From Antarctobacter albus (lineage in GTDB: Bacteria > Pseudomonadota > Alphaproteobacteria > Rhodobacterales > Rhodobacteraceae): 64,000 nucleotides of DNA. Made by a program: the position numbers and the translations under genes. The notes beneath the pieces are model-generated. The model was given only the letters and a program-made list of their open reading frames with translations, was not told the origin of the DNA and made no database searches. How positions within the stretch are numbered: position 1 is the first letter of the stretch; each line of letters starts with the position of its first letter. The stretch spans positions 1-64,000 of the forward strand of contig NZ_FMZI01000009.1 in the NCBI RefSeq assembly GCF_900101505.1. The letters run 5' to 3'. This document shows, in pieces, positions 1 to 64,000 of this stretch.

Positions 1-723
1 GATCAGGGTGATCCGGTCGGCCAGGCCGCGGGCCTCGGCGATGCCGCCGCCGCGCGGACCGTAAAGCCCCACGGCGTGCACCTCGTCGAGATAGGTCATG
101 GCGCCGTGGCGTTCCGCCACCTCGACGATCTCGGCCATCGGGCAGATGTCGCCATCCATCGAGTAGACGGATTCGAAGGCGACGATCTTGGGCGCGTTGG
201 CGGGCAGCGCCGCCAGCTTGCGGTCCAGGTCCTCAGGGTCGTTGTGTTTCCAGATCACCTTGCGGGCGCGGGAATGGCGGATGCCCTCGATCATGCTGGC
301 GTGATTGGCCGCGTCCGAGAGGATGACCGCATCCGCCAGCCGGCTGCCCAGGGTCGAAAGCGCGGCCCAGTTCGAGACATAACCCGAGGTGAAGAGCAGC
401 GCCGCCTCCTTGCCGTGCAGGTCGGCGAGTTCCGCCTCCAGCGCGACGTGGTGCGCATTGGTGCCGGATATGTTGCGCGTGCCACCCGCCCCGGTGCCGC
501 ACTGGTCCACCACCTCCTTCATCCGCGCACGCACGTCAGGATGCAGGCCCATCCCGAGGTAGTCGTTCGAACACCAGACGGTGAGGTCCTGCGCACCTCC
601 CTCTGCCCGGCGCCGGGCCTTGGGGAAGGTCTCGCAGTCCCGCTCCAGCTCGGCGAAGACGCGGTAGTTGCCCTCTGCCTTGAGGTTGTTCAGTTGGGCA
701 GCGAACAGCGCGTCGAAATCCAT
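1..723 (-). CDS. hemA: 5-aminolevulinate synthase, C-terminus cut by window edge
   Basis: Condenses glycine with succinyl-CoA to 5-aminolevulinate, the first step of tetrapyrrole synthesis in alphaproteobacteria; a PLP enzyme of the alpha-oxoamine synthase family. The 241 visible codons match Hem[12 protein letters not shown] near residue 50, [23 protein letters not shown] and [17 protein letters not shown] near the edge. The PLP-lysine region lies beyond base 1. The ATG at 723 has GGAG seven bases upstream. It is transcribed away from idi and is first in its transcript. 8-Amino-7-oxononanoate synthase is a relative, but NISGT and the [10 protein letters not shown] context favour HemA. Confidence 0.95.
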
Positions 724-756
724 CGGTCGTCTCCGGTCTCAATCTTCGGGGCCCGG

Positions 757-824
757 CCGGACTGTCCCGGCACAGGCAAATGCCCATGCAGCCTAGGGGC
801 ACGGGGCAGCATGGCACAGTCCGG
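757..824. promoter_or_regulatory. Nested inverted repeat between hemA and idi
   Basis: The divergent hemA-idi gap holds a perfect 9-bp inverted repeat, CCGGACTGT at 757-765 and ACAGTCCGG at 816-824. A second pair lies inside it, CCATGC at 784-789 and GCATGG at 809-814. It could form a cruciform or a leader hairpin, or carry regulator half-sites. No match to the FNR (TTGAT-N4-ATCAA) or PpsR (TGT-N12-ACA) consensus was found in it. The structure is seen; the regulatory role is inferred. Confidence 0.35.
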
Positions 825-935
825 TTTTCCGGAGGTGAACGAGGGGCCGCGCTGTTTCGGCGTGCAAAGACCCCGCCCCTGCCGCTATAAGTGATCAATC
901 CTGACCCATCACGAGGGGCCAAGCCCCGGACTGCC

Positions 936-1472
936 ATGACGATCATGATCCCCGCCTGGGTGGATGGCACCCTGCAACCGGTGGAAAAGCTGGAAGCCCA
1001 CGAACGCGGCCTGAAACACAAGGCCGTGTCAGTTTTTGTCACCCGCGGGGACCAAGTGCTGATCCAGCGCCGGGCCCTGAGCAAGTACCACACACCCGGG
1101 CTTTGGGCGAATACCTGCTGCACCCACCCCGACTGGGACGAAACCGCAGCCGCCTGCGCGATGCGGCGGCTGCAGGACGAACTGGGCATCACGGGCGTCG
1201 TGCCCCATCATATGGGACAGGTGGAATACCGGGCCGGGGTGGGCGGCGGCATGATCGAACACGAGGTGGTCGAGATCTTTCGGGCCGAAGCGGGGCCCGG
1301 GATGACGCTGGCACCGAACCCCGAGGAGGTCATGGACATCCGCTGGGTCCCGCGCCGCGATCTGGAGGCCGAAGTGCGCGAGACGCCGGATCGGTTCACG
1401 CCCTGGCTGCGCATCTACCTGGAACGGCATGCGGGCCTGGTCTTTGGCGCAGACAAGGGGGCGGCGGACTGA
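936..1472 (+). CDS. idi: Isopentenyl-diphosphate delta-isomerase, type 1
   Basis: Interconverts isopentenyl and dimethylallyl diphosphate in isoprenoid synthesis; a Nudix-fold, metal-dependent cytosolic enzyme. The 178-residue protein has the type 1 hallmarks: GLWANTCCTHP with the catalytic cysteine near residue 66, AAACAMRRLQDELGI as the Nudix-like helix, and an acidic EHEVVEIF strand. The frame is open back to a GTG at 891, but homology to bacterial Idi begins at MTIMIPAWV, so ATG 936 (or ATG 945) is preferred. It sits divergent from hemA. Tetrapyrrole and isoprenoid precursor genes are often neighbours in phototrophic Rhodobacterales, but no photosynthesis gene is visible here. Confidence 0.93.
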   Translation: MTIMIPAWVDGTLQPVEKLEAHERGLKHKAVSVFVTRGDQVLIQRRALSKYHTPGLWANTCCTHPDWDETAAACAMRRLQDELGITGVVPHHMGQVEYRAGVGGGMIEHEVVEIFRAEAGPGMTLAPNPEEVMDIRWVPRRDLEAEVRETPDRFTPWLRIYLERHAGLVFGADKGAAD

Positions 1473-1501
1473 CACCGCGCCCCTGACGTTGTGGCGCCTG
1501 C

Positions 1502-2335
1502 TCAGCGATGCCAGATGGCGGCATATCGGGCCTTGCCGCCGGCCTCGTAGCCCGACACATCCACAAGGCGGTATCCCTGACCGACCCACTTGTCGAATTC
1601 TGCCTGGTATTGCGACGAGGTCAGATTGTGCCGGGCGACCCAGCCGCCCTTGCCCTTGTCCCAGATGGCCGCGAAGTAAGGCTTGCCGTTCACCGTGTAG
1701 CCGTCAACGTGCACCGGGCGATAGCCCTGTGCCTTCATCGCGTCAAAGGTCTGCTGGTAGCTGGCACTGCTCATGCCGTGGCGCGCCTGCCAGGCGCTGC
1801 CGCCCTGTTTCTTCCAGATCGCGGCATAGCGGGCCTGACCGTTCACCGAGTAACCCGAGACATCCACCAGCCGGTAGCCCTGCCCGACCCACTTGTTGAA
1901 TTCCTGCTGGTATTTCTGGCCTGACAATCCGTGCCGCGCGACCCAGGCACCGCCCGACTTTTGCCAGAACCCCGCGAACAGCCCGGAGCCGAGGCTCATC
2001 GCATCGATGAAGGCCGGGGCATAACCCTTGGCGGTCAGGTTGTCGAAGGTCTGCTGGTAGGCGGGCGCCTGCAGCCCGTGACGCGCAACCCAGGCGCCAC
2101 CGCCGGATTTCGACCAGATGGCGGCGTAATAGCCCTTGCCGCCCACGCTGTAGGCGTCGATATCGGCCAGGCGATAGCCCTGCGCCTTGTAGGTGTCGAA
2201 CCATGACTGGTATTGCGCGCTGGTCATGCCATGCCGAGAAACCCACTGCTGGGCCTCGGCTGCGCCGGAGACGGTCAAGGTGACGAGGGCGGCAAGACCC
2301 GCCCCTGCGAGGCGATTAATAAAATTCGGTTTCAT
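1502..2335 (-). CDS. Secreted protein of five tandem ~50-residue repeats (BTRD1-like)
   Basis: A 277-residue exported protein. A signal peptide (hydrophobic to about residue 28, ending GAAEA) precedes five tandem repeats of 46-50 residues. Each begins W-[VQ]-x-RH-[GN], has YQxxF near position 12, and ends with [FY]AAIW or a variant. The pattern resembles the bacterial tandem repeat domain found beside secreted hydrolases (Pfam BTRD1, from memory). No catalytic domain is present, so it is repeat-only and probably a surface-binding or beta-propeller-like module. Start is ATG 2335, with AGAGGAA upstream; the frame stays open to 2437. Function unknown. Confidence 0.8.
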   Translation of the reverse strand: MKPNFINRLAGAGLAALVTLTVSGAAEAQQWVSRHGMTSAQYQSWFDTYKAQGYRLADIDAYSVGGKGYYAAIWSKSGGGAWVARHGLQAPAYQQTFDNLTAKGYAPAFIDAMSLGSGLFAGFWQKSGGAWVARHGLSGQKYQQEFNKWVGQGYRLVDVSGYSVNGQARYAAIWKKQGGSAWQARHGMSSASYQQTFDAMKAQGYRPVHVDGYTVNGKPYFAAIWDKGKGGWVARHNLTSSQYQAEFDKWVGQGYRLVDVSGYEAGGKARYAAIWHR

Positions 2336-2349
2336 ATCTGTTTCCTCTG

Positions 2350-2372
2350 AAAATAACCGGGCGCGGCCCGGT
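2350..2372 (-). terminator. Hairpin with T-rich tail downstream of the M15 peptidase gene
   Basis: A perfect 7-bp stem (ACCGGGC at 2356-2362 and GCCCGGT at 2366-2372, 3-nt loop) is followed on the minus strand by TATTTTC. It lies between the M15 peptidase gene (ends 2492) and the start of the repeat-protein gene (2335). It reads as a weak intrinsic terminator, or as a hairpin in the repeat-protein leader. Confidence 0.45.
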
Positions 2373-2491
2373 GCGGAAAAACGGGGCAGACTGGTCTGCC
2401 AACCTGTCATCCATTGGGCGCCGACGCGCGCGGTCATTCAATTACGGTATCCCCGACCTCAACCGCCGGGGCGCGGTTTTCCGCTGTCTTC

Positions 2492-3139
2492 TCAGTTCCC
2501 GGTGGCAGAGAAGTGCTGGTAATCCTTCATCGAGGTCCAGTCGCCGCCCCAGCCCCAGCCGCGTTTCCTGAAGGCTGTCACCACGGGATCCCCGGCAACG
2601 ATCACCCCCCGGGGCCGTGCGCCCCGTTCTCCCGGATCGTCGTAGTCGACCCCCGCAGAAGGCGAGGTGCGACCGCCGGTGACAAAGGGATTCTGCACCG
2701 GGTTGATGTCGATGGCGCGGCCAAGCGCATGTTGGGACAGACGCGAAGTCCCCGCCACGACACGGCAATTGAAGGCGCTTGTGTTGTTGGCCGCCATCGA
2801 AAACCCGTCATCTCCGCGAAAGTGATGCACCAGCCGCATGCTCTGGATCGGGTACCCGGCGGCGTGAATATCGGCGAAGATGTCCAGGATGTCCCTGGAC
2901 ACATCGGCGGCAACGATCAGCTCTCCCTGCCGGGTGCGACCCTTGAAATCCACATAGGGCACGGTCAGCAGGCGCAGGTCTTCGCGCGCCGGACAGGGCA
3001 GGTTCGCGTGCCAGCTGACACCCTGCATCGCGGCCCAGGTGGCATCCGGGATCGGCTGGGCCGTGCCCCGCGCCTGCGCGCTGGCCATCGAGGCCGAACA
3101 CACCATCCCCAAAACTCCGGCCCAAAGGATCTTTCGCAT
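2492..3139 (-). CDS. Exported M15-family (VanY/CwlK-type) peptidase
   Basis: A 215-residue periplasmic zinc peptidase expected to cut D-Ala or L-Ala-D-Glu bonds in peptidoglycan peptides. A signal peptide of about 22 residues (ending MASA) is followed by the M15 zinc motifs: SQHALGRAIDIN (His and Asp ligands, HxxxxxxD) around residue 140 and DYQHFS near the C-terminus (third ligand). ATG 3139 is chosen over ATG 3157 because AGGAG lies seven bases before it. The gene is a single unit in a minus-strand run of exported proteins. The exact bond cleaved cannot be told from sequence. Confidence 0.85.
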   Translation of the reverse strand: MRKILWAGVLGMVCSASMASAQARGTAQPIPDATWAAMQGVSWHANLPCPAREDLRLLTVPYVDFKGRTRQGELIVAADVSRDILDIFADIHAAGYPIQSMRLVHHFRGDDGFSMAANNTSAFNCRVVAGTSRLSQHALGRAIDINPVQNPFVTGGRTSPSAGVDYDDPGERGARPRGVIVAGDPVVTAFRKRGWGWGGDWTSMKDYQHFSATGN

Positions 3140-3217
3140 CCTGTCTCTCCTGCTCATGTCGCCTCTGCCTCAGGGAAGCCAGCCAGACCGGGCACCGCAA
3201 GTCAGGTTATCCGTCAG

Positions 3218-4640
3218 TCACTCGGCCAGGAAATGCCGACTGACGAACCCCGTGTTCCCGTCTGGCGCGACGACCTGGTACCACAGCATGTTCTCGGCAA
3301 TGCAGCCTTCGGCCCGGCGCCGGACGTCCTCTGATGACGGGTATTCGGTCAGCGCACGGCAGAAATTCAGGCACTCCTGTCCGCGTTCACTGTCACGCAG
3401 GGGCAAAAGGCGACCGGTGTCGGGCACCTGCACCCGGTCCGCCAGCCGCACCTGCCCGACGATGGGCGCGCGCAGGCCGGGTGCGGCGCGCAGGTTGACG
3501 AATTCATTGACGTTGATGACCCGGGCCGAGGTGCTGGCCAGACGGCAGTTGTTGAACCCGCCGACAGCGCCACCAGCCGATCCGGGATCCTGCACCGCGC
3601 GGAAAAAGGCGCGGACATGGGCGTCATCCCCCTCGGTCCAGACCGGCAGATCCGCGATGGGCGTATCCGGCGGGTACAGCATGTAGGGAAACGCCTGCCC
3701 GCTGATGTCCTGATCGGTTGCGCCGCCGGTGTAAGAGGCCCCGCCCATGTAGCGGACAGGTCCGTAATCTCCGAAGATGCGCAGTTCACAGCGGGCAGAG
3801 CCCTCGTAGCGGAACCTGCGGTTGCTGAGGGCGTAAACCGATGTGTCCTCGATTTCCTCGTAGGTGAAATCGAGCGGCCTCGGCTCCGACTGAAGCGGAT
3901 AGTCGATCAGGCCGGAATCGACGTGCCAGCAGAGATTGCTCAGCGCCTGTTGCGCGTTGCCGGCGGGAAAGGCCACCGGCGCCACCGCGATCTCCCATTG
4001 CGCGGCCTGACCGACCGTCTCGACATATGTCATCTCGAAGGGTGGCGTGCCCCAGCAACGCCAGGAACAGGGAATCCGGGATCGCTGTGCCCATGTCTGC
4101 GCGGTGCCGCAACACCCCCGCCATGCTGTCGAGCGCGATGGCATAGGCGGTATCGACCTCGTCACGCGTATAGGCGCGCTCCCCCAGCAACAGAGAGGGC
4201 GCATGAAAGCCCAGCCTGCCCCGCGGATGCAGCAGCCTGTCGTTGCTATGGGCGCCGCCCGCCTCGGGATGGCGGTAGCGGCCCGCCAGGAAAATGACAG
4301 CGCAGGCGCTTTCACAGGCAGCGCCTGCGGGTACGGCGGTGCCATAGGCACGCTCCCCGATCAGGTCGGCCATCGCCAGCGCCTCGCGCAAGCCTCCACC
4401 AGGGGAATCCAGGCAGATGCGGCGTCCGACCGGCGAGTAATCGGCGGTAAAGCCAATCTGGTCCAGCAGGGCGCGCAGGGCATCCGCATCCCCCTCCTCG
4501 ATCTGCCCTGAAATCGAGAACCTGCACCCCATGACCGCATCGCCACCCCGGGTGATGGTCGCCGCCGAGGCGGGCCGGGTCCCGGTCAGGACATGGAAAC
4601 AGAAGACCGCAAGGAGAAGGAGGCGAAGCGCGCTGGTCAT
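3218..4640 (-). pseudogene. Frameshifted exported ClpP-fold/SH3b protein (paralogue of the next gene)
   Basis: Tandem paralogue of the gene at 4739-6151. The 5' part (from ATG 4640, with AGGAG seven bases upstream) encodes a signal peptide, ICLDSPGG, CESACAVIF and LGFHAPS. It runs in frame to LFLALLG, then reads out of frame to a stop at 3786. The 3' part, in the next frame, resumes exactly at the matching place (GTPPFEMTYVETVGQAA, like TPASDMSYVETVEQAA in the paralogue). It continues to a C-terminal SH3b domain (RVINVNEFVNLR) and a stop at 3218. Removing one base from the C4 run at 4050-4053 restores about 473 residues. Either a true frameshift or a sequencing error; the intact domains downstream suggest it is recent or artefactual. 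Confidence 0.85.
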
Positions 4641-4738
4641 ATCGGGGCTCCTGCTGCGAAATACAGTCCAAAGGCTAGCACGGCTCCGGAATCACACGAA
4701 GCCGGGAATGCACAGCGGCGCAGCCGCCAGCGACCCGA

Positions 4739-6151
4739 TCAATCCGCCAGGAACTTGCGACTGACGTAACCGGCGGTGCCCGATCCGTCGCGGATCTCGT
4801 ACCAAAAGACATTGCCCTCGATGCAACGGTCCACTTCGGCCCGCAGGTCCGCGTCCCCGTTGTCCAGCGCCAGGTTGTTGCAGGCCTTCATGCAGCTGCG
4901 CGCCCTGTCACCGCCTTCGGGCGTCCGCAGGTCCTGGGTGGCAATCACCCGCACCCTTTCCCCCAGCGGCACCTGCCGCAGCACCTCGGCCTCGAACCCC
5001 GGTCCGCCGCGCAGGTTGACGTATTCGTTGACGTTGACGATCCGCGCCTCAGGGTTCAGCAGCCAGCAGGACCGGATCTCGACCTCGGAGAGTTCCGCGC
5101 GCGCAGCCGCCTGGATCGCGGCGAAAAAGATCTGCTCGCCGGTTTCGGCCGGGCTGCGCACCACCGGCAGCGCGGACAGTGGCAGGCGCGGATCGTGGAA
5201 CATGTAGGGATAGACCTCGCGGCGCGAGATCTCGTTGGCGCCCGCGCCATCCATGACAAGGTAGCCTATCCGGTCCAGGGGATCGCCGTCGGCCCGCAAG
5301 GTCATTTCGCAATTGGCCGAGTCCTCGGCCCGGAAGCCGCCGCGCGACGTCACCTGTGCCCGGTCCGGCCCAAGGTTGCCAAAGGTGAAAGGCAGGTTGG
5401 CAGAGCCATAGAGGTAACTGTCCGACGCGCGCTGATCCAGCATGCCGCCGTCACCGTTCAGACAGGCAAACCGCAACGAGGATTCGATGTCCGAGGCTGT
5501 CAGGGACACCGGTGCCACCTCGATCTGCCAGCGCGCCGCCTGTTCCACCGTCTCGACATAGCTCATGTCGCTGGCCGGCGTGTTCAGGATCGTCAGGAAC
5601 AGCGACTCGGGGATGTCCGAGGTGACGCGCAAGACCTCACCCATGCTGCCCAGGGCCCGGGCATAGGCCGCGTTGACCTCGTCCCGGCTATAGTTGCGGT
5701 CTTCCTCCACCAGCGCCGGGGCATGAAAGCCAAGTGTCCCGCGCGGATGCAGGACCCGGTCGGGAATGGCCGCACCATCGGATTCCGGATGCGAAAAGCG
5801 CCCGGACAGGAACAGCAGGGCGCAGGTGCTCTCGCAGGTGGCCCCCTCGGCGATGGCGGTGCCCATGAAACGCGCCTTGACGATATCCGCCATGCGCACC
5901 ACCTCGATCAGCGAGCCGCCGGGGCTGTCCAGGCAAATGCGCTGCCCCACCGGGCTGGTGCCATCGGGCCAGGGCATGTCTTCCAGGATCGCTCGCAACG
6001 CCTCGGCATCGCCGCTGACGATCTCGCCGTCGATGCGCAACTGACAGCCCATGTCCTGCCCTTCCGACAGGGTGATCTGCGCCGCCTGGGCCATGCCTGC
6101 GAAAACCGGAAGGACGGCGGCCATTGCCAGCCGCCACAGCACCTGTGCCAT
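4739..6151 (-). CDS. Exported ClpP/SppA-fold protein with C-terminal SH3b domain (COG3904-like)
   Basis: A 470-residue periplasmic protein. A signal peptide (to about residue 25, AQAA) is followed by a crotonase/ClpP-like domain. RICLDSPGG matches the ClpP NSPGG strand, CESTCALLF carries a serine where ClpP has its nucleophile, and LGFHAPAL places a histidine like the ClpP catalytic His. The serine is flanked by two cysteines. Near residue 390, RIVNVNEYVNLRGGPG opens an SH3b domain of the kind that binds peptidoglycan. Start ATG 6151 has GGAG seven bases upstream. Protease activity is inferred from the fold and the Ser/His positions, not shown. It is the intact partner of the broken copy downstream. 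Confidence 0.8.
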   Translation of the reverse strand: MAQVLWRLAMAAVLPVFAGMAQAAQITLSEGQDMGCQLRIDGEIVSGDAEALRAILEDMPWPDGTSPVGQRICLDSPGGSLIEVVRMADIVKARFMGTAIAEGATCESTCALLFLSGRFSHPESDGAAIPDRVLHPRGTLGFHAPALVEEDRNYSRDEVNAAYARALGSMGEVLRVTSDIPESLFLTILNTPASDMSYVETVEQAARWQIEVAPVSLTASDIESSLRFACLNGDGGMLDQRASDSYLYGSANLPFTFGNLGPDRAQVTSRGGFRAEDSANCEMTLRADGDPLDRIGYLVMDGAGANEISRREVYPYMFHDPRLPLSALPVVRSPAETGEQIFFAAIQAAARAELSEVEIRSCWLLNPEARIVNVNEYVNLRGGPGFEAEVLRQVPLGERVRVIATQDLRTPEGGDRARSCMKACNNLALDNGDADLRAEVDRCIEGNVFWYEIRDGSGTAGYVSRKFLAD

Positions 6152-6297
6152 GTTTTGCTCCGTCTGCTCGGACCTTTTGGGTGATTCTAGCACGTCAATG
6201 CCATTTTGTGCGCGGGGAATTGCCGATCCGAATCAGACGGCAAGGCTTCGCCGAATCACATCGATGCGCAGGACTGGCACATCCTGCACAGACCCCT

Positions 6298-6356
6298 ATT
6301 TCTTTGGGCAGAAAAATACCTCCGGGGGACGCCGCAGGCGGGGGGGCAGAGCCCCC
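6298..6356 (+). repeat. Interspersed intergenic repeat, copy A
   Basis: First of three related intergenic segments (others at 25846-25906 and 29876-29935, same orientation). Core: TTTCTTTGGGCAGAAAAATA, then CCTCCGGGGG, then a GC-rich hairpin GGGGGCAGAGCCCCC. It lies between pbpC and the upstream exported-protein gene, outside any convincing reading frame. It probably belongs to a genome-wide family of short dispersed repeats. Confidence 0.55.
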
Positions 6357-6410
6357 GATACGCGGGCGCAGCCCGCGCCGGTCGCCGCGCATCGCGCGGC
6401 GAAACCGCCC

Positions 6411-8432
6411 CTACCGCAACTCGATCGACACCCGCCCCGCGGCCCCCTTGGCGTCGATCACCGACAGGGTCGTAAATCCCGGCACCGCGAGCGGAGCAAA
6501 GAACTCGGGCCTTTGCAGACCGGTCGCCAGCACGGCGCCATCCGCCAGCAGCGTGTAGGGCGCCACACCGCCTCGTAGCTTGATCGGTACGCCCAGCCCG
6601 GTCGCCGCCAGCCGCGCGCCCTCGGGCGGGAAGGTCAGTTTCAGCTCGGCCACCGTGTCGCGCGGCCCGAAACGCTGCAGCGTTTCGGGCAATTGCGCGC
6701 GGCTGACCAGCAGCGTCTCAGGCGGCGGCGGGGGCAAGGGTTCGAACCGGCTTTCGACGCGGCCCAGTGCCTCGAACAATAGCGGCGCCGCCAGGTCGCC
6801 GCCAAAAGCGCCAGGCACAGGCGTGCCGTCGGGCCGCCCGATCCAGACCCCCGCCACGTGTTGCCCGGTCCAACCCAGTGCCCAGGCATCGCGATGCCCG
6901 TAGGATGTGCCTGTCTTGTAAGCCACGCGCCCCGGCGGCCCCGCCGAGGGGGGCGGCAGCAGGTCGGCGAGGATGTTGCCAACCTGCCAGGCGCTGGTGC
7001 GGCTGAGAACGCGCTGCGACGGTGCCTTGTCCGGGTCCACTCCGGCCCGCCACCGCAACGGGATCGCCTCGCCGCCTCGTGCCAGCGCCGCATATAGCTG
7101 CACCATCTCCTCGAGCGTCAGGCCAACGCCGCCCAAGGCAAGCGCCAGCCCCGGCGCACCGCCCTGCACACCCGGATCGACCATCGCCCGTTCCAGCGCC
7201 GCCATCAGGTGCGCCGGGCCCAGCGCCTCTGTCAGGCGGACGACGGGGATGTTCAGCGACAGTTGCAGCGCCCGGCGTACCGGCAGCTCTCCCCGGTATT
7301 CGCCGTCGAAATTCTGCGGCGCATAGGTTCCGAACTGGACCGGCGTGTCCAGGATCAGCGTCTCGGGATGGGCCAGCCCGCGATCGAAGGCAAGCCCGTA
7401 AACCAGCGGTTTCAGCGTCGAGCCAGGCGACCTCTGTGCGGTGGTCATGTCGACAAAGCCCTGCGCTGCCATGTCGGTGTAATCCTTGGACCCGACCGAG
7501 GCGAGGATTTCACCGCTCTGGTGATCCGCAAGCACCAGGGCAACCGACAGCTTTTCACCCCGGCCCGACATGTACCTCCGGGCCAGCTTCTCCAACCCGG
7601 CCTGCAAATCCCGGTCCAGCGTCAGGTCGTGGCGGCCCGGTCCCATCGCCACCGCCCGGTCCGCCATGTGCGGGGCCAGTTGCGGCATCGGCTGACGGCC
7701 CAGGGGGGCCGGGTCCAGACTGTCGGATTCCGCCGCCTCCATCGGGATCACCCCGGCGCCGGCCATGCGCTGCAACACGCGGTTGCGGGCATTCCGCGCC
7801 GCCTCGGGGTGGCGGTCGGGGCGGCGGCTCTCGGGGGCCTGTGGCAGCGAGACCAGCAGCGCCGCCTCGGCCGGTGTCAGCCGCGACGGCTCTTTGCCCA
7901 GCCAGATCAGCGAGGCGGCGCGCAGCCCCTCGACGTTGCCGCCATAGGGCGCAAGCCGCAGGTAGAGCGCCAGGATCTCTTGCTTGTCCAGGCGCCGTTC
8001 CAGCGCCAGCGCCAGCCGCATCTGCCGTAGCTTGCCGCGCCATTGCCCCGTGGTGCCGTCCTCCAGCAACCGCGCCACCTGCATCGTCAGGGTCGAGGCG
8101 CCCGATACGATTTCTCCATGCCGGATCGCCTGCCCGGCAGCCCGAATCGTGGCGCGCAGATCGACACCGGGATGGCTGTAGAACCGCTTGTCCTCGTAGG
8201 CGACCAGCATCTCGAAGAACAGCGGGTCGACCTGGTCCGGAGAGACCTCCATGCGCCAGAGCCCGTTTTCGATCGTGTAGGCGCGCAGAAGATGCCCGTT
8301 ACGGTCCCGAACCTCAGGCGAGGTCGCGTGAACCAGCACCGGAATCTCCGTGGCGTCGATGAAATCGTCGAACCGGTCGCGCGCGAAGGCCGCCGACCAC
8401 AGCAGCACGACGAGTACGACAAGCCGTTTCAC
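6411..8432 (-). CDS. pbpC: Penicillin-binding protein 1C
   Basis: Bifunctional inner-membrane peptidoglycan synthase of 673 residues. An N-terminal hydrophobic anchor is followed by a GT51 glycosyltransferase domain (EDKRFYSHPGVD near residue 80, GASTLTMQVARL). The transpeptidase domain has SPGSTLKPL (catalytic Ser-x-x-Lys), SLN and KTGTS, and the C-terminus has the beta-rich BiPBP_C extension. The start codon is GTG 8432, overlapping the stop of the upstream gene as GTGA, so translation is coupled. E. coli PbpC is likewise encoded next to alpha-2-macroglobulin, where the pair is thought to link wall repair to trapping of foreign proteases. Confidence 0.95.
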   Translation of the reverse strand: MKRLVVLVVLLWSAAFARDRFDDFIDATEIPVLVHATSPEVRDRNGHLLRAYTIENGLWRMEVSPDQVDPLFFEMLVAYEDKRFYSHPGVDLRATIRAAGQAIRHGEIVSGASTLTMQVARLLEDGTTGQWRGKLRQMRLALALERRLDKQEILALYLRLAPYGGNVEGLRAASLIWLGKEPSRLTPAEAALLVSLPQAPESRRPDRHPEAARNARNRVLQRMAGAGVIPMEAAESDSLDPAPLGRQPMPQLAPHMADRAVAMGPGRHDLTLDRDLQAGLEKLARRYMSGRGEKLSVALVLADHQSGEILASVGSKDYTDMAAQGFVDMTTAQRSPGSTLKPLVYGLAFDRGLAHPETLILDTPVQFGTYAPQNFDGEYRGELPVRRALQLSLNIPVVRLTEALGPAHLMAALERAMVDPGVQGGAPGLALALGGVGLTLEEMVQLYAALARGGEAIPLRWRAGVDPDKAPSQRVLSRTSAWQVGNILADLLPPPSAGPPGRVAYKTGTSYGHRDAWALGWTGQHVAGVWIGRPDGTPVPGAFGGDLAAPLLFEALGRVESRFEPLPPPPPETLLVSRAQLPETLQRFGPRDTVAELKLTFPPEGARLAATGLGVPIKLRGGVAPYTLLADGAVLATGLQRPEFFAPLAVPGFTTLSVIDAKGAAGRVSIELR

Positions 8433-8983
8433 ACATCCGCCTCCCAGAGGCCCGGGTAACGGGTGACAAAGCCGTGGGTGTCGACCGACAGATGGGTTTC
8501 GAACTCGGTTTCCTGCGCCTCGTAACGCACCAGCCCGCCGCGTTCGCGGGTGTAGGCCTGTGTCAGCGGTGTCACCTGCGGGCCGGGAAAGCGCAGCCAG
8601 GCCGATGTCGTCTCCAGCCGCCCGACTTCTGGCACGCGGTTCAAGGGCATCAGGTTGGTCGCGGGGGTAAAGGCCAGGTCCACGTCCTCGGCCCCTGCCA
8701 GATCGGGGCGCAGAGCCTCGTTCACGGTCCAGCCATCCTCACCCCGCGCAAAACGCAGCGCGACCGCATCACCGCCGTAGTCGCCGGTGATGTCGGCACT
8801 GGTCGTGCACCAGTCCGCGCCGACGCGGATCACGTAGTCCAGCGCGGCCCAGCCGGTGGCATCGCGGAACCGGGCGTGACCGACCAGCATCCAGCCCTGG
8901 TCAAGCCGCGCCAGGCGGCACTTGTCTTCCCCGTCGCGGTCCAGCGCCCGCCAATGGATCGTCGCTACCGTCTCGCCGCTCAT
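8429..8983 (-). CDS. Putative glycolipid-binding protein (DUF1089/PF06475-like)
   Basis: A 184-residue protein without a signal peptide or membrane segment. Its length and Trp/Arg/Asp-rich beta-strand pattern (ATGWAALDYVIRV, NLMPLNRVP, DTHGFVTRYPGLWEAD at the C-terminus) match the putative glycolipid-binding family known from Pseudomonas PA1994. The gene is wedged between alpha-2-macroglobulin (ATGA overlap, 8980-8983) and pbpC (GTGA overlap, 8429-8432). That points to co-production with both. The family name rests on a fold resemblance to lipoprotein-localisation proteins; the ligand is unproven. Confidence 0.75.
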   Translation of the reverse strand: MSGETVATIHWRALDRDGEDKCRLARLDQGWMLVGHARFRDATGWAALDYVIRVGADWCTTSADITGDYGGDAVALRFARGEDGWTVNEALRPDLAGAEDVDLAFTPATNLMPLNRVPEVGRLETTSAWLRFPGPQVTPLTQAYTRERGGLVRYEAQETEFETHLSVDTHGFVTRYPGLWEADV

Positions 8984-11900
8984 GGCAGGATCGTCACGCT
9001 GCCGGAAGCGGTGACCGCCCGGTATTCGGGCCGGTACATGTCCTCGACCAGCGCCGCCGGGTGGTGGAACGTGCCGGGCGAGACCGCCCGCAGGATATAG
9101 GCCAGCTTCAGCGGCTTGTCCGACTCCTGGTTGATGGCGGCCAGGAAACGCTCGGCACGGAACTCGGTGTGTTCGGCGCTGGCCAGTTCCAGCCAGTCGA
9201 GCGCCCGGATATCGCCCGAGCGCAGCAGGCTGGGGTTGTCGATCTCGAACCCCGCGGGCAGCGCATCGTCCAGGATCAGGCGCGCGCCCGTCTTTTCCGC
9301 AGGCTTGATGGTCAGCACGGCGACCATGCGGTCGCCCGCGCGGATATCCGAAACCGGCTCGCCCTCCAGCGTGAAATACTCGCGGGTCAGCGCATAGCCA
9401 TACCCCGTCGCCTCGGTCGCGCCCAATGGCTTGCCAAGGGTCGTCAGGGTGATGTCGGTCGGCTTGTCCGAGGTGTTGGTCAGGCTCACAGGCTCCAACC
9501 CCTCGGCCTCGATCCGGCGCACGAAGGGACCGGACAGCGGCTCTCCATTCAGGGCAAGCCCAGAGACGGTCGGATCTTGCACCATCGCGTGTGCCGCCAA
9601 GAGCGCCCAGGCTTTTTCCTGCGTCGACAGCGGACGGTCGACAGAGGAAATCCGCCGCACCACGTCGTTGCGGTCGAACCGGTCAGACCGCGCCTCGACC
9701 GCAAGGGCCAGCAGGCCCGCCGCGTCGCGCAGGGAACTGCCATAGTCGGAACGATAGCCTTGTTTCGTCGACACCGGCGTGGCCAGCAGACGGGCCGCGG
9801 CCCGGCCGAACATCGCATCTGCGCGCGGCTGGTCTCCATAACTGGCCAGCGCGGCGCCCAGTTGCGCCTGCGCCAGCGGCGTTGCGAAATCCGCCGCCTT
9901 TTCGTCGGCGTAGTAGCGCAGGTCGCCCATCGCGGCCTCACCCTCTCGCGCCAGGACCATCAGGGCATAGGCGATGTCCTGCCCGCCCTTGTCGAAGTCC
10001 GGCGCATAGGCGATCCGGTTCTTGAGGTTGTCGAGCGCGTTCTGCCAAGCCGTGTCCGGCACCTCGTAACCCGCCGCCTTGGCGCGGCTGAGGAAGTCCG
10101 TCACATAGGCGTCCAGCCAGAAATCACCCGACCACGCACCCCAGAGCCCGAAAGCCCCGTTGGATGCCTGTCGGGTCAGCACCTGGGCGATGGATTGCTC
10201 GATGCGCAGGTCGATGCGGTCCGTGTCGCCCAGGCCCAGGGGCTCGGCAATCGCGGACATGTAGAGCAGCGGCAGTGCCTTCGACGTCACCTGCTCGGTG
10301 CAGCCATAGGGGTAACGGTCCAGCGAGGCCAGCATGCCCGGCACGTCAAAGCGCGCCAGCGGCCCGGCAGAAACCATCGCCGAGGCTCCGGCGGGGCGAA
10401 GGTTGGCAAAGACCTGATCGTCCAGCGTAAAGGTCTGACCTGCGGCCAACTGGATGCGGCGGGTGGTGCCCACATCCGGATCGTTCGAGCGCACGCCCAG
10501 CGTCAGGTCCTTGGTCAGGCGCTGGCCATCTGGCGTGATCACGGCGATCTGGATCTTGTGATCGCCCACGGCACCCGCGGTCAGCGGGATGTCCAGCGCG
10601 GTCTTTTCGCCCTCGCCCAGCGTCACGTTCGCAGGCAAGGCGCCGGTGTCCAGCGTCACGCCATCACCGGTGACGGTCAGGGGCATCTCGCCGGTCTCGC
10701 CCTTGGCATGGGTCAGTTCCAGCAGCAGGCGGCTTTCGTCGCCCGGCGACAGGAAGCGCGGCAGCGAGGCCGAGATCACCACCGGGTCGCGCACCAGCAC
10801 GCCCGCCTCGGCAGAGCCGACCCCCTTGGGCGACCAGGCCACCGCCATCAGCCGGACAGTGCCGTTGAAATCGGGAATGTCAAAGCTGACCTCGACCGTG
10901 CCATCCTCGCCCACCGGCAACTGGCCGGAGAAGAATGCGACGGTCGCCTCTGTCGGCGGCGGACTTTGCAGGCGCATGCCCGCGGCGCCGTCACCACCGG
11001 ACCGCACGGCGCCCATCGCGCCGTTCATGCCGTCGATCAGGCGGCCATAGATGTCGCGGATTTCAACCCCGAGTCGGCGCTGGCCAAAGTAATGACCCGC
11101 CGGGTCCGGCGTGTCGAAGCCCGTCAGGTTCAGGATCCCCAGGTCGACGGCAGCAACGGTGACATAGGCCTGCTCACCCGGTGTCACGTTGTCGATCCGC
11201 ACCTTCACGGTCAGCGGCCCACGCGGGGCGCTCTCGGCAGGCGCGTCGAATCCGACTTTCAGTTTCGCATCGCCGGGATCGACGCTGGCATGGGTCAGGC
11301 CGAGGGCTCGGGCCGGATTCTGGCCCGCCGTCACGTCCATCGGGCGGATCACCTGCGCTGTGACATAGACACCAGCGCCCCAATCCTCGGTCACGGGCAG
11401 GGTCAGGGTGTTTTCCCCCTCGGCCACGTCCACCGCCTGCATGGAGATCACGCGGTCGGCCAGCACGGTGACAACCGCCTTGCCCGCGTAGCGCGGGACC
11501 ATGCGCAGGGTTGCGCTGTCGCCCGGCTGATAGGCGGGCTTGTCCAGCGACAGTTCCAGCATGTCAGGGGCGTCGGCGGCATCGGCAGGCGCGTACCATC
11601 CTGCCGAAAAACCCATCGAGGCGGCCAGGTAGGCACCGTCGGCGCGTTCCACGACGACCTCGTACTGGCCCCAATCCACCTCCGCCGCGATCTTCAGCGG
11701 GTCGGCGCCCAGCGTGCCGGTGCCCTTGGCCACGGTCTCGCGGGTTGTCATCGGCTCCCAGTACCAGTTGCCGTAGTTCTGATACCATTGGTAGCGCGTG
11801 CGCACGCGGTTGACCTGCCAGCTGACCTCCATCTCCTGCGGTTGCAGGTCCGGCCCCACGGCGATCACCTCGAACCGCGCCTCGGCACCTTCGGCGAATT

Positions 11901-14406
11901 CCTCGGCGGCGGGCTTGATCCCGATCATCGGGGTCGGCGGGGCCACGGACCGCGAGATCAGACGTTCCACCGGACGCCCCGAGGCCTCGGACAGGCGCAG
12001 GGTGGCGGTGGCCGTCATTGGGCGGCCCTTGGGGTCGATGTCGGGCATCGGCAGGGTCAGCTGTGCGGCGCCTGTGGCATCCGTGGTCAGATCGGCGGCA
12101 AAGCTTTCGATCCGGGTCAGCGCGTTGTCGTCGTGACGACCAAAGCGATAGCCGGGGAAGGTATCCAGCCGAGTGCCGGTGGACAGGCGCAACTCGCCCT
12201 CGATGTCCAGGTCGGCGCCCGGGGCCCCAAAGAGATACCGTGCGTCCACCTCCAGCAGCGGCGGCGACAGCGGGTTGATCGGCCCCTCTGGCAGCGACAG
12301 GTCGAAATCAATGCGCTCGGGTACAAAATCCTCGACCAGCAGAGTGTCCGAACTCAGCGCCTCGCCCTTTGGGTCGGCGTAGACGGCCAGCCGCCAAGTG
12401 CCGCGCGGCACCGTCGGGCCCAGCGGCAGTGTAAAGACATGGCCGCCCGCATCCCCCCCGTCCGAGATATGGCGGGAGTATTCGACGCCATCAGGCCGGG
12501 TCAGAACGGCGGTCAGCGGCACATCGTTGACCGCATCGGCCTGCGCATTCCGCAACAGGGCGGTCACGTTGACCTCGTCCCCCGCGCGATAGACGCCGCG
12601 ATCGGTGGCGACGAAGGCATCCAGCGGCCCGGCGGGTGCGCGGCCCGCGACGCCACGGTCGGACAGGTCAAAGGCCGGATCGGTCAGCGACAGGAAGGCA
12701 AGGTCTTCCTCGCCCCTCTTGGCCATGACCAGCGCGGGCGCCGTACCGCCCTTGCCGCGCAACAGGCCCGGCGCGAAACGCGCCACGCCATCGGCATCGG
12801 TTGTCACGGTCTCCAGCACGCGGTTGGCCTCGGCCAGCAACGAGACCTCGAGCCCGGCCATCGGCGAGGCGTCGCCAAGGTCGCGGGCAAAGACGGTCAG
12901 GCCGTCGGTGCCCTGCAGGGTCGTCAGACCGATGTCGGAGAGGATGAACCACTGCGTCGCGCGGCGTCCTTCACCGCGTTTCGGGTTCGGCACGGCGGCG
13001 GTCAGCGCATAGATCCCGGCCGGCAGGTCGCCCAGCACCTCACCCATCGGCAGGCGGGTCATCATATCGGCATTCAGGCGGTTTTCCACCACGCCGGTGC
13101 CGGTCCAGATCTCCTCGGCCACGTCGCGGGCAAAGTAGTTTTCGTCATAGCGGCCCAGCGGGCGGCCAAAGTAGTTTTCCTGGATCGCGCGCACCAGGTT
13201 GCGGTCGGACACGCGGCGCAGGGTCAGATCGACCTCGTCGAGGTTGACAGTGTCGATCGGAATGCCCGCATCCGCCGTGCGCGGCAGAACGTAGGCCCGG
13301 CCCGGAAAGCCAAGGGTCGGAGTGCGGTCGCTGACATAGGCAGTGATCGGCACGTCGCGGATCAGTTCCTCGCCCGACTTGGCAGGCAGGCCAGAGCGGA
13401 AGGTGATTGTATAGCGGCTGCCATGCTCGACACCGGTCACGCAGATGCGTTCGTCATCCTGCACCACGGCAAGACGCGGATCGGGCAGCTTGACATAGGG
13501 CGCATAGTCCTGCCCCACGCGCACCAGCGGCTCGTTGAAGCTGGCGCAGATACGCGGCGTGGCGCTGTCGGCCTCGACGACGTGATCGTCGATGCGAAAG
13601 CCGTATTTGCCGATGGCATCGTCCAGCAGCGCGGAGACATCGGCGCGGGGGCCGATGCTTTCGGCCAGGCGCAACGCGGGGATCATCAGGCGGCCGCGCT
13701 TGTCGGCCTCCAGCGCGCGGGCCAGATCGTACAGCGCAGTGATCCGCTGCGCATCGTCGCCGGTGCGCAGATAGGCATTGATCGAGGCCAGGAAGGCGCG
13801 GCGGCCATACTTGCGCTTGTCCGCGCCCTGCACCTCGCGCAGGTAGTCGGTCGACCACTGGCCATACTGCAGCCAGAGCGCCGGATCATCGTTCTGCGCC
13901 AGCGCCGCACCGGTCCAGTGGATCGCATCGCGCAGGTTGCCCTCGTCACGCGCCCGGGTCGCCGCATCCAGCAACGCCTGGACGGTCCATTGCCCGCCGC
14001 CGTGGCGCACGGCAAGATCCATCGCCTCGGCACGGGCGCGGTCGATGTCACCGTCGCGCAGGAAACCCAGGTCTTCGCGCCGGGTCTCGGCCCGGGCCAG
14101 AACCTCGGGCGGGGTGACGACGACACGCCCCGACACCGCCCCTTCGTAGGCGGCGCGGTCCGTTACCTCTGTCTTTGGGAAACAGGCGTTCGTCCGGCTG
14201 TTGAAAGTGAACGCGATGCATCCTTCGGCATCCAGGCAGGCCTGCTGGCAGGCATCAAGCGTGGTGTCGAAGAGCTCTTGCAGGTCCTTGCCCACATAGT
14301 CGATGTCCCGGGTGACCACGTACCGCCGGTCCGGCATCGCCTCCTGCGCGTGAGCAGAGGACAAGCCAAAGAGGGCCGCGGCGAGGCCCAGAGCAAAGCG
14401 ACGCAT
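8980..14406 (-). CDS. Bacterial alpha-2-macroglobulin with N-terminal PAN/apple-like domain
   Basis: A large exported protease trap of 1808 residues. After a signal peptide of about 21 residues (SSAHA) comes a cysteine-rich PAN/apple-like segment (about residues 29-80: DACQQACLDAEGC then ACFPKTE). Macroglobulin beta-sandwich domains follow, then the thioester site YPYGCTEQ with Cys about 1369 and Gln about 1372, an alpha/alpha complement-like domain, and a receptor-binding-type C-terminus. In this family proteolysis of a bait region releases the Cys-Gln thioester, which then binds the attacking protease. ATG 14406 has AGGAG eight bases upstream; the frame extends to 14496 without a better start. 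First gene of the operon with the glycolipid-binding-type protein and pbpC. Confidence 0.93.
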   Translation of the reverse strand: MRRFALGLAAALFGLSSAHAQEAMPDRRYVVTRDIDYVGKDLQELFDTTLDACQQACLDAEGCIAFTFNSRTNACFPKTEVTDRAAYEGAVSGRVVVTPPEVLARAETRREDLGFLRDGDIDRARAEAMDLAVRHGGGQWTVQALLDAATRARDEGNLRDAIHWTGAALAQNDDPALWLQYGQWSTDYLREVQGADKRKYGRRAFLASINAYLRTGDDAQRITALYDLARALEADKRGRLMIPALRLAESIGPRADVSALLDDAIGKYGFRIDDHVVEADSATPRICASFNEPLVRVGQDYAPYVKLPDPRLAVVQDDERICVTGVEHGSRYTITFRSGLPAKSGEELIRDVPITAYVSDRTPTLGFPGRAYVLPRTADAGIPIDTVNLDEVDLTLRRVSDRNLVRAIQENYFGRPLGRYDENYFARDVAEEIWTGTGVVENRLNADMMTRLPMGEVLGDLPAGIYALTAAVPNPKRGEGRRATQWFILSDIGLTTLQGTDGLTVFARDLGDASPMAGLEVSLLAEANRVLETVTTDADGVARFAPGLLRGKGGTAPALVMAKRGEEDLAFLSLTDPAFDLSDRGVAGRAPAGPLDAFVATDRGVYRAGDEVNVTALLRNAQADAVNDVPLTAVLTRPDGVEYSRHISDGGDAGGHVFTLPLGPTVPRGTWRLAVYADPKGEALSSDTLLVEDFVPERIDFDLSLPEGPINPLSPPLLEVDARYLFGAPGADLDIEGELRLSTGTRLDTFPGYRFGRHDDNALTRIESFAADLTTDATGAAQLTLPMPDIDPKGRPMTATATLRLSEASGRPVERLISRSVAPPTPMIGIKPAAEEFAEGAEARFEVIAVGPDLQPQEMEVSWQVNRVRTRYQWYQNYGNWYWEPMTTRETVAKGTGTLGADPLKIAAEVDWGQYEVVVERADGAYLAASMGFSAGWYAPADAADAPDMLELSLDKPAYQPGDSATLRMVPRYAGKAVVTVLADRVISMQAVDVAEGENTLTLPVTEDWGAGVYVTAQVIRPMDVTAGQNPARALGLTHASVDPGDAKLKVGFDAPAESAPRGPLTVKVRIDNVTPGEQAYVTVAAVDLGILNLTGFDTPDPAGHYFGQRRLGVEIRDIYGRLIDGMNGAMGAVRSGGDGAAGMRLQSPPPTEATVAFFSGQLPVGEDGTVEVSFDIPDFNGTVRLMAVAWSPKGVGSAEAGVLVRDPVVISASLPRFLSPGDESRLLLELTHAKGETGEMPLTVTGDGVTLDTGALPANVTLGEGEKTALDIPLTAGAVGDHKIQIAVITPDGQRLTKDLTLGVRSNDPDVGTTRRIQLAAGQTFTLDDQVFANLRPAGASAMVSAGPLARFDVPGMLASLDRYPYGCTEQVTSKALPLLYMSAIAEPLGLGDTDRIDLRIEQSIAQVLTRQASNGAFGLWGAWSGDFWLDAYVTDFLSRAKAAGYEVPDTAWQNALDNLKNRIAYAPDFDKGGQDIAYALMVLAREGEAAMGDLRYYADEKAADFATPLAQAQLGAALASYGDQPRADAMFGRAAARLLATPVSTKQGYRSDYGSSLRDAAGLLALAVEARSDRFDRNDVVRRISSVDRPLSTQEKAWALLAAHAMVQDPTVSGLALNGEPLSGPFVRRIEAEGLEPVSLTNTSDKPTDITLTTLGKPLGATEATGYGYALTREYFTLEGEPVSDIRAGDRMVAVLTIKPAEKTGARLILDDALPAGFEIDNPSLLRSGDIRALDWLELASAEHTEFRAERFLAAINQESDKPLKLAYILRAVSPGTFHHPAALVEDMYRPEYRAVTASGSVTILP

Positions 14407-14475
14407 CAAAAAGCTCCTTTCAGAACAATGCGGTTCATCGTGGCACGCGCCGGGGGGCAAAACAAGGATTCGGAA

Positions 14476-14493
14476 GGTCAGGGAAACCTGACC
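14476..14493. promoter_or_regulatory. Inverted repeat between the A2M and histidine kinase genes
   Basis: GGTCAGG-GAAA-CCTGACC is a perfect 7-bp inverted repeat with a 4-base spacer, in the 170-base divergent gap between the alpha-2-macroglobulin start (14406) and the kinase start (14577). It could be an operator or a short hairpin in the A2M leader. The location favours regulation, but no known regulator motif was recognised. Confidence 0.35.
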
Positions 14494-14576
14494 CAAGGCG
14501 GGGCTGACGCCCGTAGTTTAAGGAGATGTTCACCTCGCCGGGGCAAGAGTCCCGGGGTCTGAAAGGAGAGCCCGGG

Positions 14577-17120
14577 ATGGAAATGGCCGATCGCCTGGCC
14601 GCGGAACGGCGCGCACGGCTGGCTGCGGAAAGACTTCTGGAACAAAAGCAGGCCGAACTGTTCGAGGCAAACCGCCGCCTGGGCAAACACGCGCTGGAAC
14701 TGCGCAACGAGATTCAGGAAACCCGGACCGAGGTCAAGGTTGTCCGGGACGAGAACCAGCGCGTCATGCACCAGCTGGGCGAGGCGACGCAAAAGATCGA
14801 GGTGGTCACCGAACAGCTGTGGAGCGCATTGGAAACCATGCGCGACGGCTTTGCCATGTACGACGAGAACCTGCGCCTGGAACTGGCCAATCCCGCCTAC
14901 CTGCAGGTCTTCGAAGGGGTGGAAAGTATCGCCCCCGGCGCTTCCTATGAACATGTGCTCAAGGTGCTGATCCAGGAAGGCATCGTCGATCCGCAGGGCG
15001 AACACCCGGACGCCTGGACCCACCGGATGCGCGCCCGCTGGGACATGGACCCGATCCCGAACGAGACGCTGCGCCTGTGGAACAACCGCTTTGTCAAGAT
15101 CCGTGACCGGCGCTTACCGGATGGCGGGATCGTCAGCCTGGGCGTCGACATCACCGGGCTGATGCGCATGTGGTCCGCGGTCGAGGAAATGCCCGACGGC
15201 TTTGTCATGTACGACGCCGAAGACCGTCTGCTGATGTGCAACCAGCAGTACAAGGACATCTACGCCAAGAGCGCCCCCGCCATGCGGCGCGGCGCGAGTT
15301 TCGAGGAAATCCTGCGCTATGGGCTGGACCGCAAGCAATACGCCGAGGCCATAGGGCGCGAGGAGGACTGGCTCGAGGAACGGTTGCTCGTGCACCGCCA
15401 ATCCGAGACCGAACTGGAACAGCAGCTGGAGGACGGTCGCTGGCTGCGGGTCTACGAAAGACGCACCCGCGACGGTGGCCTCGTCGGGCTGCGGGTCGAC
15501 ATCACCCAGATCAAGCAGGACCAGGAGCGACTGAAAGAGGCGACCATCCGGGCCGAGGCCGCCAACCGCGCCAAGTCCGCCTTCCTTGCCAACATGAGCC
15601 ACGAGATCCGCACCCCCATGAACGGCGTCGTCGGCATGGCCGACCTGTTGATGGACACCGAATTGAGCGAGGAACAACAGCTCTATGCCGACACGATCCG
15701 CAGTTCGGGCGAGGCGCTGCTGGTCATCATCAACGACATCCTCGACTATTCCAAGATCGAGGCCGAAAAGCTGCAACTGCACCCCGCGCCCTTCGACCTT
15801 GAACGCGCCATCCACGAGGTGGTGATGCTGTTGCAACCCACCGCGCGGGACAAGGAAATCTCGCTGCTGGTCGACTACGACATGTTCCTGCCGACCCGTT
15901 TTATCGGCGATGCCGGGCGGGTCCGTCAGATCCTGACCAACCTCCTGGGCAACGCGGTGAAATTCACCATCCAGGGCCACGTCCTTGTGCGCGTCGTCGG
16001 CGTGCCGGGGGATGAAAACGCCTCGTCCATCCACATCACGGTCGAGGATACGGGCATCGGCATTCCGCCCGACAAGGTCGACCACGTCTTTGGCGAGTTC
16101 AACCAGGTCGAGGATGAGCGCAACCGCACGTTTGAGGGCACGGGCCTGGGCCTGGCGATCACCCGACGGCTGGTCGAGCTGATGGACGGCGAGGTCTGGG
16201 TGGAATCCGACCTGGGCAAGGGCAGCTGTTTCGGATTGCGCATCCTGTTGCCAACCGAGGAACCCGCCGTCTTCGAAACAGCCCGCCTGCCCGGCCACCT
16301 GTCACGGGTGCTGGTCGTCGACGATCACAACGTCAACCGCGAGATCCTGTCGAAACAGCTGGGGATCATCGGGCTGAGCGCGGATTTCTGCAAGACCGGG
16401 TACGAGGCCATCGACCACATGGCCCAGCGCCCCGACCTGTTGCTGATCGAACAGGACCTGCCCGACATGAGCGGCCAGGATCTCGCCGCCCAGGTCACCC
16501 GCGGAGGGCGTAACATCCCGGTCATCCTGATGGCCGACAATCCGGCCCAGGTCGCCCGACGTCCGGGCCTGGACATCGCCGCCGTCCTGCAGAAACCCGT
16601 GCCGCGCCGGGCGCTTTTTGCCGCCCTGGAAAAGATCGGCGTCGCCCACTACCCCGAAGGAGACAGCCCAGGCCCCCGGGACCCGGCCGAAGGTGCGCCC
16701 CCTGCCCTTGCCTCGCCGGAACCGGGCGGTCCGCTGGACGTACTGGTGGCCGAGGACAACAAGACCAACCAGCTCGTCTTTCGCAAGATGGCCAAGGATT
16801 TCAACGTCACCCTGCGCTTTGCCAACAACGGGATCGAGGCGCTCGAGGCCTATCGCGACCGGCGGCCCGACCTGATCTTCATGGATATCTCGATGCCGCG
16901 CATGGACGGCAAACAGGCCACGCGCGAGATCCGGGCGCTGGAAAACGGCGGCCCGCAGGTGCCGATCATCGCGGTCACCGCCCATGCCATGAGCGGCGAC
17001 CGCGAGAGCATCCTGGCGGCCGGTTTGAACGACTACCTGACCAAGCCGCTGCGCAAGGCCGCGCTGGCCGAGAAATTCGACCTTTACGCGCCGCAGAAAT
17101 CGCGGCGCGCGGTCTCTTGA
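14577..17120 (+). CDS. Hybrid sensor histidine kinase: coiled coil, two PAS, HisKA-HATPase, two receivers
   Basis: An 847-residue cytoplasmic hybrid kinase with no membrane segment. Order: coiled coil (about 1-85); two PAS_7-like domains ([28 protein letters not shown]); HisKA with [10 protein letters not shown] (phospho-His about 342); HATPase_c ([25 protein letters not shown]); and two receiver domains. Receiver 2 has the normal [10 protein letters not shown] (Asp about 770) and TKPLRK. Receiver 1 has Glu (about 625) at the phospho-Asp position ([12 protein letters not shown]), so it is probably not phosphorylated. ATG 14577, with AGGAG eight bases before it, is preferred to ATG 14526, which abuts its AGGAG. 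The signal and output are unknown; no response regulator gene is adjacent. Confidence 0.92.
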
Positions 17121-17127
17121 CCGGCGT

Positions 17128-17916
17128 TCAGGCCGATTGTGCGCCGGCCTCTGCCGGGCGCAGAAAGACCGGGCGATCCGGCTCTGACATGTCCGGCTGG
17201 TAGACATAACCGCCAAGGTCGAAATCCAGCAGGCCGTCAGGGTCCGTCAGGCGGCGCTGGATGATGTAGCGTGCCATCGACCCGCGCGCCCGCTTGGCGA
17301 AAAAGCTGACGATCTTGGGGCCGCCCGGCTTGTCCTCCATGAACTGCGGCGTGATGATCCGCAGCTTCAGGGGCTTTTCCGGCACGGCGCCGAAATATTC
17401 CTGGCTGGCGCAATTGACCAGCACGTCGGTCCCCAGCGCCTCGGCCTGCGCACGCAGCGCCTTGGCGATCTGGTCGCGCCAGTAGTCATACAGGTTGCCG
17501 CCGCGCCGCGTCTTCAGGCGCGAACCCATTTCCAGCCGGTAGGCCTGCATCGCGTCCAGCGGGCGCAGCACCCCGTAAAGCCCCGACAGGATCCGCAGGT
17601 GATCCTGCGCCCAGGTCATTTCCTCGGGGTCGAGCGAACCCGCCTCGAGCCCCAGGTAGGTGTCCCCGGCAAAGGCCAGCGCGGCGGGGCGCAGGTCCTC
17701 GGGGCCGGGCGTGTCGGTAAAGGCGCGGAAACGATCGCGGTTCAGCCGCGCCAGGTCATCCGACAGGTCCATCAGGTCCTTGAGGTCCTTCAGGCTCAGG
17801 TTCCGGGCCGTTTTGGCCAGACGCTGTGCGTCTTCCTCGAACGCGGGTTTGGTCATCTCGACCGTCCGTTCCGCCCAGTCCAGCCGCTTGGCCGGAGAGA
17901 TCACGACAAGCACCAT
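17128..17916 (-). CDS. yaaA: Peroxide stress protein YaaA (UPF0246/DUF328)
   Basis: A 262-residue cytosolic protein of the YaaA family, which in E. coli lowers free iron during peroxide stress and binds DNA. The N-terminus VVISPAKRLDW, the middle YLGLEAGS and HLRILSGLYGVLRPLD, and the C-terminal KIVSFFAKRARGSMARYI are family signatures. Start ATG 17916 has GGAGG close upstream. It converges on the histidine kinase gene with only seven bases between the stops, so the two transcripts must share termination. Confidence 0.92.
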   Translation of the reverse strand: MVLVVISPAKRLDWAERTVEMTKPAFEEDAQRLAKTARNLSLKDLKDLMDLSDDLARLNRDRFRAFTDTPGPEDLRPAALAFAGDTYLGLEAGSLDPEEMTWAQDHLRILSGLYGVLRPLDAMQAYRLEMGSRLKTRRGGNLYDYWRDQIAKALRAQAEALGTDVLVNCASQEYFGAVPEKPLKLRIITPQFMEDKPGGPKIVSFFAKRARGSMARYIIQRRLTDPDGLLDFDLGGYVYQPDMSEPDRPVFLRPAEAGAQSA

Positions 17917-17983
17917 CCGCCTCCATCACTTCCAGTGACCCCGAGGTAGTCTGCCCGCCCGCCAAGGTCCAGAGCCGGGCCTG

Positions 17984-20041
17984 TCAGCCCGCGTTTTCCT
18001 GCAGCACCGACCAGAAGACCGGGCCGAACCGTTCCGCCCGCTTGTCGCCCAGGGCCTGGCACAGCGCGTCCTCGCTATGGGGCGGACGCTCTGCCAGCTT
18101 GGCAAGCAAAGAGGCGGAACAGGACAGCGGCTTGTCGGTGCCGTCGGGACCGCGCAGCAGATCGGCCTGGGCCGCCATCAATGCATCGTAAACCGCCCCT
18201 GTGCCCCGCGCCGCCAGCTTGCGCCGGCGCGGGTGCATCTCTTCGGACCCGCCGTTCAGCACCTCGAGGAACTCCGCCCCGTAGCGTTCCAGCTTCTTGG
18301 CCCCGATGCCGGAAATCCGCGCCAGTTCGTCCATGTTGGCGGGACGGGTCTCGGCCATCTCGATCAGGGTGCGGTCGACGAAGATCACGTAGGCGGGCAC
18401 GCGCGCCGCCTCTGCCAGCGCGCGCCGCTTGGCCTTGAGCGCCGAGAGCATGGGCGCGTGTTCCTCGCTGACCAGGGCCTTGACCGCCGGGCGGCGCTCC
18501 GTCGCGCGGGCCACGGCATCCTTGCGCAACTGGATCGCCTCCTCGCCGCGCAGGATCGGCAGGGCCCGGTCCGTCATGACAAGCGCCCCGTGGCGTTCCG
18601 CGTCCGGGCGCATCAGGTCATGGCCCATCATCTGCCGGAACACCGCCTGCCACTGGCCCCGGCTGAGATCCTTGCCGACGCCGAAGGTGGGCAGGCCATC
18701 ATGCCCCCGTTGCTTGATCTTGTCGGTCTCCTTGCCCAGCAGGATGTCGATCAGGTGCCCGGCGCCAAAGCTTTCGTCCGTGCGCAGCGCGGCAGAAAGC
18801 GCCTTGCGCACCGCCTCGGTGCCGTCGAACAGCTCTGGCGGGGTATCGCAGAGGTCGCAGTTGCCGCAGGCCCCGGCCTCTTCGCCGAAATAGGCCAGCA
18901 GCGCCTTGCGGCGACAGCCCAGCGCTTCGGCCAGCCCCAGAAGCGCGTTCAGCCGCCCGTGGTCGGCGGCGCGGCGTTCCGGCGGTGCCAGCCCCTCGTC
19001 GATCTGTGAACGGCGCAGGCGGATGTCCTCGGGGCCGAACAGGGTCAACGTCTCGGCCGGGGCGCCATCGCGGCCTGCGCGGCCGATTTCCTGGTAATAG
19101 GCCTCGATCGACTTGGGCAGGTCCGCATGGGCCACCCAGCGGATGTCCGGCTTGTCCACGCCCATGCCAAAGGCCACCGTGGCGACGACGATCAGCCCGT
19201 CCTCGGTGGCGAAGCGTTCCTCGACCTGGCGGCGGTCATCGGCCTCCATCCCGCCATGATAGTGACAGGCGGCGTGGCCCTCCTCGCGCAGGGCGCGGGC
19301 GATGCCTTCGGTCTTGGCCCGCGTGCCGCAATAGACGATGCCGGACTGCCCCTTGCGGGCACCGGCGAACTTCAGGATCTGGGCGCGCGGCCCGTCCTTT
19401 GGTTGAAAGGCGAGATGGATGTTGGGCCGGTCAAAACCGCGCAGGAAGGTCGTCGGCGGCTGTCCGTCGAAGAGCCGCGTGACCATTTCCTCGCGCGTTT
19501 CGACATCCGCCGTCGCGGTAAAGGCGGCCAGCGGCACGTTCAGCGCGCGGCGCAATTCCCCGATGCGCAGGTAGTCGGGGCGGAAATCATGGCCCCACTG
19601 GCTGACGCAATGCGCCTCGTCCACGGCGATCAGAGAGATCCCTGCCTGCGCCAGCATCCGCTGGGTGCCGCCATTGGCCAGCCGTTCGGGCGCGAGGTAA
19701 AGCAGTTTCAATTCACCGGAATGCAGCATGTCCCAGACCGCATCCGTTTCTTCGGGCGTGTTGCCCGAGGTCAGGGCACCGGCGGCCACGCCTGCCTCAC
19801 GCAGGCCCCGCACCTGGTCGCGCATCAGGGCAATCAGCGGTGAGATCACCACCGTCACCCCGTCGCGTAGCAGCGCAGGCAGTTGGAAACACAGGGATTT
19901 GCCGCCGCCGGTCGGCATGATGGCCAGCACGTTCTCGCCCGCGGCCACGGCCTCGACAATCTCGCCCTGGCCGGGGCGAAAGGCGTCGAAGCCGAAAATC
20001 TCTTGCAACAGCGCCTCGGCGCCCCCGGCATCGCGCGGCAT
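17984..20041 (-). CDS. recQ: ATP-dependent DNA helicase RecQ
   Basis: A 3'-5' DNA helicase acting in recombination repair. Motifs in order: FRPGQ (Q motif), MPTGGGKSLCFQLPAL (Walker A), AVDEAHCVSQWGHDFRPDY (DEAH box with the RecQ aromatic loop), YYQEIGRAGRDG (motif VI), a zinc-binding cysteine cluster around CGNCDLC, and a C-terminal HRDC domain (DELARISGIGAKKLERYG). Length 685 from ATG 20041; the frame opens at a TTG at 20086, but ATG is preferred, with only a weak ribosome site (AGG) upstream. Somewhat longer than E. coli RecQ (about 609), as is usual in this lineage. Confidence 0.94.
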   Translation of the reverse strand: MPRDAGGAEALLQEIFGFDAFRPGQGEIVEAVAAGENVLAIMPTGGGKSLCFQLPALLRDGVTVVISPLIALMRDQVRGLREAGVAAGALTSGNTPEETDAVWDMLHSGELKLLYLAPERLANGGTQRMLAQAGISLIAVDEAHCVSQWGHDFRPDYLRIGELRRALNVPLAAFTATADVETREEMVTRLFDGQPPTTFLRGFDRPNIHLAFQPKDGPRAQILKFAGARKGQSGIVYCGTRAKTEGIARALREEGHAACHYHGGMEADDRRQVEERFATEDGLIVVATVAFGMGVDKPDIRWVAHADLPKSIEAYYQEIGRAGRDGAPAETLTLFGPEDIRLRRSQIDEGLAPPERRAADHGRLNALLGLAEALGCRRKALLAYFGEEAGACGNCDLCDTPPELFDGTEAVRKALSAALRTDESFGAGHLIDILLGKETDKIKQRGHDGLPTFGVGKDLSRGQWQAVFRQMMGHDLMRPDAERHGALVMTDRALPILRGEEAIQLRKDAVARATERRPAVKALVSEEHAPMLSALKAKRRALAEAARVPAYVIFVDRTLIEMAETRPANMDELARISGIGAKKLERYGAEFLEVLNGGSEEMHPRRRKLAARGTGAVYDALMAAQADLLRGPDGTDKPLSCSASLLAKLAERPPHSEDALCQALGDKRAERFGPVFWSVLQENAG

Positions 20042-20159
20042 GGAAAACCTGTCGGATTTGTCTGGATCTGCTCTCAATCCAGACAATCACATACTAAGAT
20101 TCGGTGAATCAAGCCCCAGCCACCACAATATGCGGCTTTTGACCGTGGCGCGCACAGGG

Positions 20160-20453
20160 TCAGAAGCTGTAGAAAAAACCGGCGTTGTTGGCCAGGATGA
20201 TCTGTAGCGCGTAGACCCCGATCAACGTGATCAGCGGCGCCAGGTCCAGCCCGCCCATCGGCGGCAGGATGCCCCGGATGCGTGAATAGACAGGTTCAAG
20301 GATCCGGTTCAACCCGTCCCAGATCGCCGCGACGATCGGCTGGCGCAGGTTGAGGATCTGGAAGTTGATCAGCCAGCTCATGATCACATGGGCGACGATG
20401 ATGAAGACCGCGATGCTGAGAAGCATGTTCAGGATCTGAAAGAGCGACTGCAT
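20160..20453 (-). CDS. YggT family membrane protein
   Basis: A 97-residue inner-membrane protein with two hydrophobic stretches (about residues 5-27 and 65-90) around the loop LRQPIVAAIWDGLNRILEPVYSRIRGILP, typical of the YggT family. Family members are linked to osmotic shock tolerance or cell-division factors, but a biochemical role is not established. ATG 20453 has AGGAAAGG about eight bases upstream, which decides it over the longer frame to 20507. Monocistronic; the next gene, at 20586, runs the other way. Confidence 0.85.
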   Translation of the reverse strand: MQSLFQILNMLLSIAVFIIVAHVIMSWLINFQILNLRQPIVAAIWDGLNRILEPVYSRIRGILPPMGGLDLAPLITLIGVYALQIILANNAGFFYSF

Positions 20454-20585
20454 CTGATGGGCCTTTCCTCGTGGTGCCGGTCGGCCCAGAGGTATGCGCA
20501 GAAACACTTAAGGACAAGTGTGCCGCGAGGTCCCGATTGACGCGGCTTTGCGCGCGCAGCATCACGCGGGCCAAGGAGCCTGCCC

Positions 20586-21125
20586 ATGTACCCATTTCTG
20601 CGTCTTGCCCGCAACGTCCGCCAAGCCCGCCGCGCCCCGCGACTGGGCCTCTTCGATACCCATGTCTCGACCCACGTCTGCATGCCCTGGGATCTCGATC
20701 TGTGGTGGGAGCTGAACAACGGCCGCACCCTGACGATCTATGACCTTGGCCGCATCCCGCTGGCGATCCGCACCGGCCTGGTGGACGTCTTGAAACGCGA
20801 AGGCTGGGGCCTGACCATCGCCGGGTCGGTGGTGCGCTACCGGCGCCGGGTCCGCATGTGGGACAAGGTCGAGATGCACTCACGCATGCTGGGCTGGGAC
20901 CGCCGGTTTCTCTACCTCGACCAGTCGATGTGGCGAGCGGACGGCGAATGCACCAGCCATGCGATCTATCGCGCCGCCCTGACCGACGCCAAGGGTATCG
21001 TCACCACGGATCGCTCGGCCCCGGCACTGGGCGCGCCTGCGGCAAGCCCGGCTTTGCCCGACTGGGTGCAGACCTGGATCGCCTCCGAAGACGCGCGGCC
21101 CTGGCCGCCTGCAACGAAAAAGTGA
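20586..21125 (+). CDS. Thioesterase-like hotdog protein (4HBT/THEM6-type)
   Basis: A 179-residue protein resembling the acyl-CoA thioesterase-like 4HBT_2 family. The order THVCMPWDLDLWWELNNG (the hotdog D-x-x-x-E/N region), then DVLKREGWGLTIAGSVVRYRRRV and a LYLDQSMWR strand, is typical. A family reaction would be hydrolysis of acyl-CoA or acyl-ACP, but no substrate can be assigned. Charged C-terminus, no signal peptide. It is divergent from yggT and stands 102 bases before the MFS gene, so it may be separately transcribed. Confidence 0.75.
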   Translation: MYPFLRLARNVRQARRAPRLGLFDTHVSTHVCMPWDLDLWWELNNGRTLTIYDLGRIPLAIRTGLVDVLKREGWGLTIAGSVVRYRRRVRMWDKVEMHSRMLGWDRRFLYLDQSMWRADGECTSHAIYRAALTDAKGIVTTDRSAPALGAPAASPALPDWVQTWIASEDARPWPPATKK

Positions 21126-21227
21126 CGAAGCCAGCGGCTATCTAGCCTCGGAACACCCGCCGTCGTTAACCACTTGCCACGCCCCCTGCCGATGGGTTCT
21201 ATCGCCCCATTCCGAAAAGGGGCAGGC

Positions 21228-22598
21228 ATGGCACATCCGACGAAACGGCAACGCATCTGGGGCTGGATGTTCTTCGACTGGGCGCAACAGCCCTACGCGA
21301 CCCTTGGCCTGACCTTTATCTTCAGCCCCTATTTCGCCGCCGTCGCCGCCGAGTATTTCATGAACCAGGGCGCCGAGGCCGCCAGTGCCAAGGCCAATGC
21401 GCAAAGCCTCTGGTCCTCGGCCCAGACCGTCGCCGGTCTTGTCATCGCCTTTTCGGCGCCTCTGCTGGGGGCCTGGGCCGATGCCACCGGGCGTAAGCGA
21501 CCCTGGTTCTGGCTGTTCACCGTGATCGCCATCCTTTCCGCCTTCACCCTCTGGCAGCTGCAACCGAACGGCAGCGGACTCTACATCGCCCTCGCGATGT
21601 TCTGGATCGGCTTTGTGGCCAGCGAATCCGCCTTCAACCTGAACAACGCGATCCTGCCCAGCCTTGGCACACAAGAGGAGGTGGGACGCATCTCGGGGAC
21701 CGCCACGGCCTTTGGCTATTGGGGGGGTGTGCTGTCGCTCTTCATCATGTTGTTGTTCTTTGCCGAAAATGAAAGCGGCACCACCCTGATCGGACTTTCC
21801 CCGCCATTCGGGCTGGACGCCGAGGCACGCGAGGGCACGCGGTTCGTCGGGCCCTTCATCGGGCTGTGGTTCGCGATCTTCCTCATTCCCTTCTTCGCCT
21901 GGAACCATGACGACCCGCTGGAACGCAAGAAACCGGAAAGCGTGCGCAAGGTGCTGGCAGACCTCTGGCAGACCATCCTGCGCGTCTCGCGCCGCAAGTC
22001 CTGCCGCAGTTTCCTGTTGTCCTCGCTGTTCTACCGCGACGCGCTGACCGCGCTTTATGCCTATGGTGGCATCTACGCGACGCTGGTGCTGGACTGGCAG
22101 GTGATCCAGGTCGGTGTCTTCGGCATCATCGCCGCCATCGCGGCCGCGGTCCTGTCCTGGGTCGGCGGGCTGGCGGATCAGCGGTTCGGCCCCAAGCCCG
22201 TGATCCGCACCTGCATCTGGGTTCTGATCCTCGTCGGCTGCGTGATCGTGGGCATGTCGCGCGAAAGCCTGTTCGGGATGCCGCTGGCCGAAGGCTCGCT
22301 GGTGCCGGACATCATCTTCTACATCTGCGGTGCGATCATCGGCGGCACCGGCGGCGCGCTCTATTCCGCGTCGCGGTCGATGATGGTGCGCCATTGCGAT
22401 CCCGCGCGCCCGGCGGAGGGGTTCGGCCTGTTTGCCTTGGCGGGCAAGGCCACGGCCTTTCTGGCCCCCGCGCTCATCACCCTGTTCACCTACGTGACAC
22501 AGTCCAACCAGCTGGGCTTTCTGCCGGTGATCGGGCTTTTCCTGATCGGACTCGTTCTGCTAGCATGGGTGCATCCGCAGGGAGAGAGACCCGCATGA
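21228..22598 (+). CDS. MFS transporter, UMF1/Atg22-like family
   Basis: A 456-residue inner-membrane protein with about twelve hydrophobic segments. The N-terminal WGWMFFDWAQQPYATL signature and the internal ATGRKRPWFW loop identify the UMF1 family related to yeast vacuolar effluxer Atg22. Substrates in bacteria are unknown. ATG 21228 follows AAAGGGGCAGGC and starts just before the conserved block; the frame is open to 21174. It overlaps mepA by ATGA, so it is the first gene of a unit with mepA and the phytase-type gene. Confidence 0.88.
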   Translation: MAHPTKRQRIWGWMFFDWAQQPYATLGLTFIFSPYFAAVAAEYFMNQGAEAASAKANAQSLWSSAQTVAGLVIAFSAPLLGAWADATGRKRPWFWLFTVIAILSAFTLWQLQPNGSGLYIALAMFWIGFVASESAFNLNNAILPSLGTQEEVGRISGTATAFGYWGGVLSLFIMLLFFAENESGTTLIGLSPPFGLDAEAREGTRFVGPFIGLWFAIFLIPFFAWNHDDPLERKKPESVRKVLADLWQTILRVSRRKSCRSFLLSSLFYRDALTALYAYGGIYATLVLDWQVIQVGVFGIIAAIAAAVLSWVGGLADQRFGPKPVIRTCIWVLILVGCVIVGMSRESLFGMPLAEGSLVPDIIFYICGAIIGGTGGALYSASRSMMVRHCDPARPAEGFGLFALAGKATAFLAPALITLFTYVTQSNQLGFLPVIGLFLIGLVLLAWVHPQGERPA

Positions 22599-23512
22599 TC
22601 CGTTTCATTACGACCATTTCCCTTGTCCTTGCCCTGGCTGCCTGTGGTGGCGGCGGGCGTGACATCTCCGGGGCCCGCGCCCCGGCCCGTCCGCTGGATC
22701 CGGTGCTGTCCTCCAAGGAGGCCAAGCAGCTTTTCGGCGCCAAGAGCCAGGCCTCGACGCAAAAGGCCGAACCTTTCGGGGGTTATGCCAAGGGCTGTCT
22801 TGCCGGTGGCGTTCAGCTGGCCGAAACCGGGCCGACCTGGCAGGCCATGCGCCTCAGCCGCAACCGCAACTGGGGCCACCCCGAGCTGATCGACTACGTT
22901 CAGGACCTCAGCCGCAAGGCCGCACAGCAGCCGGGCTGGAACGGCCTGTACCTGGGCGATTTCAGCCAGCCGCGCGGCGGCCCGATGCTGACCGGCCACC
23001 GCAGCCACCAGATCGGGCTGGACGCCGATATCTGGCTGCGCCCCGCCGACAACCTGAACCTCTCGGTCAAGGCGCGCGAAAACATCTCGTCGATCTCGAT
23101 GCGTCGCTCGGCAGGGGCCTATACCAACGACAAGTGGACGAAACAGCACCACGAGATCCTCAAGGCCGCCGCCAGCGATCCCCGCGTCGCGCGTATCTTT
23201 ATCTTCCCGGGCGCCAAGGTGCAGATGTGCAACGATGAAAAGGGCGACAAGTCCTGGCTGCGCAAGGTGCGCCCCTGGTGGGGGCATCACTACCATTTCC
23301 ACGTCCGGCTCAGCTGCCCCAAGGGCGCTGCAGGCTGTGTCGACCAGGCGGCGCCGCCCCCCGGCGACGGCTGCAAGGAGGCCGAAGGCTGGGTCGACCG
23401 TATCCTGAACCCGCCGCCGCCCGATCCCAACGCCAAACCTTCGCCGCCCCGGCGCGAGCTGACGCTGGGCGATCTGCCGCGCGCCTGTGCCGACGTGCTG
23501 GCCGCGAACTGA
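22595..23512 (+). CDS. mepA: Penicillin-insensitive murein DD-endopeptidase MepA, as lipoprotein
   Basis: Zinc endopeptidase (M74, LAS fold) that cuts D-Ala-mDAP cross-links in peptidoglycan. The 305-residue precursor has a lipobox LALAAC (Cys about 17), unlike the soluble E. coli MepA, so it is probably membrane-tethered. Zinc motifs are [14 protein letters not shown] (HxxxxxxD) and [15 protein letters not shown]. Paired cysteines and a proline-rich tail ([13 protein letters not shown]) follow. Start ATG 22595 overlaps the MFS stop (ATGA), with GGAGAGAG upstream. Seven bases separate it from the next gene. Confidence 0.93.
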
Positions 23513-23519
23513 CCCACGC

Positions 23520-24419
23520 ATGACACGCCGCCTGTTTCGCCGCCTGCGGGCGCTGACGCTGGTCTGCGCCAGCCTCGCAGGCCTTGGCGCCTGCGCGGCA
23601 GAGGTCGGCCCGAAGGTGCAGTTCATCAGCCATCTGGACTGGCCCCCAGGGCCACACCGGATGGGCGGGTTTTCCGGGCTGGAACTGTCCGAGGACGGCA
23701 CGCGGTTCACCGCCATTTCCGACCGCGGCTTCATCGTCACCGGGCGCTTTCACCGCGAGGGCCCGAAACTGACCGCCATCGAGGAAGATACCCCCGGCCC
23801 GTTGCGCAACCCGCAAGGCGCGCCTGTTTCGGGACTGGAGGCGGATTCCGAGGGCCTGGCCATTGGCCCTGACGAACGCATCCATGTCTCGTTCGAGGGG
23901 CGGCACCGGGTCAGCGCCTATCCCTCTCCGGATCGCAGCCAGCCATTGCCCACACCTGATGCCTTTGCCGCCCTCCAAGGCAATTCCGGCTTCGAGGCGC
24001 TGGCCATCGACGACAAGGGCCATCTCTACACCTTGCCCGAACGCTCGGGCCGGCTGACGCGGCCCTTCCCGGTCTGGCGTTTCGACGGCAGCCGATGGAG
24101 CCAACCGTTCTCGATCCCACGCTCGGGCGGCTTTCTCCCGGTCGGCGCCGATTTCGGCCCCGACGGGCGGCTCTACCTGCTGGAGCGCGAATTCACCGGC
24201 TTCGCCTTTCGCAGCCGGGTCCGGCGGTTCGTCATCACCGGCGACAGGATCGCCGGCGAAGAGACCCTGCTGGAAACGCCGCGCCACAGACACGGCAATC
24301 TCGAAGGATTGGCGGTTTGGCGCGACGCCACCGGCGCGATCCGGCTCACCATGCTGTCGGACGACAATTTCAAGAGTTTCCTGCGCAGCGAGTTCGTCGA
24401 GTACCGGGTCACCGACTGA
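23520..24419 (+). CDS. Esterase-like activity of phytase family lipoprotein
   Basis: A 299-residue exported protein. The N-terminus has a signal with lipobox LGAC (Cys about 21). The body looks like a beta-propeller of the phytase-like esterase family (PF13449): [33 protein letters not shown] and a late GNLEGLAVW block with acidic residues that could bind calcium. Start ATG 23520, seven bases after the mepA stop, so co-transcribed. The substrate is unknown; family members are named from limited esterase and phytase data. Confidence 0.82.
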
Positions 24420-24483
24420 CCCCCATGCCCCTTGACGCGGCACCGGGGCCGCCTGTAAGCCCCCGCAATCCGGATCTCCGGAT

Positions 24484-24512
24484 CAAGTCCCCGCAACCTT
24501 GCAAAAAACGGG
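24484..24512 (+). ncRNA. Candidate preQ1-I riboswitch upstream of yhhQ
   Basis: A compact H-type pseudoknot can be drawn. P1 is CAAG (24484-24487) with CTTG (24498-24501), around a 10-nt loop TCCCCGCAAC. Then come CAAAAAA and CGGG (24509-24512), which pairs with CCCG in the loop. The loop matches the Thermoanaerobacter tengcongensis preQ1-I loop (UCGCAGUAAC, recalled from memory) in length and at U1, C2, C4, G6 and the closing AAC. The last C is the ligand-pairing base in that structure. P2 would hide the GGG that serves as ribosome site eight bases before ATG 24521. That fits translational repression of a queuosine-precursor transporter. P1 is only 4 bp, the main weakness. Confidence 0.6.
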
Positions 24513-24520
24513 TCACATAC

Positions 24521-25162
24521 ATGACACGCGCTCATCTTCCCGGCATTCTTGCCATGGCGGCCATTGTCTTGGCCTCCAACATCCTCGTCCAGTTCCTGTT
24601 CGGCCAATGGCTGACCTGGGGCGCCTTCACCTATCCGCTGGCCTTCCTGGTCACCGACCTGATGAACCGCATCTACGGCCCGGGCCCCGCGCGGCAGGTG
24701 GTCTTTGTCGGCTTCATCGTCGGGGTCTTCTGCTCGCTCGTGGGCACCCAGATCCTGCTGCAGGGCGACGGTTTCACCTACCCGGCGGTGACGCTGCGGA
24801 TCGCCATCGCCTCGGGCCTGGCTTTCCTGACCGCCCAGATGATGGACGTGGCGATCTTTGACCGTCTGCGCGCGGGCAAATGGTGGCGCGCGCCGCTGGC
24901 CTCGACGCTGGTCGGCTCGACGCTGGACACGGCGATCTTCTTCACCATTGCCTTTTCTTCCACGCTGACCTGGATCGAACCGGCAAACGATGTCGCATGG
25001 GCCAACGAAGTGCTGCCGCTCCTGAGCGTCGGACCCGAGGTACCGCTTTGGGTCTCGCTGGCCGTGGCCGACTGGATGGTGAAACTCAGCCTCGCCCTCC
25101 TGGCCCTGGTCCCGTTCCGGATGATCGTTTCGCGGGCACTGCAGAATCAAAAATTGGCTTGA
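24521..25162 (+). CDS. yhhQ: Queuosine precursor transporter YhhQ (VUT family)
   Basis: A 213-residue inner-membrane protein with about six hydrophobic segments, of the YhhQ/DUF165 family that takes up preQ0/preQ1 for tRNA queuosine synthesis. Signatures are LASNILVQF at the N-terminus, TYPLAFLVTDLMNRIYGP and LRIAIASGLAFLTAQMMDVAIFDRLR. ATG 24521 is chosen because the conserved block begins there; the reading frame itself is open much further upstream. The 101-base gap before it contains the preQ1-I-like element. A structured segment and terminator follow the gene. Confidence 0.93.
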   Translation: MTRAHLPGILAMAAIVLASNILVQFLFGQWLTWGAFTYPLAFLVTDLMNRIYGPGPARQVVFVGFIVGVFCSLVGTQILLQGDGFTYPAVTLRIAIASGLAFLTAQMMDVAIFDRLRAGKWWRAPLASTLVGSTLDTAIFFTIAFSSTLTWIEPANDVAWANEVLPLLSVGPEVPLWVSLAVADWMVKLSLALLALVPFRMIVSRALQNQKLA

Positions 25163-25365
25163 GACGCAAAAAAGACTTTGTGGTTTGCCATGTGCGTGGC
25201 ACCATCATCTTGCGTTTTCAACAGCTGAAAGGAGGTGATCCAGTGTCGAGAGAAGCATTGGAGAGAGGTGTCGGAACAGTTCGGGAGAGCGCGCTCTAGG
25301 GCAGCCCCTGGGGCGATGATCCCCCGAATTGGCAGAGCCTAACCGGCCCCGCCTCCGTATTCTCG
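25163..25365 (+). other. Structured intergenic segment (possible small RNA or leader)
   Basis: Between yhhQ and arfB lies a segment with several RNA-like structures. ACGCAA (25164-25169) pairs with TTGCGT (25210-25215), enclosing GCCA (25187-25190) with TGGC (25197-25200). AGAGCGCGCTCT at 25286-25297 is a 12-base palindrome, and GGGG (25310-25313) can pair with CCCC (25321-25324). At 25227-25243 stands a 17-base stretch, GAAAGGAGGTGATCCAG, complementary to the usual 3' end of alphaproteobacterial 16S rRNA. A strong terminator follows. It may be a small RNA, or a leader carrying the short reading frame listed separately. Confidence 0.5.
25243..25299 (+). CDS. Possible 18-residue peptide behind an exceptionally strong Shine-Dalgarno
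   Basis: GTG at 25243, directly after GAAAGGAGGTGATCCA, opens a frame of 18 codons (MSREALERGVGTVRESAL) ending at TAG 25297-25299. The spacing from GGAGG to GTG is about seven bases, normal for initiation. The peptide is charged, without a membrane segment, and not recognised. It ends within the palindrome at 25286-25297. It could be translated in its own right, be a leader peptide, or be a by-product of an rRNA-pairing RNA. Confidence 0.4.
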   Translation: MSREALERGVGTVRESAL

Positions 25366-25398
25366 AAGGGCCGCTGATCTGGCGGCCCTTTTTATTTT
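25366..25398 (+). terminator. Rho-independent terminator before arfB
   Basis: A 9-bp stem, AAGGGCCGC (25366-25374) with GCGGCCCTT (25382-25390), and a 7-base loop are followed by TTTATTTT. It ends the yhhQ or intergenic transcript just 17 bases before arfB, so arfB must have its own promoter or depend on read-through. Confidence 0.85.
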
Positions 25399-25415
25399 GC
25401 ACTAGGTCCTAGCCC

Positions 25416-25838
25416 ATGTTGCGGATCACCGACCAAATCAGCCTCGAAGACTGGGAACTGACCGAACAATTCATCCGCGCCTCCGGCCCGGGCGGCCAGA
25501 ACGTCAACAAGGTCTCCACTGCCGTCGAGCTGCGGTTCGAGGCGGAACGCTCCCCCAACCTGCCACAGGCGGTCAAGACGCGGCTGCGCAAGCTGGCCGG
25601 GCGCCGCTGGACCAAGGACGGCGCCGTCATCATCCAGGTCGAAGACACCCGCAGCCAGGCCCGCAACCGCGAGATCGCCCGCGACCGCCTTGCAGACCTT
25701 GTGCTGAAGGCCACCCAAAAGCCCAAGCGGCGCATTCCCACGAAACCCACGCTGGGGTCAAAGAAACGTCGCCTCCAGGCCAAGAAACAGCGCGGAGAGG
25801 TCAAATCCCTGCGCGGCAAGATCGACCCCGACAGCTGA
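25416..25838 (+). CDS. arfB: Alternative ribosome-rescue factor ArfB (YaeJ)
   Basis: A 140-residue peptidyl-tRNA hydrolase that frees ribosomes stalled at mRNA ends without a stop codon. The RF1/RF2-like domain carries ASGPGGQNVNKVSTAVELRF, with the catalytic GGQ at about residues 27-29. A basic C-terminal tail follows (KKRRLQAKKQRGEVKSLRGK), which enters the empty mRNA channel in the family. Start ATG 25416 has only a weak AGG upstream. CTAGGTCCTAG (25402-25412), an 11-base palindrome, overlaps the likely leader. Confidence 0.95.
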   Translation: MLRITDQISLEDWELTEQFIRASGPGGQNVNKVSTAVELRFEAERSPNLPQAVKTRLRKLAGRRWTKDGAVIIQVEDTRSQARNREIARDRLADLVLKATQKPKRRIPTKPTLGSKKRRLQAKKQRGEVKSLRGKIDPDS

Positions 25839-25845
25839 CCCCGGC

Positions 25846-25906
25846 TTCTTCTTGGCAAGAAATACTCCCGCCGGAGGCCCCCGAGGACCCGGCCAAAGGC
25901 CGGGCC
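25846..25906 (+). repeat. Interspersed intergenic repeat, copy B
   Basis: Second copy of the dispersed element: TTCTTCTTGGCAAGAAATAC, TCCCGCCGGAGG, then hairpin CCCGGCCAAAGGCCGGG. It sits between the convergent stops of arfB and the TIGR02302 gene. The hairpin could act as a shared terminator. Confidence 0.6.
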
Positions 25907-25948
25907 CGAGGCAAACTGCGCGCGCAAGCGCACAATCGGATTATGGGA

Positions 25949-28492
25949 TCAGAACCGTTCCAGCAGCCGGTCGAGGTAGTTGCGCTCTTCCTCTGGACGG
26001 TCCAGCTCACCCGACCGGCGGCGCAATTCACCCAGCAATTCCTCGGCCCGGCGATAGACGTCCTGCCCCTGCAACAGGCCCTCGTCGGTGCCGACCCGGC
26101 CGGTGTTGCCGGTGTTCCGCCCCAGCGGGTCGCGCTGCTCACCCGGGTCGCCGCCGTCGGCAAAACCCTGTTCGCCGGTGCGCTGCTGCTGTTGCTGTGC
26201 CAGCGCCTCGCCCAGGTCACGCATGCCTTCGCGCAACGCTTCCAGCGCGCGCGATTGCTGGTCGATCGCACGGCCAAGGTCGCCGTCACGCAGCGCACGT
26301 TCCGCACCGTCCATGGCACCTTCGGCCCGTTCCAGCGCCTCGGCGGCGCGTTCGCCCGCCTCGGTGCCCTGGCCGGGCAGCGCCTGGCGCTGGCGGTTCA
26401 GCTCGTCCCGCAGGGCGCGCTGGCGCTCGGCCAGTTCTCTGGCGGGATCGTCACCGCCCTGCCCCTGGCCGGGGTCACGTCCCGCCTGGCCCTGGCCGGG
26501 CTGGCGATCCTGTCCCTGCGGCCCCTGGCCCGGCTGGCGCTGGCCCTGCCCGCGCTGGCCGTTGTTCAGGTCGCGGAACGCCTCGTCCGACAGTTCCTGC
26601 TGTTCGCGCAGTGTGTCGGCCAGCCCCTCCATCGCCTGTTCGCCCGGCGACTGTCCGCCGCCACCGGGTCCCTGGGTGATCTGCATGTTGTCCAGCATTT
26701 CCTGCAACTGACGCATGGCTTCAGCGGCCTCGGCCATCCGGCCCTGCTCCATCAGTTCCTGGATGCGGTCCATCATGCGCTGGATGTCGTCCTGCGACAT
26801 CTCGATCATGTCCTGCGGATTCATCTGCTGACCTTCGGGGTTCTCCCGGGCCTGCTGCTGACCCAACTGGCGCATGTAGTCGCGCGTCGCCTCGCGCAGT
26901 TCCTGCATCAGCTCGGCGATCTCCTGGTCCGAGGCGCCATTCTTCATGGCCTCTTCCAGCCGTTCGCGCGCCCGCTCCATGCGTTCGCGGGCGTCATCCA
27001 GGTCGCCTTCTTCCATTTCCAGCGCCAGGTCCCACATCTTCTGCGCCAGCTCGTCCTGTTTCTCGTCCGTGATGGCGCCGTATTTCGCCAGTGTCTCCAG
27101 CCGCTTGGTCAGGGCGCGCAGACGCATGTACTCGACATCCTTGCGGAACAGGTCGTCCGGCTCGTTCAGGATCGTCTTGAAGATCATCGCGATGTTGGCC
27201 GCGTTCTCACGGTTCCACAGCAACGCCTGCCGCTGTTCGATCAGCGCCGCGGCGACAGGATCGAAAAAGCGCCGCCCGGGCATGGTCAACGACTGCGGTT
27301 CCGACAGGCCGCTCTGTCCACGCCCGTCCTGAACCTCCAGCGACAGTTTCACCGGCAGGTTTGCCCAGGGATGCAGAGAGAAGTTGCCGACAAGCGCCTC
27401 GGTGAACTCGGACCGGTCGCCCGCCACCGGCATCGGCAGCGGCACCTCGATGGTTTCGCGCGGTTCGGGTTCGATCGCGCGGCCATAGCGCCGGTCGACA
27501 GCAGCCAGGTCCAGCGTGAACCGCGCCGTCCCCATGACGACCCCGTGGTCGTCACTGGCGGTAAAGGGGATCTGGGCCTCACCTTCGTAGCTGACCTCGA
27601 TCTCGCCATCGCGTTTCACGTCGGGCGCGGCATCGGGGATCAGGGCGATCTGCCAGACGCGCCCTCCGGGCCCATCCACTGCCAGTTCGCCGGATTTCAG
27701 AACCGCAAAGTCCTGCGCCGTGTCCTGTGCCTCTTCCGGGCTCAGGTCGCGGCCGGAAATGCTCTCGCGCACGCTCAGCGCACCAACCTCGCCGTACATG
27801 CGCAGGGTGATTTCGGCCCCCTCTGGCACGTCAATTTCCGGCGCGGTGATGTCATTCAGGTAGACCGAGGGCAGACGCGTATAGGCCGGCGGCTGCATCC
27901 AGCCTTCCCAGGCCGGACCCTGTGCCAGGTCGGGACCGCCGGCGCCCATGCCGGTCACGGATTGCACCCGCACCAGAGACCCGAACAGGATGGCCACCGA
28001 CAGCGCCAGCAGGGCGACATAGCGCAGCGCCAGCGGATCGTTCTTCGACACGCGCAGATCCGGTTCGACCGCCCGCGCCTCGGCCAGCCGGTCGCGCATG
28101 CGTTTCTGGTGCGCGCGCCAGACCGCCGTGGACGAGGCATCGCCGCCGCCGATGGCCTGGGTGTCCAGCGCCGCCTGGATCGGGTTGCCCCTCAGCGTAC
28201 CATCCAGTCGCAGCATTGCCGCCCCGCGAGACGGCCAGCGGAACTGCCGCACCCCGTACCAGCCTGCCCAGATCGCGCCCGCGCCCAGCAACGCCGCGGC
28301 GCCCCAGACCCATTCCACCGCGACCTCGTCCTGCACGCCCAGCATCAGGAGGGCGAGCGCGAAGATGGCGATGGACCAGAGCGGCCAAAAGGACCGCGCC
28401 AGCCGTTCGGCCACCATGCCAAGCCGGGTCAGGACCAGCGGCCAGCGCAGGGTGCGAAAGATCTCGGGGATGTCGGTCCGGTTCGGGGCCAT
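25949..28492 (-). CDS. TIGR02302 family membrane protein (DUF4175)
   Basis: An 847-residue protein of a conserved alphaproteobacterial family of unknown function. Two or three hydrophobic segments lie near the N-terminus (about residues 30-75 and near 170), followed by a beta-rich periplasmic-type region. The C-terminal half is helical and charged, with a low-complexity tract rich in Gln, Gly, Pro and Asp (about residues 640-690) and coiled-coil stretches such as MERARERLEEAM. It starts at ATG 28492, 37 bases after lysA, and is probably co-transcribed with it. No enzyme motif was found. Confidence 0.85.
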   Translation of the reverse strand: MAPNRTDIPEIFRTLRWPLVLTRLGMVAERLARSFWPLWSIAIFALALLMLGVQDEVAVEWVWGAAALLGAGAIWAGWYGVRQFRWPSRGAAMLRLDGTLRGNPIQAALDTQAIGGGDASSTAVWRAHQKRMRDRLAEARAVEPDLRVSKNDPLALRYVALLALSVAILFGSLVRVQSVTGMGAGGPDLAQGPAWEGWMQPPAYTRLPSVYLNDITAPEIDVPEGAEITLRMYGEVGALSVRESISGRDLSPEEAQDTAQDFAVLKSGELAVDGPGGRVWQIALIPDAAPDVKRDGEIEVSYEGEAQIPFTASDDHGVVMGTARFTLDLAAVDRRYGRAIEPEPRETIEVPLPMPVAGDRSEFTEALVGNFSLHPWANLPVKLSLEVQDGRGQSGLSEPQSLTMPGRRFFDPVAAALIEQRQALLWNRENAANIAMIFKTILNEPDDLFRKDVEYMRLRALTKRLETLAKYGAITDEKQDELAQKMWDLALEMEEGDLDDARERMERARERLEEAMKNGASDQEIAELMQELREATRDYMRQLGQQQARENPEGQQMNPQDMIEMSQDDIQRMMDRIQELMEQGRMAEAAEAMRQLQEMLDNMQITQGPGGGGQSPGEQAMEGLADTLREQQELSDEAFRDLNNGQRGQGQRQPGQGPQGQDRQPGQGQAGRDPGQGQGGDDPARELAERQRALRDELNRQRQALPGQGTEAGERAAEALERAEGAMDGAERALRDGDLGRAIDQQSRALEALREGMRDLGEALAQQQQQRTGEQGFADGGDPGEQRDPLGRNTGNTGRVGTDEGLLQGQDVYRRAEELLGELRRRSGELDRPEEERNYLDRLLERF

Positions 28493-28529
28493 ATCGCTCC
28501 TCGCAGGGTCAGCCTGCGAGGAGGATACC

Positions 28530-29795
28530 TCACAGCCACTCGGGGATGGTATCGCGATTTATGATGTCGTCAAAGGTCGGCCTTGGGCGGATAACCGCGA
28601 ATTGATCGCCGTGCACCAGCACCTCGGGCACCAGCGGACGGGTGTTGTATTCACTGGCCATCACGGCGCCATAGGCCCCGGCAGAGCGGAAAGCGACGAG
28701 GTCCCCCGCCGCTACGGGCGGCATCAGGCGGCCCTTGGCAAAGGTATCGCCGGTCTCGCAGACCGGTCCGACGATGTCATAGGGCGAGAGTTCGGCGCCC
28801 GGCGCTGCCTCTTTTACGGGCACGATTTCGTGATGCGCGTCGTACATGGCCGGGCGGATGAGATCATTCATCGCCGCGTCGAGAATCAGGAAGTCCCGCC
28901 CCTCGCCCTGTTTGACGTAAATGACCCCGCTGACCAGCAGCCCCGCGTTGCCGATGATCAGGCGCCCCGGCTCGATCTCGATCTCACAGCCCAGGTGGCC
29001 CACGGTGCGCTGGATCAGTGCGCCATAGTCGGTGGGCAGCGGCGGCGCCTCGTTGGAACGCGCGTAGGGAATTCCCAGGCCACCGCCCAGGTCCAGACGC
29101 GTGATCTCATGCCCGTCGGCGCGCAGCGCCTCGGTCAGCTCGGCGACCTTTGTATAGGCCTGCTCGAAGGGCTCCAGCTGGGTCAGCTGGCTGCCGATGT
29201 GCACGTCGATGCCGACGACTTTCAGTCCCGGCAGGCGGGCGGCGTCGGCATAGACCTCGCGCGCGCGGGCGATCGGGATGCCGAACTTGTTTTCCGACTT
29301 GCCGGTCGCGATCTTGGCGTGGGTCTTTGCATCCACGTCCGGGTTCACCCGCAACGTGATCGGCGCCTCGACACCCATCGCACTGGCCACCTCGGAAATC
29401 ACCCGCATCTCCGGCTCGCTCTCGACGTTGAACTGGCGGATACCCCCCTCCAGCGCCGCGCGGATCTCTGCCCCTGTCTTGCCGACACCGGAAAAGACGA
29501 TGCGTTCGCCCGGCACGCCCGCCGCCTTGGCCCGCGCATATTCCCCGCCCGAAACCACGTCCATGCCCGCGCCCTCGGCGGCCAGCGTTTTCAGGATCGC
29601 CTGGTTCGAGGCGGCCTTCATCGCGTAGCAGACAAGGTGCGGGCCCCAGTCCAGCGCCTCGTCGAACAGCCGGAAATGGCGGACCAGCGTCGCGGTGGAA
29701 TACAGATAGAACGGCGCGCCCACGGCGGCCGCGATCTCGGCCACCGGAACGTCTTCGGCATAGAGCTGCCCGTCGCGGTACAGAAAATGATCCAT
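28530..29795 (-). CDS. lysA: Diaminopimelate decarboxylase
   Basis: PLP enzyme that decarboxylates meso-diaminopimelate to L-lysine, the last step of lysine synthesis. The 421-residue protein has the fold III motifs: LVCYAMKAASN (PLP lysine near residue 58), HIGSQLTQLEPF, LDLGGGLGIPY, and GPVCETGDTFAKGR with the catalytic cysteine supplied across the dimer. Start ATG 29795; ribosome site weak. In many relatives argH, a small lipoprotein and lysA lie in a row; here an oppositely oriented SDR and a DUF2834 gene lie between. Confidence 0.96.
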   Translation of the reverse strand: MDHFLYRDGQLYAEDVPVAEIAAAVGAPFYLYSTATLVRHFRLFDEALDWGPHLVCYAMKAASNQAILKTLAAEGAGMDVVSGGEYARAKAAGVPGERIVFSGVGKTGAEIRAALEGGIRQFNVESEPEMRVISEVASAMGVEAPITLRVNPDVDAKTHAKIATGKSENKFGIPIARAREVYADAARLPGLKVVGIDVHIGSQLTQLEPFEQAYTKVAELTEALRADGHEITRLDLGGGLGIPYARSNEAPPLPTDYGALIQRTVGHLGCEIEIEPGRLIIGNAGLLVSGVIYVKQGEGRDFLILDAAMNDLIRPAMYDAHHEIVPVKEAAPGAELSPYDIVGPVCETGDTFAKGRLMPPVAAGDLVAFRSAGAYGAVMASEYNTRPLVPEVLVHGDQFAVIRPRPTFDDIINRDTIPEWL

Positions 29796-29875
29796 GTCCG
29801 CGCTTTAGCCGAGAGCGGGCAACGGGGCCAGCCCTCTCTTCATGTCGGACCATGCCATGAGCCGATGCCCCGGGC

Positions 29876-29935
29876 TTCTTCTTGGCAAAAATACTCCGGG
29901 GGAGTCGACCAAAGGGAGACGGGGGCAGCGCCCCC
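29876..29935 (+). repeat. Interspersed intergenic repeat, copy C
   Basis: Third copy of the element: TTCTTCTTGGCAAAAATACT, CCGGGGGAG, then hairpin GGGGGCAGCGCCCCC. It lies between the divergent lysA and SDR genes, about 70 bases before the SDR start, so here it cannot be a simple terminator of either gene. Confidence 0.6.
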
Positions 29936-30002
29936 ATCGCCGATTGCACAAACCGCGCCCGGCACTCTACTCTGCCAACCAAATGCCAGAGGGAGCAAAA
30001 CC

Positions 30003-30824
30003 ATGCATCAGACCATCAAACCGGGGAATGTGGCAGTCATCACCGGCGGGGCCTCCGGCATCGGGCGCGAGATGGCACGGCGCCTGGTCGAGATGGACAT
30101 GCGCGTCTGCATCGCCGACCTGCGCGGCGAGATGCTGGAAAAGGCGGTGACAGAGACCGGCGCGGCCCTTGGCATGGAAACGGACGTGTCCGACATCATC
30201 CAGTTGCGCCGGCTCAAGGCCAAGGTCGAGGAGATGCTGGGCCCTGTCGACCTCTTGATGAACAACGCAGGTATTCAGCCGGGCAGTTCGATCTTCGACA
30301 TCGAAGGCAACTGGGACCAGATCCTGGGCGTAAACCTCTGGGGAATCATCCGGTCCAGCCAAGTCTTTGCGCCGGACATGGCGGCGGCTGGCAAACCGGG
30401 GCTGATCGTGAACACCGGCTCGAAACAGGGGATCACCACACCGCCAGGCGATCCGGCCTATAACGTGTCCAAGTCGGGTGTGAAGGCATTCACCGAGGCG
30501 CTGCAGCACGAGCTGCGCAACATGGAGAGCTGCCAGACCGAGGCGCGCCTGTTCATTCCGGGCTTCGTCTACACGCCGCTCACCGCGCGCGGCCGGACCG
30601 AAAAGCCGGACGACGCCTGGACACCGGAACAGGTGGTGGATTTCCTGCTGGAGGCGCTTGGACGCGAGGATTTCTACATTCTCTGCCCGGACAACGACGT
30701 GGACAGGGCAACCGACGTCAAGCGCATCCTCTGGGCGGCGCAGGACATCACCGAGAACCGCGCACCGCTGTCGCGCTGGCATTCGGACTACAAGACGGCG
30801 TTTGCAAACTGGCTGAAGACCTGA
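30003..30824 (+). CDS. Short-chain dehydrogenase/reductase (SDR)
   Basis: A 273-residue cytosolic NAD(P)-dependent oxidoreductase. Rossmann motif TGGASGIG near residue 15, NNAG near 90, catalytic Ser in NTGSKQGI and YNVSKSG (Tyr-x-x-x-Lys) near 157. An Asp in CIADLR after the second strand suggests NAD rather than NADP. ATG 30003 follows AGAGGGAG. The substrate is unknown. It is the lone plus-strand gene between lysA and the argH operon, and a strong hairpin follows it. Confidence 0.88.
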   Translation: MHQTIKPGNVAVITGGASGIGREMARRLVEMDMRVCIADLRGEMLEKAVTETGAALGMETDVSDIIQLRRLKAKVEEMLGPVDLLMNNAGIQPGSSIFDIEGNWDQILGVNLWGIIRSSQVFAPDMAAAGKPGLIVNTGSKQGITTPPGDPAYNVSKSGVKAFTEALQHELRNMESCQTEARLFIPGFVYTPLTARGRTEKPDDAWTPEQVVDFLLEALGREDFYILCPDNDVDRATDVKRILWAAQDITENRAPLSRWHSDYKTAFANWLKT

Positions 30825-30831
30825 GGCGTAG

Positions 30832-30849
30832 GGCGGGGTTTACCCCGCC
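30832..30849. terminator. Hairpin between the convergent SDR and DUF2834 genes
   Basis: GGCGGGG-TTTA-CCCCGCC forms a perfect 7-bp GC stem with a 4-base loop, seven bases after the SDR stop and five before the DUF2834 stop. It is placed to end both transcripts, though neither side has a clear T-run. Confidence 0.55.
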
Positions 30850-30854
30850 GTTCC

Positions 30855-31163
30855 TCACACCGGTTTCGACCGGAAATACAGGTAGAGAGGCAAGCCGCAA
30901 CTGACCCCGATGCAGAAGGTCGCCGGGATCGCCAACAGCGCTTGCCAGTTGCGGCGGACAGACACCTCGGCCAGCACCCAGATCGTCAGGACGATGGCGG
31001 TGATGGTCAGGTCCCAGGTCAACCCGCGCGTGCTGTCATTCACGAACCAGGCGTCGATCATGACCCCCAGGTCCCAGCCGTTCGCGGCCAGAAAGGTCAC
31101 AAAGTAGTACATCGGGTGCACGGCGCCCCAAATCGCCAGCGCCAGCCAAAGCCACCGCAGCAT
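30855..31163 (-). CDS. DUF2834-type membrane protein
   Basis: A 102-residue inner-membrane protein with three hydrophobic segments (about 2-25, 50-70 and 75-97) and the motif FVNDSTRGLTWDLTITAIV typical of DUF2834. The role is unknown. ATG 31163 shares one base with the stop of the upstream lipoprotein gene (TGATG), so translation is coupled. Last gene of the argH unit. Confidence 0.78.
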   Translation of the reverse strand: MLRWLWLALAIWGAVHPMYYFVTFLAANGWDLGVMIDAWFVNDSTRGLTWDLTITAIVLTIWVLAEVSVRRNWQALLAIPATFCIGVSCGLPLYLYFRSKPV

Positions 31164-31306
31164 CAGCCCGTGATCCCCACCTCGGCCTTGCCGGTGATCG
31201 AGACACCAAGCCCCGGGCTCGCGGGCTTGCCATCGGGCGGTTCGGGTTCGCCGTCGGCGCCGCAGGCCGCCAACGCCACCAGTCCGAGAAATGCGAGGAG
31301 TCTCAT
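31163..31306 (-). CDS. Small lipoprotein in the argH operon
   Basis: A 47-residue predicted lipoprotein, with signal sequence [15 protein letters not shown] and lipobox LAAC (Cys 15), and a short Gly/Pro-rich mature part ending KAEVGITG. Similar short lipoproteins commonly sit between argH and lysA in alphaproteobacteria; the function is unknown. ATG 31306 overlaps the argH stop as ATGA (31303-31306). Confidence 0.8.
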
Positions 31307-32694
31307 GCCAAACGCTCCTTCCAGGTCGCGATCTGTTCGCGCACACGCTGAGGCGCCGTTCCGCCATAGCTCATCCGGGACCGGACCGAGTTGTGCACGC
31401 CAAGAACATCATAGACCGATGCGTCGATATTCCCATGCACCTCCTGCATCTCCTCCAGCGAGAGGTCTGGCAGGTCGCATCCTTTTGCCTCCGCCTTGGC
31501 GACCAGGCTGCCGGTAACATGGTGCGCATCGCGGAAGGGCAGGCCGGTCTCGCGCACCAGCCAGTCGGCCAGGTCGGTCGCGGTCGAGAAACCATGCGCC
31601 GCCGCCGCCTCCAGCGCGGGGGTGTTGGCGCTCATGTCGCGCACCATGCCCTCCATCGCCGCCAGCGCCAGCATCCAGTTGTCGGCAGCGTCGAAGACCT
31701 GCTCCTTGTCCTCCTGCATGTCCTTGGAATAGGCCAAGGGCAGGCCCTTCATCACCATCATCAGCGCGACATTGGCGCCGAAGATACGCCCGATCTTGGC
31801 GCGGATCAGCTCTGCCGCATCGGGGTTTTTCTTCTGCGGCATGATGCTGGACCCGGTGCTGAACCGGTCCGACAGGGTGACAAAGCGGAACTGGGCAGAG
31901 GACCAGATCACCAGCTCCTCGGCAAAGCGGCTGAGGTGCATGGCGCTGATCGAGGCGACCGAGAGAAACTCCAGCGCGAAATCCCGCGCCGAAACGGCAT
32001 CCAAAGAGTTGCCCATCGGACGGTCAAAGCCCAGCGCCTCGGCCGTCATGTGCCGGTCGATCGGGAACCCGGTGCCGGCCAGCGCCGCAGCACCAAGGGG
32101 CGATTCGTTCATCCGGGCGCGGGCGTCGCGCACGCGGGACAGATCGCGCCCGAACATCTCGACATAGGCCATCATGTGGTGGCCCCAGGTCACCGGCTGC
32201 GCCGTCTGCAGGTGGGTAAAGCCCGGCATGACCCAGTCGGCGCCCTGTTCCGCCTGCCCCAGCAGCGCCCGGATCAGGGCCAGCAGCCCGCTTTCGGCGG
32301 CGTCCAGCTGATCGCGCACCCAGAGGCGAAAGTCCGTCGCCACCTGGTCATTCCGGCTTCGGCCCGTGTGCAGACGCCCCGCCGGTTCGCCGATCACCTC
32401 TTTCAGCCGCGCCTCGACATTCATGTGAATGTCTTCCAGCGCGGTCGAAAAGGTGAAATCGCCGCTTTCGATCTCTGACAAGACCGTGAGCAAACCTTCC
32501 CGGATCGCCTTTGCATCGCTATCAGTGATGATGCCCTGCGCCGCAAGCATGGCGGCATGGGCTCGCGAACCGGCGATGTCCTGCGCCGCCAACCGCTTGT
32601 CGAAGCCGATGGAGGCGTTAATTGCTTCCATGATGGCATCGGGCCCGGCGGCAAAGCGGCCGCCCCACATCTGGTTCGAGGTCTTGTCAGACAT
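31303..32694 (-). CDS. argH: Argininosuccinate lyase
   Basis: Splits argininosuccinate into arginine and fumarate, the last step of arginine synthesis. 463 residues, with [11 protein letters not shown] at the N-terminus, [24 protein letters not shown] and the fumarase-superfamily signature [12 protein letters not shown] carrying the catalytic serine loop. The frame extends far upstream, but homology starts at ATG 32694. Divergent from the TlpA-like gene with only 21 bases between the two start codons, so the promoters overlap coding sequence or each other. Confidence 0.97.
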
Positions 32695-32715
32695 GCACTG
32701 TCCTTCGGAGGTCTT

Positions 32716-33276
32716 ATGATACGTCTCACGCTTGCGGCTCTGTATACCGCTGCACTGGTGCTTGCAAATCCGGCCTTTGCCGATGTCGAGGCCGCCAAGG
32801 CCGCGGCAGGGGGCGACATGCGCAAGCTGGTGTTCCATTCCGCACCCAAGGACGCGGGCGACGTGGATTTCATGACCTTCGACGAACAGCCGCTGAACCT
32901 GTCCGACTGGCAGGGAAAATGGGTCGTCGTGAACTTCTGGGCGACCTGGTGCGCCCCCTGCCGCAAGGAAATGCCGATGCTTTCGGCCTTGCAGGAGGAC
33001 CTTGGCGGCGAGAATTTCGAGGTCGTGACCATCGCCACCTCGCGCAATCCGCCCGCCAAGATGAAGGCGTTCTTCGATGAGATCGGTGTCGACAACCTGC
33101 CACTGCACCGCGATCCCCGCTCGATGCTGGCGCGGCAGATGGGTGTGCTGGGCCTGCCGGTGACGGTGATCCTGAACCCCGAAGGGCAAGAGATCGCGCG
33201 GCTGACCGGGGATGCGGACTGGGCCTCTGACGAGGCGCGCGCCGTGCTGGCCGCGTTGATTGGCGGCGATAGCTGA
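32716..33276 (+). CDS. TlpA-like thiol:disulfide oxidoreductase
   Basis: A 186-residue periplasmic thioredoxin-fold protein. Signal peptide of about 22 residues (ANPAFA), then [15 protein letters not shown] with the redox-active WCAPC near residue 78 and a cis-proline at GLPVTVIL. TlpA/ResA-type proteins reduce disulfides in the periplasm, often for cytochrome or oxidase maturation. Start ATG 32716 is preceded by CGGAGG with four bases between. A clear terminator follows. Confidence 0.92.
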
Positions 33277-33288
33277 CTCCCGACAAGG

Positions 33289-33324
33289 AAAAACCCCGTC
33301 CAGCGGCGGCTGAACGGGGTTTTT
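33289..33324 (+). terminator. Rho-independent terminator after the TlpA-like gene
   Basis: AAAAACCCCGT (33289-33299) pairs with ACGGGGTTTTT (33314-33324) around a 14-base loop; the stem itself supplies the T-run. It works in both directions in principle. A GA-rich simple tract (33327-33347) follows. Confidence 0.88.
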
Positions 33325-33928
33325 ACGGAGAGAGAGAGTGAGAGAGAATTCTGGTCGGGCCTAAAGCCTCGTGCCGGTCGGGGGCCGTTTGACCGCTGCC
33401 CGAACGGCCTGCAGTGCGAGTTCCCGCGTCGGGCGGGACTGCAACGCCAGGGCCACAAGGCCCATCAGGCAAAAGGCTGAAAACGTCATTGCCACGTTCG
33501 TTTGCTCCGGGTCGCCGGCCCCCACCGACAAGGTTGAAAATGGGCAAAACCGGGGCGCGGAGCAACTCTTTCTGCCTATTTTCCATAAAATGCCCCCGGA
33601 CGGCGTGACAGTCCGCCTCTGATTTCGGCGTTGTTTCCTGACAGCGTGCAAATTCCGCCACATTTGGCCCCGTCAGCCTGCCTTGCGCAGCTCGAATCGA
33701 GAACGGCAAAAGATTCAAAAACGACACGGTGGGATGTCCGCTCGCAAACGTCGCCCACGCGTTTTGCCGTATCGTCCACTCCCGTCGGGCCGAACCTCTT
33801 CAAATTGAACCACGGGAACAGTCCATCCCGTTTCCCCGTCACACGGCGCAGGATCACGGGCAAGGTGACGCCCGGTCGGTTTTGTCTGCGCACGCGAGGC
33901 ATGCAAACTGACGCGTCAAGGAGGATCC
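33325..33928. other. Gene-poor stretch
   Basis: About 600 bases with no convincing long gene. It holds a (GA)n tract at 33327-33347, a possible 42-codon minus-strand frame (33361-33489) and locally AT-richer patches (33570-33600, 33700-33725) that could be promoters. Longer frames here lack ribosome sites and look like GC-rich noise. No tRNA or known RNA motif was recognised. Confidence 0.5.
33361..33489 (-). CDS. Possible small membrane protein (42 residues)
   Basis: ATG 33489 opens a 42-codon frame with one hydrophobic segment (FSAFCLMGLVALAL, about residues 3-16) followed by a basic tail with TRELALQAVRAAVKR. The closest ribosome site, GGAG, is 15 bases upstream, or 12 bases before an in-frame GTG; neither is ideal. 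The hydrophobic-then-basic layout is protein-like, but the evidence is thin. Confidence 0.3.
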   Translation of the reverse strand: MTFSAFCLMGLVALALQSRPTRELALQAVRAAVKRPPTGTRL

Positions 33929-34318
33929 ATGCCGCTGCCTGGTCTCGTCACATTGGTTGCGCTGGGCGTCGCGGGAACTGCCGTGGTGATGCAGGTCACC
34001 GGCGTTTCGCGCGCCCGCCGGTTCACCACGGCAGAGGCGGCGGGCCGGGTCTGGTTGCGCGCGTTTCCCGACGTCGCGGTGACCGGCGTGACGCTGTGCC
34101 GCTCTGGCCAGGCGGCGCTGATCGCAAGCACCCGTGGGCCTGGACTTGTCAGGTCGATGGGGACAAATGGCTCCGCGTGCTTCCTGACCGGGGCCACCGT
34201 GTTGCCAAGCTCTGGCGGCGTGACCCTGCACCTGCCCGACGATTCCGTCCCCCGCGTCCGGCTGGAGCTTGAACCCGAAGACGTTGCCCACTGGACGCAG
34301 CGGATCGGCAGCTGCTGA
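33929..34318 (+). CDS. Hypothetical protein with N-terminal hydrophobic helix
   Basis: A 129-residue protein, not recognised. An N-terminal hydrophobic segment (about residues 3-22) could be a membrane anchor or signal. The rest is a small domain with three cysteines (TLCRSG, SACFLTG and the C-terminal GSC) and alternating strand-like stretches. ATG 33929 follows a strong AAGGAGG with four bases between, good evidence that it is translated. It stands alone between gene-poor regions. Confidence 0.65.
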   Translation: MPLPGLVTLVALGVAGTAVVMQVTGVSRARRFTTAEAAGRVWLRAFPDVAVTGVTLCRSGQAALIASTRGPGLVRSMGTNGSACFLTGATVLPSSGGVTLHLPDDSVPRVRLELEPEDVAHWTQRIGSC

Positions 34319-34469
34319 CTGCGGCGCCAGTCAGCGGTCACAGGCCGGGTCGGGCTTTCCAGACTTGCTTTGGCCGGTGCATTTTCCGATTGCTGTCATC
34401 AACCTGTTGCAGCGCTGCCGGTTTATTGTGCACATACTTGTAACGGGTTCGTGAGGTTCCCATATGCTC

Positions 34470-34486
34470 AGTATACCTTAGTATAC
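34470..34486. promoter_or_regulatory. Paired AGTATAC boxes upstream of the YqiJ/flotillin operon
   Basis: AGTATAC occurs at 34470-34476 and 34480-34486, a direct repeat with a 10-base period (one helical turn); each copy contains the palindrome GTATAC. The pair lies 18-34 bases before ATG 34504, inside the only AT-rich leader in the neighbourhood. It may be an operator or part of the promoter. No known regulator was matched. Confidence 0.4.
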
Positions 34487-34503
34487 AAAATTTCGGATTA
34501 GGC

Positions 34504-35271
34504 ATGTTCGATCTTCTTCTGTCTGACGGGATGTTCCCGTTCATCCTCGCCCTGGCATTGCTCTTCGGCCTCTTGGTGCTTGAGGTGGTCTTTGGCCTGT
34601 TGGGCGGGACACTTCTGGGTTCGGGCGCGGACGGGCTGGACGTCGATGGACCGGACCTTGATATCGACATGCCCGACCTCGGCGACATGGAGATCGACCT
34701 GGGCCTGGACGGGACGGACATCGACATCGCCGACCTGGAACTGGCAGAGCCGGACCTGGACATGGACGTGCCCGACCTGAACGCCGACATGCCGAATGGA
34801 GCCCCCGACGGTGCGGGCAGCGTGGCCGCCTGGCTGGGCTTCGGCAAGATGCCGGCGCTGATCTGGCTGGCGGCGATCCTGCTGGCCTTTGGCCTGACCG
34901 GGCTGGTCATCCAGACCGTGGCCGACAATCTCCTTGGCGGCCCGCTCCCGTCCTGGCTGGTGGCCCTGCCGGCCGGTGCGGCGGCTATCTGGTTTGCCCG
35001 CCAGTTCGGCGCGCTCTTTGCCCGCCTCCTGCCCAGGACGGAAACAGAGGCGTTGTCGGAACGTCACCTTGGCCGCCGCACGGGGATCGTGACCCAGGGG
35101 ACCGCCGCACGCGGCCGCCCGGCCGAAGTCAAGGTCACTGACCGCTACGGCAATATCCACTACCTGCGGGCCGAGCCGCTGCGCGACGATGCGACGATCC
35201 CACAAGGGACAGAGGTCATGGTGCTGCGCCACCGATATGAGAAAGGCTACCTGCTGGTCGCACTTTCCTGA
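34504..35271 (+). CDS. yqiJ: YqiJ-like OB-fold membrane protein, flotillin partner
   Basis: A 255-residue inner-membrane protein of the NfeD/YqiJ type. One hydrophobic segment at the N-terminus (about 10-40) and two more (about 115-140 and 145-165) precede a C-terminal OB-fold domain (GIVTQGTAARGRPAEVKVTD). An acidic tract between the first two membrane parts (about residues 45-95) consists of degenerate DLDIDMPDL-type repeats, with an unusually high Asp density. It is followed 27 bases later by flotillin, the standard pairing; YqiJ-type proteins are thought to assist flotillin assembly. Confidence 0.85.
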   Translation: MFDLLLSDGMFPFILALALLFGLLVLEVVFGLLGGTLLGSGADGLDVDGPDLDIDMPDLGDMEIDLGLDGTDIDIADLELAEPDLDMDVPDLNADMPNGAPDGAGSVAAWLGFGKMPALIWLAAILLAFGLTGLVIQTVADNLLGGPLPSWLVALPAGAAAIWFARQFGALFARLLPRTETEALSERHLGRRTGIVTQGTAARGRPAEVKVTDRYGNIHYLRAEPLRDDATIPQGTEVMVLRHRYEKGYLLVALS

Positions 35272-35298
35272 TTTATTTCCAACCTTTAGGGGACAAAA

Positions 35299-36993
35299 AT
35301 GGACACCTTGCTACTCATTGCCATTATCGTCGTGGGCTTTCTGGCCCTTCTCGTGCTCATCATGCTGGTGCTGGCCCGCCTCTACCGCCGCGCCACCCGC
35401 GAAGTCAGCCTGGTCCGCACCGGTGCCGGCGGCAAGAAGGTGGTGATGGACGGCGGCACGCTCGTCGTCCCGCTGCTGCACGAGGTCTTTCCCGTCAACA
35501 TGAAAACCCTGCGCCTCGAGGTGAAACGCGACGGCGAGGCCGCGCTGATCACCCAGGACCGGATGCGCGTCGACGTGGGTGTGGAATTCTACGTCTCCGT
35601 CTCGCCCACCGTGGAAGGCGTTGCCCGCGCCGCACAGACACTGGGCGACCGCACCTTCGACATCGAACAACTGCGCGAGATGATCGAGGGCAAGCTGATC
35701 GACGGCCTGCGCGCCGTGGCCGCCCAGATGACGATGGACAGCCTGCATGAGAACCGCGCCGATTTCGTGCAGGAAGTGCAGAATACCGTCTCCGAGGACC
35801 TGACCAAGAACGGCCTGTCGCTCGAGTCCGTGTCCCTGACCGCGCTGGACCAGACTCCCTTCGAGGCGCTGGATGAGAACAACGCCTTCAACGCCGTCGG
35901 GATGCGCCGCCTCGCCGAGGTGATTTCAACCTCGCGCAAGGAACGCGCCAACATCGAGGCCGAGGCCGACGTTGCCGTCCGCCGGGCCGAGATGGAGGCC
36001 GCGCGCCACAAGCTGTCGATCGAGCAGGACGAGGAACAGGCCCGCATCGAACAGATGCAGCGCATCGAAACGATGAAGGCCGCCCAGGAAGCCGAGATCG
36101 CCGCCCGTGCCGAGGATTCGAAGCGCGAGACCGAACGGTCGCGCATCGCCCGTGAGGAAGCCGTCCGCACATCGGAAATCGCGCGCGAACGCAAGATTCG
36201 CGAGGCCGAGATCACCAAGGAGCGCGAACTGGAGGTCGCCGAACAGGAACGCCAGATCATCATCGCGCAGAAATCCGAGGAAGAAAGCCGCGCCCGCGCC
36301 AGCGCCGACCTTGCCCGCGCCGAGGCAACCAAGGCGATGGAGGCGGTGACCACCGCCAAGGAAGTGGCCGAGGCCGAGCGGATCAAGCAGATTGCCCTGA
36401 TCGAGGCCGCCCGCGAGGCAGAGCGCGAAGCCACCGCCATCCGCCTGTCCGCCCAGGCGGAAAAGGATGCCGCCGCCGACCGTGCCGCCGCCCGCCGCGA
36501 AGAAGCCCAGGCCGAGGCCGACGCGATCACCACCACCGCCGAGGCCCGCAAGCTGGACATGCTGGCCCAGGCCGAAGGTACGCGCGCCCTGAACGATGCC
36601 GAAAACGCCCTGTCGGATGCGCTGGTTGCCATGCGCGTCGACCTGGCCCGGATCGAGGCCCTGCCGCGCATGCTCGCCGAGGCCGTCAAGCCCGCCGAGA
36701 AGATCGACTCGATCCGCATCCACCAGGTTTCCGGCCTGAACGGTGCCGGGGGCAACGGCGGTACCGGGTCATCCGAGGGCAAGGCCCCGGTGAACCAGGC
36801 GCTGGATTCGATCATGGGCATGGCCGTGCAGATGCCGGCGCTCAAAAAGCTGGGCGAGGAACTGGGCATGACGATGGACGGCACCATCGACGGGCTGATG
36901 GGCTCCAAGGCGGTTACGCCGATCGCCCCGGAGGCCGCGGAACCCGTTCAGGACGATGCCGCCCCGGAAACACCGGAAGAACCCCGGCACTAG
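35299..36993 (+). CDS. yqiK: Flotillin family protein (YqiK-like)
   Basis: A 564-residue SPFH-domain scaffold protein. An N-terminal hydrophobic anchor (about 4-27) is followed by the SPFH/band 7 domain (to about 230), then a long Ala/Glu-rich coiled coil (about 230-455, e.g. EAEITKERELEVAEQERQ). The flexible C-terminus is Gly-rich, then has MGMAVQMPALKKLGEELG. Flotillins organise membrane microdomains. ATG 35299 has AGGGGACAAAA before it. Second gene of the yqiJ operon. Confidence 0.93.
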   Translation: MDTLLLIAIIVVGFLALLVLIMLVLARLYRRATREVSLVRTGAGGKKVVMDGGTLVVPLLHEVFPVNMKTLRLEVKRDGEAALITQDRMRVDVGVEFYVSVSPTVEGVARAAQTLGDRTFDIEQLREMIEGKLIDGLRAVAAQMTMDSLHENRADFVQEVQNTVSEDLTKNGLSLESVSLTALDQTPFEALDENNAFNAVGMRRLAEVISTSRKERANIEAEADVAVRRAEMEAARHKLSIEQDEEQARIEQMQRIETMKAAQEAEIAARAEDSKRETERSRIAREEAVRTSEIARERKIREAEITKERELEVAEQERQIIIAQKSEEESRARASADLARAEATKAMEAVTTAKEVAEAERIKQIALIEAAREAEREATAIRLSAQAEKDAAADRAAARREEAQAEADAITTTAEARKLDMLAQAEGTRALNDAENALSDALVAMRVDLARIEALPRMLAEAVKPAEKIDSIRIHQVSGLNGAGGNGGTGSSEGKAPVNQALDSIMGMAVQMPALKKLGEELGMTMDGTIDGLMGSKAVTPIAPEAAEPVQDDAAPETPEEPRH

Positions 36994-37098
36994 ACGTCCC
37001 TTGGCAGCGTCCCCCGGTGGGACGTTGCCGCCATACCCCCGTGTACTTGATTTCGGGCGTCTCTGGTCAGGCCCGTAGGATGGGTCATCGACCCATCC
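36994..37098. terminator. Two hairpins between convergent flotillin and extensin-type genes
   Basis: ACGTCCC (36994-37000) pairs with GGGACGT (37019-37025) directly after the flotillin stop. GGATGGGTC (37078-37086) pairs with GACCCATCC (37090-37098) around a 3-base loop, 21 bases before the stop of the minus-strand gene. Together they probably end both transcripts; T-runs are missing. Confidence 0.5.
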
Positions 37099-37118
37099 TC
37101 CTCCGGTCCGGAAGAACC

Positions 37119-37769
37119 TCAGCGGCAGTAGGCGCCGTTGCCATGTCGCCGGGTGTCAAAGTGGAAGTGGTCCTCGTGGTAGCCGTCCGATCCCGGCCCA
37201 AGGACCGTGCCGAAGACTCCGCAGGCGTCCTTGTGCATCCGGCGCAGCGCCCTGCCGTCCCGCCGCTTGCGCCAGCCATCCTCGACCGTGATCGCGGACC
37301 CGTCCTTGAGCAGCACCGCCGAGATGTCGATCGCCTTGCCGCGCCCGTGTTCGGAAATCGGCGCACCGGGCTGGTTGTTCCGGGTCCGGCAGGAATAATG
37401 CGCCGCGACCTTCAGACCCGAAAGCCCGCCGCCGCGCCGTCCGACAGCCGGCTTGGCGGTTTCACGCACCCAGACCTCCAGCGCCCGCGCCGTCGGGCAG
37501 TCGATCAGCGCCGCCTGGCTCAGCCGGACGTTGCCCACCGTGCGCAAACGCACCGCGTCCTGTATGCCGCAGCCGTTCAGCTTGCCCGGAACCCTGCCCA
37601 CGACCTCGCCCTGCAGAGAGGGATCGCCACACAGCCCGCGCCCGTCGCTGCTGGCGAAGGCATTGCCAAGGGCGCCGCGCACACCGTCCAGCCCATTGCC
37701 GACGCGTTCGCGCACACCGCAGGATCCAAGGATGACAAGACAGCAAAGCCCGAGGGTCAGTCGTTTCAC
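37119..37769 (-). CDS. Extensin-family (M15-like) lipoprotein
   Basis: A 216-residue predicted lipoprotein (lipobox LGSC, Cys about 17) with an Extensin_C domain: CGIQDAVRL, YSCRTRNN, SEHGRGKAIDIS (His and Asp in an M15-like HxxxxxxD arrangement) and a terminal HEDHFHFD. The motifs suggest a zinc peptidase acting on peptidoglycan, though the family has little biochemistry. ATG 37769 overlaps the tyrA stop (37766-37769), so it is the third gene of the hisC-tyrA operon. Confidence 0.87.
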   Translation of the reverse strand: MKRLTLGLCCLVILGSCGVRERVGNGLDGVRGALGNAFASSDGRGLCGDPSLQGEVVGRVPGKLNGCGIQDAVRLRTVGNVRLSQAALIDCPTARALEVWVRETAKPAVGRRGGGLSGLKVAAHYSCRTRNNQPGAPISEHGRGKAIDISAVLLKDGSAITVEDGWRKRRDGRALRRMHKDACGVFGTVLGPGSDGYHEDHFHFDTRRHGNGAYCR

Positions 37770-38686
37770 CGTTCCACCTTCACGCGGCCAAAGTCCGGTT
37801 TATCAGTATCCTGACCGGCCTCCAGAATGCCACGGCGGATGGCCCGCGTATGGGTGAAATAGGCGTGAAGCTGCTCACCGTCGCCGGTGCGGATGGCCCG
37901 CTGAAGGGCCATCAATTCCTCGGTAAAGCGTCCCAGGATCTCGATCGTGGCATCCTTGTTGGTCAGGAAGACGTCGCGCCACATGGTCGGATCGCTGGCG
38001 GCAATCCGGGTGAAATCGCGGAAACCGGCGGCCGAGAACTTGATGACCTCCTGGTCCGACACACGGCGCAGATCGTCGGCCACGCCCACCATCGTATAGG
38101 CGATCAGGTGCGGAATATGGCTGACCACGGCACAGACAAGGTCGTGGTGTTCGGCGTCCATCACCTCGGTGTTCGACCCCAGCGCCTGCCAATAGGCCTG
38201 CATCCGCTCCACTTCTGCAGGGTCGGACCCCTCGACCGGAACGATCAGGCACCAGCGGTTGTCGAAGAGCGTGGAAAACCCGGCCTCGGGCCCGGAATGT
38301 TCGGTCCCGGCCATCGGGTGACAGGGCACGAAATGCACACCCTCGGGGATATGCGGGCCGACCTCTTCGATCACCGTCCTTTTGACCGAGCCGACGTCGA
38401 TCACCGTGGCGCCCGGTTTCAGGTGCGGGGCGATCTCCTCGGCCACCCGGCCCATGACGCCCACCGGCGTTGCCAGCACGACAAGATCGGCATCCCGGAC
38501 CGCGTCGACCAGGCTGTCGCAGACCTCGTCACATAGTCCGATGCGGCGGGCCGTCTCGCGCGTCTCCGCCGAACGGGCGTATCCGGTCACATGACCTGCC
38601 ACGCCGCCGCGTTTCATCGCCCAGAACATCGACGAGGCGATCAGCCCCAGGCCGATCAGCGCCACGCGTTCGTAGATCACCGTCAT
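37766..38686 (-). CDS. tyrA: Prephenate/arogenate dehydrogenase
   Basis: NAD(P)-dependent oxidative decarboxylase of tyrosine synthesis, 306 residues. N-terminal Rossmann motif [11 protein letters not shown], then [16 protein letters not shown]-like VIDVGSVK, and [16 protein letters not shown] with the catalytic His. The C-terminal helical domain has [11 protein letters not shown]. No chorismate mutase or ACT domain, so it is the short monofunctional type, for which arogenate or prephenate preference cannot be told. Overlaps hisC (38683-38686) and the extensin-type gene by four bases each. Confidence 0.93.
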
Positions 38687-39768
38687 CGCGCACCTGCCTT
38701 GAACAAACCGATGTTATGCGCGACCCGCCGGCACGACGGTTCGTCGCCCACCGTGATCCGCAGGCAGTTGGGCAGGTTGTAGCCGCCCACCCGCCGCACG
38801 ATCAGTCCCTGGCTCTGCAGGTACAGATCACAGGCCTCGGCCTCGGCCTGGTCAGCAAATCGTGCCAGAACGAAGTTCGCCGTCGAGGTGTCGCTGGGCA
38901 CGCCGTGTTCGGCCAAGGCCTCGGCCAGCCAGGTCCGCAGGCGGGTGTTCTCGGACCGGCACTTCTCGACATAGGCGGTGTCGCGCACCGCCGCCTCGGC
39001 GGCCGCCAGCGCGGTGCCTGACAGGTTGAACGGTCCGCGGACGCGGTTCAGCACATCGATGACATCTTTCGGACCATAGCCCCAGCCGACGCGCAGACCG
39101 CCCAGTCCGTAGAGTTTCGAAAACGTCCGGGTCATCACCACGTTGTCGCGGTGCTCGACCAGCTTGGCGCCGCCGTCATAGCCTTCGACATATTCCGCGT
39201 AGGCGCCGTCCAGCACCAGGAGGCATTGCTCGGGCAGTCCTTCGGCCAGGCGCTCGATCTCGGCCAGGCCGATCATCGTGCCGGTCGGGTTGTTGGGGTT
39301 GGCGATGAAGACCAGCCGCGCCTTGTCGGTACAGCCGGCAAGGATCGCGTCGACATCCGTGACCCGCTCACGCTCCTTGACCTCGACCGGGGTCGCCCCG
39401 GCGGCCAGCGCGCTGATGCGGTACATGGCAAAGCCGTGTTCGGTATAGACAACCTCTGTGCCCGGCCCCGAATAGGCCTGGCAGAGAAAGGTGATGATCT
39501 CGTCGCTGCCCACGCCGCAGATCACCCGGTCCGGGTCGACACCGTGCATCTCTCCGATCGCCTCGCGCAGGCCGCGATGGTCGGTGGACGGATAGCGATG
39601 CAACTCGTGAACGGACCGTTTGACGGCCTCCTGCGCGGCAGGGCTTGGCCCGAACGGATTCTCGTTCGAGCTCAGCTTGACCACGTTGGTCACACCCTCG
39701 ACGTGGGATTTGCCCCCCACGTAAAGCGCGATGTCCATGATCCCGGGCTGCGGCTTGATCGCTGTCAT
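38683..39768 (-). CDS. hisC: Histidinol-phosphate aminotransferase
   Basis: PLP aminotransferase (fold I) of histidine synthesis; members of this clade can also aminate prephenate or aromatic keto acids. 361 residues, with [24 protein letters not shown] and [18 protein letters not shown] (PLP lysine near residue 216). ATG 39768 has GGAGG five bases upstream, preferred to the frame opening at 39837. Sitting directly before tyrA, with a 4-base overlap, it may serve tyrosine as well as histidine synthesis. Confidence 0.92.
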
Positions 39769-39888
39769 TCTCACCTCCAAAAGCCCCCCGTGCATAGCGC
39801 CGTGCCCCTGCTTAGAAAAGGCACAAACGGGTTCCATTCCACGCCCCGCAGGATACGATGCGGTCAGAAGTTTTCACGGATCCAATTC

Positions 39889-41475
39889 ATGCGGACGCTG
39901 TTTGCCATATTCCTCGCCCTGAACGCGCTGTTGGTCGTTCTCTTGCTGATCTATTTCGGCGCCTTCGCCCCGCGTATCGCGCTGCATGTCCTGGCCGATC
40001 CGACGCACCGCGCCCTTGAGCCCGCCCTGGTGGACTGGGCCGACGACAACAATGCCGAGCTGAGCTTTACCTATCGCGGTTCCGCCGAGATCGCGCGCAA
40101 CCTGTCCGAAGGGTCGGTTGCCGAATACGACGCCGTCTGGCCGGCGGATTCGCTGTGGCTGACGCTTGGCGACAGTGGTGGCGTCCACTATGCCGCGCCC
40201 GTCCATCATTCCCCCGTCGTTCTGGCCCTTCGTAACTCGACGGCAACAGCCCTGGGGTGGACCGGGCGAGCCGACGTGACCCTGCAGGAGATCGCGGAGG
40301 CCGCCGGTGAGGGCAAGTTCCGCCTTGCCATGCCTTCGGCCACGCAATCCGGCGCAGGCGTCGCGACCTACCTGGGTATGTGGCACACACTCTCGGGCAC
40401 CGGGGACGTGCTGACGGAAGAACACCTGGCAGACGAGGCCCTGCGCGACGAGATGCGCGCCCTGCTGGACCGGATGAGCCGAACCTCCGGCGGTTCGGGC
40501 CCGCTGACAGAGACACTTGTGGCGAATGACGACGCCTTCGACGCGCTGTTTGCAAGCGAGGCGCAGGTCATCGCTGCCAACCGGCAACTGGCGGCCAAGG
40601 GGATCGAACCGCTGCAAGTGCTCTACCTGCCCGGAGCGCAGCCCGTGCTGGAGGCCCCGCTGGGCATGTTGACCGATGGCGACGAGGACAAGGAAGCCAA
40701 GTTCCTCGAGCTACAGGCCTTTCTCGGGACCAAGGACTCGCGGATCATCCTGTCGGGACTGGGCTGGCGGGCCGGGTCGGTCGCCGAACCGCTGACTGCG
40801 TCAGCGGACGATCTGGACTCATCCATCTGGAACCCGGGCTGGGGCATCGACCCCGCACGTGCCATCGTCCCAATGCCCCGGCCCGAGGCCTCCGTGATCT
40901 CCGAAGCGCTGGCGCTCTATGACACGGAGTTGCGCAAACCCTCTCTGACAGTCTGGGTGCTGGATGTCTCCAGCGCCATGAACGGACAACCCATCACCGA
41001 CCTGAAAGACGCGATGACCGGGCTGCTGCAGCCAAGCCCGCAGGACGTGAGCATCGTCATTCCCTACAACAACAACATCCTTGATCCGATGGTGATCGAG
41101 GGCGACGACGCGGCAGCGGTCCAGTCCGCCCTGCGACAGTTCAGCGACCTGCAAGCCACGGGTGGTCTGGACATGTATTACGCCGTCTACGAGGCTTTCG
41201 AGGCCATCAGCCCCTATGCCGTGGACGGTGCGATCACCGACTACCAGCCCAGGATCGTGGTCCTCGCCGCCGGACCGTCCGACACGGAAAGCCGCATTTC
41301 GTTGCTCGCCTACCGGGATCAGACTGCCTTTACCAAGGATGTTCCGATCCAGGTTGTCGCCTTCGGGGATGCGGACGCGGGGCAGCTTGCCGAACTCTCC
41401 AACATCTCCTCGGGGCGTTTGTTCCGGGTCGAGGGCGACCTGCCGCGCGCCTTGCGGCAGGCCGGGGGGTTGTGA
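39889..41475 (+). CDS. Membrane-anchored fusion of a solute-binding-type domain and a VWA domain
   Basis: A 528-residue protein. An N-terminal membrane anchor (about 3-27) is followed by a periplasmic binding-protein-like domain (about 30-320: SFTYRGSAEIARNL, YDAVWPADSLW, MPSATQSGAGVATYLG). A von Willebrand A domain follows (about 350-525), beginning WVLDVSSAMNG, where the MIDAS motif reads D-x-S-x-A instead of D-x-S-x-S. TGGLDMYYAVYEAF is a later VWA element. It may bind a ligand and signal through the VWA part. The neighbours give no pathway. ATG 39889 has no strong ribosome site. Confidence 0.8.
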   Translation: MRTLFAIFLALNALLVVLLLIYFGAFAPRIALHVLADPTHRALEPALVDWADDNNAELSFTYRGSAEIARNLSEGSVAEYDAVWPADSLWLTLGDSGGVHYAAPVHHSPVVLALRNSTATALGWTGRADVTLQEIAEAAGEGKFRLAMPSATQSGAGVATYLGMWHTLSGTGDVLTEEHLADEALRDEMRALLDRMSRTSGGSGPLTETLVANDDAFDALFASEAQVIAANRQLAAKGIEPLQVLYLPGAQPVLEAPLGMLTDGDEDKEAKFLELQAFLGTKDSRIILSGLGWRAGSVAEPLTASADDLDSSIWNPGWGIDPARAIVPMPRPEASVISEALALYDTELRKPSLTVWVLDVSSAMNGQPITDLKDAMTGLLQPSPQDVSIVIPYNNNILDPMVIEGDDAAAVQSALRQFSDLQATGGLDMYYAVYEAFEAISPYAVDGAITDYQPRIVVLAAGPSDTESRISLLAYRDQTAFTKDVPIQVVAFGDADAGQLAELSNISSGRLFRVEGDLPRALRQAGGL

Positions 41476-41485
41476 CGGGCGCCGC

Positions 41486-43276
41486 CTAGTCCGGGAGCCA
41501 GCCCACCGCATCGCGGAACCGCCGCCATTGCGGCGTGTCCAGCAAGGGCCCCGCCATGAACACCGCGCCCGCGCGGGTCACATGGGTGCGGTCGCCTGAC
41601 AGGAACGTCCCGTTCGCGTCGAAGACCGGCAGTGTCTTTCCGTCCTTCGAAAAGCTGCGGAGGATGTCCAGGTAGATCGGTTCGGGGATCTTCGTGCGCA
41701 GCCAGTCGTTCCAATCCACGGTTTCGGGCAGGACCTGGACCCGCGCTTGCGGTCGGTCCTGTGGCGGGACACGTCCAAAGACGTTCAGGTTGTATCCAAA
41801 GACCTTCGGCCCGACGAACAGGATGCCGGGCCGCTCTGGAAGACCGGACGCCGCGACCCTGTCCCAGCATGCTTCTGTCAGCCAGTAGGTGACAAAGATC
41901 ACTCCGTCTGCGCGCCTCAACAGATCCGCGGTTTCGGCGGACTGCCGGTCGGGGTCGCAGAGGAAATAGTCGTCGCGATAGACGATGTCGGCGCTGTCGC
42001 CATAGCCGCCCTCGATCAGGATATTGATGAAGTCCCGCGCCTGGCTGTTGCCGATCACCAGGACGTCGGGGCGGTTGTTGTCTTCGAACTCATGCACCCG
42101 GTAGCCGAAGATGCGCGTGTTGTAGGCCCGGTAGACATCGGCCGGTTCAAATCGCGCGAGGTCGACCATGCGGGCGGGAAACCCCTTGAACTGGTAGGTG
42201 GCAAGGCCCACCCCCAACAGCAGAACCGATGCACCGCCAAGCGTCCGCCACAGAATGGGCACCGGCACACGCGAGCGGTCGCGGAACGGTGTCTCGACAA
42301 AGCGCCAGGACAGCCAGGCCAGCACAAAGACAGGACCGAGCAGCGCGACCAGCAGCATCAGCGGCGGTTCCGTGTGGCTGAGGATGCGCGTGAAGGCAAA
42401 GACCGGCTGGTGCCAGAGGTACAGGCTGTAGGAAATGAGGCCGATCCCGACCAGGGGCGCCAGAGACAGCAGCCGCCCAACCGGAGAACCGGCGCCCGAG
42501 AACCCGATCACCGCCGCCGCGCCGAGGGTTGGCAGCAAGGCCGCGTAGCCCGGATAGGGGACGTCGACGCTGAACCCGAAAACCGAAACGCCGATGGCCA
42601 CCAGCCCGGCGCAGGCCAGCCAGCCATTGCCAGCCAACCAGCCGCGCCGCTCTGCCAGCAGCACCGCCGCGCCGGTCAGCAATTGCCAGGCCCGGGTGTC
42701 GATCATCAGGAACGCATAGTCCCAGTCCGTCCAGGTCAGCGACAGGTTGCGGGCAAGGCTGATGCCCCAGAGCAGCAGTACCGTCTGCAGCAGATAGCCC
42801 CGCGCGACCCGCCACACCGCGAACAGCACCAAGGGCGCCACGACGTAGAATTGCTCTTCGACCCCCAGGCTCCAGGTGTGCAGCAAGGGCCGGAATTCTC
42901 CGACCGGGCCCCAATATCCGCTGGTCAGGTAGACCAGCAGGTTGTTGCCAAAGACCAGGGTCGCGACAACGCTCTGTCCCAGGTTCTCGTAGGGGTCGGG
43001 CAGCATGACGAACCAGCCCAGCACGAGGCAGGGCAGGATCACCGCGATCAGCGCCGGCAGGATGCGCCGCGCCCGGCGTTCGTAGAACCGCCAGAGCGAG
43101 AATCGTCCCCCGTCCATGTCCTCCAGCAAAAGACCGGTGATGAGATAGCCGCTGATGACAAAGAACACGTCGACGCCGACGAAGCCCCCCGAAAAGACCT
43201 CGGACCCGGCGTGGTAGAGGATCACCGGCAACACGGCGACGGCGCGCAAGCCGTCGACCTCCGGGCGGTATTTCAT
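41486..43276 (-). CDS. Acyltransferase 3 / SGNH fusion (OafA-type)
   Basis: A 596-residue inner-membrane enzyme expected to O-acetylate a surface polysaccharide or peptidoglycan. An acyltransferase-3 domain with about ten membrane segments opens with YRPEVDGLRAVAVLPVILYH and has FFVISGYLIT and RRARRILPAL. The C-terminal periplasmic SGNH-like domain has VIGNSQARDF (nucleophile block) and GDRTHVTRAG (catalytic Asp-x-x-His). No polysaccharide genes are nearby, so the substrate is open. Converges with the VWA fusion gene, ten bases between stops. Confidence 0.92.
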   Translation of the reverse strand: MKYRPEVDGLRAVAVLPVILYHAGSEVFSGGFVGVDVFFVISGYLITGLLLEDMDGGRFSLWRFYERRARRILPALIAVILPCLVLGWFVMLPDPYENLGQSVVATLVFGNNLLVYLTSGYWGPVGEFRPLLHTWSLGVEEQFYVVAPLVLFAVWRVARGYLLQTVLLLWGISLARNLSLTWTDWDYAFLMIDTRAWQLLTGAAVLLAERRGWLAGNGWLACAGLVAIGVSVFGFSVDVPYPGYAALLPTLGAAAVIGFSGAGSPVGRLLSLAPLVGIGLISYSLYLWHQPVFAFTRILSHTEPPLMLLVALLGPVFVLAWLSWRFVETPFRDRSRVPVPILWRTLGGASVLLLGVGLATYQFKGFPARMVDLARFEPADVYRAYNTRIFGYRVHEFEDNNRPDVLVIGNSQARDFINILIEGGYGDSADIVYRDDYFLCDPDRQSAETADLLRRADGVIFVTYWLTEACWDRVAASGLPERPGILFVGPKVFGYNLNVFGRVPPQDRPQARVQVLPETVDWNDWLRTKIPEPIYLDILRSFSKDGKTLPVFDANGTFLSGDRTHVTRAGAVFMAGPLLDTPQWRRFRDAVGWLPD

Positions 43277-43367
43277 CGAGGCAAACCCCTGTGGAACGGG
43301 GCCGGTCCCTGGCCGGCCAGAAAGTAACTGCTCTCAATCCCTCCCGCGGCCGTCATGGCCACGGATG

Positions 43368-44660
43368 TCAGACGACGACCTCCATCGCTTCCTGTTCGCC
43401 GACGCCAAAGACACGCTTGTAACGCGCGATTTCATCCGCCGGGCCCATTGCCTTGTTGGGGTTGTCCGACAGTTTCACCGTCGGCTTGCCCTCGGCGCTG
43501 ACCGCCTTGCAGACCAGGCTGAAGGGCGACAGGCGGTCGTCCTCGACAAGTCCCCGGAAATCATTTGTCAAAAGCGTCCCCCAGCCGAAAGAGACGCGGA
43601 CACGCCCCGTAAACTGTTTGAAAAGTTCCAGGATCTTGGTCTCGTCCAGGCCGTCCGAGAAGATGATCAGCTTGCTGCGCGGATCCTCACCCCGGCTTTT
43701 CCACCAGTCGATGGCGGCCTCTGCCCCCGCCGCCGGATCACCGCTGTCGATGCGAATGCCCGTCCAGCCCGCCAGCCAGTCCGGCGCGCGCTTCAGGAAC
43801 CCCTCGGTGCCGTAGGTATCGGGCAGGATGATGCGCAGGTTGCCCTCGTGTTCCTCGTGCCAGTCGGCCAGCACGTCATAGGGCGCCCGCGCCAATTCGG
43901 CATCATCCCCGGCCAGGGCGGCATAGACCATCGGCAGTTCATGCGCATTGGTGCCGATGGCCTCAAGGTCGCGGTTCTTGGCGATCAGGCAATTCGACGT
44001 CCCCACGAAACTGGGGCCCAGCCCTTCCAGCATGGCCTGCACGCACCAGTCCTGCCAGAGGAAGGAATGCCGGCGCCGGGTGCCGAAATCGGCGATCCGC
44101 AGATCCGGCACCTGCCGCAGGTGTTCGACCTTCTGCCAGAGCTTGGTCATCGCCCGCGCATAAAGCACCTGCAATTCGAACCGCCCCATATCATGCAGCA
44201 CCGCGCGCCCGCGCAGTTCCATCAGCACCGCCAGCGCCGGGATTTCCCACAGCATGACCTCGGGCCACTTGCCTTCGAATGTCAGCTCGTACTGATCGCC
44301 CACCCGTTCCAGGTGGTAGGGCGGCAGGCGCAGGTTCTCGAACCAGTCCATGAATTCTGGCGTGAACATCTGGCGCTTGCCGTAGAAGGTATTGCCGCGC
44401 ATCCAGGTGCTTTCGCCGCGGGTAAGGCTGAGCGACCGGATGTGGTCCAGCTGTTCACGCAACTCGCCTTCGTCGATCAGTTCGGCCAGCGGTACATGCG
44501 TCGACCGGTTGATGAGCGAGAATGTCACCTCGGTGTCGCGCTTGTTGCGGAACACCGACTGGCACATCAGCAGCTTGTAAAAATCCGTGTCGATCAGGGA
44601 GCGGACGATCGGATCGATCTTCCACTTGTGGTTCCAGACCCGGGTAGCAATGTCGACCAT
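43368..44660 (-). CDS. pncB: Nicotinate phosphoribosyltransferase
   Basis: Makes nicotinate mononucleotide from nicotinate and PRPP in NAD salvage. 430 residues, with SLIDTDFYKLLMCQ near the N-terminus, IADFGTRRRHS and IGTNAHELPM (the His phosphorylated during catalysis) and IRIDSGDP. ATG 44660 has GGAGG six bases upstream. It follows pncA by 48 bases on the same strand, so the two salvage steps form one unit. Confidence 0.96.
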   Translation of the reverse strand: MVDIATRVWNHKWKIDPIVRSLIDTDFYKLLMCQSVFRNKRDTEVTFSLINRSTHVPLAELIDEGELREQLDHIRSLSLTRGESTWMRGNTFYGKRQMFTPEFMDWFENLRLPPYHLERVGDQYELTFEGKWPEVMLWEIPALAVLMELRGRAVLHDMGRFELQVLYARAMTKLWQKVEHLRQVPDLRIADFGTRRRHSFLWQDWCVQAMLEGLGPSFVGTSNCLIAKNRDLEAIGTNAHELPMVYAALAGDDAELARAPYDVLADWHEEHEGNLRIILPDTYGTEGFLKRAPDWLAGWTGIRIDSGDPAAGAEAAIDWWKSRGEDPRSKLIIFSDGLDETKILELFKQFTGRVRVSFGWGTLLTNDFRGLVEDDRLSPFSLVCKAVSAEGKPTVKLSDNPNKAMGPADEIARYKRVFGVGEQEAMEVVV

Positions 44661-44708
44661 GCCCGTCCTCCGTCGCGTCAGCGGTCAGGTAAAGCGGAAC
44701 CGGCGGCC

Positions 44709-45302
44709 TCACGCAAGCGTGACACCCGCCTCTTTCATCCCGTCCAGCGCCGCCTGCAGCGAGCCGTCAAGGTCGATCCCGCGGCACAGATCCTGCCGCA
44801 CGGTCACGTCAAACCCCAGTTTCGCGGCGTCCACGGCAGAGAAATTCACGCAGAAATCCGTTGCCAGACCGACCATTGTCAGCCTGTCGATGCCCCGCGT
44901 GCGCAAATAGCCCTCCAGCCCCGTGGGGGTCGTGTGGTCGTTCTCGAAAAAGGCCGAGTAGCTGTCGATCGCGGCGCGAAAGCCCTTGCGGATGATCAGC
45001 TCGGCGCGGTCGACCTCCAGCTCAGTGTGGAAATTGGCACCGGGCGAGCCCTGGATGCAGTGATCGGGCCAGAGGACCTGCGGACCGTAGGGCATCTCGA
45101 CCATGTCGAAGGGCGCCTTGCCCGCATGCGTCGAGGAAAAGGAGGAATGCCCCGCCGGGTGCCAGTCCTGCGTCAGCACCACGGCGTCGAACTCGGCCAT
45201 CAGCGCGTTGATCGGCTGCACGATCTCGTCCCCGCGCTCTACCGCCAATGCCCCGCCGGGGCAGAAATCGTTCTGAACGTCGATCACGATCAAGGCGTGC
45301 AT
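44709..45302 (-). CDS. pncA: Nicotinamidase
   Basis: Hydrolyses nicotinamide to nicotinate, feeding PncB. 197 residues of the cysteine-hydrolase fold: ALIVIDVQNDFCPGGAL (catalytic Asp 10), TQDWHPAGHSSF (metal ligands), a lysine in IIRKGF, and GLATDFCVNFSA with the catalytic cysteine. ATG 45302 with GGGAG upstream is preferred to the longer frame. Divergent from the Hsp70-like gene. Confidence 0.96.
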   Translation of the reverse strand: MHALIVIDVQNDFCPGGALAVERGDEIVQPINALMAEFDAVVLTQDWHPAGHSSFSSTHAGKAPFDMVEMPYGPQVLWPDHCIQGSPGANFHTELEVDRAELIIRKGFRAAIDSYSAFFENDHTTPTGLEGYLRTRGIDRLTMVGLATDFCVNFSAVDAAKLGFDVTVRQDLCRGIDLDGSLQAALDGMKEAGVTLA

Positions 45303-45412
45303 GGGCCATCTCCCGTTTGCGTCTTGAGGGCAGCATAGGCAGCGTGTTCGGGAATTGCCATGCCGCGCGGGCACTGGTAGGCGTGGCGCCCTTCCGGACA
45401 GGAGATTCTGAC

Positions 45413-46630
45413 ATGGCACGGCTTGGCGTGGATTTCGGCACGTCCAACACGGGGGCCGCCGTCATGGCGGGTGGACGCCCCTACGCGATCCCGCTGGAAC
45501 CGGGCGAACAGACGCTGCCCACGGCGATCTTCGTCGATTTCGCGGACAGGGAATACCTCTACGGCAGCCGCGCCGCCCGCGCCATGATGGACGGGGCAGA
45601 GGGCCGGTTCATGCGCGCGCTGAAAAGCATCCTCGGCACGCCGCTGGCGCGGGAACCGCGCCGCTTGCTGAACGAACGACTGACCCTGATCGAGGTCATC
45701 GCCCGCTTCCTGTCCGAAATCCGCAGCCGGGCCGAGACGCATACCGGCATGACCTTCGACACGGCCCTCTCCGGGCGCCCGGTGCATTTCCATTCGGCCT
45801 CGGCCGAACGCGACGCCCAGGCCCTGGGCGACCTGACAGAGGCCTATCACCTCGCCGGGTTCAAGTCGGTCGATTTCCTGCCCGAGCCCGAGGCCGCCGC
45901 ACGGGCGGTGGACGGCACCGGGCGGATGCTGATCGTCGACATAGGCGGCGGGACATCGGATTTCACGCTTTGCGAGCGCGACGGCGGACAGACCCGCGTT
46001 CTGGCCAGCGGCGGCATCCGGTTGGGCGGGACGGATTTCGACAAGGCGCTGAGCCTTGGCCACGTCATGCCGCTTCTGGGTTACGGGGCGCAGATCGGTG
46101 CCGAACTGGGCGCCAAGACGCATACTGCGCCGCGCGCGCTGTTCCACGATCTCGCCAGCTGGGAAAAGATCCCCTTCGTCTACGACGCCGGGCAATTGCG
46201 CGAGGTCCAGAAATGGATCCGCCTTGCGCCGGAGCCACGCGGTTTCGAACGCCTGGCCGACGTGCTGGAATCCCACCTGGGCCATGACATCGCCTATGCG
46301 GTCGAGGCGGGAAAGATTGCAGCCAATGGCGCGGAGGCGGGCGAAATCGCATTGGGCGTGGTCGAACGCGGGCTTTCCGTATCGCTGAAGGCCGAGGCCC
46401 TGACCGCGGCCCTGGCGGGCTACCGCGATGAAATCGCCGACTGCGCGCTGGACACGTTGCGCATGGCGGATTGCGCGCCGGACAAGGTCGACCAGGTGGT
46501 CTATGTCGGTGGCTCCAGCCTTCTGGGCGCCGTCCGCAACGCCATGTCGCGCGCCCTGCCGAACGCAAAACCCGTCGACAGCGAGGTCTTTACCGCCGTT
46601 GTGCACGGGCTGGCCATTGCGGCAGAATAG
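45413..46630 (+). CDS. Hsp70-like chaperone ATPase (YegD type)
   Basis: A 405-residue actin/Hsp70-fold protein. Phosphate-binding motifs: LGVDFGTSNTGAAV (residue 4 on), LIVDIGGGTSDFTL and VVYVGGSSLLGAVRNA. It lacks the full substrate-binding domain of DnaK, like E. coli YegD, so its client handling is unknown. ATG 45413 has AGGAG eight bases upstream. No J-domain or GrpE gene nearby. Confidence 0.9.
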   Translation: MARLGVDFGTSNTGAAVMAGGRPYAIPLEPGEQTLPTAIFVDFADREYLYGSRAARAMMDGAEGRFMRALKSILGTPLAREPRRLLNERLTLIEVIARFLSEIRSRAETHTGMTFDTALSGRPVHFHSASAERDAQALGDLTEAYHLAGFKSVDFLPEPEAAARAVDGTGRMLIVDIGGGTSDFTLCERDGGQTRVLASGGIRLGGTDFDKALSLGHVMPLLGYGAQIGAELGAKTHTAPRALFHDLASWEKIPFVYDAGQLREVQKWIRLAPEPRGFERLADVLESHLGHDIAYAVEAGKIAANGAEAGEIALGVVERGLSVSLKAEALTAALAGYRDEIADCALDTLRMADCAPDKVDQVVYVGGSSLLGAVRNAMSRALPNAKPVDSEVFTAVVHGLAIAAE

Positions 46631-46669
46631 CCGCTGGACGACCCTTCTCTGCCTGCGTATCGACATCCC

Positions 46670-47590
46670 ATGTTCACCGTCTGCGCCCTTTATCACTTCA
46701 CCCGCTTCGAAGATCCTGCCGCGCTACGCGATCCGTTGATGGACCTCTGCCGTAGTCAGAAGATCACCGGCACGCTGCTGCTGGCCCACGAGGGAATCAA
46801 CGGCACCGTGGCCGGGCCCGCCGCCGGGATCGAGGCGGTGCTGACGCATATCCGCGCCCTGCCCGGCTGTGCCGACCTGGAGTGGAAACTTTCCACCGCC
46901 ACCGAGCGCCCCTTTGCCCGCATGAAGGTGCGGCTGAAGAAAGAGATCGTCACCATGGGCCAGCCCGACGTCGATCCGCGCGCCCGCGTCGGCCATTACA
47001 TCGACCCCGCCGAGTGGAACGAGCTGATCCGGTCGCCGGACGTGGCGGTGATCGACACGCGCAACGATTACGAGGTCGCCATCGGCACCTTCGAGGGCGC
47101 CGTGGACCCGCAGACCGACAGCTTTCGCGACTTTCCCGCCTGGTGGGAGGCCAACAAGGACCGCTTTCACAACAAGCGCATCGCGATGTTCTGCACCGGC
47201 GGCATCCGCTGCGAGAAGTCCACGAACTACCTGCTGAGCCAGGGCATCGAGGACGTCTATCACCTCAAGGGCGGCATCCTGAAATACCTCGAGGAAATCC
47301 CCGAAGAGGACAGCACATGGCAAGGCGCCTGTTTCGTCTTCGACGGTCGGGTCTCGGTCGAACACGGGCTGCGCGAAGGCCCGCATGACCTGTGCCACGC
47401 CTGCCGCCGCCCGATCCTGCCCACGGACCGCGCGCGCCCGGAATACGAACATGGCGTGTCCTGCCACCTCTGCATCGACGAAACCTCGGACGAGGACAAG
47501 GCCCGCTTTCGCGAACGGCAGAAACAGATCGCCCTGGCAACGGCGCGCGGCGAACGGCACCTGCACGCGGACATCACCGACGAGGATTGA
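46670..47590 (+). CDS. trhO: tRNA uridine(34) hydroxylase TrhO (YceA)
   Basis: Rhodanese-family enzyme that installs 5-hydroxyuridine at tRNA position 34 using oxygen. 306 residues: an N-terminal UPF0176 domain (HEGINGTVAG), then a rhodanese domain with VIDTRNDYEVAIGTFEGA and active-site loop MFCTGGIRCEKS (Cys near 180). A C-terminal cysteine pair region (LCHACRRP, SCHLC) may bind metal. Shorter than E. coli TrhO (about 350) at both ends. 39 bases after the Hsp70-like gene. Confidence 0.93.
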   Translation: MFTVCALYHFTRFEDPAALRDPLMDLCRSQKITGTLLLAHEGINGTVAGPAAGIEAVLTHIRALPGCADLEWKLSTATERPFARMKVRLKKEIVTMGQPDVDPRARVGHYIDPAEWNELIRSPDVAVIDTRNDYEVAIGTFEGAVDPQTDSFRDFPAWWEANKDRFHNKRIAMFCTGGIRCEKSTNYLLSQGIEDVYHLKGGILKYLEEIPEEDSTWQGACFVFDGRVSVEHGLREGPHDLCHACRRPILPTDRARPEYEHGVSCHLCIDETSDEDKARFRERQKQIALATARGERHLHADITDED

Positions 47591-47647
47591 CCGGGCTGGG
47601 AACTCCCCCGACCGCCTGATAGCTTCCCCGTGACGGGGAGGACAAAG

Positions 47648-48601
47648 ATGACAGATCCGATTTCCAGCCATGTGCTTAGCGATGGCGACACGCAGGTCAC
47701 GGTGCTTTCGCTGGGCTGCGCGGTGCAGGATTGGCAGGTGGCCGGGCGCCGCGTCGTGCTGGGCTATGACGATCCCGAGGCTTACCGCGAAAATCCGGGG
47801 TCGATGGGGCTGGTTGTGGGCCGGGTCGCGAACCGCACGGCAGAGGGCCGCTTTACCCTCGACGACGAAACCTGGCAGCTGGACCTGGGCAACGGTCCGC
47901 ACCACCTGCACGGCGGGCCGATGGGCCTGGGCAAGCGGAACTGGAAAATGGAGCCGGAAGGACCGCGCGCGGTGCGCCTGAGCCTGCATTCGCCGCACCT
48001 TGACCAGGGCTATCCCGGGGCCGTCGATTTCGAGGTCCGCCTGTCGCTGGAGGGCGCGGCCCTGACCTGGGACATGACGGCCAAGCCCGACCGGGTGACC
48101 CCGGTGAACCTGGCCCAGCATCTCTATTTCAACCTGATGGGGTCGGGGACGGTGCGCGACCATGCCCTGCGGCTTGCGGCCTCGACCTATACCCCGACCG
48201 GCCCCGACCTTATCCCCACCGGAGAGCGACCGGCCGTCGATGGCACGCGTTTTGACTACCGACAGTCAAGGCGGATCGACGAGGCCGATCCGGACGGCGA
48301 GGGCTATGACCTGAACTTTGCCCTGGACGGAACGGACGGACCAGCCGCGGAACTGACGTCTCCGGACGGGATGCGCCTGCGGCTCTGGACGGATCAACCG
48401 GGGCTGCAAGTCTACACCTGCGGTTTCCTCAAACCGCATGCCTCGCCCTGGCCGGGGGTGGAACATGGGAATTTCGCCGGCATCTGCCTGGAGGCACAGG
48501 CTTTTCCGAATGCGCTCAACACGCCGGGATTCGGGTCGATCCTGGTGTCGCCAGACAAGCCTTATCGACAAGTGACACGGATCGAGATCGCCCGGGGCTG
48601 A
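47648..48601 (+). CDS. galM: Aldose 1-epimerase (mutarotase)
   Basis: Interconverts alpha and beta anomers of hexoses. 317 residues with family motifs: GLVVGRVANRTAEGRF, HHLHGGPMGLGKRNW, VNLAQHLYFNLMG (catalytic His) and GICLEAQAFPNA (catalytic Glu). ATG 47648 has GGGGAGG six bases upstream. No sugar-catabolic genes are adjacent. Confidence 0.93.
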   Translation: MTDPISSHVLSDGDTQVTVLSLGCAVQDWQVAGRRVVLGYDDPEAYRENPGSMGLVVGRVANRTAEGRFTLDDETWQLDLGNGPHHLHGGPMGLGKRNWKMEPEGPRAVRLSLHSPHLDQGYPGAVDFEVRLSLEGAALTWDMTAKPDRVTPVNLAQHLYFNLMGSGTVRDHALRLAASTYTPTGPDLIPTGERPAVDGTRFDYRQSRRIDEADPDGEGYDLNFALDGTDGPAAELTSPDGMRLRLWTDQPGLQVYTCGFLKPHASPWPGVEHGNFAGICLEAQAFPNALNTPGFGSILVSPDKPYRQVTRIEIARG

Positions 48602-48610
48602 CGCCCGGGC
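48590..48610 (+). terminator. Hairpin spanning the galM stop
   Basis: GCCCGGG (48590-48596) pairs with CCCGGGC (48604-48610) around a 7-base loop that holds the TGA. A T-run (CTTTTG) comes only about 30 bases later. A weak terminator candidate. Confidence 0.35.
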
Positions 48611-48827
48611 ACAGGTTCGACTGCCCCCCGGTCGCCCTTTTGTCCTATAGACCTGCGGCTCGGACAGGATGGAACGGCGGCCGGGCCCGGCTTGCGGCCA
48701 GCCGAGCATTGCCACGAGTTCCCGCATGCCCGTGTCGCCGCCGCCTGCCTACGCTTGCACCTTGCTTTCGACCCACTCTCGTCGCGCCAGCCGTGAAAGC
48801 ACCACTGTTTCACTGGCCTTTGCCGCA

Positions 48828-48852
48828 TTAACCTTAACCGCGTTAACCTTAA
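48828..48852. repeat. TTAACCTTAA direct repeat next to fliP
   Basis: TTAACCTTAA occurs at 48828-48837 and 48843-48852 with five bases (CCGCG) between; GCATTAA and TTAATGC flank the pair as inverted ends. TTAACC is the half-site of CtrA, but the spacing is not the N7 of a full site. It lies just downstream of the fliP stop, between convergent genes, so it may rather be a terminator or an orphan binding site. Nothing else gene-like was seen in 48611-48858. Confidence 0.4.
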
Positions 48853-48858
48853 TGCTGC

Positions 48859-49584
48859 CTAAAAATATCCACGCACGAGGCTCCCGGCGAGCAGCGCCCA
48901 ACCATCCGCCAGGACGAAGAAAGCCAGCTTGAACGGCAAAGACACGATCGCCGGCGGAACCATCATCATCCCCATCGACATCAGCACGGCGGCAACGACA
49001 AGGTCGATGATCAGGAACGGCAGGAAGATCAGGAACCCCACCTGAAAGGCCCGCGCCACCTCGGACAGCATGAAACTGGGCACCAGCACCGATAGCGGCG
49101 CGTCCGGCGACAGGGTGGTCTCGACCGCATCCGGACGCAGGTCGGCCATTGCGCGATAGGTGTCCGGATCGGCGCGGCCTGCCATGAAATCGCGAAAGGG
49201 TTCGATTGCCAGAACCGCGGCTTCCTCAACCTCTATCTGTTCCTCCAGCAAGGGCTGGACGCCCGTTTCCCAGGCCTCGTTGAAGACCGGCTCCATCACG
49301 AAGTAGGTCAGGAACAGTGCCAGGCTGACGATCAGCATGTTGGGCGGCGACTGTTGCAGGCCCACGGCCTGGCGCAGGATCGCCAGCACCGTCACCATGA
49401 AGGGAAAGCAGGTCACCATGATGGCAAGGCCCGGCGCCAGGCTCAGCAGGGTGATCAGCGCGATCAACTGGATCGAGGTCGCCGTGACCGACCCGCCATC
49501 GCCCATGTCGATGGCAATGGACTGGGCGCCGGCCATGCCCGGCAACAGCAGGCAAAGCGCCAGCACCGGCAGAAGGATACGCAT
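48859..49584 (-). CDS. fliP: Flagellar type III export protein FliP
   Basis: Core subunit of the FliPQR export gate in the inner membrane. 241 residues: signal peptide (to about 20), then hydrophobic segments with LITLLSLAPGLAIMVTCFPFMV, a periplasmic loop, LSEVARAFQVGFLIFLPFLIIDLVV and GMMMVPPAIVSLPFKL, all family signatures. Last gene of fliF-fliH-fliN-fliP; starts three bases after the fliN stop. FliQ and FliR are not in the window. Confidence 0.96.
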   Translation of the reverse strand: MRILLPVLALCLLLPGMAGAQSIAIDMGDGGSVTATSIQLIALITLLSLAPGLAIMVTCFPFMVTVLAILRQAVGLQQSPPNMLIVSLALFLTYFVMEPVFNEAWETGVQPLLEEQIEVEEAAVLAIEPFRDFMAGRADPDTYRAMADLRPDAVETTLSPDAPLSVLVPSFMLSEVARAFQVGFLIFLPFLIIDLVVAAVLMSMGMMMVPPAIVSLPFKLAFFVLADGWALLAGSLVRGYF

Positions 49585-49587
49585 CGC

Positions 49588-49875
49588 TCAGGCCGGCGAC
49601 TGCAGGTCGACCACCTCGGTGATGCGGACCGCCAACTGGCCGGACCCATCGCCATCGACAACCTCAAGCACACCGATGGCGATCAGCTTTTCCCCGACAT
49701 AGAGCTCGACCGGATCGTCGAGCTGCTTGTCCAGCGTCAGCACGGAGCCCTCGTTCAGTTGCAGGAGTTCACGCACCAGCGGGCGGGCGCGGCCCACGGA
49801 AACCGTGATCTCGATCGGGACCGAGGTAAAGGGCTTGCCCTGATCGCTGCGGGCGGCGGTCTGCGCGCTATCCAT
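49588..49875 (-). CDS. fliN: Flagellar motor switch protein FliN
   Basis: C-ring protein of the flagellar switch. 95 residues, consisting of little more than the SpoA domain: VPIEITVSVGRARPLVRELLQL, DKQLDDPVELYVGEKLIAIGVLEVVD and VRITEVV. It overlaps fliH by eight bases, so translation is coupled. FliM and FliG are not encoded here. Confidence 0.93.
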   Translation of the reverse strand: MDSAQTAARSDQGKPFTSVPIEITVSVGRARPLVRELLQLNEGSVLTLDKQLDDPVELYVGEKLIAIGVLEVVDGDGSGQLAVRITEVVDLQSPA

Positions 49876-50491
49876 GTCTCATCTTCCTCTGGTTGTCATG
49901 TGCAAAACCCGCGACGGCCTCGGCCAGCGAAGCGGCAAGGTCGCTCAGGTCGATCTGGCGTTCGGTTGCGCCAAAACGGATGTCGGCCTGTTCCTCGGCC
50001 AGCGAATCGTCCGGGGTCAGGCAGATGGGAAATCCGAAGTCCTGTTCGAGCAGCGGCTCGACCGCCTCGACCCGATCGGGGTGTACCGCGATCACGACGT
50101 CCATCCGTCCGATCTCGAGGCTCATGGCCTGAAGTTGCTGGACGATGTGATGACCCAGTGTCTGCCGGGCCATTTCCGGCAAGAGCGAGCGGACCATCTC
50201 GTCCAGCAGCGGCGTCACCGCGTTCATCACCTGGGTATAGGCCTCGTGATAGGTGAAACTCAGGTCCTGGAGATGCTGACCGAAGGCACTGGAAATCCGC
50301 GTGCGGTCGTCGGACTGGGCCTTGACCGCATCGTCCCAGCCCGCGCGATACCCTTTCTCGAAGGCCTCGAGTTTCTGCCCCTCGATCTCGGCCTCGGTGA
50401 TCCGCGGTTCGGAGGGTTCCGGCTGCGCGGCGGGACCCGCCGCCTTTGCCTTGGCGCCAAAGTCCTCGAGCAACTCCGCGAGCGCGCTCAT
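49868..50491 (-). CDS. fliH: Flagellar assembly protein FliH-like
   Basis: A 207-residue protein in the FliH position, the stator of the FliI ATPase of flagellar export. A helical N-terminal half (EGQKLEAFEKGYRAGWDDAV) is followed by a globular C-terminal half (VVIAVHPDRVEAVEPLL) typical of FliH/HrpE. Sequence identity in this family is low, so the call leans on context: start overlaps the fliF stop (ATGA), end overlaps fliN. Confidence 0.82.
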   Translation of the reverse strand: MSALAELLEDFGAKAKAAGPAAQPEPSEPRITEAEIEGQKLEAFEKGYRAGWDDAVKAQSDDRTRISSAFGQHLQDLSFTYHEAYTQVMNAVTPLLDEMVRSLLPEMARQTLGHHIVQQLQAMSLEIGRMDVVIAVHPDRVEAVEPLLEQDFGFPICLTPDDSLAEEQADIRFGATERQIDLSDLAASLAEAVAGFAHDNQRKMRHG

Positions 50492-52110
50492 GTCGCGTCT
50501 TCCTTGTCTTCCTCAAGCCAGCTGCGCAGGATCTCAACGGTTTCGGTCTTGCGTGCCTCGATCAGGTTGCGCAGGCGTTCGACGGGATCCTCTTCTGCCG
50601 GGGCATCGAAATCGACCATGCCCATGCCACCGAAATCCGGGCCGTCCGCCAGTACGGGCAGGTTGTCGAAACCGCCGTCGGGTTCGATCTCGCCTTCCAG
50701 CGCCTCACCTTCGGCCGGCAGGCCCGGCGCGGGCAGCGCACCGGCGCTGGCCGTGACCGTCTCGCCACCGCGCGACAGGATCGGGCGCAGGACAAAGAGC
50801 CCGAGGATCAGCGCCACCACGGCAAGGACCCCCATCTGGATGAGCCGCATCATGTCGAGAGACCCCGAGAACAGGCCCGGTTCCAGCGGGCCGGTGCCAA
50901 GGCCGTCGGGACGTTCGAACGGCATCGACCGCAGGGTGATCTGGTCGCCGCGCGTCTCGTCGAAACCCACGGCCGAAGCCACGAGGTCGCGCAGCGCCTC
51001 CAACTCGGTGTCAGGCAGGGGAACAAATGTCTGGGAGCCGTCGGCGGCCGGTTCAAAGCTGCCGTTGACCAGGACAGCGACGGTCAGCCGCTTGATCGCG
51101 CCGGGCTGGCGGGTGATCTCGCGCGTGGTCTCGGAAATCTCGTAGTTGATTCGCTCTCGCGTTTCGGACTTGGCGGTAGAGGACTGGTCCGGACCGCCGC
51201 CCGCGCCGCCATCGGGCAGATTCGACGCCACGGTGACATCGCCCCCACCGCCCAGGTTTTCCGACTTGTCGGTGCGCTCCTCGGTGTCGGTCGAGACGAT
51301 GACGCGCCCGTCGGGATCGAAGCTGTGCTGACGGATCAGTTCCAGCTCCGTCACCGTGTCGACGCTGACCTCGACCACCGCGTTGCCGGATCCGACGCGG
51401 GCCTCCATCAGGCGCTGGACGCGATCGCGCAGCAGGGCGGCCCGGTCATCCGCGGTCACGCCGCCGCCGGTCTTGTCCTCGGCCCCGATCAACCCGCCCT
51501 TGCCATCGATCACGGCGACATTCTCGGGGATAAGCCCGGGAACGGCCGAGGCGACAAGGAATTTCAGCGCCCGGGCCTGCGCCGCATTCAGAACCGCGCC
51601 TGTGGTGGTGACGGAAATCGAGGCCGTGGGCGTGACATCGCGCTGAAAGGGGTTCGCGCTGGAGTTCGCGATATGGACGCGGGCGCTTGCGATCTGGGGA
51701 TTCGAGACGATCGTGCGCGCCAGCTCGCCTTCCTTCGCGCGCCAGTAGGCGGCGTCGAACATCTGGCTGGTGGTGCCGAAACCGGACAGACCGTCGAGCA
51801 GTTCGTACCCCTGGCCGCTGTTGGCTGGCAGCCCCTCGCTGGCAAGGGTGAGTCGCAGCGCGTCGCGCTCTGCCTCGGGGACGAAAATCGCCCCGGCCCG
51901 CACGTCATACTGAACTCCGCGGGCCTCAAGCGCCTTGACCACGTCACCGGCGGCATCGTTTTCCAACCCCGCATAAAGCAGTGCCATGTTGGGGGCCGAC
52001 GCCAGACGCGTCAGACCGAGAACCGCCAGCATCACCACCACCGTGGCGCCAATGACGATCATGCGTTGACGCCCGGCAAGGGCATTCCAGCTCGACAGTA
52101 CCTGATTCAA
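50488..52110 (-). CDS. fliF: Flagellar MS-ring protein FliF
   Basis: Forms the basal-body MS ring in the inner membrane. About 540 residues, with two membrane segments (about 18-38 and 430-450) around ring-building domains. Signatures include MALLYAGLENDAAGDVVKAL, FQRDVTPTASISV and INYEISETTREI; the C-terminus with FliG-binding character is RLRNLIEARKTETVEILRSWL. The best start is TTG 52110, six bases after GGAGG; the frame runs on to 52173 without a ribosome site. First gene of its operon; fliG does not follow, as it does in many bacteria. Confidence 0.95.
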   Translation of the reverse strand: MNQVLSSWNALAGRQRMIVIGATVVVMLAVLGLTRLASAPNMALLYAGLENDAAGDVVKALEARGVQYDVRAGAIFVPEAERDALRLTLASEGLPANSGQGYELLDGLSGFGTTSQMFDAAYWRAKEGELARTIVSNPQIASARVHIANSSANPFQRDVTPTASISVTTTGAVLNAAQARALKFLVASAVPGLIPENVAVIDGKGGLIGAEDKTGGGVTADDRAALLRDRVQRLMEARVGSGNAVVEVSVDTVTELELIRQHSFDPDGRVIVSTDTEERTDKSENLGGGGDVTVASNLPDGGAGGGPDQSSTAKSETRERINYEISETTREITRQPGAIKRLTVAVLVNGSFEPAADGSQTFVPLPDTELEALRDLVASAVGFDETRGDQITLRSMPFERPDGLGTGPLEPGLFSGSLDMMRLIQMGVLAVVALILGLFVLRPILSRGGETVTASAGALPAPGLPAEGEALEGEIEPDGGFDNLPVLADGPDFGGMGMVDFDAPAEEDPVERLRNLIEARKTETVEILRSWLEEDKEDAT

Positions 52111-52166
52111 GACCGACCTCCGCTCCAAACATTCTGTTCGGTTGTGCCGAGGTTCCCCTATTCGCC

Positions 52167-52181
52167 TTAACAATCAGTTAG
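52167..52181. promoter_or_regulatory. CtrA-like box between fliF and fliL
   Basis: TTAA-CAATCAG-TTAG matches the CtrA consensus TTAA-N7-TTAA at seven of eight fixed bases. It stands 57 bases before the fliF start and 46 before fliL, in the divergent promoter region. CtrA controls flagellar genes in Rhodobacterales, so the place fits. Binding is inferred. Confidence 0.5.
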
Positions 52182-52226
52182 CCCCTTTTCGTTACAACGA
52201 GCCCATCGCCGACGAAGAGGTAAAGA

Positions 52227-52739
52227 ATGTCTGACGCCACCGTTGATGAAGACGAGATTGCCGGCAAGAAGCCGTCAAAGCTGCCGCTGATCATTGGCCT
52301 GGTGCTGGCGCTTGTTGGCGGCGGCGGCGGGTTCTACGCGGTGCAGTCGGGGCTCTTTGGCCTTGGTGGTGGCAAGGCGGCGGACAGCCACGCCTCGGCG
52401 GATCACGGCGAACCGCATGTGGCGACAAAGGCCCTGCCCGACGTCACATTCGTCGAGGTGCCACCGGTGCTGATCTCGCTGGGGCCGAACGCCCAGGCGA
52501 CCCACCTGCGCTTTCGCGCCAGCCTTGAGGTGCCGTCGGAATACAAGAGCGAGGTCGAGAAGATCCTGCCGCGCATCCAGGACGTGCTCAACAGCTACCT
52601 GCGCGCGCTCGAAGCGCAGGACATCGAGGCGCAGGGCGCCCTGGTGCGGCTGCGTGGCCAGATGCTGCGCCGGATCAAGCTGGTGGCCGGCGAAGGCCGT
52701 GTGCGCGACCTCCTCGTGCTTGAATTTGTCCTGAATTGA
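52227..52739 (+). CDS. fliL: Flagellar basal-body-associated protein FliL
   Basis: Inner-membrane protein that rings the stator and tunes motor torque. 170 residues: cytoplasmic N-tail, membrane segment (about 18-42), a His/Ala-rich linker, then the periplasmic stomatin-like domain (TFVEVPPVLISLG, HLRFRASLEV, LPRIQDVLNSYLRAL). ATG 52227 follows AGAGGTAAAGA. Divergent from fliF and first of a three-gene flagellar unit. Confidence 0.94.
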   Translation: MSDATVDEDEIAGKKPSKLPLIIGLVLALVGGGGGFYAVQSGLFGLGGGKAADSHASADHGEPHVATKALPDVTFVEVPPVLISLGPNAQATHLRFRASLEVPSEYKSEVEKILPRIQDVLNSYLRALEAQDIEAQGALVRLRGQMLRRIKLVAGEGRVRDLLVLEFVLN

Positions 52740-52750
52740 GGGAGATGGGA

Positions 52751-53098
52751 ATGGAAGCGATTGCAGATATCCTGCTGGTGGCGGGCGCCCTTGGCGCCGG
52801 TTTCTACTGTTTTATCCTGGCGCGGCGGCTGTCGCGCTTTACCGACCTGGAAAACGGCGTCGGTGGCGCCGTCGCGGTACTGTCGGCGCAGGTCGACGAC
52901 CTGACCAGGACCCTGGGCAGCGCCCAGAAAAGCGCGGGCGAATCGAACAAGTCGCTGGGCGAGCTGACCGACAGGGCCGAAGACGTGGCCCGCAGGCTGG
53001 AACTGCTGGTGGCCTCGATGCACGACCTGCCGCAGAACAGCGCGCCGCCACAGCAGGACGCGAAAGATCCGGTTTTCCTGCGCCACTCGCGCAACTGA
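52751..53098 (+). CDS. Conserved-type hypothetical membrane protein between fliL and motE
   Basis: A 115-residue protein with one N-terminal membrane segment (about 5-24) followed by a coiled-coil-like stretch (LSAQVDDLTRTLGSAQK, SLGELTDRAEDVARRLELLV) and a disordered tail. Not recognised. The second of two ATGs, 52751, is chosen because AGGGAG lies six bases before it, immediately after the fliL stop. The place in the operon suggests a motor or basal-body accessory role. Confidence 0.78.
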   Translation: MEAIADILLVAGALGAGFYCFILARRLSRFTDLENGVGGAVAVLSAQVDDLTRTLGSAQKSAGESNKSLGELTDRAEDVARRLELLVASMHDLPQNSAPPQQDAKDPVFLRHSRN

Positions 53099-53132
53099 GC
53101 GTCCGCATCGCCACGCAACACGAGGGTTGAAC

Positions 53133-53804
53133 ATGGCCAAAGCCAAGGTTTCCGCGCGCACCGGCGCCGCAAGATCCGGGCGCAAGGCGCCCAAGCGCAA
53201 GCCGCGTGGCGCCCTCGCGGCGATCTGCGCCCTGCTGGTGACATCCGGCCTGTTGCGGCTGGCCGTGGGCGCCAGCGAGGCGATTGCCCGCGAAGGCGAT
53301 ACCGCCCCGAAACCCCAGCTCGAGGCGGCCCTCGCGGCGGATGCGGCCAAGGCTCGGCCAACTGCCGGGCAACCTGCGCCGCGCGTGGTGGCAGAGGCCG
53401 ACATCAAACCCCTGCTGGAGGCGCTCGACGCCCGCGAGGCCCGCCTGCGCAAGCGCGAATCGGCCATCGACGTGCGCATGCAGGCGCTGGCCGTCGCCGA
53501 AGAGGAAATCGAGCGCAAGATGCAGGCACTGGCCGAGGCCGAGGCCAGCCTGAAGCAAACCCTCGCCCTTGCACGGACCGCCGCCTCGGACGATGTCGAC
53601 AAGCTGACCGACGTCTACGCCAACATGAAACCCAAGCAGGCCGCAGCCCTGTTCGAAGAGATGGACCCCCAGTTTGCCGCTGGTTTCCTTGGCCGGATGC
53701 GCCCGGATGCCGCCGCCGCGATCATGGCCGGGATGACCCCGCAATCCGCTTATCTGGTCAGCGTGATCCTGGCCGGGCGCAACGCGGATGTTCCCAAGGA
53801 GTGA
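53133..53804 (+). CDS. motE: MotE-like flagellar chaperone (MgtE N-terminal-like)
   Basis: A 223-residue protein resembling MotE, the periplasmic chaperone that stabilises the stator-linked MotC in rhizobia. Basic N-tail, membrane/signal segment (about 28-48), a long coiled coil (REARLRKRESAIDVRMQAL onward) and a C-terminal MgtE-N-like helical domain (VYANMKPKQAAALFEEMDP, LGRMRPDAAAAIMAGM). ATG 53133 is preceded by GAGGG. Follows the hypothetical protein by 34 bases. Confidence 0.82.
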   Translation: MAKAKVSARTGAARSGRKAPKRKPRGALAAICALLVTSGLLRLAVGASEAIAREGDTAPKPQLEAALAADAAKARPTAGQPAPRVVAEADIKPLLEALDAREARLRKRESAIDVRMQALAVAEEEIERKMQALAEAEASLKQTLALARTAASDDVDKLTDVYANMKPKQAAALFEEMDPQFAAGFLGRMRPDAAAAIMAGMTPQSAYLVSVILAGRNADVPKE

Positions 53805-53943
53805 TCCCTCTCACCGCTTGGTGTGCCACGTGGGGCGCAGTTGCACGGCAACGTGACGCCCGTGCGGCTGTCACGGGATTGCTTTTCAGACCGTCTTGGG
53901 CCACATAAATTGCCGCACTCGGGATAAAATCGCAGAGGCTGCC

Positions 53944-54498
53944 ATGTTGAACCGCCGTACCTTCCTTGCCGCCTCGGCCACCGCCGCGGCATTCCCCATG
54001 CCCGCGCTCGCCTATTCGGTGGACACGAAATTCAAGCCGCAGGTCGTCTCGATCAAGCCGGACCTGAGCCCGGGCCAGATCCTCATCCTCTCCAAGGCGC
54101 ATTTCCTCTACCTGGTCGAGGCCCCGGGGCAGGCGCGCCGCTATGGCGTCGGGCTTGGCACCGCCGGGCAGGCGATTTCGGGCACCTACGATGTCGGCGG
54201 CAAGAAGAAGTGGCCAACCTGGCGTCCGACCGACGCGATGATCAAGCGCAACCCGAACGCCTACGAAAAATTCATCGACAACGACTATGTCCAGCCGGGT
54301 GGTCCCGGCAACCCGCTGGGCGCGCGGGCGTTGTACCTTTATCGCAACGGGCGCTATACCTTCAACGCGATCCACGGCACGACGGCCCCGCGGTCGATCG
54401 GTCGTTCGGTGTCGAACGGCTGTGTCCGGATGATCAACGATCACGTGATCGACCTCTACGAACGCGTACAACCCGGCGCCAAAGTCACCGTTCTGTGA
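53944..54498 (+). CDS. L,D-transpeptidase (YkuD/ErfK family)
   Basis: A 184-residue periplasmic enzyme that makes 3-3 peptidoglycan cross-links or attaches proteins to the wall. N-terminal NRRTFLAASATAAAF looks like a short twin-arginine-type signal ending PALA. The YkuD active site is complete: AIHGTTAPRSIGR, then SVSNGCVRM with the catalytic cysteine near residue 160. AGAGG precedes ATG 53944. Its stop overlaps the start of the next gene (GTGA). Confidence 0.92.
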   Translation: MLNRRTFLAASATAAAFPMPALAYSVDTKFKPQVVSIKPDLSPGQILILSKAHFLYLVEAPGQARRYGVGLGTAGQAISGTYDVGGKKKWPTWRPTDAMIKRNPNAYEKFIDNDYVQPGGPGNPLGARALYLYRNGRYTFNAIHGTTAPRSIGRSVSNGCVRMINDHVIDLYERVQPGAKVTVL

Positions 54499-55661
54499 CG
54501 GGTGGGCGCGCGCAGGCATCCGGGCGCTTCGATCTGATCGTTCTCGGGGCCGGACCCGCCGGGTCCGCCGCCGCGATGAGCGCGGTTCAGGCCGGGCTGC
54601 GCGTTGCGCTGGTCGACAAGGCGCGATTTCCCCGTAACAAGCTGTGCGGCGGTGGCCTGACCGGCCGCGCCATTTCGCGCTATCGCCAGACCTTCGGCGG
54701 AACACTGCCACCCGTTCCGCTGGAACGTCGCGACATGTTCACCTTTCATGCCTACGGTCAGCCGCTCGGCGACAGTCGCGATGCTCCCCCCCTGCACCTG
54801 GGTATGCGCCATGAGCTGGACGCGGCGCTGGTCGAACAGGCACTTGCGGCAGGTGCGGTGGATTTCACCGGGCAGAGCGGCACGCTGGACCCCGATGGCC
54901 CGGCACTGGACCTGCCCGGCGGCCGGATCGAGGCGCCGCTGCTGATCGCCGCCGACGGCGTCAACAGCCCGACAGCGCGGACACTCTTTGGCGCCGCCTT
55001 CGACCGGACCCGGATCGGATTTGCCCTGGAGGTCGAGCATCCCGGCGCCGATCCCGACCGCCCCCTGCGCATCGATTTCGGCGCCGCGGACTGGGGCTAT
55101 GGCTGGCAGTTCCCGAAACCCCGGGGCACCACTGTGGGCCTCGGCGGCGTGATGTCCCGAAACGCCGACATGAAAGGCGCGCTCGCCCGTTACCTTTGCC
55201 AGCTGGGCCTGCCGGACACATTACCGGTCAAGGGACAGTTCCTGCCCTTCGGCGACTTCCGGGCCGTCCCCGGCAAGGGGCGCATCCTGCTGGCCGGCGA
55301 TGCGGCGGGACTTGTGGACCCGATCACCGGAGAGGGTATTGCCCATGCGCTGGACAGCGGCGCGCTTGCGGCCCGCGCCGCCTGCCACGCTCTTGAACTG
55401 GGCGCGCCGGACAAGGCCCTGACCGGCTATACTAACGCGTTGCGTCCGATCCATCGCGGCTTGCGCCATGCCCGACTGTTGCGGAACCTCATGTTCCGCG
55501 AAACCCTGCGCCCTGCCTTCATCCGCAGTTTCCGCAACTCTCGCACCCTGCGCGGCGAATACCTGCGCATGATGGCCGGAGAGACGGATTATGGCCCCCT
55601 GATGCAGAAGATGGCCGCGAGACTGCCGGGCTTTGCCTGGCGCGCCGTCAGCGGAACATGA
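54495..55661 (+). CDS. Geranylgeranyl-reductase-family FAD-dependent oxidoreductase
   Basis: A 388-residue flavoprotein. FAD-binding motif LIVLGAGPAGSAAAM at about 15, KLCGGGLTGRAI, then VGLGGVMS and LAGDAAGLVDPITGEGIAHAL, the order seen in geranylgeranyl reductases and related enzymes (TIGR02032). It may reduce isoprenoid chains or act on lipids or quinones; BchP identity cannot be claimed. Best start GTG 54495, overlapping the L,D-transpeptidase stop. The frame opens well before that, inside the upstream gene. Confidence 0.85.
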   Translation: MTGGRAQASGRFDLIVLGAGPAGSAAAMSAVQAGLRVALVDKARFPRNKLCGGGLTGRAISRYRQTFGGTLPPVPLERRDMFTFHAYGQPLGDSRDAPPLHLGMRHELDAALVEQALAAGAVDFTGQSGTLDPDGPALDLPGGRIEAPLLIAADGVNSPTARTLFGAAFDRTRIGFALEVEHPGADPDRPLRIDFGAADWGYGWQFPKPRGTTVGLGGVMSRNADMKGALARYLCQLGLPDTLPVKGQFLPFGDFRAVPGKGRILLAGDAAGLVDPITGEGIAHALDSGALAARAACHALELGAPDKALTGYTNALRPIHRGLRHARLLRNLMFRETLRPAFIRSFRNSRTLRGEYLRMMAGETDYGPLMQKMAARLPGFAWRAVSGT

Positions 55662-55700
55662 AGAATCTTAACGAATATCCCCCGCGCCACGCGTCGGGTC

Positions 55701-55715
55701 TTAAGGCTTTGTTAG
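55701..55715. promoter_or_regulatory. CtrA-like box before the 63-residue membrane protein
   Basis: TTAA-GGCTTTG-TTAG, the same variant of the CtrA consensus as in the fliF-fliL gap, lies 38 bases before GTG 55754 and 39 after the preceding stop. It would give this small gene its own cell-cycle or motility promoter. Inferred from pattern and position only. Confidence 0.4.
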
Positions 55716-55753
55716 GGTCTGACCACGTACCTTCCAAACAGATGGAGGGTGTA

Positions 55754-55945
55754 GTGGCTATTTTCTCTTTCCTTATAGGTTGCACGATCGGACTGGCCTG
55801 CGCGGTGGTCGGATGGCTCGGGTTCGACATGTCGTTGCTCGCCGCCTTCGGCCTTTACCTCAGCGTCAGTCTGCTTGTGGGCATGGCCCTGATCCTGGCG
55901 TCCTTGCACACCCTCGACCACGACTGCACAGAGGTCGACGCCTGA
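55754..55945 (+). CDS. Small two-helix membrane protein, function unknown
   Basis: 63 residues with two hydrophobic segments (about 2-22 and 27-50), ending in an acidic HTLDHDCTEVDA tail. The frame opens at 55658, overlapping the previous stop, but GTG 55754 with GGAGGG four bases upstream, just after a CtrA-like box, is the better start; ATG 55742 is the alternative. Not recognised. Confidence 0.65.
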   Translation: MAIFSFLIGCTIGLACAVVGWLGFDMSLLAAFGLYLSVSLLVGMALILASLHTLDHDCTEVDA

Positions 55946-55949
55946 CCGG

Positions 55950-56621
55950 TCAGCGGTCAACCCGTGCAATCAGCGCCTCGACCTTCGGCCCCACCGCCTC
56001 GACAATCCGTGCCACGCCTGCGCCATTGGGATGGATGCCATCGGGCTGCATGTAACGGCCAAGGTCAGCCGGCATCTCGCCGTCCTGCATCAGACCTGCA
56101 AAGAAACTCTCCAGGTACAGCGCGTCATAGGCCTCGGCCAGCTCGGGATAGATCGCGTCGAACTGTGCCTTGTAGTCGGGACCGTAGTTCCCCGGCGCCG
56201 ACATCCCGATCAACAAAACCTCCAGCCCGCGCGCCTCGGCGACCTTCAGGATACCCTCGATATTGGCGCGCGCCGCCGCCGGGTCGATGCCACGCAACAG
56301 GTCATTGCCGCCCAGCGCCACAATCATCGCCTGGATCTCGGGCGTGAGTGACCACTCCACCCGCGCCAGCCCGCCCGCCGTGGTATCCCCCGACACCCCG
56401 GCATTGACGATCCGCACCTCGTGTCCACGTTCGGCCAGCCAAGCCCGCAACTGTGGCACGAACCCTTCCTGTTCGATCAGCCCGTAACCCTGCGTCAGGC
56501 TGTCGCCCAGTGCCAGGATATGCACACGCTCCGCCGCCGCGCCGGTCGCCAGCAGCAGCAAGACCACCGCCAATGCCTTGTTGCGCAAGCCCAACAGCCC
56601 ATATCTGACCCAGTGCAACAT
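55950..56621 (-). CDS. tesA: SGNH-type esterase / thioesterase I (TesA-like)
   Basis: A 223-residue periplasmic hydrolase of the TesA/arylesterase family. Signal peptide (to about 30), then ALGDSLTQGYG (catalytic Ser), VSGDTTAGGL, ALGGNDLLRGI (oxyanion Asn) and DGIHPNGAG (Asp and His). It is divergent from the ABC ATPase gene with 15 bases between starts, the same arrangement as E. coli tesA and ybbA-ybbP. ATG 56621 has little ribosome site. Confidence 0.93.
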   Translation of the reverse strand: MLHWVRYGLLGLRNKALAVVLLLLATGAAAERVHILALGDSLTQGYGLIEQEGFVPQLRAWLAERGHEVRIVNAGVSGDTTAGGLARVEWSLTPEIQAMIVALGGNDLLRGIDPAAARANIEGILKVAEARGLEVLLIGMSAPGNYGPDYKAQFDAIYPELAEAYDALYLESFFAGLMQDGEMPADLGRYMQPDGIHPNGAGVARIVEAVGPKVEALIARVDR

Positions 56622-56636
56622 GTTCCGAGGCCCCCC

Positions 56637-57325
<689 letters not shown>

Positions 57326-57329
<4 letters not shown>

Positions 57330-59842
57330 GCCTTGCCACTTCGGCGCGCTTTGCACGGCGCGAGCTGCGCGGCGGCCTGCGCGGATTCCGCATCTTCCTC
57401 GCCTGTCTTGCGCTGGGCGTGGCCGCCATTGCCGGCGTCGGCTCGGTGCGCTCGGCGATCCAGACCGGGCTGGAAGATCAGGGCGCCGTCCTGCTGGGCG
57501 GCGATGCCCTGGCCGAGTTCACCTACCGCTTTGCCACCGAGGACGAACGCGCCTGGATGCAGGAGACCGCGACCGCGGTTTCGGAGGTTACGGATTTCCG
57601 CTCGATGGCCACGGTGACGCGCGACGGCACCACGGAACGCGGTCTGACACAGGTGAAATCCGTGGACACCGCCTATCCCCTGCTGGGCGAGATCGTGCTG
57701 GAGCCGCCGATGCCGCTGGCCGAGGCGCTGGCGGATCACGGTGCCGTCATGGCCCCGATCCTCGCCGACCGCCTGGCGCTGCAACCCGGCGACACATTCC
57801 GGCTGGGCACACGAGATTTCACCCTGCGCGCCACCATCGCCGTCGAACCGGACGATGCCGGGGACGGGTTCGGCCTTGGCCCGCGCACCATCGTCCGAAC
57901 CGCCGACCTGAAAGGCTCCGGCCTGCTCAGCGAAGGGTCCCTGTTCGAAACTGAATACAGGATGCTCCTGCCGCCGGGCACCGACCTCGACACCGTCCGC
58001 GCCGGGGCGTTGGAGCGGTTCGAGGACAAGGGCCTCAGCTGGCGCGACGCGCGCAACGGCGCCCCCGGGATCGCCCGTTTCGTCGAGAGGCTGGGCAGTT
58101 TCCTCGTCCTCGTCGGGCTGTCCGGTCTTGCCGTCGGCGGAATCGGCGTGTCGGCGGCGGTGCGCGCCTATCTTGCGCGCAAGACCAGCGTAATCGCCAC
58201 GCTGCGCACTTTGGGGGCCACCCGCAGCACCATCTTCCAGACCTATTTCATCCAGATCGGCATGCTCAGCCTTGTCGGCATCGCGCTGGGCCTGGTCCTG
58301 GGCGCGCTGGTGCCGATCCTCTTTGCCCCGCTCATCGCGGGCGCCTTGCCCGTCCCAACTGTCTTTACCCTTTACCCCGGCGCACTGGGCGAGGCGGCAC
58401 TCTACGGGGTGCTGACTGCGCTGCTGTTCACGCTCTGGCCGCTGGCACGGGCCGAGGAGGTGCGCGCCGCGACCCTCTTTCGCGACGCGCTGGACAGCGC
58501 GCGCCTGCTGCCCGCCTGGCGGTACGTGCTGGCAACGCTGGTGCTGGTTGCCCTGCTGGTCGGCAGCGCGACGCTCTTTGCCGGGCGGCCCGGGCTGACG
58601 CTCTGGATCGCGGGCGGGATCGCCGGGGCGCTGCTGGTGCTGCTGGGCGCCGCCTGGGCGATCCGCTGGCTGGCGCGCCTTGCCACGCCGGCCACGCGCG
58701 GCAGACCCACATGGCGCTGGGCGCTGGGTGCCATCGGCGGACCACGCGAAAGCGCCGGGTCGGTCGTGCTGTCGCTGGGCCTGGGCCTGACGGTGCTGGC
58801 CGCCATCGGGCAGATCGACGGCAACCTGCAAAGCGCGATCCAGCGCGACCTGCCAGAGGTCGCGCCCTCGTATTTCTTTGTCGACATCCAGAAGGACCAG
58901 ATGCCCGGCTACCTCGAGCGGCTGGAAAACGATCCCGCGGTCAGCCGCATCGACAGCGCGCCCATGCTGCGCGGTATCATCACCCGGATCAACGGTCAGC
59001 CGGCGACAGAGGTCGTGGGCGAACACTGGGTCCTGCGCGGCGACAGGGGCGTGACCTATTCCGAAACACCGGGCGCACGCACCACCGTTACCGCCGGAGA
59101 ATGGTGGCCAGAGGGCTACAGCGGCCCGCCGCAGGTCAGCTTTGCCGCCGAAGAGGCCGAGGAAATGGGCCTGAAACTTGGCGACACGCTGACCGTCAAC
59201 ATCCTGGGCCGCGACATCACCGCCACCATCACCTCGTTCCGAGAGGTCGATTTCTCGACCGCCGGGATCGGCTTTGTCATGACGATGAACCCCGCCGCGC
59301 TGTCCGCCGCGCCGCATACCTTCATCTCGACCGTCTACGCCGAGGAAGCGGCAGAGGCGCAGATCCTGCGCGATCTCGCCGGGCAATACCCCAACATCAC
59401 CGCCATCCGAGTCCGCGACGCCATCGACCGGGTCAGCGAACTGCTGGACGGGATCGGCCTGGCGGTGCGCTGGGGCGCGGCGGCAACGCTGCTGACCGGC
59501 TTCCTGGTGCTGATCGGCGCGGCGGCAGCGGGCGAGGGCGCGCGCACCTACGAGGCGGCGGTGCTCAAGACCCTCGGCGCCACCCGCGCCCGCATCCTGC
59601 AAAGCTTTGCCCTGAGGTCTGCCCTGCTGGGCGGGGCCGCAGGGGCCGTGGCGCTGGGCGCGGGCATCGCAGGGGCCTGGGCGGTCATGACCTTCGTGAT
59701 GGAAACCGATTTCGCCGTGATCTGGCCCTCGGCCATCGGGATCGTCACCGGCGGGGTGCTGGCGACGCTTCTGGCCGGCCTGGGCTTTGCCTGGCGTCCG
59801 CTGGCGGCCCGGCCCGCGGGGGTGCTGCGCGCACGGGAATGA
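57326..59842 (+). CDS. ybbP: ABC transporter permease with FtsX domains (YbbP-like)
   Basis: An 838-residue permease. A first membrane segment (about 22-42) is followed by a MacB-type periplasmic domain, then FtsX blocks (KTSVIATLRTLGATRSTIF near 290 and AAVLKTLGATRARILQSF near 750), each with three or four membrane segments, ten in all, as in YbbP. Start ATG 57326 overlaps the ATPase stop. This family works as a mechanotransmitter or lipid extruder rather than a classical importer. Confidence 0.93.
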
Positions 59843-59926
59843 CGATCCGGACAGGCTGTCACGTTGCATCCCGTGCCCCGGACTGGCACCACCGGGAGCA
59901 ACCGAAACCATCGCCGGATCTGTCCC

Positions 59927-60871
59927 ATGAGTGATTCCCTGCCGATGCCGGTCACGGCGCCGCTGACCTCCGCCCAGCGCACGCAGCTTTTCAACCTTGT
60001 CCGCCGCGCCGCCAAGGCCGAGATCATGCCGCGTTTCCGCAAGCTTGGCACCCATCAGATCGGCGAAAAGACCGGCCCGCAGGACCTGGTGACAGAGGCC
60101 GACACCAGCGCCGAGGCGATGATAACGCGGGGCCTGCAACGGTTCTTTCCCTCTGCCGTGATCGTCGGCGAAGAGGCGGCCTCGTCCAATCCCGACCTGG
60201 TCAAGAAGATCCCCGAGGCGGAACTCTGCTTTACCATCGACCCGGTCGACGGCACCTGGAACTTTGCCAAGGGCCTGCCGCTGTTCGGGGTCATGGTCTC
60301 TGTGCTGCGCTTTGGCCGCCCGGTCTTTGGCCTGCTCTACGATCCGGTGCTGAACGACATCGTCTGGGCCGATACAGAACATCCCGCCCAGATGCAGCTA
60401 CCGCGCCGCGACAGCCGGTTCGTCAACACGGATCATGACCAGAACAAGCCACTGGACCAGCTCAACGGCTTCGTGCCGCTGTTCCTGATCCCCGAGGACA
60501 AGCGCGCCGAAGCCGCCGCCACCCTGCCGAAATTCGGGCGGGTCTGGTCGCTGCGCTGCGCCTGCCACGAATTCCGCACGCTGGCTCAGGGTGAGGTCGA
60601 CTTCGTTCTGTTCGCGAAACTCACGGCATGGGACCAGCCCGCGGGCGTCGTCGTGACGCGGCAGGCGGGCGGCCATGTCGCCATGCTGGACGGGTCGGAA
60701 TACGCCGGCGACACCAGCTCGGGCTACCTGCTGGCGGCCAGCGACAAGGCAACCTGGGACAAGGTGCGCGACGCCTTTGCCTTTCTGTTGGACGCCCCAG
60801 CGCCCGACCCGGCCCCGGCGCCCGAGAAAAACGCTTATCCGGGTGAACTGGCCGTCGACAGCGACGCCTGA
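59927..60871 (+). CDS. Inositol monophosphatase family protein
   Basis: A 314-residue Mg-dependent phosphatase of the IMPase/FBPase fold. VGEEA, IDPVDGTWNFAKGLPLFGVMV (metal-binding DPxDGTxN) and TAWDQPAGVVVTRQAGG (WDxxAG) are all present. The substrate may be inositol phosphate, histidinol phosphate or a nucleotide. The C-terminal tail is Pro/Ala-rich and beyond the family core. ATG 59927 has a weak ribosome site. Converges with the YafY gene, eight bases between stops. Confidence 0.9.
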   Translation: MSDSLPMPVTAPLTSAQRTQLFNLVRRAAKAEIMPRFRKLGTHQIGEKTGPQDLVTEADTSAEAMITRGLQRFFPSAVIVGEEAASSNPDLVKKIPEAELCFTIDPVDGTWNFAKGLPLFGVMVSVLRFGRPVFGLLYDPVLNDIVWADTEHPAQMQLPRRDSRFVNTDHDQNKPLDQLNGFVPLFLIPEDKRAEAAATLPKFGRVWSLRCACHEFRTLAQGEVDFVLFAKLTAWDQPAGVVVTRQAGGHVAMLDGSEYAGDTSSGYLLAASDKATWDKVRDAFAFLLDAPAPDPAPAPEKNAYPGELAVDSDA

Positions 60872-60879
60872 GGCACGCC

Positions 60880-61569
60880 CTAGGCCCTGCTCTTGCAGCG
60901 GGCCGCGTAGTCGCGCAGCAAGGGCACGCGCCGGGGGCGAAAGCTGCGCCCGTTCAGGGCGGCGCTTTCGATCCCCGAGGCATGGAACAGGCGCCAGTCC
61001 TGCCGCAGGCAACACCAGACCAGCACCATCAGGGCGCCGTCCGAATAGCTGATCCCCAGCGGCCAGACCTCGCGCTCGGTCACCTGGTCCTTGAGGTCGC
61101 GATAGCGCACGTCCAGTGCCAATTCCTCCCAGCAGGCTTGCCGCAACATCGCCATGTCCACGGTAAAATCCACCGGCCTGGGCGGCGCGCGAAAGCTGCG
61201 CAGGGCCGTGTGCATGGCCTGCCGCGATTGCCCGTCCGCCAGCGTGGCGATGATCCGCGCAAGGGCGGATTGCCCCGCCGCCTCCAGCGCAGAGTCACCT
61301 GTCTGGCGCAGCTCTCCGACCGCAAGCACCAGCGCCTCGATCTCCAGCCGGGAAAAGCTCTGCGGCGGCAGGGCGGGATCCTCGGTCAGCCGATAGCCCA
61401 CCCCCGCCTCACCATCGATCAGGGCGCCCCCCGCGCGCAACGTGGCAATGTCGCGGTACAGCTGGCGCCGCGAGACACCAGTTTCCTCGGCCAGCCGCGT
61501 GGCCGTGACCGGCGCAGGCAGGCGGCGCAGCGCGTCCATGAGGCGAAAGAGGCGATCGGTCCGGGCCAT
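60880..61569 (-). CDS. YafY-type transcriptional regulator (HTH + WYL domain)
   Basis: A 229-residue DNA-binding regulator. An N-terminal winged helix (MARTDRLFRLMDALRRL, TRLAEETGVSRRQLYRDI) is followed by a WYL-type ligand-sensing domain, in which VRYRDLKDQVTEREVWPLGI marks the typical strand pair. ATG 61569 lies two bases from a perfect inverted repeat and is divergent from the GST gene, which it probably controls along with itself. Confidence 0.9.
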   Translation of the reverse strand: MARTDRLFRLMDALRRLPAPVTATRLAEETGVSRRQLYRDIATLRAGGALIDGEAGVGYRLTEDPALPPQSFSRLEIEALVLAVGELRQTGDSALEAAGQSALARIIATLADGQSRQAMHTALRSFRAPPRPVDFTVDMAMLRQACWEELALDVRYRDLKDQVTEREVWPLGISYSDGALMVLVWCCLRQDWRLFHASGIESAALNGRSFRPRRVPLLRDYAARCKSRA

Positions 61570-61570
61570 G

Positions 61571-61587
61571 CTGACAGCATCTGTCAG
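61571..61587. promoter_or_regulatory. Inverted repeat operator candidate for the YafY regulator
   Basis: CTGACAG-CAT-CTGTCAG is a perfect 7-bp inverted repeat with a 3-base spacer, ending one base before the regulator's start codon and 46 bases before the GST start. Half-site and spacing fit a homodimeric regulator. Occupancy would block the regulator's ribosome site or promoter and could act on the GST promoter. Confidence 0.6.
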
Positions 61588-61633
61588 CAGGTGAGCGCTA
61601 AAGCAAGGCATTCCCGAGTAACAGGAGAGACCC

Positions 61634-62242
61634 ATGCTCACGCTTTACCACGCCCCGCGCTCACGCTCGACCTCCATCATGGTGCTGATCGAGGAGATGG
61701 GGATTGCCGACCAGATCGAGGTCATCGAGGTCACTGTCGCCCGTGGCGATGGCAGCGGCGCCCCGGACGCAAAGAACCCCCACCCCGAAAAGAAGGTGCC
61801 CTACCTGACCGACGGCACCGACACTGTGCGCGAACGCGGCGCCATCATCGCCTACCTGACCGACAGGTTCCCCGACGCCGGCTTTGGCCGTCCCGTCGGC
61901 CATCCGCAGCGCGGCGCTTTCCTCAGCTGGCTGTTCTTCTACCAGGGCGTGATGGAACCGCTGCTTGTGCTCGACTGGGCAAAGATCGACCATCCCATCG
62001 TGCAGGCGACCTTTCGCGACATGAAAACCGTCGTGACCCGCCTGGCCGAGGCACTCGACGGCCACCCCTACCTGCTGGGCAACGACTATTCGGCGGTGGA
62101 CCTGCTGCTGTCGAGCCCCTTCCAATGGCTGCCGGACGCCGCGCCGGACAACCCCGCCGTCAAGGCCTGGATCGACCGTTGCGCCGACCGTCCGGCGATG
62201 AAGACCGTGGCAGAGCGCGAAAGCGCCGAGGTGCAGGCCTGA
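61634..62242 (+). CDS. Glutathione S-transferase family protein
   Basis: A 202-residue two-domain protein. The thioredoxin-like N-domain has YHAPRSRSTSIMVLIEEMG with a Ser-rich active-site loop, KKVPYLTDGTDTVRERGAIIAYL (GSH-site cis-Pro and Glu-Arg-Gly), and the helical C-domain has NDYSAVDLLL. Start ATG 61634 has AGGAG upstream. Divergent from the YafY regulator; a strong terminator follows. Confidence 0.92.
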   Translation: MLTLYHAPRSRSTSIMVLIEEMGIADQIEVIEVTVARGDGSGAPDAKNPHPEKKVPYLTDGTDTVRERGAIIAYLTDRFPDAGFGRPVGHPQRGAFLSWLFFYQGVMEPLLVLDWAKIDHPIVQATFRDMKTVVTRLAEALDGHPYLLGNDYSAVDLLLSSPFQWLPDAAPDNPAVKAWIDRCADRPAMKTVAERESAEVQA

Positions 62243-62256
62243 CTCCACAAACGACA

Positions 62257-62288
62257 ATGCCCTCGCAGCTCCCTGCGAGGGCATTTTC
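62257..62288. terminator. Bidirectional terminator between the GST gene and gcvP
   Basis: AATGCCCTCGCAG (62257-62269) pairs with CTGCGAGGGCATT (62274-62286) around a 4-base loop and is followed by TT. It sits between convergent stops (62242 and 62310) and can serve both strands because the stem ends in A/T pairs. Confidence 0.88.
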
Positions 62289-62309
62289 TCGTGCAGTGGC
62301 CCGATCAGC

Positions 62310-64000
62310 CTATTCCGCCGCTTCGGCGTAATCGCTCATCGGCGGGCAGGTGCAGATCAGGTGCCGGTCGCCATAGACGTTGTCCACCCGGTTCACCGGC
62401 GGCCAGTACTTGTCGACCCGGAAAGCGCCCGGCGGGAAACAGCCCTGCTCACGGCTGTAGGGACGGTCCCAGTCGCGCACGAGGTCCTCCATCGTGTGAG
62501 GGGCCAGCTTCAGCGGGTTCTGCTCGCGGTCCATATCGCCGTTCTCGATGGCGCGGATTTCCTCGCGGATCGCCAGCATCGCATCGCAGAAGCGGTCCAG
62601 CTCGGCCTTGGTCTCGCTCTCGGTCGGCTCCACCATCAGAGTCCCCGCCACGGGCCAGCTCATCGTGGGCGCGTGGAAGCCGGCATCCATCAGCCGCTTG
62701 GCGATGTCCTCGACCGTCACACCCGCCGATTTCTCGAAAGGCCGCGTGTCCAGGATGCATTCATGCGCCACCCAGCCGTTCGACCCGCGGTAGAGCACGT
62801 CATAGGCACCCTCCAGCCGCTTTGCGATGTAGTTGGCGTTCAGGATCGCCACCCGCGTCGCCTGCGTCAGCCCGCTGCCCCCCATCATCAGGCAATAGGC
62901 CCAGCTGATCGGCAACAGCGAGGGAGAGCCGAACGACGCCGCGCTGACCGCGCCGCCCTCTGCCTCCAGCGGGTTGCCCGGCAGATGCGGCACCAGGTGT
63001 TCCTTGACCCCGATCGGCCCCATACCGGGGCCACCGCCGCCGTGCGGGATGCAGAATGTCTTGTGCAGGTTCAGGTGGCTGACATCCCCGCCCAGGTCAC
63101 CGGGACGGCTCAGCCCCACCATCGCGTTCATGTTGGCGCCGTCGATATAGACCTGCCCACCGTGTTCGTGGGTGATCGCGCAGACCTCCTTCACCGTCTC
63201 CTCGAACACGCCATGCGTGGACGGATAGGTGATCATGCAGGCCGCCAGCGCATCGGAATGCTTCTTGGCCTTGGCGCGGAAATCCGCCACGTCGATGGAC
63301 CCCTGCGCGTCGCATTTCACCGCCACCACCTTCCAGCCGACCATCTGCGCCGAAGCCGGGTTGGTGCCATGCGCGTTGACCGGGATCAGGCAGACGTTGC
63401 GCTGCCCCTCGCCCCGGTCCATCTGCCAGCGCCGGATTGTCAGCAGGCCCGCGTATTCCCCCTGCGCGCCGGAATTGGGCTGCATGGAAATCGCGTCATA
63501 GCCGGTGATCTGGCACAGCTTGGCGTTCAGGTTCTCGATCAGCTCGGCATAGCCCCGCGCCTGGTCCTTTGGCGCGTAGGGGTGGATCATCGAGAACTCG
63601 CGCCAGCTCACCGGCATCATTTCCGCCGCCGAGTTCAGCTTCATCGTGCAGGACCCCAGCGGGATCATCGCCCGGTCCAGCGCCAGGTCGCGGTCGGCGA
63701 GGCGGCGCATGTAGCGCATCATCTCTGTCTCGGCCCGGTTCATGTGGAACACGTCATGTTCCAGGTAGCTGGACTGCCGGATCAACCCATCGGGCAGGCG
63801 ATAACCGGACTCCGCCGGATCGTCCTTCTTCACCAGCCCGAAGGCGCGCCAGACCGCCTCGATGGTCGAGGGCCGGGTGCGTTCGTCCAGCGTGATGCCG
63901 ACGCGGGTCTTGCCCACGCGCCGCAGGTTCAGCCCCTGCTGCACGGCGGCCTGCAGGACACCACGCTGCAACAGGCCCACGTCCACGGTGATCGTGTCAA
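62310..64000 (-). CDS. gcvP: Glycine dehydrogenase (P protein) of the glycine cleavage system, N-terminus cut by window edge
   Basis: PLP-dependent decarboxylating subunit of glycine cleavage. The visible 562 codons cover the C-terminal part of a protein of about 950 residues. Motifs: [43 protein letters not shown], and [17 protein letters not shown] with the PLP lysine. The C-terminus ends [11 protein letters not shown]. The frame is open through base 64000, so start and upstream gcvT/gcvH, if present, are outside. The glycine riboswitch usual for this operon would also be outside. Confidence 0.97.

Follow-up and report, generated by a model that had tools for sequence, protein, structure and literature searches.

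The short leader immediately ahead of the yhhQ gene of Antarctobacter albus very probably functions as a class I preQ1 riboswitch that represses yhhQ translation and that most closely resembles the type II element of Thermoanaerobacter tengcongensis (Tte). Within the analysed window, a stretch of 64,000 nucleotides, an H-type pseudoknot in which no preQ1-I position is missing occupies 24484-24512 directly 5' of yhhQ, its parts following each other in the order CAAG-UCCCCGCAAC-CUUG-CAAAAAA-CGGG. Judged from the sequence, membership in the preQ1-I class appears secure, and the original prediction of a candidate preQ1-I riboswitch controlling yhhQ translation gained support from the fold, its conservation and the pathway context. 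The class itself is known; the Rhodobacteraceae elements would add to it a clade that is undetected by Rfam and furnished with an additional 5' hairpin. The element and the gene comprise the following features.

24484..24487, forward strand: 5' strand of P1, CAAG, 100% paired in 67 distinct relatives
24488..24497, forward strand: 10-nt pseudoknot loop UCCCCGCAAC, pocket bases kept in relatives
24490..24493, forward strand: 5' strand of P2, CCCG, an anti-Shine-Dalgarno sequence; CCG never changes in 10-nt loops, and the outer base covaries with the one that follows CGG
24498..24501, forward strand: 3' strand of P1, CUUG, with AC just before it as in preQ1-I type II and in the leaders of relatives
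24502..24508, forward strand: A-rich L3, CAAAAAA, ending in A in 120 of 121 relatives
24509..24512, forward strand: 3' strand of P2, CGGG, the presumed Shine-Dalgarno sequence of yhhQ; CGG in 120 of 121 relatives
24521..25162, forward strand: yhhQ (QPTR, COG1738/PF02592), 213 aa, matched by TIGR00697 above its cut-off and by Vut_1

All parts named in the original prediction, a P1 of 4 bp, a 10-nt loop, an A-rich tail and a P2 of CCCG with CGGG, are present in this order, and the proposed likeness of the loop to that of T. tengcongensis held, with the Tte-equivalent contact bases in place and kept in relatives. G24487, the base of the closing pair of P1, corresponds to Tte G5, while U24488, C24489, G24493 and C24497 correspond to Tte U6, C7, G11 and C15 (base roles from PMC11625349) and A24508 to Tte A29. 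The type II element of Tte has a G5-C16 closing pair, a C7-G11-C30 triple, a specificity base before C16, and A29 (PMC11625349, PMC10622847). The sequence and structural features of preQ1 class I were found: the loop of P1 pairs with the downstream tail as P2 (121 of 130 leaders), the specificity cytosine C24497 lies just 5' of the 3' strand of P1, a U opens L1 and an A lies in L3, the bases that in this class read the edge of the ligand, and a G-C floor pair closes P1. The class further has an A-rich L3, a P2 that either sequesters the ribosome site or leads into a terminator, and a position ahead of a gene for queuosine synthesis or uptake; the window element shows the A-rich L3, the buried ribosome site and the uptake gene, and no terminator was found at the riboswitch. 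Among the relatives with 10-nt loops (n=101), the U is kept in 101, the C of the second loop position in 92, the G in 101, the A ahead of the specificity base in 96 and the specificity C in 100, and the equivalent of C30 is retained in that the tail begins with CGG in 120 of 121 leaders. The AC ahead of the 3' strand of P1 is the mark of type II; it replaces the UC of type I, and the marks of type III, UU flanking the 5' strand of P1 and an AAGG tail, are absent from these leaders, which carry UC (92/101) and CGG tails.

As proposed originally, CGGG would serve as the ribosome site of yhhQ. It is the only ribosome-site-like sequence ahead of the start codon, with 8 nt between it and the ATG at 24521, and the CGG of relatives mostly lies 8-10 nt upstream of the start codon. 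Against the riboswitch reading, CGGG is weak as a Shine-Dalgarno sequence, and P1 is absent from the plain fold of the window, which was computed by a method that does not cover pseudoknots.

The identity of the gene as a queuosine precursor importer was borne out by a TIGR00697 match of 95 bits (cut-off 51) and by PF02592 above its cut-off; YhhQ is thus predicted to be the queuosine precursor transporter, and its gene to be under control of the element. In gamma-proteobacteria, preQ1-I riboswitches are well known to precede yhhQ (PMC10622847), and two publications confirm that the link between preQ1-I and this gene family is known, as had been stated (PMC10622847, PMC11625349). The genome (99.99% complete) encodes Tgt, QueA and QueG, with neither QueC nor QueF above cut-off. 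This gene set is consistent with preQ1 salvage of the kind reported from other alphaproteobacteria, which lost the genes for preQ1 synthesis but kept tgt, queA and queG (PMC11570991). Import of preQ1 would therefore be needed, which suits a preQ1 sensor on the importer. In a family sample of 149 genomes, one per genus, YhhQ was detected in 143 and Tgt in 147. Of the six in which YhhQ had no match, three have QueF.

The same fold with the same translational control could respond to another 7-deazaguanine, preQ0 or queuine, as natural ligand, which we regard as unlikely. The transport substrates of YhhQ/QPTR proteins do include preQ0 and preQ1, as well as queuine in some intracellular bacteria (PMC10622847; PMC11570991), and QueF is missing in most of the family (above cut-off in only 25 of 149 genomes), so that the precursor supply would be external in any case. 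However, all contact bases are identical to those of the preQ1-binding type II pocket. Moreover, preQ0 cannot be converted to preQ1 by the known route without QueF, and Tgt, QueA and QueG form the route that starts from preQ1; preQ0 would be of no use to such cells, which argues for preQ1 as the sensed molecule.

The search with the Rfam preQ1 models that the original prediction had recommended was negative, yet it is not diagnostic, since it also misses the E. coli yhhQ riboswitch. No preQ1 family matched the window at the gathering threshold, where the element scores below the 39 bits of RF00522, and none matched in the whole genome, nor at E 10 in the leader or in the leaders of 20 relatives. 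The E. coli yhhQ leader gave no match in the same search at E 10 either, and among 14 control genomes only that of B. subtilis yielded a preQ1 match. As Rfam overlooks a riboswitch proven by crystallography, its negative result carries little weight and is no refutation; we judge the missing matches to be a sensitivity limit of the model. A covariance model (R1) was built from 82 gap-free relatives (alignment A2, 67 distinct rows), leaving out the window, whose L3 is one base longer. R1 recognized the window site at a level far above chance, with 31.3 bits (E 3.6e-8, 68.5 kb searched). Over the 5.26-Mb genome it gave one convincing match (E 2.7e-6; next best E 0.98), i.e. a single copy, and over 385 genomes of the class its strong matches were all from the same family and all upstream of yhhQ. 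Weak R1 matches in other alphaproteobacterial families, none of them near yhhQ, were taken as chance.

A DNA pattern scan over 85,000 species genomes returned at least 119 stretches. Among the matches listed, YhhQ was the next gene in 118 and the last one lay at a contig end; the distance from the pattern end to YhhQ was at most 12 nt in 117 of these and 22 nt in one putative case. All titles among the matches listed were from Rhodobacterales or from bins whose names go no further than a higher rank. In 30 yhhQ-family leaders from outside the Rhodobacteraceae, mostly of a different subfamily and many with uncertain start sites, the scan found no preQ1-I pattern. These surveys also bear on the idea that the element is another small pseudoknot riboswitch of the order, of the SAM/SAH or SAM-II type, or a member of an unnamed class. 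SAM/SAH riboswitches are short pseudoknots which bury the ribosome site and occur in Rhodobacterales. We nevertheless consider this idea highly improbable: no such family matched in Rfam at E 10, in a search that also misses true preQ1-I elements, and the context was exclusively yhhQ among the pattern matches listed, with no methionine-cycle gene.

Conservation of the P1 and P2 pairing in relatives had been proposed as a check, and the pairing proved to be widespread. By explicit enumeration over the yhhQ leaders of 130 of the 143 loci, the pseudoknot was recovered in the 121 cases given above, about nine tenths of the family, and both P1 and the outer pair of P2 showed compensatory changes. 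The scan found none in nine leaders (L019, L025, L070, L079, L096, L109, L117, L118 and L119); L019 and L025 resemble decayed copies, and the other seven show no trace of one. The P1 types among the 121 were CAAG/CTTG (99), CATG/CATG (7), CGAG/CTTG (6) and GAAG/CTTC (5), with AAAG/CTTT, CAGG/CCTG and CGAG/CTCG in one leader each. In A2, which does not contain the window, P1 was 100% paired, two of its four pairs changed on both sides and the closing G-C pair was invariant. The covariation score of the whole structure was 0.105 as compared to 0.046 in shuffles, and none of 500 shuffles reached it, counts which are not probabilities because the rows of A2 share descent. Sliding the partner by one base reduced pairing in A2 from 95.5% to below 50%. 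Substitutions of several different types occurred at three pairs of P1 and one pair of P2, the outer one (T-A 62, C-G 11, A-T 1, versus 24 G-G). Two points count against the structure: three of the four P2 pairs never vary and lend no covariation support, and the outer position is G-G in about 20% of the leaders, so that this pair is not universal. Relatives with the loop TCGCCG (L006, L011, L028 and others) carry G at loop position 3 and usually the tail CGGGC (24 cases); the simple outer pair of P2 is then lost, which hints at another, noncanonical architecture for the top of P2, perhaps similar to that of Tte. That the block is conserved as a protein-binding site or as a context for translation initiation, rather than as an RNA fold that senses a ligand, is hardly credible: the block is indeed short, strongly conserved and extends over the ribosome site and the start region, but neither compensatory P1 and P2 changes across genera nor such an exact fit to the pocket pattern of preQ1-I is expected of a DNA or linear RNA site.

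At one locus (L008:1464-1494) the aptamer is otherwise whole and the specificity C is replaced by G (TTCCCGCAAG). The genome of this locus (G047) has QueF. The base change is possibly a change of ligand or a sign of decay.

The caveat of a short P1 stands insofar as P1 has only 4 bp; it is softened by a second hairpin, P0, which adjoins P1 in most relatives. The original prediction was silent on this hairpin and on the promoter-like hexamers upstream of it.

24432..24461, forward strand: promoter-like hexamers TTGACG (24432-24437) and TAAGCC (24456-24461) separated by 18 nt, conserved in relatives
24468..24483, forward strand: P0 hairpin ATCCGG-ATCT-CCGGAT, adjoining P1 with zero unpaired bases between them, present in the predicted fold of the window

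A stem of at least five pairs ending exactly at the first base of P1 was found in 91 of 121 leaders, versus about 3-12 for offsets of at least 5 nt. For covariation, the sole criterion for choosing leaders was the identity of the first four bases in the 5' arm; in the largest such group (n=21), the inner pairs 5-7 still covaried, being paired in 20, 20 and 21 leaders versus about 10 expected. In 12 leaders drawn from this same anchor-selected group, pairing was 100% and four of the seven pairs changed on both sides. When P0 adjoins, P1 is not extended in 87 of 91 leaders; a fifth Watson-Crick pair of P1 is commoner where no P0 adjoins (8/30 versus 4/91, Fisher p 0.0015, one among several comparisons and calculated with phylogeny ignored). 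The arrangement TTGnnn-16/18-TAnnnn lies 15-45 nt ahead of P1 in 119 of 121 leaders, with 3.9 expected by shuffling, and the second hexamer mostly ends 22-27 nt upstream of P1. A strict promoter consensus scan on the window alone did not call the hexamers. From their position, transcription would begin near the 5' arm of P0, at about 24467-24469. P0, stacked on the 4-bp P1, thus probably forms the 5' end of the mRNA, and such stacking would explain why P1 is short. In the sections consulted of a 2024 review, and in a term search of its text, no such helix is mentioned for class I (PMC11625349). More tentatively, the Rhodobacteraceae elements might form a distinct preQ1-I subtype in which P0 is integral, P0, P1, ligand and P2 build one continuous stack adapted to cells that live by salvage alone, and members such as L008 have shifted to another ligand.

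We infer the ligand and the direction of switching as follows. With transcription starting at about 24468, the mRNA would present P0 and then the aptamer. At low preQ1, P1 and P2 would be weak and CGGG open to the ribosome; YhhQ would be made and preQ1 imported. When preQ1 is ample, the ligand would pair with C24497 and be held by U24488 and A24508 between P1 and P2. P2 (CCCG/CGGG) would then shut over the ribosome site and import would stop. As P0 adjoins P1 and probably stacks on it, a 4-bp AU-rich P1 would suffice.

Compared with the Tte riboswitch (class I type II, PDB 3q50), the Rhodobacteraceae elements share the 10-nt loop between the P1 strands with the equivalents of U6, C7, G11 and C15, the AC before the 3' strand of P1, the A-rich L3, the C30 that opens the 3' strand of P2 and the ribosome site within P2 (PMC11625349). 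Unlike in Tte, P1 has only 4 bp, is A-U rich and is adjoined by P0, P2 is mostly canonical CCG/CGG, L3 usually has 6 nt and the regulated gene is yhhQ. The E. coli yhhQ leader holds a preQ1 riboswitch of class I type III whose structure was solved by co-crystallography (PMC10622847; PDB 8fza). It shares with the Rhodobacteraceae elements the gene, the translational logic, the ribosome site in P2, a pyrimidine-rich loop, a specificity C after A and the failure of Rfam to detect it, but its loop starts with UU and is shorter, its P1 is longer and its site is AAGG, whereas the Rhodobacteraceae have UC, 10 nt and CGG(G/A). Rfam RF00522 (PreQ1) is intended for the same class, yet the model has no match to the short Rhodobacteraceae leaders at E 10. 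A literature search on preQ1 in Rhodobacter, Rhodobacteraceae and Alphaproteobacteria returned nothing specific to them; the 2014 subtype survey of McCown et al., reportedly the defining one for preQ1-I types, may list the clade.

With the putative riboswitch, preQ1 control of the importer for queuosine precursors would reach a large family of bacteria, the majority of which appear to have lost preQ1 synthesis and to rely on uptake. As the current Rfam model misses the whole clade, surveys using Rfam undercount preQ1-I RNAs. The adjoining 5' hairpin suggests a way, open to experiment, in which a minimal aptamer whose P1 has only 4 bp could be stabilised.

Just downstream of yhhQ, at 25229-25299 of the window, lies a micro-ORF of 18 codons (VSREALERGVGTVRESAL, GTG start) preceded by AAAGGAGGTGATCC, which we take to be a perfect complement of the 3' tail of 16S rRNA. 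A AGGAGGTG site followed by an ORF of 18-20 codons occurs in 27 of 30 relatives, most of them with VSRxxLE(R/K)GVGT. After the micro-ORF, near 25364-25395, a terminator-like hairpin with a T run was recognized by eye.
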